A DNA stretch of 35,624 nucleotides from Clostridiales bacterium DTU073. Its GTDB lineage: Bacteria > Bacillota > Peptococcia > DRI-13 > DTU073. This document shows, piece after piece, positions 1-35,624 of the stretch; position 1 is the first letter of the stretch; the number at the start of each line of letters is the position of its first letter. The notes below the pieces were generated by a model. The model saw nothing but the letters and a program-made list of their open reading frames with translations. It searched no databases and had not been told where the DNA came from. A program made the position numbers and the translations under genes. The stretch is from positions 31,114-66,737 of the forward strand of contig LFSF01000028.1 in NCBI GenBank assembly GCA_001512665.1, written 5' to 3'.

Positions 1-1
1 T

Positions 2-352
2 ATTTTAAAAAATAGCAAACAAGCCGTAACAAAATATGAAGTTATAGAAAGGTTAGAGAATTATACTTTGTTACAGTGCCGATTGGTTACGGGGCGCACA
101 CATCAAATCAGAGTGCACCTGGCTTATTTACAGCATCCCGTGGTGGGAGATCCTAAATATATAGTCTCTAAAGTTCAACAGGAAAAGGGTCGCCGGCTAG
201 GTTTAAAGGGGCAGGCTTTACATGCTTTTAGGTTAAGTTTTATCCATCCCCGTAGTGAAGAAAGATTAGCTTTTATGGTAGCGCCTCCGGAGGATTTTGT
301 AAATGCTCTTCGCAAGTTAGGAAGTGCAAGTATTGCAAATTTTATTTACTAA
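2..352 (+). CDS. RluA/RluD-family 23S rRNA pseudouridine synthase, C-terminal part
   Basis: This gene is cut by the left edge; the open frame runs from base 2 with no start inside the window. The protein piece is about 116 residues. It contains the family's conserved block RLVTGRTHQIRVHLA followed by HPVVGDPKY, and then the HAFRLSFIHP stretch typical of the last beta strands of the RluA/RluD catalytic fold. These enzymes isomerise uridine to pseudouridine in 23S rRNA. The catalytic Asp motif lies upstream, outside the window, so activity cannot be judged. The next gene is pyrR, 34 bases downstream on the same strand; a pseudouridine synthase followed by pyrR is a common Firmicutes arrangement. 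Which uridine is modified (RluD-like or another family member) cannot be decided from this part. Confidence 0.9.
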   Translation: MLKNSKQAVTKYEVIERLENYTLLQCRLVTGRTHQIRVHLAYLQHPVVGDPKYIVSKVQQEKGRRLGLKGQALHAFRLSFIHPRSEERLAFMVAPPEDFVNALRKLGSASIANFIY

Positions 353-368
353 GATAAACTATTAGTAG

Positions 369-2686
<2,318 letters not shown>

Positions 2687-2731
2687 TTTTTACGCTCCGA
2701 TCTATTTTTTAATTAATTAAACGATGCTTTT

Positions 2732-2760
2732 ATTATAATCCAGAAAGCTTATTTCAACAA
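2732..2760 (-). promoter_or_regulatory. Sigma-A-type promoter of rqcH
   Basis: On the minus strand TTGTTG (2755-2760) and a perfect TATAAT (2732-2737) are separated by 17 bases. The expected start point near 2725 leaves a leader of about 40 bases before the rqcH ATG at 2686. Confidence 0.75.
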
Positions 2761-2846
2761 TTAATTTGCTAAGTGGGAAAGGGCATTTTTTTAAGTGGTT
2801 GGGAATAGGTATTTATGTATAGCTATTTTGTGGGGGAGGAACGTTC

Positions 2847-5675
2847 ATGCCGGGTAAACAATGGGAAGGAATGACGATCAAAGAAACATTGGAGGAATTT
2901 CAGGTTGATTCTGAGAGAGGGCTTACGGAAAATGAGGCTCGGCGGCGTTTGGAATTAGTAGGACTAAATCAATTAAAGGAACAAAAGAAAATATCAGCAA
3001 TCGCTCTTTTTGTGTCGCAATTTACCGATTTTATGGTGCTTGTTTTGCTTGGAGCTACCATTGTTTCCGCTATGTTAGGTGAATATGCGGATGCTATAAC
3101 AATTTTAATCATTGTTATTCTTAATGCAGTTTTGGGGTTTGTTCAAGAATTTCGGGCAGAAAAATCGTTAGAAAAATTAAAGCAGCTTACGGCCCAGGAA
3201 ACAATGGTGAAAAGAGAGGGAACTTTTAAAAAGATTTCTGCGAATTTGCTTGTGCCCGGCGATCTGATCCTTTTAACTACAGGTGATGTTATTCCCGCTG
3301 ATTTACGGCTGATTGAAGGCAGTCAATTAGAAATAAATGAAGCAGTTTTAACCGGAGAATCAGAACCGGTAAAAAAACGGATCGAAGAAGTATATCCGGA
3401 AAAAACAGCTCTCGGAGATCGAAAAAACATGGCTTATATGGGTACGGTAATTACCCGGGGTAAAGGGGTAGGCTTGGTAGTAGCAACCGGAATGAATACA
3501 GAAATGGGTAAAATTGCCGGATATATTCAGGAGATTCAGGATGAGGCTACACCTTTGCAGAAACGTCTGAACCATTTAGGCAAGTGTTTAGTTTTTTGTT
3601 GCTTATTGATTGTAGGGATAGTTGTTTTGTTAGGGCTGGCGAGAGGCGAATCTCTCTATAGAATGGTTTTGACCGGTGTAAGCTTGGCAGTTGCCGCTAT
3701 TCCGGAAGGGCTACCCGCGATTGTTACTGTAGTTTTAGCCCTTGGTGTACAAAGGATGGTGAAACGCCAGGCTATTGTGAGGGCTTTACCGGCCGTAGAA
3801 ACATTAGGCTGTGTTACAGTTATTTGCTCTGATAAAACGGGTACACTTACCCAGAATGAAATGACGGTGAGACAATTTTTTTTGTCGGATGAGTTGATTT
3901 CTTTTAGTGGTGAAGGATATACGCCTCATGGTAAAATTAAATATTTAACTACAACTGCGGAAAAGCATCGCCGGAAAAACAAAGCCGGTCTGGAATTAGC
4001 TTTGAAAATAGCGGCTTTATGTAATAATGCTTATTTGAAAAAGAAGGAGATTACGATTACCGGTTTGTTGCGTAGACAGAAAGAACAATGGGAGGTGCTG
4101 GGTGATCCTACGGAAGGAGCACTTCTTGTCTCGGCAGCAAAAGGCGGTTTTTGGCGTGAACATTTGGAAAAAAAGGAAATGAGAATTGCGGAAATCCCTT
4201 TTGATTCTGAGCGTAAGAGAATGAGTGTTATTTATCAGCAAAGCTTTGCTCCGCATAAGTTTTATGTTTATACCAAAGGAGCTCCTGATATTTTAATTGA
4301 TTTATGTAACCGTGTGTGGTGGGACGGGGAAGTTGTTCCGCTTACGGCAGAAATTAAAGCTAAGATTTTATTAAATAATGAGCAAATGGCTGCACAAGCT
4401 TTACGAGTTATCGGCTTAGGCTATTGCGAAATTCCCGCAGAGTTTTTTGCTAAACATATAACGTCTAAGGATAAAGCATTTTTGGCGGAATCTTTTCTTG
4501 ACCTTTCCAGGGCTGAAGAAAAGGCTTTAGAAAATGATCTGATTTTTGTATCTTTGGCCGGCATGATTGACCCTCCTCGACCTTCGGCGCAGCAAGCACT
4601 AAATGTTTGTAGGCGGGCCGGCATAAAAACAGTAATGATTACAGGAGATCATAAAAAAACAGCCGAGGTTGTTGCCAAGGAACTGCAATTGGTTACTGCA
4701 TCTTCGCCACGTGTTCTTACCGGAAATGAGCTGGATGCTTTAACAGATATTCAGTTAAAAAAGGTAATTAATCAGGTGGCTGTATTTGCACGTGTTTCAC
4801 CACGGCACAAATTGCGAATTGTCAAGACATTAAAAGGAATCGGTCATGTTGTGGCGATGACCGGCGACGGGGTTAATGATGCACCGGCGATAAAAGAAGC
4901 GGATATTGGTATTAGTATGGGGTTAAGTGGTACTGATGTTACCAAAGAAGCCTCCTCCTTAGTCTTGGCTAATGATGATTTTGCAACCATTGTCGCGGCT
5001 GTAGAAGAAGGAAGAGTGATTTATGATAATATCAGGAAGTTTATTCGTTATCTTCTTGCCTGTAATACAGGCGAGGTTTTGACCATGTTTGTTGCGGCAT
5101 TGTTGGGGCTACCTTTACCTCTGTTACCGATTCAAATTTTATGGGTAAACTTAGTTACCGATGGTTTACCCGCAATGGCTTTAGGACTTGATTCCGGCGA
5201 CCCTGGTATTATGCAAAGAAAGCCTCGTAGTCCGGGAGAGAGTATTTTTGCCCATGGTTTACCTAAGCAGATTATTGGTATGGGTGTTTTAATTTGCTTA
5301 AGTACGTTGTTGGCTTTTATCAGCAGTTTTTATGTGGGCGGGCAAGACCTCACTTTAGCCCGAACAGTGGCTTTTACCACTTTGGTTATGGCCCAACTTT
5401 TTTATGTTTTTCAATGCCGAACGGAAAAAGATTCATCGTTTAATCTCAGTCTTTTTTCTAATCTGTATTTAGTAGGAGCTGTCCTTTGTTCTTTTGGTAT
5501 GCAGTTGGCAGTAATTTATCTTCCTTTTTTCCAACAAATATTTAAGACTACTGCCTTACAATTTCATCATTGGGGCTTAATCCTTTGTTTTACCGCAGGA
5601 ATTACTCTCTTGCAGGTGTTGATCCGCACTGTTAAAATCAGGAGAAGGAGATATGCTGTTTTTTTTAATACGTAG
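2847..5675 (+). CDS. Calcium-translocating P-type (type IIA) ATPase, YloB-like
   Basis: This is a 942-residue cation pump with all P-type signatures: TGES (169-172) in the actuator domain, DKTGT (329-333) with phosphorylated Asp329, KGAP (477-480) in the nucleotide domain and MTGDGVNDAP (671-680). The M4 motif PEGLPA (286-291) and M6 motif NLVTDGLPA (768-776) are those of SERCA-type Ca2+ ATPases. M5 keeps Asn740 and Glu743. The M8 position matching SERCA Glu908 appears to be Gln850, as in single-site pumps (alignment by eye). It should export Ca2+ across the cytoplasmic membrane at the cost of ATP. The ATG at 2847 follows GGGGGAGGAACG. It is the conserved neighbour of rqcH and yicC in many Firmicutes. 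No clear terminator follows. Confidence 0.93.
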   Translation: MPGKQWEGMTIKETLEEFQVDSERGLTENEARRRLELVGLNQLKEQKKISAIALFVSQFTDFMVLVLLGATIVSAMLGEYADAITILIIVILNAVLGFVQEFRAEKSLEKLKQLTAQETMVKREGTFKKISANLLVPGDLILLTTGDVIPADLRLIEGSQLEINEAVLTGESEPVKKRIEEVYPEKTALGDRKNMAYMGTVITRGKGVGLVVATGMNTEMGKIAGYIQEIQDEATPLQKRLNHLGKCLVFCCLLIVGIVVLLGLARGESLYRMVLTGVSLAVAAIPEGLPAIVTVVLALGVQRMVKRQAIVRALPAVETLGCVTVICSDKTGTLTQNEMTVRQFFLSDELISFSGEGYTPHGKIKYLTTTAEKHRRKNKAGLELALKIAALCNNAYLKKKEITITGLLRRQKEQWEVLGDPTEGALLVSAAKGGFWREHLEKKEMRIAEIPFDSERKRMSVIYQQSFAPHKFYVYTKGAPDILIDLCNRVWWDGEVVPLTAEIKAKILLNNEQMAAQALRVIGLGYCEIPAEFFAKHITSKDKAFLAESFLDLSRAEEKALENDLIFVSLAGMIDPPRPSAQQALNVCRRAGIKTVMITGDHKKTAEVVAKELQLVTASSPRVLTGNELDALTDIQLKKVINQVAVFARVSPRHKLRIVKTLKGIGHVVAMTGDGVNDAPAIKEADIGISMGLSGTDVTKEASSLVLANDDFATIVAAVEEGRVIYDNIRKFIRYLLACNTGEVLTMFVAALLGLPLPLLPIQILWVNLVTDGLPAMALGLDSGDPGIMQRKPRSPGESIFAHGLPKQIIGMGVLICLSTLLAFISSFYVGGQDLTLARTVAFTTLVMAQLFYVFQCRTEKDSSFNLSLFSNLYLVGAVLCSFGMQLAVIYLPFFQQIFKTTALQFHHWGLILCFTAGITLLQVLIRTVKIRRRRYAVFFNT

Positions 5676-5727
5676 TATGACCGGTCTTGACCAAAGTGTT
5701 TTTTCCGGTAGTGTTGAATAAAGGGAT

Positions 5728-5754
5728 TTGTTTAGTTAAAATATGAGTTATAAT
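5728..5754 (+). promoter_or_regulatory. Possible sigma-A promoter of the yicC-remA-gmk operon
   Basis: A perfect TATAAT lies at 5749-5754. The best -35 is TTGTTT at 5728-5733 with a short 15-base spacer, so the assignment rests mostly on the -10 box. The start point would be near 5761, about 58 bases before yicC. Confidence 0.4.
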
Positions 5755-5818
5755 AGCAGGGAAGAAAATGATTTATAACGTTGAGAGATTATGGGAAAAG
5801 TAGAGGAGAGATAGTGCT

Positions 5819-6697
5819 TTGTTGAGAAGTATGACGGGCTTTGGTCGGGGAGAACATACCGGTAAGTTAAAACAGGTAACTGTGGAAATAAAAGCGGTGA
5901 ACAATCGCTTTGGAGAAGTACAGATAAAAATACCTTATCAATATTTATCTTTAGAAGAAAATATCCGGCGTTATGTCTTAAGTCAGGTTTCCCGTGGGCG
6001 TATTGATGTATATATTAAGCTCAAGGATACAAGTCAGAGACCACGTGAATTGCAAGTTGACAAAGATTTAGCAGTAACGTATTATAAAACATTAGAGGAA
6101 TTGGCAGCAATTACCGGAATCCCTTGTGAGGTTAACGTCCAGCAAATTGCCCAGTTTCCTGAAGTACTTACGATGTGTGAAAAAGACGAGGAACTAGATG
6201 TTATTTGGCAAGATATTCAACCGGCTTTACAAACAGCTGTATCTGAAATGTTGGAAATGAGAGAAAAAGAAGGTCGAAAGCTGAAGGAAGATCTTTTGGC
6301 TCGCTTACAAACACTGCAACAATTTCGTGACAAAATTTTTGAAAAAAGTCCGCGGGTTGTGCAGAACTATCGAGAAAAATTAAATGCCAGGCTTCAGGAG
6401 TTAATGATTGAGGACCAGATAGATGAAGAACGGTTAGCGCTAGAAGTAGCTTTATTTGCGGATAAGTGTAATATAGACGAGGAACTGGTGAGGTTAAACA
6501 GTCATTTTCTACAGTTTGCACAGAATCTGGAGGAGGATATTGCAGTCGGCAGGAAGTTAGATTTTCTTCTTCAGGAAATCAACAGGGAAGTAAATACGAT
6601 TGGTTCAAAGGCTAATGATTTGGAAATAACTCAAGCAGTGGTGGAATTAAAAAGTGAATTAGAAAAGATTAGAGAACAGGTCCAAAATATTGAATAA
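5819..6697 (+). CDS. yicC: YicC/YloC-family endoribonuclease
   Basis: The 292-residue length is typical of the family. The N terminus reads [11 protein letters not shown] and continues with the EIKAVNNRF motif of the YicC-N domain. The C-terminal DUF1732 part holds [13 protein letters not shown]-like and [22 protein letters not shown] motifs (about 225-275). Family members are endoribonucleases that act on RNA such as small RNAs in enteric bacteria. The start is a TTG at 5819; this gives the family's usual distance to SMTGFGR, and a GAGGAG site lies just upstream. It starts a conserved operon yicC-remA-gmk-rpoZ-coaBC. The stop lies 13 bases before the remA ATG. Confidence 0.93.
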
Positions 6698-6710
6698 ACA
6701 GGGGGCAAAT

Positions 6711-6983
6711 ATGGAGATTAAATTAATAAATATTGGGTTTGGGAATATTGTATCTGCCAATAGAATTATTGCTATAGTTAGTCCTGAATCGGCGCCGATT
6801 AAGAGAATAATTCAAGAAGGTAGAGATGAAGGAATGTTAATTGATGCCACATATGGCAGGAGAACCAGGGCAGTAGTAATTATGGATAGTGGACATGTCA
6901 TTCTTTCGGCGGTTCAACCTGAAACCGTGGCTCATCGTTTGAATAACAAAGAAACTGCTCAAGCTGAGGAGACAATTTTATAA
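6711..6983 (+). CDS. remA: RemA-type DNA-binding regulator (DUF370)
   Basis: This is a 90-residue protein matching RemA from its first residues ([20 protein letters not shown]) through the [24 protein letters not shown] segment. In Bacillus subtilis RemA is a transcriptional activator of extracellular matrix and osmoprotection genes and forms ring-shaped oligomers that bind DNA. The open frame extends 7 codons further upstream into the yicC end, but the ATG at 6711 is chosen because it has an AGGGGG ribosome site 5 bases ahead and gives the canonical N terminus. The arrangement yicC-remA-gmk-rpoZ is conserved across Firmicutes. Targets in this organism are unknown. Confidence 0.92.
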
Positions 6984-7066
6984 TTTAATAAGTATAAGGA
7001 TATAGATAAGGATTATGTAATTTTTTTGTAGGTAATAGTGGAGATTAATGATAAGTGGTGAAAAGT

Positions 7067-7663
7067 ATGAACTTTCAAAAGGGAAAAGGGAATCTTATTA
7101 TTATTTCCGGACCGTCCGGTGTAGGTAAAGGCACTGTTTGCCGTGCCTTACTGGAAAAATATCCTGATGTATCATTATCAATTTCAGCAACTACGAGAAA
7201 ACCAAGGGTTGGGGAACAAAATGGCAGGGAATATTTTTTCTATACTCGCGAAGAATTTTTGAACTTAAGAGAAAAAAACGCTTTTTTAGAATGGGCTAAG
7301 GTTTTTGACAATTATTATGGGACACCTCTTAAATATGTTGAGAGCATTTTACAACAAGGTCAAGATTGCCTTTTAGAAATTGATGTTCAGGGAGCTATGC
7401 AGGTAAAAAGTAAATGGCCGACGGGGGTGTTTATTTTTATTGTTCCGCCTTCTTGTGAAGAATTGGTCAGGAGAATTAGCAATCGTGGCACGGAAAGTCA
7501 AGCAGAGATACAAAAGCGGTTGAATCGGGCGGAGGAAGAAATGGCCCATCTCAAGAGTTATGATTATGTTGTGGTAAATGATTTACTTGAGGATGCGATG
7601 GAAAAAATTCGGGCGATTATTGTCGCAGAAAGATGTCGTGTGTCGAGGGTAGATTGGAGATAG
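7067..7663 (+). CDS. gmk: Guanylate kinase
   Basis: Guanylate kinase phosphorylates GMP to GDP with ATP. The P-loop GPSGVGKGT is at about residues 15-23, followed by the GMP-binding signature region SISATTRKPRVGEQNGREYFF and the conserved FLEWAKVFDNYYGTP segment. The remaining 198 residues fit the family. The ATG at 7067 is preferred because a GGTG site lies 6 bases upstream; GTG codons at 7055 and 7058 in the same frame are possible alternatives. It sits between remA and rpoZ, the usual Firmicutes order. Confidence 0.95.
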   Translation: MNFQKGKGNLIIISGPSGVGKGTVCRALLEKYPDVSLSISATTRKPRVGEQNGREYFFYTREEFLNLREKNAFLEWAKVFDNYYGTPLKYVESILQQGQDCLLEIDVQGAMQVKSKWPTGVFIFIVPPSCEELVRRISNRGTESQAEIQKRLNRAEEEMAHLKSYDYVVVNDLLEDAMEKIRAIIVAERCRVSRVDWR

Positions 7664-7679
7664 AATTATTTTGAAATTA

Positions 7680-7707
7680 TAGAGATATCAATATAGAGAT
7701 ATCAATA
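7680..7707 (+). repeat. Perfect tandem duplication of 14 bases before rpoZ
   Basis: The 14-base unit TAGAGATATCAATA occurs twice back to back (7680-7693 and 7694-7707), ending at the rpoZ ribosome-binding site (AAGGAGG overlapping its right end). It looks like a small local slippage duplication in the gmk-rpoZ spacer. Each unit contains the palindrome GATATC. Confidence 0.9.
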
Positions 7708-7724
7708 AGGAGGTATTGAGATAA

Positions 7725-7940
7725 GTGGCGCAATCATATGTAGAAAAAATGATGGAGAAACTAGATTCTAAGTATGCATTGGTAGTGGTTACCGCGAAAA
7801 GAGCAAGACAATTGACAGATGGTAGAACACCATGTGTCGAGGGTTTATCTGTAGATAAAGATAAACCGGTCAGTATTGCTATGCAGGAAATTGCCGCCGG
7901 TAAGATAAAAATAGAGATTCCTAAGGGAGGCATAAAATAG
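7725..7940 (+). CDS. rpoZ: RNA polymerase omega subunit
   Basis: This 71-residue protein is of normal size for Gram-positive omega. It begins AQSYVEKMMEKLDSKYALVVVTAKRARQL, the conserved omega helix region that contacts the beta' C terminus; it helps RNA polymerase assembly and stability. The GTG at 7725 is the only reasonable start, with an AAGGAGG site 11 bases upstream. It lies directly after gmk and 13 bases before coaBC, as in most Firmicutes. Confidence 0.94.
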   Translation: MAQSYVEKMMEKLDSKYALVVVTAKRARQLTDGRTPCVEGLSVDKDKPVSIAMQEIAAGKIKIEIPKGGIK

Positions 7941-7953
7941 GGAGGAAAAGGTA

Positions 7954-9168
7954 GTGTTTAAAGACAAGCTTATTGTCGTAGGGATAACCGGAAGTATTGC
8001 TGCTTATAAGGCTGTAGAACTTGTCAGTAATTTAAGGAAAAAAGGTGCTGATGTTCATTGTGTTATGACGGACTCTGCACAAGAATTCCTTACACCACTT
8101 ACCTTAAGAACCCTGTCTCAAAATCCTGTAATCACAGCAATGTTCGCTGAGCCTAAGCGGTGGAATGTTGAACATGTAGGTTTGGCTGAGGCAGCAGATT
8201 TGGTCATGGTAGTTCCTGCTTCAGCAAATATCATAGGTAAGGTTTGTCATGGTATTGCTGATGATTTTTTAACGACCATGATTATGGCAACAAAGGCACC
8301 GGTTCTCTTTGCTCCGGCGATGAATGTGCAGATGTATTTAAACCCGATAGTGCAGAAAAACATCGCTGTCTTAAAAGAACAGGGCTATCATTTTGTTGGT
8401 CCCGGATCTGGTAATTTAGCTTGTGGTACAGAAGGACAAGGTCGTTTAATCGAACTTTCGGTCATTCTAGCCAGAGCAGAAGAACTGCTGGTCAAAGAAA
8501 AGCCCTTGCTGGGCAAAAAAGTTTTGGTTACAGCCGGACCGACAAGAGAATTTTTAGATCCGGTTCGTTTTTTAACTAACAGGAGCTCCGGACGGATGGG
8601 CTATGCAGTGGCTAAACAAGCTTATTTACTAGGAGCGGATGTGGTTTTAATCAGTGGTCCTACTGAGATCCAACCTTTTCCTGGTGTACAGTGTATTCGG
8701 ATTGAAACAGCGCAGGAAATGTACGAAGCTGTTCTGGCACAATGGGAAGACTGTCAGGTGATTATTAAGGCAGCTGCTGTAGCCGATTATCGTCCTCAAA
8801 GCAGAAATCCTGAAAAAATGAAAAAGCAATCCGGTGATTTACAGCTTGTATTGAGCCGGAATCCAGATATCTTAGCAGAGTTAGGGAAGAAGAAGAAAAG
8901 TCAAATCTTAGTGGGTTTTGCGGCTGAAACTGAGAATGTGCTAGCCTCTGCTGCGGAAAAGGCAATGAGAAAAAACCTTGATTTTATAGTTGCTAATGAT
9001 GTTACGCGAGAGGGTGCCGGTTTTGCCTTAGACACAAATATTGTTTCCTTTGTTTTTCCTAACGGGGAAATAAGGGAGCTGGAGATAATGAGTAAAGATG
9101 ATGTGGCCAAGGCAATACTAAAAGAAGTAATAAAAAAATTGCAGATGAGGAGTGATGGGGATGGTTAA
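7954..9168 (+). CDS. coaBC: Bifunctional phosphopantothenoylcysteine decarboxylase / synthetase
   Basis: This 404-residue fusion makes 4'-phosphopantetheine for coenzyme A. The N-terminal CoaC flavoprotein half has [12 protein letters not shown], the active-site His in [13 protein letters not shown], the PAMN motif and the Cys of [12 protein letters not shown] near residue 153. The C-terminal CoaB half begins near residue 187 with [20 protein letters not shown] and has the later AAAVADYRP and KxKK segments of the CTP-dependent synthetase. Translation starts at GTG 7954 behind GGAGGAAAAGG. Its end overlaps the start of metK by 8 bases, suggesting translational coupling. Confidence 0.95.
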
Positions 9169-10351
9169 AAAACTATTTACTTCTGAATCCGTTACCGAAG
9201 GGCATCCTGATAAAGTTGCTGATCAGATTTCTGATGCGATTTTAGATGCGATTTTGGCGAAAGATCCAGAGGCGAGGGTAGCTTGTGAAACAGCAGTGAC
9301 CACTGGGCTTGTCTTGGTAATGGGTGAAATAACTACAAAATGTTATGTAGATATCCCTGAAATAGTTAGACAAACAGTAAAAGGGATTGGTTATACACGA
9401 GCAAAATACGGTTTTGATGGTGATACTTGTGCTGTTTTGACGGCGATAGATGAACAGTCAGCTGATATAGCTTTAGGTGTAGATCAGGCTTTGGAGGCAA
9501 AAACCGGAGAAATTAGCGAAGATGAAAAGAACTTAATTGGTGCCGGTGATCAGGGGATGATGTTTGGCTATGCTACCAATGAAACTCCGGAATATATGCC
9601 GCTTAGTATTTCTTTAGCTCATAAGCTGGCACGTCGTTTGACTGAAGTGCGTAAAAATGCCGATCTTTCATATTTGTTGCCTGATGGGAAATCTCAGGTA
9701 ACCGTGGAATATGAAGATGGTAAGCCTGTACGGCTAGATACCATTGTTATTTCAACACAGCATAGTTCTAGCGTGGAACTGGCGACGATCAGAGAAGATG
9801 TTATTGAAAAGGTGATTAAGCCGGTTGTGCCTGTTGATTTTATAGATAATAGGACAAAATACTTGATTAATCCTACCGGAAGGTTTGTTCTCGGGGGACC
9901 GATGGCTGATTCGGGTCTTACCGGAAGAAAAATTATTGTTGATACATATGGGGGTATGGCACGTCACGGTGGCGGTGCTTTTTCGGGTAAAGATCCGACC
10001 AAGGTTGACCGTTCAGCTTCCTATGCTGCACGATATGTAGCTAAAAATATTGTAGCTGCCGGATTAGCGGATAAGTGTGAACTTCAATTGGCTTATGTAA
10101 TCGGAGTAGCCAGACCGGTCAGTATCATGGTAAACACTTTTGGAACGGGAAAAGTTGGGGAGGAACAAATAGTAAAGGCGATTGAAGAACTTTTTGATCT
10201 GCGTCCTGCAGGAATTATTGAAACGTTAAATCTTCGCCGCCCGATTTATAAACAGACCGCTGCTTATGGTCACTTTGGCAGAATAGACTTAGACCTGCCT
10301 TGGGAAAAGTTAGATAGAGCAGAAGATTTGAGAAAGTATTTTTCTTTATAG
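9161..10351 (+). CDS. metK: S-adenosylmethionine synthetase
   Basis: MetK makes S-adenosylmethionine from methionine and ATP. The 396-residue protein shows [17 protein letters not shown] at the N terminus, the ATP motif [12 protein letters not shown] near 119, and [16 protein letters not shown] near 270. Three in-frame starts compete (GTG 9152, ATG 9155, ATG 9161); ATG 9161 is chosen because AGGAG lies 8 bases ahead and it gives the usual [14 protein letters not shown] start. It overlaps the end of coaBC. No SAM riboswitch is visible in front of it, so it is probably expressed with the operon. SAM would serve the rsmB, rlmN and rsmD enzymes encoded in the same window. Confidence 0.96.
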
Positions 10352-10364
10352 ATGTAAAAAGGAA

Positions 10365-10505
10365 CGTTTTCGTTTCGTGCATAAGTTGGGGACATACCGC
10401 AACAAGGATGACTTACGTAAGCAGCGGTGTGTCCCCTGACCTTATTCCAGACTAAGACTTGGTTCAGGGAAAAGCAGAACACCCACCACAAAGAAACGAG
10501 AAACG
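10365..10505. repeat. Structured REP-like element between metK and priA
   Basis: A compact palindromic structure fills most of the metK-priA gap. The core is a 13-bp stem (10388-10400 with 10424-10436) carrying GGGGACATACCGC and its partner, perfect except one G-T pair. Its loop holds a perfect 10-base palindrome CTTACGTAAG (10412-10421). A second weaker hairpin pairs CCCTGACC with GGTTCAGGG (about 10433-10469). Outer arms at 10365-10376 and 10493-10505 also pair (12 of 13, one bulge). A GGGGAC/GTCCCC end with nested hairpins resembles REP sequences mobilised by IS200-like REP-associated transposases in Clostridia. It may also act as a terminator or a structured RNA; no long T run follows the core stem. 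Confidence 0.55.
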
Positions 10506-10547
10506 GTACAGTATTTGATGCGATATATTTTTTAGGGAGAAATGGGT

Positions 10548-12968
10548 ATGTATGCAGATGTCTTAATTATGGGTACACCAAGTAATTATGACCAAATACT
10601 TACTTATCAGATTCCTGCAGAAATTAAGTTGCGGGAGGGTTCGTTAGTTTCCGTTCCTGTAAAAAACAGGATTTCTCAAGGTTTGGTTCTTGCTGTGCAT
10701 AATAATAAGCCTAATTTAAACAGTCTTAAAGAAATCAGACAAGTATTAAGCAGTGAGCCGGTTATTACAGATTCCGGCTTAAAATTGGCTTATTGGCTTG
10801 CTGATTATTATGTTTGTTCTTTAAATAAAGTTTTTCCTTTATTCTTGCCGCCGGCGGTAAGGACCAAAAAACAAATAGTTTATGTACTTAATTCTTCTTC
10901 AGTTGAAGAAATGTTGTTGCAAGAAAAAGAAAGAAAAATTCTAGAAGTTTTACGGGCTAATCAGTCTTCAGGTTTAACCTTACAGGAGATTGAACGGAAA
11001 GTACGACAGTCGGTTAAAAATGAACTGGAATATTTACTGGAAAATAAATTCATCCGACAGGAAACAGTTTTTGTTCCTCAGGTGAAAAGTAAAAAAGAAG
11101 TATTTTTTAAGATTAAAGCCGGGGCTGTTGGAGCAGAAGATTTACTGAAGAGAGCACCCCTACAAAGAAAAATTTATGAATTGTTACAGAAGTCTTCATG
11201 CTCGGAAAAAGATTTAAAAGAGAAAGGATTATACAGCAGAAGTGCTTTGCAAGGTTTGTATGAAAAAAAAATAATAGAAATATATTATGAAGAAATATCC
11301 AGAAATCCTCTCTTGGAAAAGCTGTCAAGTGAACGACCACAGGTTTTAACTCCTGCTCAAGAACATGCCAGTGAAGTGATCTGTAATCATCTGCAGACAG
11401 ACAAAAGGAAATGGTTACTTTTTGGAATTACCGGCAGTGGTAAGACGGAAGTATATTTAAGAGTGATGCAAAAAATAATTAATCAGGGGAAACAGGTCTT
11501 ATATTTAGTTCCGGAAATATCCTTGACTCCCCAGATTGTTTCTTTATTGGCAGAGGTTTTCGGAAAAGAAGAAGTAGCGATTTTACATAGTGCTTTATCT
11601 CTGGGTGAAAGATATGATCAATGGAGAAAAATCAGAGAGGGAAAAGCAAGAGTTGTTCTTGGACCACGTTCTGCAGTTTTTGCTCCTTTTACAGATTTAG
11701 GTTTAATTATTATTGATGAAGAACATGAAAACACGTATAAACAGAATGAGCCTGACCCTCGTTATGATGCTCATCGTGTAGCTGAAAAATTAGTGGAAAT
11801 ATGCGGAGCAACTTTGCTGATGGGTTCAGCAACACCATCGTTACGCTCTTTCTTTTTGTCGTCAAAAGGTGATTATCAATTATTAAGGCTGTCGCATAGA
11901 GTAACAGCTCGTCCTTTACCGGTTATAGAAATAATTGATCAAAAAAAGGAAATTAGCGAAGGAAATAGAAGTATATTTAGCAAGAAACTTGTTGAATATT
12001 TGCAAAATACAATCAAAAAGGGCGAACAGGCGATTCTCTTTATCAATAGGAGAGGTTTTCATTCTTATATAATGTGCAGGGAATGTGGCAAACCTTTGAC
12101 TTGTCCACATTGTAGTATCACCTTAACTTATCATCATTCTCTGAATAAATTGCTCTGCCATTATTGTCATTATCAACGTATTTTGCCTAGGAAATGTGAC
12201 TATTGTGGTAGTTCTTATGTGCGATATTATGGGACAGGAACGGAGCGAGTAGCGGCGGAATTCGCTAAAATTTTTCCGAACGTTTCTTATCTCCGCATGG
12301 ATACTGATACGACACAGAGGAAAGATAGTCATATGAAAATACTTAAGGAGTTTCAGGATGGTAGAGCTCAGGTTCTTATCGGTACACAAATGGTGGCTAA
12401 AGGTCTTGATTTTCCACAAGTTACGTTAGTGGGGATAGTAAATCCAGATTTTTTATTAAATATGCCTGATTATCAGGCGGGAGAAAGAGCTTATCAATTA
12501 ATGACTCAAGTTGCGGGCAGAGCAGGAAGAGGGGAGAAAGCGGGGAAGGTAGTTATTCAGACTTATGATCCCCAGCATTATCTTTTCTCTTCTGTTGTAC
12601 GGCAAAATTATGAAGAGTTTTATCTACAGGAAATAGCCAATCGTGAAATTTTACAGTATCCGCCCTATACTCATTTGTTACGGATTATGGTCAGTGGTTT
12701 CCAAGAAAAAAAGGTTTTACAGAGAATTGAATTTTGGGTAGAATTATTGCAAAGAAACAGTTTAATTTCAAAAGAAAATGTAGATATTCTTGGACCGGCT
12801 CCGGCGCCTTTAGGGTTTTTGAAAAAAAGGTACCGTTATCATATAATCTTAAAATGTAAGAATTTAAAGGTTTTACAAGAATTAGCTTATGAGATAAGAG
12901 AGCGGGATTTGCAAAACAGCGGAGAGCCGCGTACAATTATTGACATAGAACCGCTAAATTTATTATAG
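10548..12968 (+). CDS. priA: Primosomal protein N' (replication restart helicase PriA)
   Basis: PriA reloads the replisome at stalled forks. The 806-residue protein has an N-terminal 3'-DNA-end binding domain (MYADVLIMGTPSNYDQILTYQIP), a Walker A motif GITGSGKTE near residues 294-302, the DEEH box at about 390-393, and eight Cys in CxxC pairs from about residue 510 to 561 that bind two zinc ions. The C-terminal helicase motif VAGRAGRGEKAG is present. ATG 10548 is preferred over ATG 10542 because the AGGGAG site is then 8 rather than 2 bases away and the N terminus fits the family. It lies upstream of def and fmt as in Bacillus. Confidence 0.96.
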   Translation: MYADVLIMGTPSNYDQILTYQIPAEIKLREGSLVSVPVKNRISQGLVLAVHNNKPNLNSLKEIRQVLSSEPVITDSGLKLAYWLADYYVCSLNKVFPLFLPPAVRTKKQIVYVLNSSSVEEMLLQEKERKILEVLRANQSSGLTLQEIERKVRQSVKNELEYLLENKFIRQETVFVPQVKSKKEVFFKIKAGAVGAEDLLKRAPLQRKIYELLQKSSCSEKDLKEKGLYSRSALQGLYEKKIIEIYYEEISRNPLLEKLSSERPQVLTPAQEHASEVICNHLQTDKRKWLLFGITGSGKTEVYLRVMQKIINQGKQVLYLVPEISLTPQIVSLLAEVFGKEEVAILHSALSLGERYDQWRKIREGKARVVLGPRSAVFAPFTDLGLIIIDEEHENTYKQNEPDPRYDAHRVAEKLVEICGATLLMGSATPSLRSFFLSSKGDYQLLRLSHRVTARPLPVIEIIDQKKEISEGNRSIFSKKLVEYLQNTIKKGEQAILFINRRGFHSYIMCRECGKPLTCPHCSITLTYHHSLNKLLCHYCHYQRILPRKCDYCGSSYVRYYGTGTERVAAEFAKIFPNVSYLRMDTDTTQRKDSHMKILKEFQDGRAQVLIGTQMVAKGLDFPQVTLVGIVNPDFLLNMPDYQAGERAYQLMTQVAGRAGRGEKAGKVVIQTYDPQHYLFSSVVRQNYEEFYLQEIANREILQYPPYTHLLRIMVSGFQEKKVLQRIEFWVELLQRNSLISKENVDILGPAPAPLGFLKKRYRYHIILKCKNLKVLQELAYEIRERDLQNSGEPRTIIDIEPLNLL

Positions 12969-13011
12969 CCGCTGCGTAAAAATCAGATGTTTAATTGGTA
13001 AGGAGGAAATA

Positions 13012-13470
13012 ATGGCTATTTATCAAATTGTAAAGTCGGAAGATGAGATTTTACGTCAAAAGGCTAAAGAAATAGAGGAGGTTACTCCTCAGGTTTGCAA
13101 ACTATTGGATAATTTAAGAGACACTCTCTATGCAACTTCATACGGTGTAGGGTTGGCAGCGCCTCAGATTGGTATTTCCAAACGAGCAATCGTTGTGGAT
13201 GTTGACGATGAATTGTTTGAATTAATCAATCCGGAGGTTGTTGAACAGGAAGGGTTAGCGGTGGATACAGAAGGCTGTTTAAGTGTTCCCGGCATAGTTG
13301 GCGAAGTAATCAGGGCCAAAAAAGTTAAGATTAGGGCACTTAACCGTGAGGGAGAGGAAGTAGTAATTGTTGCAGATGGACTTTTAGCCAGAGCTTTTCA
13401 ACATGAAATTGATCATTTGGATGGCATTTTGTTTATTGATAAGGCAGAGAACATTCGACAAATGGAGTGA
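13012..13470 (+). CDS. def: Peptide deformylase
   Basis: This enzyme removes the formyl group from the N-terminal Met of new proteins. All three metal-site motifs are present: GVGLAAPQIG (45-54), EGCLS (87-91, metal ligand Cys89) and HEIDH (131-135, two His ligands and the catalytic Glu). The 152-residue length is normal. ATG 13012 follows a strong AAGGAGG site. It is 6 bases upstream of fmt, whose product adds the formyl group that Def removes; the fmt ribosome-binding site lies inside the def 3' end. Confidence 0.97.
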   Translation: MAIYQIVKSEDEILRQKAKEIEEVTPQVCKLLDNLRDTLYATSYGVGLAAPQIGISKRAIVVDVDDELFELINPEVVEQEGLAVDTEGCLSVPGIVGEVIRAKKVKIRALNREGEEVVIVADGLLARAFQHEIDHLDGILFIDKAENIRQME

Positions 13471-13476
13471 AGCACA

Positions 13477-14421
13477 TTGCGCATAGTATTTATGGGAACT
13501 CCCGATTTTGCAGTAGCTGTATTGGAGAAGTTGAAGCAGACCGGCTATGATGTTGTTGCTGTGATCACACAACCTGATCGACCAAGAGGACGTGGTCAGA
13601 AGGTAACATTTTCTCCAGTAAAGAAGAAAGCTTTAGAAATGGGGCTGGATGTTTTACAACCTGCTCGCGTCAGAGATGAAGATTTTATTAAGGTTTTGCA
13701 GGGACTTAAACCGGATTTGCTTGTTGTAGCAGCCTACGGACAAATTTTACCTCGGGAGGTTTTAAATATCCCCAAGTTTGGTTGTCTTAATGTTCATGCC
13801 TCTTTATTACCACATTATCGGGGAGCAGCCCCTGTACAAAGAGCGATCATGGATGGACAGAAAAAGACCGGTGTGACGATTATGTTAATGAATGAAGGTC
13901 TTGATACCGGGGATATCTTGGCTCAGGAAGAGGTAGAAATACCTTTGGACATGGATTTTGGACAGCTGTATGATTTGCTGGCAAAAGTAGGTGCTGACTT
14001 GTTAATTAAAACGATTCCTCTTTGGCAAGCTGGGGAGCTCTCTCCTCAACCTCAAGCAGAGATGGAGGCTAGTTATGCAGCACTTTTAAAAAAAGATGAT
14101 GAAAAAATAGATTGGACTAATCCTGTTGAGATGATCTATAATCAAATTAGGGGATTGTCGCCAAAACCAGGAGCATATACAGTATTTAAGGGTAATCCTT
14201 TAAAGATAAAAGAAGGGGCAATATACTCCGGGGAAGGTTTACAAGCGTTAGCAGGGACGGTGTTATGTATAGTTAAAGGACAGGGGTTTGTTGTGCAAGC
14301 GGGAAAGGGCAGTCTTTTGATTAAACAGGTACAGCCCATGGGTAAAAAAGTGATGTCAGCTCAAAGTTTTATTAATGGTTACCATCTAGAGGTGGGCGAT
14401 ATTTTTGATGATACAGATTAA
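13477..14421 (+). CDS. fmt: Methionyl-tRNA formyltransferase
   Basis: Fmt formylates initiator Met-tRNA using 10-formyltetrahydrofolate. The 314-residue protein has the N-terminal MRIVFMGTPDFAV strand, the catalytic region NVHASLLPHYRGAAPVQRAI (Asn and His of the formyl-transfer site) and the Asp of GLDTGDIL. The C-terminal OB-fold domain carries IRGLSPKPGAYT. The start is TTG at 13477, with GGAG inside the end of def 9 bases upstream; no ATG upstream is compatible. Its last codons overlap the start of the DUF116 gene by 14 bases. Confidence 0.96.
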   Translation: MRIVFMGTPDFAVAVLEKLKQTGYDVVAVITQPDRPRGRGQKVTFSPVKKKALEMGLDVLQPARVRDEDFIKVLQGLKPDLLVVAAYGQILPREVLNIPKFGCLNVHASLLPHYRGAAPVQRAIMDGQKKTGVTIMLMNEGLDTGDILAQEEVEIPLDMDFGQLYDLLAKVGADLLIKTIPLWQAGELSPQPQAEMEASYAALLKKDDEKIDWTNPVEMIYNQIRGLSPKPGAYTVFKGNPLKIKEGAIYSGEGLQALAGTVLCIVKGQGFVVQAGKGSLLIKQVQPMGKKVMSAQSFINGYHLEVGDIFDDTD

Positions 14422-15202
14422 TAATGAAGAAAAACGGGCCAAAAAAAGAATATTTGTAGGGTTACTTGCCGGTAGTCTGTTATTATTAGTTTTAATTGTG
14501 TTTTTCGCTTGGTGCTTAGTCTCCTGGCAGGTTTTTTTCTTGAACAAAATTGTTTTAACGGTAATTATAGCTGCTGCTATAATTTTCTTTATTCTAATGT
14601 CTGTAGGAATATTAGGTTTAATTTGGAGTTTATGGCGTTCTAAAGAACTTGTACCTTTACAAACCTTTATGCATACCGCCACTAGTTTTCTTTTTCCTAT
14701 AGCCTTACGGATAGGTAAGTTTTTGGGTATGTCTGAAGAAAAAATTAAAAATTCGTATATTCAAGTATCAAATCAGTTAGTAAGAACAAAGACTAAGCTA
14801 AAAGCTTATAAAAAGGTGATGGTTTTAGCTCCTCATTGTTTACAATGGATCCATTGTCCTCATAAAATAACGATAGATGTGTATAATTGTAAAAGATGTG
14901 GTCACTGTCCGATTTCAGATTTAATTGCGCTAAGCGAAGAAAAAGCAGTAAATCTTGAGGTGGTTACAGGTGGAACTTTGGCGCGTAAAGCGATTAAGGA
15001 AAAACGTCCTCAAGCAGTAGTAGCGATTGCTTGTGAAAGGGATTTAACCAGTGGTATTCAAGATGTAGTGGGTTTTCCGGTGATTGGTGTTGTAAATGAA
15101 CGACCGGAGGGTCCTTGTGCCAATACTAGAGTAAATTTAGATAAAGTTAAAGAAGCTATTGAATTTTTCCAGCAGGGTATTGCTGAAGAAATTATGTCAT
15201 AA
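14408..15202 (+). CDS. DUF116 membrane protein with CxxC motifs
   Basis: The function is unknown. The product is about 264 residues. Two hydrophobic segments at about 16-42 and 46-74 look like a membrane hairpin. The remaining soluble part carries conserved Cys residues: HCLQWIHCPHK, YNCKRCGHCPIS (CxxCxxC, which could bind an Fe-S cluster or zinc) and ACERDLTSG plus EGPCANTR near the end. This matches DUF116, found in Clostridia and methanogens. ATG 14408 (or TTG 14405) overlaps the fmt end, so it is probably translated with fmt. Its conserved place between fmt and the YugP peptidase hints at a role in protein or RNA maturation, but nothing in the sequence proves it. Confidence 0.85.
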   Translation: MIQINNEEKRAKKRIFVGLLAGSLLLLVLIVFFAWCLVSWQVFFLNKIVLTVIIAAAIIFFILMSVGILGLIWSLWRSKELVPLQTFMHTATSFLFPIALRIGKFLGMSEEKIKNSYIQVSNQLVRTKTKLKAYKKVMVLAPHCLQWIHCPHKITIDVYNCKRCGHCPISDLIALSEEKAVNLEVVTGGTLARKAIKEKRPQAVVAIACERDLTSGIQDVVGFPVIGVVNERPEGPCANTRVNLDKVKEAIEFFQQGIAEEIMS

Positions 15203-15241
15203 GAATAGATTGTCTTGCAATTAAAGGAGGTTTCTAACACT

Positions 15242-15937
15242 ATGTTTTTTCCGTATTTTGATCCAACGTTGATTATCGTCCTTCCCGGTTTATTATTGGC
15301 GATTTATGCTCAATTTAAGGTAAAGTCTGCTTTTTATCGTTATTCTAGAGTGCCGTCTGAACGGGGGTTGACTGGGGCTCAGGCAGCCAGTGAAATTTTG
15401 CGTTCACAAGGTTTAGATTATGTAGATATAGAAATGATTGATGGCGAATTAACAGATCATTACGATCCGAGGGATAAAGTGTTACGTCTTTCCCCACAGG
15501 TATATAGGGGGACTTCTTTAGCATCTTTGGGTGTAGCTGCTCACGAAGCCGGTCATGCTTTGCAACATGCTACCGGTTATACTCCGTTAAATATTCGTAA
15601 TGGTTTAGTACCCATAGCTAATCTTGGTTCCACATTGGCTTTTCCTCTTTTCTTTCTGGGACTTTTCTTTAGTTTTACTCTGGTAAAATTAGGACTTTGG
15701 CTGTTTGCTTTTGCGGTGCTTTTTCAGTTGGTAACTTTACCGGTGGAATTTAATGCCTCTAAACGTGCAGTTGCACTTTTGGAAGGTAATGGTTTTATTA
15801 CAAGGACTGAGGTTGATGGTACTCAGAAAGTATTGAAAGCCGCAGCTTTGACATATGTAGCGGCATTGTTGGTTAGTTTATTGCAACTACTACGCTTACT
15901 AATAATTTCCGGTGTGTTAAGGAATAGCGATAACTAA
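15242..15937 (+). CDS. YugP-family membrane zinc metallopeptidase
   Basis: This 231-residue membrane protein starts with a hydrophobic segment (residues about 8-26) and has two more near 120-165 and 195-225. The zinc-binding motif HEAGHALQH (HExxH type) lies at about residues 101-109, and the N-terminal part carries the family's LTGAQAASEIL and DHYDPRDKVLRLS segments. It belongs to the YugP/DUF2122 zinc peptidases; the substrate is unknown. ATG 15242 is chosen over the upstream TTG 15215 because a strong AAAGGAGG site precedes it. The stop codon overlaps the rsmB ATG by one base (TAATG). Confidence 0.9.
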   Translation: MFFPYFDPTLIIVLPGLLLAIYAQFKVKSAFYRYSRVPSERGLTGAQAASEILRSQGLDYVDIEMIDGELTDHYDPRDKVLRLSPQVYRGTSLASLGVAAHEAGHALQHATGYTPLNIRNGLVPIANLGSTLAFPLFFLGLFFSFTLVKLGLWLFAFAVLFQLVTLPVEFNASKRAVALLEGNGFITRTEVDGTQKVLKAAALTYVAALLVSLLQLLRLLIISGVLRNSDN

Positions 15938-17289
15938 TGAAAGATAGGGAGATTGCTTATCAGATTTTAATGGAAATAGAAGAGGGAGCTTATGCTAACC
16001 TTGTTCTTGATCGGGTTCTACGTTTAAATAAACAGCTTAATGCTTTGGATCGTGGTTTAATTACAGAGCTTGTTTATGGTACAGTGAAATATCGAGCTAA
16101 ATTAGATTGGTTGATTGGAGAAACAGTTAAAAAAGCCGAGAAGCTGGAAAAAGGACCTCGCGTTTTGTTGCGTCTTTCTTTTTATCAGCTTCTTTTTCTG
16201 GATCATATACCGCCTTTTGCTGTAACAAATGAGGCGGTAAAACTGGCCAAAAAATATTTTCATTCCGGAGTTGCTTCTTTGATTAACGGGGTTTTACGAA
16301 ATTATCTGCGCAATCCGGAAAAGGTTATTTTACCTGATGCTCAAAAAAACCCTCTCGAGTATTTGGAAATAGTCTATTCTCATCCGCGGTGGATGTTGGA
16401 GAGGTGGTTGAACAGATATGGATGGGACAATACAGTTAAATTATGTGAATATAATAATGCTCCGGCTGACTTGTGGATCAGAGTAAACACTTTAAAAATA
16501 ACACGTGAGGAATTAGCGACAAAACTAATGGCTGAAGGATGTGATGTTAGCTTTAGCTCACGGGTACAGGAAGGAATATTATTAAAATCTTCCCCACCAT
16601 TGGCCTCTCTGTCTAGCTTTAAGGAAGGATTGTTTACGGTGCAGGATGAAAGTTCAATGTTGGTGGCACATGTGGTCAATCCTCAGCCTAAACAGACTGT
16701 TCTTGATGTATGTGCCGGACCGGGAGGTAAAACTACACATTTAGCGCAATTGATGAAGAACCAAGGGGAAATTTTGGCTTGTGATGTTCATCAACACCGA
16801 ATTGGTTTAATCAAAGAAAATGCTAAGAGATTAGGAATAGAAATTATTAAAACCAAGCTTCTCGATGCTACCGGTATTGCTCAGGAGTTGAAGCAAAAAT
16901 TCTCTTTGGTGTTGGTGGATGCTCCTTGTTCAGGGTTGGGAGTGTTGAGAAGAAGACCTGATTCTCGTTGGCATAAGCAGCCGGAAGAGGTATTACAATT
17001 GGCTGAGCTGCAGACACGAATTTTGGCAAGTGTGTATCATCTTTTAGCACCGGGGGGTAGACTGATTTATAGCACTTGTACCATTGAACCAGAGGAAAAT
17101 TTTGAGGTTATTGCCAAATTTCTTGCCGAGCATCCTGATCTGGAAAGTTTTGATTTAACTCCTTATTTTCCTTATGTTGCAACAACAGCTGCAGAAAAAG
17201 AGGAATTGAAAAAAGGGCTGAGACAGTTCTTGCCTTTTCAAGACGGAATGGAGGGTTTCTTTATTGCCGGATTGCACAAAAAATTTTAA
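15937..17289 (+). CDS. rsmB: 16S rRNA (cytosine967-C5)-methyltransferase
   Basis: RsmB (Sun/FMU) methylates C967 of 16S rRNA using SAM. The N-terminal 140 residues form the NusB-like RNA-binding domain; the C-terminal methyltransferase has motif I DVCAGPGGKTTHL (from 257), DAPCSGLGVLRRRPD with Cys331, and YSTCTIEPEEN with the nucleophile Cys381. The two-Cys arrangement is that of m5C RNA methyltransferases. At 450 residues it is full length. It begins inside the stop of the upstream peptidase gene, and its end overlaps rlmN by 26 bases. Confidence 0.95.
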   Translation: MKDREIAYQILMEIEEGAYANLVLDRVLRLNKQLNALDRGLITELVYGTVKYRAKLDWLIGETVKKAEKLEKGPRVLLRLSFYQLLFLDHIPPFAVTNEAVKLAKKYFHSGVASLINGVLRNYLRNPEKVILPDAQKNPLEYLEIVYSHPRWMLERWLNRYGWDNTVKLCEYNNAPADLWIRVNTLKITREELATKLMAEGCDVSFSSRVQEGILLKSSPPLASLSSFKEGLFTVQDESSMLVAHVVNPQPKQTVLDVCAGPGGKTTHLAQLMKNQGEILACDVHQHRIGLIKENAKRLGIEIIKTKLLDATGIAQELKQKFSLVLVDAPCSGLGVLRRRPDSRWHKQPEEVLQLAELQTRILASVYHLLAPGGRLIYSTCTIEPEENFEVIAKFLAEHPDLESFDLTPYFPYVATTAAEKEELKKGLRQFLPFQDGMEGFFIAGLHKKF

Positions 17290-18343
17290 TTTGGCACAGC
17301 AAAAGGAGAAAATTAAGTACAAGTTGGATGTAAGGGCTTTAGAAAAAGAGGAATTAGGCCGGTTTTTGGCGAACTTACAAGAAAAACCTTATCGTGCTAA
17401 TCAGGTTTTTCATTGGGTTCAGGCTCGGGCAGTACAGAGCTGGCAACAAATGACTAATCTTAGTGTTACTTTGCGAGAAAAGTTAGCGGCTAACTTTAAC
17501 TTGGTACCTCTGAAGTTAATGAAGGAACAGGTTAGTCGTGATGGGACACGGAAATATCTTTGGGAATTAGCAGACGGAGAGTTGATAGAAAGTGTACTTC
17601 TTTTTCATGAGGGAGATTATACACGAAAAAGGACCACACTTTGTCTTTCCACACAGGTAGGGTGTCCTATGGGTTGTGGCTTTTGTGCCACCGGTAAACT
17701 TGGGTTTAAAAGAAATCTTACAGCCGGTGAGATTGTAAGTCAGGTCTTGGATCTTTCAACTCAGTTTAAAATTAATAATCTGGTTTACATGGGGATGGGG
17801 GAGCCACTTTTAAACTTGCCTGATGTCTTAAAAAGTATTAAACTATTAAATCATAAAGAAGGACAAAACATTGGCATCAGAAGAATCACTATTTCTACCT
17901 GTGGACTTGTTCCGCAAATTGAACAATTAGCATTATCAGGACTTGATTTTGTCTTAGCAATATCCCTTCATGCTCCTAATAATGAATTACGTAATCAAAT
18001 AATGCCGGTTAACAGGCAGTATCCAATAGAAGAATTAATAAGGGCTTGCCGTGATTATATTGCAAAAACAGGTCAGAGGATAACTTTTGAATATGCTTTG
18101 ATCAAAGATTTTAACGACAGTTTACAGTCCGCTAAGGAATTAGCTCAACTTTTGCAAGGGATAAAGGCAAATATTAATATAATCCCTATTAATTCAATTA
18201 ATCAGGGTTTATACCGGAGACCATCTGCCCAGGTGGTTCGCCGTTTTGTTTCTTTTTTGCAGGAAAAGGGTCTGGCAGTAGTTATTCGCGAAGAAAAGGG
18301 CAGTGATATTGCTGGGGCCTGTGGACAGTTGGCAGGTAGGTAA
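17264..18343 (+). CDS. rlmN: Dual-specificity RNA methyltransferase RlmN (radical SAM)
   Basis: RlmN makes 2-methyladenosine at A2503 of 23S rRNA and at A37 of some tRNAs. The radical SAM motif CxxxCxxC is at Cys134, Cys138 and Cys141 (CPMGCGFCATG), and the catalytic C-terminal Cys353 lies in GACGQL. NNLVYMGMGEPLLN and the RRITISTCGL segment fit the family. The start is taken as TTG 17264 because GGAGGG lies 8 bases upstream, inside rsmB; a TTG at 17291 has no ribosome site. This gives a 26-base overlap with rsmB and a 359-residue protein. Confidence 0.94.
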   Translation: MPDCTKNFNLAQQKEKIKYKLDVRALEKEELGRFLANLQEKPYRANQVFHWVQARAVQSWQQMTNLSVTLREKLAANFNLVPLKLMKEQVSRDGTRKYLWELADGELIESVLLFHEGDYTRKRTTLCLSTQVGCPMGCGFCATGKLGFKRNLTAGEIVSQVLDLSTQFKINNLVYMGMGEPLLNLPDVLKSIKLLNHKEGQNIGIRRITISTCGLVPQIEQLALSGLDFVLAISLHAPNNELRNQIMPVNRQYPIEELIRACRDYIAKTGQRITFEYALIKDFNDSLQSAKELAQLLQGIKANINIIPINSINQGLYRRPSAQVVRRFVSFLQEKGLAVVIREEKGSDIAGACGQLAGR

Positions 18344-18359
18344 AGTGAGGTGACTAGCC

Positions 18360-19097
18360 TTGTTAGTAAGTGCAAGATCCGAAATAGGTCGCGTTAGAAA
18401 AGATAATGAGGATAGCTATTTGGTCTCTAAAGAGAGAGACCTTTTTGTGGTTGCCGACGGTATGGGCGGACATGCCGGCGGCGAGGTTGCCAGCAGTATT
18501 GTTAAACGCGTTTTGGCTGAAGAGATTACTGCACAACAATCTGCCGACGGCTGTGATCATCTGCTTTTAAATGCTTTACTTAAAGCCAACAGTTTAATTT
18601 TGCGATTAGGGCAAGACCAGGCATATTTAGGGATGGGAACTACTGTAACTGCGGCTATGTTTGAAATGGGGAGATTATCTATTGCTCATATTGGTGACAG
18701 CAGAGCTTATCTTTTTAGGGAAGGTGAGCTACGGCTTTTGACACAGGACCACTCTTTGGTTAATGAATTGCTGCAAAAAGGCGAATTGACCCCGGAAGAA
18801 GCCGAGAATCACCCACGTCGTAATATTTTGACCAGGGCGTTAGGTACAGTAGAAAATCCACAGATTGATCAGTTTAATCTAACTGTGCAACAGGGCGATT
18901 TGCTCTTGTTATGTACAGACGGATTACACAATCTAGTAAATGAAAAAGAAATTGGACAAATTCTTTCTGAGGGTGACCAACTTGACACAATGGTTGACAG
19001 CTTGATTGATTTGGCTTTGGAACGTGGTGGAAATGACAACATTACGGCAGTACTGGTTAAGTACGAGGAAAGAACATTGGAAGATGAACATAAGTAA
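18360..19097 (+). CDS. prpC: PP2C-family Ser/Thr protein phosphatase (PrpC/Stp)
   Basis: This 245-residue PPM phosphatase has the metal-binding motifs RKDNEDSY (about 14-21), VVADGMGGHAGGE (31-43), HIGDSRAYLF, LLLCTDGL and GGNDNITAVLV. It is expected to reverse phosphorylation by the PASTA kinase encoded 36 bases downstream; the pair is conserved throughout Firmicutes. The start is TTG 18360, with GAGGTG 8 bases upstream. Confidence 0.95.
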   Translation: MLVSARSEIGRVRKDNEDSYLVSKERDLFVVADGMGGHAGGEVASSIVKRVLAEEITAQQSADGCDHLLLNALLKANSLILRLGQDQAYLGMGTTVTAAMFEMGRLSIAHIGDSRAYLFREGELRLLTQDHSLVNELLQKGELTPEEAENHPRRNILTRALGTVENPQIDQFNLTVQQGDLLLLCTDGLHNLVNEKEIGQILSEGDQLDTMVDSLIDLALERGGNDNITAVLVKYEERTLEDEHK

Positions 19098-19133
19098 GAA
19101 CATAAATTAATATATTTTGATGAAAGGGGTGAG

Positions 19134-20795
19134 ATGGTGATCGGGAAGCTTTTAAGTAATCGCTATGAAATATTAGAACAAGTCGGCGGCGGTGGTATGG
19201 CTTTAGTATATCGCGCTAAAGATGTCTATCTGAATCGTATGGTAGCAATCAAAATTTTACGGGAACAGTTTACCAATGATGAAGAATTTGTAACACGATT
19301 TCGCCGGGAAGCACAGGCGGTCGCCAGTCTCTCTCATACAAATATTGTCAGCATTTATGATGTGGGGCAAGATCAAGAGATTTATTATATTGTCATGGAA
19401 ATGATAGAAGGACGTGACCTGAAAGAGTTAATCAAAGAAAAAAGTCCTTTTTCGGTCAAAGAAACCCTAGATATTGCTGTACAGATTTGTGATGCTTTGG
19501 CTCATGCTCATGAACACAAGATCATTCATCGTGATGTTAAGCCACATAATATTATCATTACCAGTGAAGGCAAAGTCAAAGTAACTGATTTTGGTTTGGC
19601 TCGTGCTGTTTCAACAGTGACGGTAACACATACAGATAATATCATGGGGTCTGTGCATTATTTTTCTCCGGAACAGGCTCGGGGTGAAATTGCTGATGAA
19701 AAATCTGACATCTATTCCCTTGGGGTTGTTATTTATGAAATGCTAACGGGAAAGGTTCCCTTTGAGGGTGAGTCCCCCATTAGTGTGGCTTTAAATAAAA
19801 TACAAAATGACCCGGTACCTCCACGACAAATTAATCCGCAGATCGGGGAAGCATTGGAAAAAGTTATTTTAAGGGCAATGGTTAAAGACCCCAGAAGAAG
19901 ATATAATTCTGTATCCGAATTAAGAAATAATTTAATATCGGCGGGTTTATATAATCGTTTAGAAAATAATGATACTGTAAAGGTAATGGAAGACACCATA
20001 AAATTACCCAGATTCCGTAAGGGAGCTGGGGAGAAGCCCGAGAAAAAGAGTATAAGGAATCATAATTTAAGTGCCCCGCTTAAATTATGGACATGGGTAA
20101 TGATTGCCTTAATTGTCATCGGCTTTCTTTTAGGGATATATTTATCCGCTACAGTTTTGGCTAAAGGGGAGGTTAAAGTGCCGGATCTTTCCGAGAAAAC
20201 TGTGGAGGAGGCCAGAAAAGAGCTAGAGCAAATTGGTTTAATTTTGGTGTTGGGAAAAACCATCAATCATCCGACAGTGGAAGAAAATTTAATTATATCG
20301 CAAGTGCCTAAGGCTGAAGAAATCGTTAAAAAGAATCAAGAAGTTGAAGTAACAGTCAGCAAAGGTCCACTAATGGTTGATGTGCCGGATGTATATAATA
20401 AATCTTTAGCGACAGCGGAAATAGAATTATCTAATGTAGGGTTGATTTGTGAACCTAGTTACGCTTATCATAGTCAAATTCCGTCCGGTAATGTATTTCG
20501 TCAGGACCCGGAAGCCAATACCAGTGTAGCTCAAGGAAGCGTAGTTAAGCTAATGGTTAGTAAAGGTCCTGAACCGGTATGGATAAAAATGCCGAAACTT
20601 ACCGGTTTTGCTTTGACTGAAGCAAAAGTAATTTTAGAGCAGCATAACCTGGTTTTAGGTGTAGTTACACCGGAACCTAGTTATAGATACCATAAAGAAA
20701 TTGTGATACGTCAAGATCCGGGTGCTGATAGTGAGATATTGCAAGGTTCGATTGTTAATTTGGTGATTAGCTCTGGCCCGGGTCCCGAGTTTTAA
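19134..20795 (+). CDS. prkC: PASTA-domain Ser/Thr protein kinase (PrkC)
   Basis: This 553-residue membrane kinase has a cytoplasmic Hanks-type domain with glycine loop GGGGMALVYRA (18-28), Lys40 in VAIK, catalytic Asp134 in HRDVKPHN and DFG (152-154). A transmembrane helix lies at about 319-340, followed by three extracellular PASTA repeats (about 345-413, 414-482 and 483-553), which bind muropeptides or lipid II in known members. In Bacillus PrkC senses cell-wall fragments and can trigger spore germination, which would suit this spore former. Both ATG 19134 and GTG 19137 are near the AAAGGGG site; the ATG is used here. Confidence 0.95.
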   Translation: MVIGKLLSNRYEILEQVGGGGMALVYRAKDVYLNRMVAIKILREQFTNDEEFVTRFRREAQAVASLSHTNIVSIYDVGQDQEIYYIVMEMIEGRDLKELIKEKSPFSVKETLDIAVQICDALAHAHEHKIIHRDVKPHNIIITSEGKVKVTDFGLARAVSTVTVTHTDNIMGSVHYFSPEQARGEIADEKSDIYSLGVVIYEMLTGKVPFEGESPISVALNKIQNDPVPPRQINPQIGEALEKVILRAMVKDPRRRYNSVSELRNNLISAGLYNRLENNDTVKVMEDTIKLPRFRKGAGEKPEKKSIRNHNLSAPLKLWTWVMIALIVIGFLLGIYLSATVLAKGEVKVPDLSEKTVEEARKELEQIGLILVLGKTINHPTVEENLIISQVPKAEEIVKKNQEVEVTVSKGPLMVDVPDVYNKSLATAEIELSNVGLICEPSYAYHSQIPSGNVFRQDPEANTSVAQGSVVKLMVSKGPEPVWIKMPKLTGFALTEAKVILEQHNLVLGVVTPEPSYRYHKEIVIRQDPGADSEILQGSIVNLVISSGPGPEF

Positions 20796-20843
20796 TGATG
20801 AACAGGAAAAAGGGAATTCATACAGAGGGATTGGGGGCATGGT

Positions 20844-21767
20844 GTGAATTTCAAGGGAATAATTATCAAGGGATATAGCGGGTTTTATTATGTGTTGGAA
20901 GAAATTACAAAGGATAAGGAACAGAACAATGGAACGAATAGGAAGGTATGGGAATGTTCCTTAAGAGGGAAGCTACGTCTAAAAAAACAAACCTTTTTAC
21001 CGGGTGATGTGGTTGTTTGTAATAAAACGGATGTAGACAAGGGTAAGGCAGTAATTGAGGAAGTGTTACCGCGACGTACCGAGTTAATCAGACCGGCAGT
21101 AGCAAATGTTGATCAGGTTGTAATTATGTTGGCACTAGCCAAACCTGAACCGGATTTACAATTCTTGGACAGAGTTATGATTATGGCACTATATCATGGG
21201 GTTAAACCGATTCTTTGTTTTAATAAAGCCGACCTTGTTACTTCCGAGCGAGGAACAGTTTTGCAGGAAATTTATCAAAAAACAGGATTTTCTGTTTTTG
21301 TGATTAGTGCGGTAAAAGGTTGGGGTGTTCCTGAACTTAAAGAAAAATTAAGAAATAAAATTTCGGTATTGGGAGGCCCTTCCGGTGTAGGGAAATCAAG
21401 CTTGATGAATGCTTTGGAAGACAAATTCTCTTTACAGACGGGAGAGGTCAGTAAAAAGACCAGTCGTGGTCGGCATACGACAAGACATGTAGAGTTGTTG
21501 CCACTTTCCGGTGGTGGTTTATTAGCTGATACTCCAGGTTTTAGCCGTATATATTTACCGCAAGAATTAAAAAGAGAAGATTTGATTAAATATTATCCTG
21601 ATTTTCTTCCTTATCATGCATCTTGTAAATTTAATAGCTGTTTACATCGGGAAGAACCGGATTGTTGTGTCAGGGAGGCCGTAGAAAAAGGTGCTCTTGA
21701 TGGGGGCAGATATAAGCGGTATGTAGAAATACTAAGCGAAGTTATAGCACAAGAAAGGAGATATTAG
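20844..21767 (+). CDS. rsgA: Ribosome small-subunit GTPase RsgA
   Basis: RsgA assists late 30S subunit maturation. The 307-residue protein has an N-terminal OB fold, then a circularly permuted GTPase in which NKAD (G4, near 130) precedes the P-loop GPSGVGKS (178-185) and DTPGF (G3, near 233). A C-terminal zinc motif follows with Cys and His in [19 protein letters not shown] 20844 is the start, with GGGGG 6 bases upstream. It lies between prkC and rpe as in Bacillus. Confidence 0.95.
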
Positions 21768-21768
21768 G

Positions 21769-22422
21769 ATGGTTTTATTAGCAACATCAATTTTGTCAGC
21801 TGATTTTAGCCAATTAGGGAAATCGGTCGAGTATGTAGAAAAGGCCGGTGCTCATTGGGTTCATATTGATGTGATGGATGGACATTTTGTACCTAACATT
21901 ACGGTAGGCCCTCTGGTAATCAAAGCATTACGCGGAAAAAGCCAGCTCTTATTTGATGTACATTTGATGATCGAGAATCCGGAACTGTATTTACGAGATT
22001 TTCGTAAAGCCGGTGCTGATTTGATTACTGTTCATGCTGAAGCTTGTCCTCATTTACATCGCACTGTACAAATGATTAAGGATTTGGGAGCGAAAGCAGG
22101 TGTTGCTTTAAATCCTCACACTCCTTTACAGATGATAGAATACCTTCTGGAGGACTTGGATTTAGTGTTAATAATGTCTGTTAATCCCGGTTTTGGAGGA
22201 CAGGATTTTATTCCGGCAGTTCTTTCTAAAATTGCCTTGTTGAAACAATGGTCTTTAGAAAGAAAGCCTGATTTATATATTCAAGTTGATGGAGGCATTA
22301 ATAGGGAAACAGCACCGTTAGTTGTGCAAGCAGGGGCTAATGTACTTGTAGCCGGCACAGCGGTATTTAATAGTGCAGATCCAGCAAGAGCGGTAGCGCA
22401 ATTATTGGAATCATACAAATAA
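21769..22422 (+). CDS. rpe: Ribulose-phosphate 3-epimerase
   Basis: This TIM-barrel enzyme of the pentose phosphate pathway interconverts ribulose 5-phosphate and xylulose 5-phosphate. The 217-residue protein has [13 protein letters not shown], the metal and catalytic motif [29 protein letters not shown] and QVDGGIN (catalytic Asp). ATG 21769 follows AAAGGAG and begins one base after the rsgA stop. A terminator hairpin begins at its stop codon. Confidence 0.96.
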
Positions 22423-22450
22423 GCCGCGCTAAGCGGCTTTTCGCTTTTTT
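22421..22450 (+). terminator. Intrinsic terminator after rpe
   Basis: A 7-bp GC-rich stem (22421-22427 with 22433-22439, loop of 5) is followed by TTCG and six T (22445-22450). The left arm overlaps the rpe stop codon. thiN begins 17 bases after the T run, so thiN is presumably reached by readthrough; no promoter was seen in between. Confidence 0.7.
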
Positions 22451-22466
22451 AGAGGAGGGCAAACGT

Positions 22467-23159
22467 ATGAAGGGGGTAAGTGAAGCAAAATGTATCATCA
22501 TTTCCGGCGGTTTATGGGAAGACGATGAATACCACCGGCAAGTTCTTCAGGAAGCTGAGATGATCATTTGTGCTGATAGTGGCGCCGGTTATGCATTAAG
22601 ATTAGGAATTATACCTAATATAGTTATTGGAGATTTAGATTCATTAGCCAAAAATGAGCTGGCAGAGTTGCAAAAACAGGGTGTGGTCGAGTTTATTCAA
22701 TACCCTCAGGAAAAGGATTATACGGACACACATTTGGCTTTACAAAAAGCTTTAGAGCTTGGTTATCAACGTATTGAAATGCTAGCTTGTTTAGGCGGCA
22801 GGTTTGACCACGCTTTGTCTAATGTGATGTTATTAACGATTCCTCAAGTTAGAGATCTTGATATACGCATACTTGAGCCTACCCAAGAGTTGTTTTTAGT
22901 AAAACCCAAGATGAAAATTGCCGGAAAAAAAGGCGATGTTATCTCTTTATTACCGCTAAGTCCGGAAGTTACAGGAATAACTTCAACCGGTTTATATTAT
23001 CAAGTGCCACAGGGAATGTTGACTATGGGAGTGTCCCTTGGTGTTAGTAATGTTTTTACCGAAGATGTGATTGAGCTTTCGTTCGAAAAGGGGTTGTTAT
23101 TAGCTATCCATATAAAAAAAGAAAAAAGCGATAATTTTCGCTTTCTCTTTTTTGATTAA
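22467..23159 (+). CDS. thiN: Thiamine pyrophosphokinase
   Basis: ThiN transfers pyrophosphate from ATP to thiamine, giving thiamine pyrophosphate. The 230-residue protein carries CADSGAGYALRLGIIPNIVIGDLDSL, the QYPQEKDYTDTHLAL segment and the GGRFDHALSN motif, all typical. ATG 22467 follows GAGGAGGGC. The last dozen residues (lysine-rich, then a Phe-rich end) are encoded by a bidirectional terminator hairpin and are probably not conserved. In Bacillus the tiny sporulation gene spoVM lies between thiN and rpmB; only 38 bases separate them here and no such gene is present. Confidence 0.94.
   Translation: MKGVSEAKCIIISGGLWEDDEYHRQVLQEAEMIICADSGAGYALRLGIIPNIVIGDLDSLAKNELAELQKQGVVEFIQYPQEKDYTDTHLALQKALELGYQRIEMLACLGGRFDHALSNVMLLTIPQVRDLDIRILEPTQELFLVKPKMKIAGKKGDVISLLPLSPEVTGITSTGLYYQVPQGMLTMGVSLGVSNVFTEDVIELSFEKGLLLAIHIKKEKSDNFRFLFFD
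23122..23153. terminator. Bidirectional terminator of thiN and rpmB inside the thiN 3' end
   Basis: The core stem is AAAGCGA paired with TCGCTTT (23125-23131 with 23138-23144), flanked by A-rich sequence on the left and T-rich sequence on the right. It can therefore end transcripts arriving from thiN on the plus strand and from rpmB on the minus strand. The whole structure lies before the thiN stop (23157-23159), so it is also coding. Confidence 0.7.
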
Positions 23160-23197
23160 AGGTATGCAATTATAATTTATAGTTTTTCGTTTTGTTT

Positions 23198-23389
23198 TTA
23201 TAAAGCACGTTCAACCTTACCTGAACGGAGGCAGCGCGTACAAACTTTTAGCTTTACCGGTCTACCGTTGATTTTAGCACGAACTGTTTGTATATTAGGT
23301 GCCCAAGTTTTCTTTGTACGTCTATGCGAATGGCTGACTTTCATTCCTGTGACCGTGCCTTTATTACAAATATCGCATTTTTTGGCCAT
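23198..23389 (-). CDS. rpmB: 50S ribosomal protein L28
   Basis: This 63-residue protein starts MAKKCDICNKGTVTGMKVSHSHRRTKK, the canonical L28 N terminus. It keeps two CxxC pairs (CDIC near 5-8 and CTRC near 52-55), so it is the zinc-binding form. The frame extends 10 codons upstream, but the ATG at 23389 has an AAGGAGG site and matches the family start. It is transcribed against its neighbours and shares a terminator with thiN, as in Bacillus. Confidence 0.96.
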   Translation of the reverse strand: MAKKCDICNKGTVTGMKVSHSHRRTKKTWAPNIQTVRAKINGRPVKLKVCTRCLRSGKVERAL

Positions 23390-23422
23390 GTAATCCACCT
23401 CCTTAGGGCTCATTACCACATT

Positions 23423-23451
23423 ATTCTATCAAAAGAAAAGCAGAAATGCAA
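23423..23451 (-). promoter_or_regulatory. Sigma-A promoter of rpmB
   Basis: On the minus strand TTGCAT (23446-23451) and TAGAAT (23423-23428) are spaced by 17 bases. The start point would be near 23416, giving a leader of about 27 bases that includes the AAGGAGG site. Confidence 0.7.
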
Positions 23452-23453
23452 GA

Positions 23454-23459
23454 TATAAT
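23454..23459 (+). promoter_or_regulatory. Possible -10 box of the birA promoter
   Basis: A perfect TATAAT lies 30 bases before the birA ATG and next to the divergent rpmB -35 box. No good -35 is found 16-18 bases upstream, so the call is tentative. No BirA-type operator (paired GTTAAC half sites) is seen here. Confidence 0.35.
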
Positions 23460-23488
23460 TGCGAGAATAGAGAGAAGAGGTGAAGCTG

Positions 23489-24322
23489 ATGAAGCAGAAG
23501 GGCAGGTGTTTAAAGGAATGTCCGGATTTGCTTACTCCCGAGGAAATTAAGTTAGGCTTAAGGACAAAGATTTTTGGACAGCAGTTACAGTGTTATAAAA
23601 CTATAGATTCAACAAATGAAGAGGCCAAAAGAGTAGCTTTGGCAGGTGCAGGGGAAGGAATGGTGATTATTGCGGAACGACAGGAACGTGGCAAAGGCAG
23701 GTTAGGCAGAGAGTGGCATTCTCCTCCGGAATTGGGGCTTTGGTTTTCCTTAGTTTTACGTCCGCAGATAAAACCTGCTCATGTATCTCAATTAACTTTT
23801 GTTAGTGCTGTTGCTGTTTGTAAAGCCTTAAGGAAGCTCACCGATTTTCCGGTTTTGCTTAAATGGCCTAATGATTTATTATGTATGGATAAGAAAATTT
23901 GTGGGATACTAACGGAATTAAGTGCGGAGGCGGATAGGATAAATTATCTGGTCATAGGGATAGGACTTAATGTTAATCAAGAGGAACAGGATTTTCCGCC
24001 GGTAATAAAAGATACGGCGATTTCTTTAGCGATGGTCACAGGGCATTTATGGCAGAGAGCTGAAATTTTATGTCATATTTTATATGAGTTTGAAAAAGAG
24101 TATTTAAGTTATTTATCTAAAGGTTTTAGTCAAACTTTACTTCAGTGGCGGGAATTAAATATCACATTGGGTAAAGAGGTTATCGTAAGCACAAAGGAGG
24201 AAACTTATACCGGCATTGCTGAAGATATTAATGAGCATGGTTGCTTGCTGGTCAGGAAAAATACCGGAGAAGTAGTGACTTTATGGGCAGGAGATGTTTC
24301 TTTGAAGCCGAAAGCCTTTTAA
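23489..24322 (+). CDS. birA: Biotin-[acetyl-CoA-carboxylase]-type protein ligase lacking the HTH domain
   Basis: This ligase activates biotin to biotinyl-AMP and attaches it to a lysine of carrier proteins. The 277-residue protein has DSTNEEAKR, ERQERGKGRLGREWHSP (biotinyl-AMP loop), the catalytic lysine in LKWPNDLLC, and a C-terminal SH3-like domain from about 230. The N terminus begins at the linker CPDLLTPEEIKLGLRTKIFG, which in longer BirA repressor-ligases follows the helix-turn-helix domain; here that domain is missing and the 69-base gap upstream cannot encode it. ATG 23489 is chosen for its AGAGG site 8 bases ahead. It directly precedes the methylmalonyl-CoA module, whose MmdC is a likely substrate (inference). 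Confidence 0.93.
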   Translation: MKQKGRCLKECPDLLTPEEIKLGLRTKIFGQQLQCYKTIDSTNEEAKRVALAGAGEGMVIIAERQERGKGRLGREWHSPPELGLWFSLVLRPQIKPAHVSQLTFVSAVAVCKALRKLTDFPVLLKWPNDLLCMDKKICGILTELSAEADRINYLVIGIGLNVNQEEQDFPPVIKDTAISLAMVTGHLWQRAEILCHILYEFEKEYLSYLSKGFSQTLLQWRELNITLGKEVIVSTKEETYTGIAEDINEHGCLLVRKNTGEVVTLWAGDVSLKPKAF

Positions 24323-24337
24323 ACCATTAATATGAGA

Positions 24338-24353
24338 ATATTGTATACATAAT
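24338..24353. promoter_or_regulatory. Palindrome upstream of the mutase gene, candidate operator
   Basis: An imperfect 16-base palindrome (12 of 16 symmetric) is centred on the perfect TGTATACA at 24342-24349. It contains the ATATTGTAT word also found in the palindrome upstream of mce (27620-27642). The TTGTATAC core resembles operators of GntR-family regulators. It lies about 90 bases before the mutase start. Confidence 0.4.
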
Positions 24354-24438
24354 TTATATAGAGAGGGATTTTTTGTTGATATGGGGAAATGTTAAAAATG
24401 ATAGAGATTATGGAAATTAATTACTAGGGGGAAAGCTC

Positions 24439-26124
24439 ATGTTAGAAAAAGAGAAATTGCAAAAAATAAGGAAGTCTGAAGATAATTGGGAGAAGGAGAC
24501 GGTGCAAGAAGCTTTAGCTAAGTTTAAAGAACGTCAGGAAGCCTTTAGTTATAAATCAGATGATTTTCTTCTTGATCGTATTTATACACCATTGGCATTG
24601 CGTAATTTGGATTATGAAAGGGATATAGGATTTCCCGGGGAATACCCATTTACCCGTGGTGTACAGCCTACCATGTATCGTGGTAAGCTTTGGACGATGA
24701 GACAGTATGCCGGTTTTGGAACGGCCGAAGAATCTAACCGACGTTATAAGTATTTGCTGGAAAAAGGTCAAACCGGACTTTCTGTTGCTTTTGATTTACC
24801 GACACAAATAGGTTATGATTCTGATGATCCCTTTGCTGAAGGTGAAGTTGGAAGAGTGGGTGTAGCTATTGATTCTTTAGCTGATATGGAGGTGCTTTTT
24901 AAGGATATTCCTTTAGATAAAGTAAGTACTTCCATGACTATTAATGCACCTGCCGCCATACTTTTAGCAATGTATATTGTGATGGCAGAAAAACAAGGTG
25001 TGAGAATAGAACAACTTAGAGGTACTATCCAAAACGATATTCTTAAAGAATATGCGGCACGAGGTACTTATATTTTTCCGCCGAAACCTTCCATGAGGCT
25101 GATTACCAATATATTTGAATATTGTTCCCGGAATATGCCAAAATGGAATTCTATTTCAGTTTCCGGATATCATATTCGTGAAGCCGGGGCAACTGCAGTG
25201 CAGGAATTAGCTTTTACTATTGCCAATGGTATTGCTTATGTTGAAGCGGCAATTAAAGCCGGAATGGATGTTGATGATTTTGCCGGGCGCATTTCCTTTT
25301 TCTTTAACGCTCATAATGACCTTTTAGAGGAAGTAGCTAAATTTAGAGCTGCACGTAAAATTTGGGCTAAGATTATGAGAGAACGTTTTGAGGCAAAGAA
25401 TCCTCGTTCTTGGAAATTACGTTTCCACACGCAAACTGCCGGTTCCACCTTAACTGCTCAACAACCGGATAATAATATAGTACGAGTTACAATCCAAACT
25501 TTGGCCGCAGTATTTGGAGGGACCCAATCTCTACACACAAATTCACGTGATGAAGCTTTAGCTTTACCATCAGAAGAATCTGCACGACTGGCTTTAAGGA
25601 CACAACAAATTGTTGCTTATGAATCTGGAATTACTGAGATTGTAGACCCGTTAGCCGGTTCATATTATATAGAACGATTAACTTTGGAAATTGAAGAAAG
25701 AGTTAATGCCTATATCAAAAAAATTGATGCTATGGGTGGTGCGGTAAGGGCTATCGAAAATGGTTATATACAGAAAGAAATAGCCGATAGTGCTTATACC
25801 TATCAAAAGGAAATTGAGGCGGGTAAACGTATTGTAGTGGGTGTAAATAAGTTTCAGGAAGAGGAAGAAACAACTATGGAGGGTCTATTACGTGTTGATC
25901 CGGCAGTGGGGGAAGAACAAGTGAAACGACTCCTGAAATTGAAAGAATCCCGTGATAATGTAGCTGTACAAAATAAACTGGCGGATTTGCGTAAGGCAGC
26001 TCAAGGTGAAGAGAATTTAATGCCCTATATTTTGGAGGCAGTTCGCCTATATGCTACTGAAGGGGAAATCTGTAATGTTTTACGTGAGGTTTTTGGAAAG
26101 TATAGACCTGTAGAGATATTATAA
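24439..26124 (+). CDS. Methylmalonyl-CoA mutase, large (catalytic) subunit
   Basis: This 561-residue protein is the TIM-barrel substrate domain of an adenosylcobalamin-dependent mutase that interconverts succinyl-CoA and (R)-methylmalonyl-CoA. Clear family segments are [31 protein letters not shown]-like sequence at about 72-102, [17 protein letters not shown] near 110-127, [12 protein letters not shown] near 194 and [18 protein letters not shown] near 331-348, followed by [18 protein letters not shown]. It lacks the B12-binding domain, which is encoded separately 91 bases downstream, an archaeal-like two-gene arrangement also common in Clostridia. ATG 24439 follows AGGGGGAAAGC. It begins the propionate module. 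Confidence 0.96.
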
Positions 26125-26215
26125 TTGTTGTTTGGAGCAAAGAAAGATAAAATAGTTAATAATTAGTTGATTTTTGGTTGATTGTTAAAGGAAAGCGAAG
26201 GAGGATTTTGATAAA

Positions 26216-26620
26216 ATGTCGGAAAATAGAATTAGAGTTTTAGTAGCTAAACCAGGACTGGACGGTCATGATCGAGGAGCAAAGGTAATAGCACGTGCAT
26301 TACGTGATGCGGGGATGGAAGTAATATATACAGGGCTTCGTCAAACCCCGGAGCAAATAGTAGCTGCTGCCATTCAGGAGGATGTGGATGTTGTAGCGAT
26401 GAGTTTATTATCTGGTGCTCATAATCATCTTTTCCCCAGAGTTGTAGAATTATTAAAAAAGAAAAATGCCGAGGATGTTTTAGTTATTGGTGGGGGTATA
26501 ATTCCGGAAGAGGATATTCCGTATTTAAAGGAAAAGGGTATTTCCGAAATTTTTACACCCGGAACATATACGGGTAGTGTGGTGGAATATATACGTAATA
26601 ATATTAAGCGTAAATTATAA
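26216..26620 (+). CDS. Methylmalonyl-CoA mutase, B12-binding small subunit
   Basis: This 134-residue cobalamin-binding domain pairs with the large subunit just upstream. It has the base-off/His-on motif [13 protein letters not shown] with the cobalt ligand His18, the Ser/Leu stretch [13 protein letters not shown], and the [15 protein letters not shown] segment that cradles the dimethylbenzimidazole tail. ATG 26216 has a GAAGGAGG site. Its length is right for a free-standing subunit rather than a fragment of a fused mutase. Confidence 0.95.
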
Positions 26621-26648
26621 GTACATTAAGAGGTGGTGAAGATAATTT

Positions 26649-27590
26649 ATGGAATTAGTACAGCGCGCCCGACAAGGTGATTATCGTGCTTTAGCCAGGC
26701 TAATTACCCTAGTTGAAAATGAAGAACCTGAAGCAGTGGAGGCTTTGCAGGAGTTATATCCATATACAGGGAAGGCACAGGTAATTGGGATTACGGGTCC
26801 TCCTGGTTCCGGTAAAAGTACTTTAACGGATAAATTGGTAAAAGAATTGCGCCGTGATAATAAAAAAGTTGCAATTGTTGCAGTTGACCCAACAAGTCCA
26901 TTTACAGGAGGGGCAATTCTTGGTGACCGTATTAGAATGTCTGATTTGAATTTAGATGAAGGTGTATATATTCGAAGCATGGGTACTCGTGGTAGTTTGG
27001 GAGGTTTATCAGCGGCGACCAGTGCCGTAATAAAAATTCTTGATGCCTGTAATTTCGAATATATTATTATCGAAACAGTGGGAGTGGGCCAATCCGAAAT
27101 AGATATTGTGAAAATGGCAGATACGACTCTCGTTGTAATGGTTCCTGGTTTAGGTGATGATATACAAGCGATCAAGGCCGGTATTTTAGAAATAGGAGAT
27201 TTATTTATTGTCAATAAAGCCGATCGGGATGGCGCTAATAGGGTTGTTTATGAATTAAAAATGATGTTAGAGTTAAAAAGTGAAAAATCTGCATGGGAAC
27301 CACCTGTACTTATGGCTATCTCTGATCAAAATATAGGGATTAAAGAAATAGCAGATAAAATTAAAGAACACTTTAATTATTTAGTGGAGTCTAATTATTT
27401 GGAAATAAAAAGACGAGATAGATTAGAAAAGGAAATTTTGAGTATTGTCAGTATGAAAATCTATCAGCAGATCGTGCGAAAAATTAAAAGAGAAGGAAAA
27501 TTAAAAGAGTATTTAGACGCTTTGATGAAAAAAGAGTTAGATCCATACAAGTTGGTTAAACAAATTTTTGCCGAGATGAAAGACAATTAG
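26649..27590 (+). CDS. meaB: MeaB/ArgK-type GTPase, methylmalonyl-CoA mutase chaperone
   Basis: MeaB-type G3E GTPases guard and reactivate methylmalonyl-CoA mutase by gating cobalamin delivery and removing damaged cofactor. The 313-residue protein has the P-loop GPPGSGKST (50-58), VAVDPTSPFTGGAILGDRIRM with the switch region, ETVGVGQSE and NKAD (GTP base recognition). It follows the B12 subunit by 28 bases, and this adjacency supports the role. ATG 26649 is preceded by AGAGGTGG. Confidence 0.95.
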   Translation: MELVQRARQGDYRALARLITLVENEEPEAVEALQELYPYTGKAQVIGITGPPGSGKSTLTDKLVKELRRDNKKVAIVAVDPTSPFTGGAILGDRIRMSDLNLDEGVYIRSMGTRGSLGGLSAATSAVIKILDACNFEYIIIETVGVGQSEIDIVKMADTTLVVMVPGLGDDIQAIKAGILEIGDLFIVNKADRDGANRVVYELKMMLELKSEKSAWEPPVLMAISDQNIGIKEIADKIKEHFNYLVESNYLEIKRRDRLEKEILSIVSMKIYQQIVRKIKREGKLKEYLDALMKKELDPYKLVKQIFAEMKDN

Positions 27591-27611
27591 CTAGATTATT
27601 TTAACATTTCA

Positions 27612-27642
27612 TTTACAAAATATTGTATTCTTGATACAATAT
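27612..27642 (+). promoter_or_regulatory. Promoter with overlapping palindromic operator before mce
   Basis: TTTACA (27612-27617) and TACAAT (27635-27640) are spaced by 17 bases, a good sigma-A promoter. A perfect 9-bp inverted repeat, ATATTGTAT and ATACAATAT, occupies 27620-27628 and 27634-27642 around a 5-base centre, so it covers the spacer and -10 box. That placement suits a repressor. The half site matches the palindrome upstream of the mutase gene. Confidence 0.55.
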
Positions 27643-27707
27643 ACATTGTACATACGAATTTGACTGAAAATCTTTATATATTTTTAATATTTTTGAGAGG
27701 TGACAAA

Positions 27708-28121
27708 GTGAAGGTTTTAAAAATAGATCATATTGGTATTGCTGTAAAAGACTTATCAGAGTCTTTAAACTTTTATTCTGAAATCTTGGGATTAGAGGCC
27801 ATCGGTACAGAGGTAGTCCCTGAGCAAAAAGTTAAAGTTGCCTTTTTACCTTGTGGGGATAGCGAGATTGAGCTTTTAGAATCAACTGTTCCTGATGGAC
27901 CAATCAATAAATTTATAGAGAAAAGGGGGGAAGGCATTCAACATATAGCTTTGAGGGTAGATAATATTGATGAGGCTTTAAAAATTCTGAAAGAAAAAGG
28001 GATACGTTTGATTGATGAAAAGCCACGTTATGGTGCTGGCGGCGCACGCATAGCGTTTTTACATCCTCGAGCAACTAAGGGAGTACTAATTGAGCTAACA
28101 GAAAGAGAAAAGCAAGATTAA
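27708..28121 (+). CDS. mce: Methylmalonyl-CoA epimerase
   Basis: This 137-residue member of the vicinal oxygen chelate (glyoxalase) superfamily converts (R)- to (S)-methylmalonyl-CoA, linking the mutase to the decarboxylase. It starts MKVLKIDHIGIAVKDL and has the metal-site regions KVAFLPCGDSEIELLE and GEGIQHIALRVDN, ending GVLIELTERE. The frame is open 16 codons further upstream, but GTG 27708 has GAGAGGTG just before it and gives the family N terminus. It is read from its own promoter and lies 17 bases before mmdA. Confidence 0.94.
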   Translation: MKVLKIDHIGIAVKDLSESLNFYSEILGLEAIGTEVVPEQKVKVAFLPCGDSEIELLESTVPDGPINKFIEKRGEGIQHIALRVDNIDEALKILKEKGIRLIDEKPRYGAGGARIAFLHPRATKGVLIELTEREKQD

Positions 28122-28138
28122 ACGGAAAAGAGAGGTAA

Positions 28139-29698
28139 ATGCGAAAGATGAGTACACAAGAGAAGATTAAAGCATTACAAGCTCTCAACCAAAAGATTGA
28201 AGCGAGTGGAGGGCAAAAAGCGATTGAGAAGCAGCATGCAAAAGGTAAATATACTGCACGTGAACGCATCGAAAAGCTCTTGGACGCCGGTTCTTTTACT
28301 GAAACTGATAAGTATGTGACCCATCGTTGTGTTAATTTTGGGATGGCGGAAAAGGAAGCCCCAGGAGAAGGTGTGGTCACAGGATATGGTACTATAGATG
28401 GCAGACTTGTTTATGTTTATGCTCAGGACTTTACAGTTCTGGGAGGATCTTTGGGAGAAATGCATGCAGGTAAAATATGCAAAGTTTTAGATATGGCGAT
28501 GAAAATGGGAGCACCGGTAATTGGCCTAAACGATTCAGGAGGTGCAAGAATTCAGGAAGCTGTTAATGCTTTATCCGGATATGGTCAGATTTTTTATCGT
28601 AATACTTTAGCTTCAGGCGTTATTCCGCAATTTTCTGTAATAATGGGACCTTGTGCCGGAGGCGCTGTTTATTCACCTGCTTTGACAGACTATGTATTTA
28701 TGGTAAAAAATACTTCGCAAATGTTTATTACCGGTCCTCAGGTAATTAAAGCGGTAACCGGTGAAGAAGTTACCGCTGAAGAATTGGGAGGAGCGATGAC
28801 TCATAATCAGCGTAGCGGAGTTGCTCATTTTGCAGCTGAAAATGAAGAGGAATGTTTTGCCCAGATTAGAAAGCTATTAAGCTTTTTACCTTCAAACAAT
28901 TTAGAGAATCCACCCTATGTTGAGAGTGGTGATGATCCTGAACGTATTGCGGAAGAATTAAATGACATTATGCCGGATAACCCTAATCAGACCTATGACA
29001 TGTTAGATGTAATTACTAAAGTTGTAGATAATGGGGAATTTTTTCAGACGATGCCATATTATGCTCAGAATATCCTAACCGGATATGCCCGTATTAACGG
29101 ACAGGTAATTGGAATTATTGCTAATCAACCTAAATATTTGGCAGGATGTTTAGATATTAATGCTTCGGATAAGGCAGCACGTCATATCCGTTTTTGTGAT
29201 GCCTTTAACATTCCCATTGTTAATTTTGTAGATGTTCCCGGTTATTTACCCGGAACAAATCAAGAGTATGGCGGAATAATTCGTCATGGAGCTAAATTGC
29301 TTTATGCTTATTCTGAAGCTACTGTGCCTAAGATTACCTTGGTTACACGTAAGGCTTATGGTGGATCATATCTGGCTATGTGTTCTCGCGATTTAGGAGC
29401 GGATCTAGTAATCGCCTGGCCAACTGCTGAAATAGCCGTAATGGGTGCAGAAGGGGCAGCAAACATTATTTTCCGCAAAGAAATTGAAGCAGCTGATAAT
29501 CCTGTAGAAAAACGGGCAGAGAAGATTGCAGAATATCGTGAGCGTTTTGCTACACCTTATGTTGCGGCAGAGTGCGGCTTTGTGGATCAGGTTATTGAAC
29601 CACGGGAGACACGCCCTCGTCTTGTAAATGCTTTAGAAATGCTGGCAACTAAACGTGAAAGTCGTCCGGCCAAAAAACATGGCAATATTCCTTTATAA
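28139..29698 (+). CDS. mmdA: Methylmalonyl-CoA decarboxylase alpha subunit (carboxyltransferase)
   Basis: The 519-residue carboxyltransferase moves the carboxyl group of (S)-methylmalonyl-CoA to biotin on MmdC. It has the double crotonase-like fold of acyl-CoA carboxyltransferases: [19 protein letters not shown] near 37, [14 protein letters not shown] near 127, [14 protein letters not shown] near 168, and in the C-terminal half [27 protein letters not shown] (about 364-390) and AYGGSYLAM. Propionyl-CoA carboxylase beta chains are close relatives; the adjacent membrane subunit argues for the decarboxylase. ATG 28139 has an AGAGG site slightly close (3 bases); ATG 28148 is an alternative. Confidence 0.94.
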
Positions 29699-29738
29699 AA
29701 CGGGATAAGAAGAGGGCTTATGAAAGGAGTGACAGTGG

Positions 29739-30095
29739 GTGGAATCGTTTATATTCGGAATAAAGGTTGCTCTATTAGGAATGGGGATTGTTTTCGTTAC
29801 TTTAGTTTTTCTCATTTATATTATTAAGTTTATGACTAAAGTAATTAATGTTTCCGAAACAAAAAAAAAGAACATACCTGAACCTGTAGCCAGCAAAAAT
29901 GAGATGATTTCTCAAGAGCAACAAATGAATGTTGCAGATGACGCGGAAATTGTTGCGGTTATAGCTGCTGCAGTCGCTTGCTTAACTCAAGGTAAAATGA
30001 AAATTAAAACAATTAAACGTGTAAAAGAAGAGAAATTTTCAGCTTGGAGTATTGCCGGACGTCAGGAAACAATGTATTTACGGCAATCTTTGTAA
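29739..30095 (+). CDS. mmdD: Methylmalonyl-CoA decarboxylase delta subunit (OadG-like)
   Basis: This small membrane subunit of 118 residues has one N-terminal transmembrane helix (about 6-30), a polar middle with Lys/Glu-rich linker, and a short C-terminal part IVAVIAAAVACLTQ followed by basic residues ending WSIAGRQETMYLRQS. This matches the OadG/MmdD family, which holds the alpha and beta subunits together. GTG 29739 follows AAGGAG; an out-of-frame ATG at 29720 is ignored. It lies between mmdA and the biotin carrier, as in Veillonella-type decarboxylase operons. Confidence 0.88.
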   Translation: MESFIFGIKVALLGMGIVFVTLVFLIYIIKFMTKVINVSETKKKNIPEPVASKNEMISQEQQMNVADDAEIVAVIAAAVACLTQGKMKIKTIKRVKEEKFSAWSIAGRQETMYLRQSL

Positions 30096-30138
30096 AGATA
30101 TATTGGATAATAATTATTGAATAAAGGAGGAGCCTAAA

Positions 30139-30555
30139 ATGAAAAAGTTCCATATTAAGGTAAATGGAAAAGAATATGAAGTAGAAGTAGAAGAAATCGG
30201 CGGGAGTTTAGCACCCGTTACTCAAGTAAGTACACCAACAGCAGCTAAAGCAGCGCCTGTTACACCATCGGTTGCACCTGCAACTTCGCAGGAGACAAAA
30301 GCAGCAGCGCCGGCACCTGCAGCGGCAGCGGCACCTGAGGGAGCAGAAGTTATTACCGCACCTATGCCGGGGAAAATTATGTCTATTAAAGTGCAAGTTG
30401 GACAGCAGGTAAATGCGGGAGATTTAATTTTATACTTAGAAGCGATGAAAATGGAAAATGAGATCTTTTGTGGAAGGTCGGGAACTGTTAAAGAAATAAG
30501 AGTTAGTGAAGGTACTGCGGTTAATCCAGGAGATGCACTGGTTGTTATTGCTTAG
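30139..30555 (+). CDS. mmdC: Methylmalonyl-CoA decarboxylase gamma subunit, biotin carrier protein
   Basis: The 138-residue carrier has a short N-terminal beta segment (FHIKVNGKEYEVEVEEI), a flexible Ala/Pro-rich linker (about 22-68), and a C-terminal biotinyl domain (70-138). The biotinylation site is Lys104 in EAMKMEN. Carboxyl groups travel on its biotin from MmdA to the membrane subunit MmdB. ATG 30139 has AAAGGAGG upstream. The linker is encoded by repetitive GCA/CCT-rich DNA, richer in G and C than its surroundings. It is the obvious local target of the biotin ligase at 23.5 kb. Confidence 0.95.
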   Translation: MKKFHIKVNGKEYEVEVEEIGGSLAPVTQVSTPTAAKAAPVTPSVAPATSQETKAAAPAPAAAAAPEGAEVITAPMPGKIMSIKVQVGQQVNAGDLILYLEAMKMENEIFCGRSGTVKEIRVSEGTAVNPGDALVVIA

Positions 30556-30608
30556 AATAAATAAATATTGATAACAATTTCAATATCAAGAGGGGAAGGA
30601 AATTACTA

Positions 30609-31781
30609 ATGGAACTAAACTTAACAGAGGCCTTCTATGATCTGGCGATGAGCACAGGTTTTGTTAATCTAACGATTCAACAAGTGATTATGCTCTTCAT
30701 CTCCTTTATTTTACTTTATTTGGCTATAGTGAAAAAGTTTGAACCGTTGCTACTTTTGCCGATTGCTTTTGGTATGTTACTTACCAATATACCAAATGCC
30801 GGTTTAATGTCAGCACCGCAACCGGGAATGGATCCTTTAACGGGTGAAGAATCAATAGCTCCCGGTGGTTTACTATATTATTTATATCAAGGAGTAAAAT
30901 TAGGGATATATCCGCCTCTTATTTTTATGGGCGTAGGGGCGATGACAGATTTTGGTCCGCTTATTGCTAATCCGAAGACTTTACTTTTAGGAGCAGCAGC
31001 TCAATTTGGAATTTTTCTTACTTTTATTGGTGCTTTATTATTGGGTTTTTCTCCCCAAGAAGCCGGCTCTATAGGAATTATCGGTGGTGCTGATGGGCCA
31101 ACGGCTATCTTTCTTACTTCTAAGTTAGCACCGCACTTATTGCCGGCAATTGCTATTGCGGCGTATTCATATATGGCTTTAGTACCGATTATTCAACCAC
31201 CGATTATGAGAGCGCTAACAACTCGTAAAATGAGGGTCGTTGTTATGGATCAGCTTCGTACTGTATCGCAAAGGGAAAAAATTATTTTCCCGATTGCCGT
31301 GACGGTAGTTGTTTCCTTACTGCTCCCTGATGCCACACCTTTGATTGGGATGCTGATGTTAGGGAACCTTTTCCGAGAATCCGGTGTTGTTGGGCGTTTG
31401 AGCGATACAGCACAGAACGCCTTAATGAATATTATTACGATTTTCTTAGGTGTTACGGTCGGAGCCACAGCTAATGCGGCCGCCTTTTTAAGTCCGGCTA
31501 CTCTAAAAATTATTGCTTTAGGTTTGATCGCTTTCTGTTTCGGGACTGCCAGTGGTGTTCTTTTGGGAAATTTGATGTATATACTCTCTGGGGGTAAGAT
31601 TAATCCTTTGATTGGTTCTGCCGGAGTTTCCGCAGTTCCGATGGCGGCACGGGTTTCTCAAGTAGTAGGGCAAAAAGAAAATCCCAACAACTTCTTGTTG
31701 ATGCATGCGATGGGACCTAATGTAGCCGGGGTAATTGGCTCAGCAGTAGCGGCCGGTATCTTGCTATCTTTGTTTGGTTAA
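30609..31781 (+). CDS. mmdB: Methylmalonyl-CoA decarboxylase beta subunit, Na+ pump
   Basis: This 390-residue integral membrane protein of about 9-10 hydrophobic segments decarboxylates carboxybiotin and exports Na+. The key motif [10 protein letters not shown] (159-168) carries the membrane-embedded Asp162 equivalent to Asp203 of oxaloacetate decarboxylase OadB, and the late helix [19 protein letters not shown] holds the conserved Asn, Gly and Ser. It completes the four-subunit complex. ATG 30609 follows GAGGGGAAGG. A strong terminator follows after 23 bases. Confidence 0.95.
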
Positions 31782-31804
31782 AAATTTTTGTAGATTGTTT
31801 ATAA

Positions 31805-31850
31805 AAAAATAAATGAGTATCGAAAACATCGATACTCATTTATTTTTTTT
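31805..31850 (+). terminator. Strong intrinsic terminator of the mmd operon
   Basis: A 19-bp perfect stem (31805-31823 with 31829-31847, loop AAACA shifted by pairing ends) is flanked by seven A on the left and eight T on the right. It separates the propionate module from the spore genes. The A/T flanks make it symmetric enough to block antisense transcription as well. Confidence 0.9.
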
Positions 31851-31920
31851 GTAAACAACCATGTATTACCTCGTGTTTTATTTCTAAAAAGTTTAAAACT
31901 AAGTTCAGGAGGTGATTTTT

Positions 31921-32085
31921 GTGCCCCATAAAACTCAATTGGAAAGTCATTTGGAGAGAGTAAAATACGAAATAGCACAAGAATTTGGGTTAACACAGAG
32001 GGAAAATCGAGAAAAGCAAAACAAGGGTAAAGGTCAGCATAAAAAATTTAACATTAATAGAAGAAAAAAATTAATGATTAAGTAA
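31921..32085 (+). CDS. Short SASP-like spore protein
   Basis: This is a 54-residue protein starting at GTG 31921 behind a strong AGGAGGTGA site. Residues 7-24 (LESHLERVKYEIAQEFGL) match the first conserved segment of alpha/beta-type small acid-soluble spore proteins, including the KYEIAxE cleavage region for germination protease, and resemble LDQLKYEIAGELGI of the neighbour at 32213. The rest is a basic tail (about 25-54, rich in Lys, Arg, Gln and Asn) and lacks the second SASP segment, GYVGGxMTRKLV. The stop codon lies in a 20-base tandem duplication; before the duplication the frame would have run about 8 codons longer. It is either a divergent SASP or a decayed one. Confidence 0.7.
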   Translation: MPHKTQLESHLERVKYEIAQEFGLTQRENREKQNKGKGQHKKFNINRRKKLMIK

Positions 32086-32103
32086 AAAAATTAATGATTA
32101 AGT
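32064..32103 (+). repeat. Perfect 20-base tandem duplication at the SASP-like gene's end
   Basis: The A7-TTAATGATTAAGT unit is present at 32064-32083 and again at 32084-32103 without any mismatch. The junction creates the TAA stop (32083-32085) of the SASP-like gene. Confidence 0.95.
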
Positions 32104-32123
32104 TGAAATTTAATGGGAAAATG

Positions 32124-32148
32124 TTCTAACTAAATTAGTTTTTTAGAA
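32124..32148 (+). terminator. Weak A/T-rich hairpin, possible terminator
   Basis: TTCTAA (32124-32129) can pair with TTAGAA (32143-32148), or alternatively AACTA with TAGTT (32128-32132 with 32136-32140) followed by four T. Both stems are A/T-rich, so termination would be weak. Confidence 0.35.
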
Positions 32149-32212
32149 TGTATAAAAAATTCATCAACAGCGAAAAATAAGAATACTTCAAGCAAAGGAG
32201 GTGAAGTTTAAA

Positions 32213-32428
32213 ATGCCTCGTAATACTAATAAGCCAGCAGTTCAGGGTGCAGCTCAAGCTCTTGATCAGTTAAAATATGAAATCGCTGGTGAACTAGGAA
32301 TCTCCAACTATGCTCAGATTGATAAAGGTTCATTGACTTCTCGTCAGAATGGATATGTTGGAGGATATATGACCAGAAAGCTTGTACAATTTGCAGAGGA
32401 AGCTTTATCCAAAGGGCAAATGGTGTAA
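32213..32428 (+). CDS. Alpha/beta-type small acid-soluble spore protein
   Basis: This 71-residue DNA-binding protein coats spore DNA and protects it from UV and heat. Both conserved segments are present: ALDQLKYEIAGELGIS (about 17-32), containing the germination-protease site around Glu-Ile-Ala, and SRQNGYVGGYMTRKLVQFAE (about 46-65). The frame begins at GTG 32201, but ATG 32213 is chosen because AAAGGAGGTG lies 9-10 bases before it and the family begins near this point. I could not pick out a convincing sigma-G promoter. It shares a terminator with the convergent gpr gene. Confidence 0.95.
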   Translation: MPRNTNKPAVQGAAQALDQLKYEIAGELGISNYAQIDKGSLTSRQNGYVGGYMTRKLVQFAEEALSKGQMV

Positions 32429-32454
32429 CTTCTAATTAAAATAAAATAGAATAA

Positions 32455-32494
32455 AAAACAAGCAGGGACTGTTCCGGTATCTCTGCTTGTTTTT
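32455..32494. terminator. Bidirectional terminator between the SASP gene and gpr
   Basis: An 11-bp stem (32455-32465 with 32483-32493) joins A-rich left and T-rich right flanks, giving a T run on either strand. It lies between the convergent ends of the SASP gene and gpr. Confidence 0.8.
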
Positions 32495-32509
32495 AATTAG
32501 TTTGATGGT

Positions 32510-33496
32510 TTAATGCAGGTAATGTTCCACTTCTTCAGGTGGTATTCCGGGATGTAAGGAGAGGGCTAAAGACATGGCGATAATTTTTGCTGTATTCTCT
32601 ATTTGTTCATCGATTTCTTTAGGAGTAACCATTAGTTGCCCGCCAAAAGGTTCTAAAACTTGATTAATCATTTGACCGACTGCAACCGGTTGTAAACCTT
32701 GATATACAGCACGTAAGTTTGGTGTAGATTGCAAATGACTAAATAGTTTTTCCATGGCTTGATGGGCGATAATTGCAGCATTAACTACCGTGGGAACGCC
32801 AATGGCAATTACAGGTATACCCATGGTTTCCTGGTTTATTGCGGCTCTTTTATTCCCAATGCCGGAGCCGGGATTGATACCGGTAGTGGCTACTTGGATA
32901 GTAGAATTAATTCTTTCCACATTGCCTGCTGCTAAAGAATCAATAACAATAAGCAAATCCGGTTTTACACGGTCAACAATGCCTTTGATTATTTCCGCTG
33001 TTTCTATTCCTGTGATCCCGAGCACACCGGGAGCAATAACACTGACAGACCGTAATCCGTGGCGTAATTCTTCAGGGGCGTAATGGAATAAATGTCTTGT
33101 CGCCATAGAATATTCGACAGTCTTGGGTCCTAAGGCATCGGGGGTTGCATTCCAATTACCTAAGCCCACGATTAAAATTGAAGAATCATCTTGTAAAGGT
33201 AGTATTTCTTTTAATTTTTGTGCAAAGATTTGACCGATATTTTTATGTACCATTTTATTATTTTCCCGTAAAGCTTTTGATTCTAAGGTAAGATAACTGC
33301 CAGGAGCACGTCCCATTATAGCAGCTCCTTGTTCATCGAGAATGGTAATTGTTTTGATTATACCTTGTTCAAATGGTTCTTCGTCCATTCTTACTCCTGG
33401 AATTTCCCGTCCTGTATCACCTCTTAATAAATCGTGAGCCTCTACGGCTAAGTCTAAGGTAATGCCCATTAATTGATAGAGTTCACTTTTTTTCAT
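32510..33496 (-). CDS. gpr: Germination protease GPR
   Basis: GPR degrades alpha/beta SASPs during spore germination. The 328-residue protein begins MKKSELYQLMGITLDLAVEAHDLL, matching the propeptide and its processing region. It carries YLTLESKALREN, VGLGNWNATPDALGPKTVE, APGVLGITGIETAEIIKG, LIVIDSLAAGNVERINSTIQ and GINPGSGIGNKR, the conserved core of peptidase family A25. The frame extends 6 codons upstream, but ATG 33496 gives the standard start, with GAGGTG about 10 bases ahead. It sits tail to tail with a gene for its own substrate class. Regulation by forespore sigma factors is expected from the family, but I could not identify the boxes confidently. Confidence 0.95.
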   Translation of the reverse strand: MKKSELYQLMGITLDLAVEAHDLLRGDTGREIPGVRMDEEPFEQGIIKTITILDEQGAAIMGRAPGSYLTLESKALRENNKMVHKNIGQIFAQKLKEILPLQDDSSILIVGLGNWNATPDALGPKTVEYSMATRHLFHYAPEELRHGLRSVSVIAPGVLGITGIETAEIIKGIVDRVKPDLLIVIDSLAAGNVERINSTIQVATTGINPGSGIGNKRAAINQETMGIPVIAIGVPTVVNAAIIAHQAMEKLFSHLQSTPNLRAVYQGLQPVAVGQMINQVLEPFGGQLMVTPKEIDEQIENTAKIIAMSLALSLHPGIPPEEVEHYLH

Positions 33497-33578
33497 TGTT
33501 TTTATACACCTCATTTTTATTTTAAATAAAGTTTTCCCTAGTAATAAGATGTTATGCTTACTTACTGTCTTTTATATA

Positions 33579-33608
33579 AAAAAGAAACCGCTAAATCGGT
33601 TTCTTTTT
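33579..33608. terminator. Orphan terminator-like hairpin upstream of gpr
   Basis: A 12-bp stem (33579-33590 with 33597-33608, loop CTAAAT) has A/T runs on both sides. No known gene ends here on either strand, so it may end a short untranslated transcript, attenuate the gpr leader, or insulate gpr from rsmD. Confidence 0.6.
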
Positions 33609-33759
33609 CTGAGGGAGGAAAAGTCGGTTTTTATTTTTTAAAAAAAGTTCTGCTTTTATATTATGAGTAGAAGCAGGTAAAAGTATGTTAACATAGAATT
33701 AAAAAAATAATGAAGTTATAGTAATTGTTAGAAGATGTCTCGAGAAACTTTTCATTTTA

Positions 33760-33768
33760 TGGTATAAT
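33760..33768 (+). promoter_or_regulatory. Extended -10 promoter of rsmD
   Basis: TGGTATAAT (33760-33768) is a perfect extended -10 element (TG, one base, TATAAT). No good -35 is present, as often with extended -10 promoters. The start point would be near 33775, about 20 bases before the rsmD GTG. Confidence 0.6.
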
Positions 33769-33795
33769 CTTTTAAAAAGGAGTGGTAGAAAACAG

Positions 33796-34380
33796 GTGCG
33801 AATTATTGCCGGAACTGCTAAAGGTCGCACTTTAAAAAGTTTGAAAGGTATGACTACCAGACCCACACTTGATCGAGTGAGGGAAGCAGTTTTTAATATT
33901 TTAGGAGCAAAAATTAACAATGCGTCTGTTTTAGATTTATTTGCCGGTACAGGTGCGATAGGGTTAGAAGCCTTAAGCAGAGGAGCAGCTTGTTGTTATT
34001 TTAATGATAAAAATAAGGCGGCATGCCGGATAATAAGAGAAAACTTAACAAAATGTGCTTTTACACAACCCGTTTTTATTTTAACAATGGATGCTCTAGA
34101 GTGTATATCTTATCTTCAGAAAAAAGGGATCAATAATTTTGATGTTATTTATTTAGATCCTTCCTATAAAGAAGATATATACTCTTTGCTGTTGAAGCGT
34201 ATATTAGAAGCGCAGCTTCTGGCTGAAGAAGGTATAATTATTATTGAAACTGATAAATCGACTTTTTTAGAAGAAAAATATTCTTTAGACCAAAAAGAAC
34301 ATCAAGTAGTAAAGCTAATCAAAAAGAACAAGTACGGCGATACTGTTATTTGGTTTTACAAATTATGGGGGGAGGAATAA
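33796..34380 (+). CDS. rsmD: 16S rRNA (guanine966-N2)-methyltransferase
   Basis: RsmD methylates G966 of 16S rRNA with SAM. The 194-residue protein begins MRIIAGTAKGRTLKSLKGMTTRPTLDRVREAVFNIL, the family's signature, followed by the SAM motif VLDLFAGTGAIGLEALSRGA (about 50-69). The catalytic motif usually DPPY or DPPF reads DPSY here (about 120). GTG 33796 is the start, with AAGGAG 13 bases upstream, a rather long distance. In many Firmicutes coaD follows rsmD; here a coiled-coil gene follows instead, starting 2 bases after the stop. Confidence 0.93.
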   Translation: MRIIAGTAKGRTLKSLKGMTTRPTLDRVREAVFNILGAKINNASVLDLFAGTGAIGLEALSRGAACCYFNDKNKAACRIIRENLTKCAFTQPVFILTMDALECISYLQKKGINNFDVIYLDPSYKEDIYSLLLKRILEAQLLAEEGIIIIETDKSTFLEEKYSLDQKEHQVVKLIKKNKYGDTVIWFYKLWGEE

Positions 34381-34382
34381 AG

Positions 34383-34850
34383 GTGGAGATTATGCGCTTG
34401 TTGGAGGAATTTGAAAACGTAGTGGAAGAAAGCTCTCGTATTCCCATGACAGGAAGAGTTATTATTCATGAGGACATTTTGTATAAGTATTTGGATGGGT
34501 TTAGAGCGATGCTGCCTGAAACGATTAGGGAGGCAGAATGGGTGATTAGAGAGAAGGATCGTATTATCAAACAGGCAGAAAAAGAAGCAGATACAATTGT
34601 GGAAACTGCTAAAAGTAAATTAGAAAAAATAGCAGGTGAAAGTGAAATTGTAAAAGAAGCGAAAGCTCAAGGTGAAGAAATAATAAATAATGCCAGAAAT
34701 GTGGCTAGAGAAATAACTCAAGGTTCTTTTGCATATGCCGATGAAATTATGGCGAAACTACAAGAACAATTAGAGAGAACTATGAGTGTTGTTAATCAAG
34801 GACGCGATGAATTAAGGTTAAATATAAAAGATAAAAATATCAGTGAGTAA
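34383..34850 (+). CDS. Coiled-coil protein of unknown function (ATPase-stalk-like)
   Basis: This 155-residue protein is mostly charged helix. Residues 1-45 (MRLLEEFENVVEESSRIPMTGRVIIHED) look like a compact head; from about 50 to 150 it is a continuous heptad-like helix rich in Glu, Lys and Ala (REKDRIIKQAEKEADTIVE, EEIINNARNVAREI). Similar Clostridial proteins next to rsmD have been labelled ATPase or F0 subunit B-like because of the stalk-like helix; there is no nucleotide-binding motif. No signal peptide or membrane segment is seen. GTG 34383 follows GGGGGGAGG and lies 2 bases after rsmD, so the two are co-transcribed. A DivIVA-like scaffold role is possible but unproven. Confidence 0.8.
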   Translation: MEIMRLLEEFENVVEESSRIPMTGRVIIHEDILYKYLDGFRAMLPETIREAEWVIREKDRIIKQAEKEADTIVETAKSKLEKIAGESEIVKEAKAQGEEIINNARNVAREITQGSFAYADEIMAKLQEQLERTMSVVNQGRDELRLNIKDKNISE

Positions 34851-34871
34851 ATAATAATTAAATAATATTTT

Positions 34872-34899
34872 CCGGTAATTTTTATACCGGTATTTTTTT
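34872..34899 (+). terminator. Intrinsic terminator after the coiled-coil gene
   Basis: A 6-bp stem CCGGTA with TACCGG (34872-34877 with 34885-34890, loop of 7) is followed by TA and seven T (34893-34899). It ends the rsmD operon. Confidence 0.75.
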
Positions 34900-34936
34900 A
34901 GCAAAAAAGGATGGCTTTCGCATAAATTACAGCCTA

Positions 34937-34963
34937 TTGATTATCGAAAATGTATGATAAAAT
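34937..34963 (+). promoter_or_regulatory. Possible promoter of the MshEN-domain gene
   Basis: TTGATT (34937-34942) and TAAAAT (34958-34963) are 15 bases apart; the -10 is preceded by TGA, giving an extended -10 (TG, one base, TAAAAT). It would give a leader of about 70 bases before GTG 35041. The leader contains only a weak hairpin (AAAACA with TGTTTT near 34998-35013). Confidence 0.45.
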
Positions 34964-35040
34964 GTAGATTAAAGGCGAAACCATAGAAAAAACTGAAAAC
35001 ACGCTTGTTTTTTATTATATTAATACAGGGGTGAGGCTTT

Positions 35041-35624
35041 GTGACAAATAATAGTTCAGGGGTTGGTAATTATTTTGTAAAAAAAGGCGAAATAACGGAA
35101 AAACAATTAGCAGAAGCTTTAAATAAACATGAAAAAACGGGTAAAAGAATGGAAGAAATATTAATGGAAGAAGGTTATGTATCTGAAGATAAAATTAAAG
35201 ATTATCTCAGAAATAGATATAATATTGTCTCTGTGAATTTGTCTGAACAAGACATTCAAGCTGATGTTCCTCTCTTAATAAGTGAGGATATTGCGAGAGA
35301 CTATATTTTAATTCCTTTTAAAAAGAGTCAGTATCGGTTATTGGTAGCTATGGTGGATCCTTATGATTTAGATGCTATTGAAGAAGTTGAAAAGGCTACA
35401 GGCTTAACTGTACTGCCGAGAAAGGCAAAAGCCAGAGAAATTATGCAAAAGATTGAATTGCATTTTTCGGGAAAACAACCAAAAAATATCTTTAAAGCTG
35501 CTGAAATACTTGAAAAAAATCTAGATAAAGCTAAAAAACTGGAAGAAGAAGCTAAGTTGAGGGCGGAAGAAGAAGCCAGGTTGAAAGCAGAGGAAGAAGC
35601 CAGATTAAGAGCCGAAGAGGAAGC
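35041..35624 (+). CDS. MshEN-domain protein with Glu/Ala-rich repeat helix (3' end outside window)
   Basis: The gene runs off the right edge; 194 complete codons are visible with no stop. The start is GTG 35041, with GGTGAGG just upstream. Residues about 8-145 match the MshEN/GspE N-terminal domain of type IV pilus and type II secretion ATPases: VGNYFVKKGEITEKQLAEAL, MEEILMEEGYVSEDKIKDYL, ISEDIARDYILIPFKK, LLVAMVDPYDLDAIEEVEKATG. In place of the linker to an ATPase core, a charged helix begins near residue 150 and becomes a regular 8-residue repeat (EEEARLRA type) from residue 168. Some MshEN domains bind cyclic di-GMP. Whether a PilB/GspE ATPase domain follows cannot be seen. Confidence 0.85.
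   Translation, partial: MTNNSSGVGNYFVKKGEITEKQLAEALNKHEKTGKRMEEILMEEGYVSEDKIKDYLRNRYNIVSVNLSEQDIQADVPLLISEDIARDYILIPFKKSQYRLLVAMVDPYDLDAIEEVEKATGLTVLPRKAKAREIMQKIELHFSGKQPKNIFKAAEILEKNLDKAKKLEEEAKLRAEEEARLKAEEEARLRAEEE
35542..35624 (+). repeat. 24-base coding tandem repeat (8-residue E/A-rich unit)
   Basis: Three full in-frame units (35542-35565, 35566-35589, 35590-35613) and the start of a fourth encode EEEAKLRA, EEEARLKA, EEEARLRA and EEEA. Third codon positions differ between units (GCT/GCC, TTG/TTA, GAA/GAG), so protein repetition is older than very recent slippage. The array continues past the window edge. Confidence 0.9.

Follow-up and report, generated by a model that had tools for sequence, protein, structure and literature searches.

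A half-length SASP gene convergent with gpr in Clostridiales bacterium DTU073 and its relatives, probably encoding a distinct small spore protein

The timing of spore DNA protection and of its release is set by SASPs and the germination protease GPR. Helix 1 is where GPR cuts SASPs, and SASPs bound to DNA are shielded from it. In the window studied here (the whole stretch of DNA analysed, 35,624 nucleotides from Clostridiales bacterium DTU073), a gene beside gpr encodes a protein that resembles the first half of an alpha/beta-type SASP and then runs into a basic tail, and its stop codon lies within a perfect tandem duplication. A first-pass annotation proposed that a fresh duplication had truncated the gene, and left two possibilities standing, a decaying gene or a spore DNA protein of a distinct class. 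The question raised by this locus is which of these it is and, if it is a protein in its own right, what it does next to the gene for GPR. We suggest that the gene is not decaying and that its product is probably a small spore protein of its own kind, tied to GPR.

The half-SASP gene and its neighbours

The features of the locus are as follows.

30609-31781, + strand: mmdB, decarboxylase membrane subunit, the upstream neighbour (name from the first-pass annotation; it fits the flanking operon)
31907-31915, + strand: AGGAGGTGA, the Shine-Dalgarno sequence ahead of the half-SASP gene (direct reading; 8-base match scored)
31921-32085, + strand: half-SASP gene (ORF reading, Pfam match, homologues in relatives)
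31951-31992, + strand: conserved head LERVKYEIAQEFGL, residues 11-24, the equivalent of helix 1 of alpha/beta SASPs; E-I-A-Q-E within it is the putative GPR site
31993-32082, + strand: basic tail, 30 residues, computed net charge +10
32064-32083, + strand: tandem repeat copy 1, 20 bases
32084-32103, + strand: tandem repeat copy 2, 20 bases, an exact repeat
32150-32179, + strand: sigma-G-like promoter ahead of the full-length SASP gene (GTATA and AAAAATA spaced by 18 bases; fits 10 of 11 informative positions, at a shuffle fraction of 0.07)
32213-32428, + strand: alpha/beta SASP of full length, 71 residues (Pfam match over positions 1-59 of 59, 87 bits)
32510-33514, - strand: gpr, SASP-specific germination protease, convergent with both SASP genes (TIGR01441, E 5.5e-116)

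The half-SASP reading frame opens with GTG at 31921 and closes with TAA at 32083-32085, giving 54 residues, and a strong ribosome site lies ahead of the GTG. Residues 6-34 of the product align to positions 7-34 of the 59 in the Pfam SASP model (PF00269) with 22.3 bits, barely above the cut-off of 22, and since the match ends at model position 34 the second SASP half is absent from the protein; no NCBIfam model matches it, even at E 10. The product of the full-length gene next door matches SspC (PDB 2z3x, E 6.9e-07). The host genome (1.67 Mb in 52 contigs) holds five SASP matches at E <=0.01, the half gene included. The first-pass annotation had described just such a protein, with its first half kept, a Lys/Arg-rich tail, a strong ribosome site and a place between mmdB and gpr, and on each of these points it was accurate.

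The tail of the window copy is the most basic among 31 relatives, and it is probably disordered. An AF2 model of the half protein is a single helix over residues 5-53 (mean pLDDT 69.3) in which block means above 70 (86 and 76) are limited to residues 11-30; as an alignment of four sequences lies behind it, we give this model no weight. A PDB profile search with a 31-row alignment returned a sole match at E 0.81, which we take as chance.

Scored against the sigma-G consensus tabulated in PMC3416734 (GNATA, CAWAMTA), the best promoter candidate of the half gene in the window does no better than chance (score 8, shuffle fraction 0.89), a weakness that would fit decay. The same scoring yields sigma-G-like promoters with a shuffle fraction <=0.05 for 13 of 33 halves as against 11 of 29 full-length SASPs. 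Conserved short elements also lie between the two SASP genes, at 32118-32130 and 32182-32189 in the window and again at loci L010, L012, L020, L096, L103, L105, L107, L108, L112 and L164. They are AAAAGGTTCTAAC-like in the window's own family and AAATACTTCTAG elsewhere, upstream of a promoter-like box, while AATACTTC is present in 13 of 25 gaps; possibly they are an activator site for the SASP promoter.

The tandem duplication and the half-length family

The two repeat copies are exact and the TAA straddles their junction, so that, as the first-pass annotation had it, the duplication makes the stop codon. A perfect 20-base tandem repeat is no chance event, yet it is a common type of slippage product. 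(A separate tandem array, of a 24-base unit in 3.5 copies, occupies 35541-35624 and reaches the window end.) Read in the other frame, through one repeat copy, the sequence gives KKLMIK-LKFNGKMF-stop, and a single copy would therefore add eight codons to the half-SASP frame, in agreement with the figure given earlier. Relatives do not support this eight-codon extension: the tails at L010 and L012 read the corresponding stretch in a frame other than that of the window (ATG GGA AAA and ATG GTA AAA against AAT GGG AAA, compared by eye).

The further claim, that the duplication truncated a longer SASP, is contradicted. Only the last residues are altered by it, and no two relatives within the window's own family agree in these; the duplication trims just an unconserved C-terminus. 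The gaps that follow 31 halves hold no remnant of a second SASP half, and the sole gap that was flagged, at L013, proved to be the adjoining full-length SASP. As a cause of the half length the duplication is ruled out; by the evidence of the homologues, half length is ancestral, the normal state of the family, and common to many families of genomes.

These homologues were gathered in steps of increasing breadth. A protein search of 60 relatives gave matches in 21 genomes, DTU073 itself counted, and ORF reading at these matches identified short half genes in 16, the rest being full-length SASPs, one more distant half gene, or unrelated. A profile from a 16-row alignment, run on 46 genomes, matched 14 at E <=5.1e-13, with the next best at 1.9e-5, which is the score range of full-length SASPs, leaving a clean gap to the half-gene class. 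This profile and a second one, the 31-row alignment, extended the half gene to further families when run on 398 genomes of the phylum. With the second profile and a cut-off of 1e-6, 39 of the 398 genomes matched and 30 were counted as half genes; of the other nine, five read as full-length SASPs (G087, G111, G170, G222, G375) and four were taken as full-length from open frames alone (G191, G247, G368, G407). The half gene is thus present in about 30 of the 398 genomes and absent from most of the phylum sample. One of the 30, in G075, is a near-vestigial ORF with a tail of six residues, which again would fit decay.

The half-length homologues form ORFs headed by ribosome sites. In 31 relatives they span 37-62 residues (median 43) with tails of 11-38 residues; one of them, L112, was retained with its start uncertain, as it has no clearly placed standard start codon. 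They share the motif KYExAQE[FLMI]G followed by a variable basic tail, with E17, Q20, E21 and G23 invariant in the 31 sequences and K15 at >=90%, and each carries a single copy of the putative GPR cleavage site. The residue after the A/S/T of the site is Q in 31 of 31 halves, as against seven of 48 distinct full-length SASPs (N 18, G 12, S 7, Q 7, A 4), and hence the halves are no chance breakage products of the SASPs beside them. In the window copy the motif residues and the ribosome site are all intact. Taken together, reading frames and genome comparison show a genuine protein-coding family, its members about 37-62 residues long and convergent beside gpr in every genome checked.

Several further matches were noted. 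At L018 (positions 1302-1481, genome G046) a more distant half-SASP of 59 residues with KFEMEVAEELG stands ahead of two full-length SASPs; it falls below the cut-offs of the profile searches used, and since it was missed by them the family is probably wider. G445 has two half-SASP matches about 8 kb apart (C3:34382 and C3:42352), the sole such genome among the 45 of family f15. Of 28 loci matched in a search that included Bacillus, 25 were Bacillaceae records, presumably full-length SASPs with AQE by coincidence; the other three were the relatives G014, G003 and G004.

Selection could be assessed in family f15, where the half gene is matched in 41 of 45 genomes (26 of the 27 of high quality) and 29 of 30 loci examined are ORFs by the script's rule, L116 being the exception. 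Over 25 loci (24 distinct sequences) of one f15 genus, pN/pS is 0.02 for the head with the motif (pS 0.517, pN 0.010), 0.07 for the tail (pS 0.614, pN 0.043) and 0.255 for the N-terminus, and the tail is almost fixed as ANRKHK-x-FPN. The selection test on the tail that had been proposed earlier therefore comes out as purifying, and these ratios point to strong purifying selection on the half gene, tail included, in f15, the one family tested. In the window's own family tails are too divergent for such a test, varying in both length and sequence as a decaying gene might, and between families the tail sequence is unconserved.

The gene can also be lost. Among the seven genomes that belong to the same family as the window, two, G002 (L083) and G005 (L091), both of 1.3 Mb, lack it, with the order mmdB, full SASP, gpr otherwise unchanged. 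This clean loss, which favours decay, shows that the half gene is dispensable in small genomes; G006, of the same genus as G005, retains it. Relatives without the gene had been named beforehand as a refuting result, which was borne out only in part: these two do lack it, and other relatives keep the half-length form. Of the two alternatives first offered it is the distinct class that has gained ground, from half-length orthologues beside gpr in many families and from selection in f15.

Possible roles beside gpr

On its other side the half gene has a conserved neighbour, gpr. Whole-genome searches of 36 half-gene genomes, picked by profile score and not by gpr, found exactly one gpr in each, and in 36 of 36 the half gene and gpr run convergently, 86-1775 bp apart. 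An earlier count within fetched flanks had placed it convergently at 28 of 29 loci, and the sole locus without it, G079, is the 1775 bp case. For comparison, 37 of 67 full-length SASPs lie near gpr among the matches listed, the 67 being the high-scoring ones, without the lower-scoring SspF-like matches. A full-length SASP adjoins the half gene in 27 of the 36 genomes; in the other nine (G048, G166, G196, G379, G417, G221, G245, G292, G399) no full-length SASP is at the locus, which leaves gpr opposite the half gene only. For mmdB, a conserved association was considered and rejected, since it is within the fetched flank in just four of 31 half-gene loci and is not conserved at this position outside the window's own family.

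The likeliest reading, put forward tentatively, is that the half-SASP represents a distinct, unnamed class, made in the forespore, cut by GPR and having a role in GPR function. It would be a vertically inherited minor spore protein, with the first alpha/beta SASP helix and the GPR motif followed by a short basic tail, presumably made under sigma-G. With its second helix missing, it would not clamp DNA as a full SASP does, and because helix 1 and the site are kept while the half with the DNA-binding glycine is gone, it should be a free GPR substrate. As such it might occupy or prime GPR so that DNA-bound SASPs are spared from too early an attack or, alternatively, it might have SASPs cleared in the right order on germination. 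That it is specifically a soluble, DNA-independent substrate or competitor of GPR, encoded tail-to-tail with gpr and timing the attack of the protease on DNA-bound SASPs, is more doubtful. We infer its function in spores and with GPR from sequence comparison, and it may be that the two genes stay together as a legacy of an ancestral array of SASP genes rather than for a functional reason.

A close rival, and a possible one, is that the half-SASP is a DNA-binding minor SASP whose helix 1 and basic tail, replacing helix 2, help full-length SASPs to coat spore DNA, perhaps by filling the spaces between these or by sitting at their ends, GPR degrading it likewise. The head is homologous to the SASP domain, and as helix 1 of full SASPs also contacts DNA, its conservation could reflect either recognition by GPR or contact with DNA. 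Adjoining full SASPs in 27 of 36 genomes and tails that are net-positive in 31 of 31 relatives (median pI 9.7) also suit this role. The summed tail charge is 150 against 125.5 (sd 12.8) in shuffles of the tails' own bases and, being nearly equalled by these shuffles, is weak evidence of selection. Against DNA coating, the second-half region with the conserved glycine (G52 of SspC, where, according to the accessible text of PMC11392383, a change impairs DNA binding) is absent from the window ORF and from the 31 gaps, the tail is not conserved between families, and nine of 36 loci hold the half gene and gpr alone. We prefer a role with GPR because the gpr linkage is fixed, even where full SASPs have moved away.

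Less likely than either are the two remaining explanations. An amino-acid reserve or filler protein, abundant, not bound to DNA and digested by GPR like the Bacillus gamma-type SASPs, to which excerpts of PMC8999374 assign a reserve role, would account for a low-complexity, K/N-rich tail and a retained GPR-like site in clostridia, from which the gamma-type SspE is reported absent (PMC3533761, in the sections available), but is improbable for a small protein that is single-copy in nearly all genomes, has one site and in f15 has a strongly conserved tail, which would be unexpected for a reserve. Least probable is a gene in decay, once a full-length SASP and now eroding without its second half, latest by the tandem duplication, given a half length common to many families, gaps without remnants, selection in f15 and an intact motif and ribosome site in the window.

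If the half-SASP is indeed a partner of GPR, it would add a layer of control over the protease. A conserved protein beside gpr that has the protease site but not the DNA-binding half is a natural tool to part GPR cutting from DNA binding. Such a test looks practicable because some hosts appear culturable: reductive dehalogenase matches (25 in G221, 18 in G245, 43 in G292, seven in G417, two in G379, none in G399, G048 or G166) point to Dehalobacter for the first three genomes and to Desulfitobacterium for G417 and G379. Heliobacteria were rejected as the identity of family f103, with no match above the BchL cut-off in 10 genomes.

Comparison with known SASP types

In the literature within reach, which included the accessible parts of PMC8745062, PMC3533761, PMC8999374, PMC11392383 and PMC3416734, we found neither a half-length SASP beside gpr nor a description of a control layer over GPR by such a protein, and the available text of the survey of clostridial SASPs (PMC3533761) does not mention a half-length class. 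The gpr-linked half-SASP would thus be a variant class of SASP that is apparently new; being so small, it can be missed by annotation or filed as a SASP fragment.

With SspF/Ssp4-type SASPs it shares a minor, short character and a partial PF00269 match. Matches at positions 13-51 or 13-59, which we take to be of that type, differ from it in running on past the first half of the model; among the matches listed, not one is beside gpr. SspE, of the gamma type, is low-complexity, probably unfolded outside its site and cut by GPR, as the half-SASP may be too; gamma-type SASPs have repeated sequence and more than one GPR site, whereas the half-SASP has no repeats, a single site and homology to helix 1 of alpha/beta SASPs, and it occurs where the gamma type is reported absent.

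The closest relatives are the alpha/beta SASPs (PF00269; SspA-D; SspC, 2z3x), a type that binds in the minor groove of DNA and alters its UV photochemistry. The half-SASP resembles them in its first-helix KYE-x-A-x-E, its ribosome site, its place near gpr, and its small size and basic character. Judged by alignment, it departs from them in three testable features, namely the full domain, of which positions 7-34 of 59 alone are matched, the second half, and the length, which at 54 residues in the window lies below the 60-75 given for this type in the accessible text of PMC8999374. In their stead it offers 37-62 residues with a basic tail, a site in which Q invariably follows the A, and one conserved copy by gpr.

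Follow-up and report, generated by a model that had tools for sequence, protein, structure and literature searches.

Two MshEN domains separated by a charged low-complexity spacer in a PilB-type pilus ATPase from one bacterial family

Introduction

Work on V. cholerae MshE has established where an MshEN domain contacts cyclic di-GMP (c-di-GMP) (PMC5013675); we score twelve contact residues, the motif comprising two RLGxx...LxxxLxxQ stretches. T. thermophilus PilF carries several such domains and binds two c-di-GMP, and its non-binding GSPII-A domain has His and Arg at the two Gln positions; these replacements, together with changes at the second Arg and the second-motif Gly, contribute to its lack of binding (PMC12002112). 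Docking is described for the type II secretion ATPase, whose N1 domain is bound to GspL in the complexes 2bh1 and 4pht; the corresponding contact between the N1D of PilB and PilM is inferred by homology, and the contacts made with the machine by the N-terminal domain of pilus assembly ATPases are poorly resolved (PMC11656802).

Here we describe a gene at the 3′ end of a 35,624-nt stretch of DNA from Clostridiales bacterium DTU073 (C3:31114-66737; hereafter the window). A first-pass annotation had suggested that this gene could encode a stand-alone signal-sensing adaptor, in which an MshEN domain is held apart from its effector by a rigid helical rod.

Results

A pilB gene that runs past the end of the window

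The features considered here are as follows.

34350..34850, + strand: conserved 166-aa coiled-coil-like protein upstream; the order rsmD, this ORF, pilB is the same in the relatives G006 and G004
34872..34890, + strand: terminator-like hairpin belonging to the upstream gene and placed between it and pilB (1 found, 0.3 expected)
35027..35036, + strand: good ribosome-binding site AGGGGTGAGG preceding the GTG start codon of pilB, read from the sequence
35041..35624, + strand: 5′ part of pilB, 194 codons in the window; the gene continues past a gap of 41 N to C3:68749
35056..35475, + strand: MshEN1 (GSPII) domain, with an N-subdomain at about residues 6-60 and a C-subdomain at about 61-145 (Pfam, AlphaFold2, Foldseek)
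35488..35624, + strand: start of the charged spacer, predicted to be a single continuous α-helix (AlphaFold2 helix 150-193; salt-bridge test)
35541..35624, + strand: (AEEEARLK)n encoded by a tandem repeat of 24 bp, which the gap interrupts (TRF)

The pilB ORF begins with GTG and is open at the end of the window, the last base of which directly precedes the run of 41 N in the assembly. Because the window stops exactly at this run, the missing ATPase core is an artefact of where the window ends. The eight-residue repeat stays in an open frame up to the gap and beyond it; after the 41 N it resumes as AEEEARKK AEEEARRK AEEEAKK and leads, with no stop between, into a second MshEN domain (MshEN2; PF05157, 75.9 bits) lying directly ahead of a full T2SSE core (PF00437, 465.3 bits, over post-gap residues 273-651), in which the Walker A motif GPTGSGKT and the paired cysteine motifs CLDC and CPTC can be read. 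Downstream on the same strand, Pfam matches identify T2SSF/PilC, three N_methyl pilin-like ORFs, PilM, PilN, a weak T2SSM match and PilX_N. Reading beyond 35624 and searching the protein against Pfam, as the first-pass annotation had suggested, recovers the pil genes, a further MshEN domain and a T2SSE core. The protein scores 618.4 against the PilB equivalog TIGR02538 (cut-off 675.65) and 606.7 against the GspE model (cut-off 630.25); both scores are below cut-off, so that the designation PilB-type is based on the core and on its operon. The feature in the window is almost certainly the N-terminus of the type IV pilus extension ATPase PilB.

Repeats commonly cause assembly gaps and scaffold gap lengths are commonly estimates, for which reason we take the length of 41 N to be unreliable. 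The gap is unbridged by reads in the window genome, and the fusion of MshEN1 to the core here rests on orthologs and on the two open frames. Judged from the orthologs, the window part and the core probably form one polypeptide, in which an additional MshEN domain stands ahead of the usual PilB parts.

Ahead of pilB, the terminator-like stem agrees with the terminator that had been annotated there, and the start of a new transcription unit is plausible; the dedicated promoter that had been assigned to the gene finds no such backing, promoter-like sites being present at chance frequency (3 found, 3.4 expected). A search of the same region with Rfam returned no c-di-GMP riboswitch. The 166-aa upstream protein has no Pfam match and shows a weak likeness to DivIVA and ATP synthase b models in profile searches. 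As a separate observation, an RCC1-like repeat ORF and the LamG-like ORF that follows it (L003 16727-19023; domain names assigned by eye) share 31 bases in different frames, and look like parts of a single secreted protein divided by a frameshift or an assembly error.

Relatives and distribution of the tandem arrangement

In G006, a genome of the same family, an intact 889-aa ORF comprises MshEN1, a 190-residue charged spacer, MshEN2 and T2SSE; the named collection lists this locus under 'Clostridia bacterium isolate AS05jafATM_84', and the other two near relatives there are the 'Peptococcaceae bacterium' entries UBA3937 and UBA5356. In G001, both MshEN domains and the core are contained in a single 1134-aa ORF, with a mostly acidic spacer of 518 residues. 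The order MshEN1, spacer, MshEN2, ATPase core is thus present as one ORF in two relatives. The two halves of the gene lie at the ends of two contigs in G004, where the break falls inside a KAQEL/KKEQEL repeat, and in G003 the gene starts at a contig end, with a tail resembling MshEN1 and then an EQ repeat of about 100 residues. Each of the five same-family genomes that have a full PilB core of the tandem type shows MshEN1 or its tail; G002 and G005, two small genomes of the family, gave no full PilB match. G003 also encodes, beside the tandem protein, a second, ordinary single-MshEN PilB of 570 aa (L048, G003:C218).

No pair of MshEN domains with a spacer was detected outside the family in a class sample of 46 genomes, and no pair outside it among 99 distinct MshEN-T2SSE ORFs in the fetched loci. 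Among the matches listed from a phylum sample of 398 genomes, the ORFs are mostly 560-630 aa and none has the tandem-with-spacer architecture. A wide spread of this architecture is rejected, as it was seen in the window's family alone within the class sample, the fetched loci and the phylum matches listed. Judged from these searches, the tandem MshEN PilB is a family-specific variant, found in a small group of uncultured Clostridia, of a theme already known from multi-MshEN PilB-type proteins such as Thermus PilF.

Two further observations concern other ATPases. PilB ORFs of about 720-835 aa occur in G052 and in the same-genus genomes G098, G136 and G222, and the G052 protein has Gly/Ala-rich extra sequence between MshEN and core, another site that tolerates a low-complexity insert. 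In a gammaproteobacterial T2SSE ORF of 1262 aa (L119 2072-5857), MshEN lies only at residue 644, behind a long N-terminal extension that has no Pfam match.

Fold and c-di-GMP contacts of the two MshEN domains

The assignment of an N-terminal MshEN domain is upheld by a Pfam match (PF05157, residues 61-144, 55.3 bits, cut-off 23.1) and by an AlphaFold2 model with the complete two-subdomain fold over residues 6-142. In Foldseek searches, the best match of this model is GSPII-A of T. thermophilus PilF (9g1w), and V. cholerae MshE (5htl) is matched at E 4.1e-9; weak fold matches were also returned to the N1-GspL complexes 2bh1 and 4pht (probability 0.84-0.89, E above 0.3).

MshEN1 of the window has 5 of the 12 contact residues. 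Equivalents of R9, L10, Q32, L39, G40, L54 and Q61 are missing, with Gly at R9, His at Q32, Glu at G40 and Arg at Q61. The c-di-GMP sensing that had been suggested for this domain is accordingly doubtful. MshEN2 of the window has 10 of the 12, with Met in place of L54 and Leu in place of Q61, and its G003 counterpart has all 12, that of G006 having 11. Both domains exceed the cut-off of 38 for the NCBIfam c-di-GMP-motif model NF053729 (MshEN1, 51.1 bits; MshEN2, 62.1 bits), and because MshEN1 passes despite its 5 contacts of 12, we regard its loss of c-di-GMP binding as likely, not proven. Given five GGDEF matches and one PilZ match in the window genome, c-di-GMP is probably made there. MshEN2 is a possible c-di-GMP switch.

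The charged spacer

An eight-residue charged repeat had been noticed after MshEN1, and it stands: TRF reports a period of 24 bp (8 aa) at 35541-35624, with 3.5 copies and 80% matches. In the 31-residue repeat, net favourable i,i+3/i+4 salt bridges number 22, compared with 0.2 +/- 4.5 in shuffled sequences, of which 0 of 3000 scored as high. Favourable charge pairs similarly reach a net 22 in the whole pre-gap spacer (0.6 +/- 5.2) and 90 in the G006 spacer (1.0 +/- 11.2). AlphaFold2 predicts one continuous helix over residues 150-193 of the window part, with pLDDT of about 77-95 by blocks of ten, and a spacer helix over residues 161-299 of the G006 ortholog, the model of which is weak as a whole (pLDDT 68, pTM 0.27) and is used for the spacer helix alone. 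The spacer in the window genome is therefore predicted to be, probably, a semi-rigid single α-helix, and it resembles single-α-helix (SAH) sequences both here and in the nearest relative.

The same position is filled quite differently elsewhere in the family. Spacer length is at least about 150 residues in the window genome, compared with the 190 of G006 and the 518 of G001, and the make-up is of the KAQEL type in G004, of the EQ type in G003 and mostly acidic in G001, with no conserved sequence. On these comparisons, the spacer is conserved as such and the helix is not. This turnover rules out a conserved rigid rod. What the first-pass annotation had named as its refutation is largely seen: past the gap lies an ordinary PilB core, and the relatives carry other low-complexity stretches at the same place.

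Evolution of MshEN1

In a tree of MshEN domains, the MshEN1 copies form one deep clade apart from MshEN2 (support 100/98), which rules out MshEN1 as a recent duplication of MshEN2. Because this clade is deep and single, MshEN1 appears to have been long retained. It evolves faster than its partner, identity between the window genome and G006 being 58% for MshEN1 and 83% for MshEN2. In G001 and G004 its N-subdomain is truncated, the first helices being gone together with most of the ligand motifs. Between these same two genomes, the C-subdomain of MshEN1 gives dN 0.11, dS 2.1 and dN/dS of about 0.05, and MshEN2, compared between the window genome and G006, gives dN 0.10 and dS 1.9, about equal constraint; all are NG86 values, with dS near or past saturation. 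Judged from these rates, the C-subdomain is under strong purifying selection although the ligand-binding half has been lost.

Discussion

Two readings would deny that the window part belongs to a pilus motor. If the 41 N are taken literally, the two pilB halves are out of frame and the first ORF is 217 aa long, and the locus would then hold two genes, one for a short stand-alone protein of MshEN and helix and one for an ordinary PilB, the stop between them falling within the gap. The repeat that stays open on both sides of the gap, the uninterrupted 889- and 1134-aa ORFs of two relatives and the uncertain length of scaffold gaps all speak against this arrangement, which we consider very unlikely. 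Less credible again is the stand-alone adaptor with a rigid rod, for which the succession of MshEN and SAH-like helix within the window is the evidence; the ATPase core follows in the same gene, the rod is unconserved among relatives, and the intact 889-aa ortholog, in which MshEN1, MshEN2 and T2SSE share one ORF, refutes the adaptor unless the window genome differs. Short-read assembly breaks at low-complexity spacers of pilB, which can give a motor the look of an adaptor.

Two other readings accept the extra domain and differ over what it does. MshEN1 could be merely a neutral or decaying N-terminal addition which, with its spacer, lacks a function of its own, as its faster divergence, the truncated N-subdomain in two relatives and the unconserved spacer sequence would suggest; its presence, whole or as a tail, in every family genome with a tandem-type core, the low dN/dS of the C-subdomain and the deep single clade make such an addition improbable. 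It could instead bind c-di-GMP itself, a possibility to which we give slightly less weight still. The NF053729 scores, the probable presence of the signal in the genome and the two c-di-GMP bound by PilF argue for binding; seven contact equivalents are missing, changes at the two Gln, the second Arg and the second-motif Gly contribute to the lack of binding by GSPII-A of PilF (PMC12002112), and most of the binding subdomain is gone in two relatives.

We favour a docking role because the C-subdomain is constrained, the MshEN1 clade is deep and GspL is where the corresponding N1 domain of type II secretion ATPases docks. MshEN1 would be a docking arm tethered to PilB, its partner inferred and its mode of docking GspL/PilM-like by analogy; the spacer would set the reach of this arm, its make-up being replaceable, and MshEN2 may act as a c-di-GMP switch. 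Because the spacer turns over among relatives, its reach would matter more than its rigidity. The docking mechanism is put forward tentatively, as a serious candidate somewhat short of probable. The account as a whole, a PilB with two MshEN domains, a charged spacer between them and MshEN1 as docking arm, we hold to be fairly probable. More speculative, and in our estimate unlikely, is a family-specific scheme in which a c-di-GMP-blind MshEN copy of PilB has become a dedicated docking arm on a long, freely changing tether (single α-helix, KAQEL repeat, EQ repeat or acidic stretch), with selection acting on the docking half; if it holds, tether reach would set the recruitment of the pilus motor.

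Several known systems share parts of this architecture. SAH domains of myosins and INCENP (PMC5812594, PMC4571873) have the same kind of charged E/R/K/A repeat, with opposite i,i+4 pairs and one predicted helix; unlike them, the spacer is replaced by other sequences in relatives, and the SAH state here is a predicted one. The usual PilB with one MshEN domain, about 560-600 aa long in Clostridia and other Bacillota, corresponds to MshEN2 plus the T2SSE core, likewise in a pil operon, and has neither MshEN1 nor the spacer. V. cholerae MshE shares the MshEN fold with MshEN1, which differs from it in the contact residues lost. T. thermophilus PilF (PDB 6f8l, 9g1w) is a PilB-type ATPase that also has multiple MshEN domains at its N-terminus; the first of them is degenerate in the c-di-GMP motif, has the same His and Arg in place of the two Gln, and is the best structural match of MshEN1. 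Whereas the three MshEN domains of PilF lie close together (residues 6-150, 164-300 and 304-476), the protein described here has two, set apart by a low-complexity spacer.
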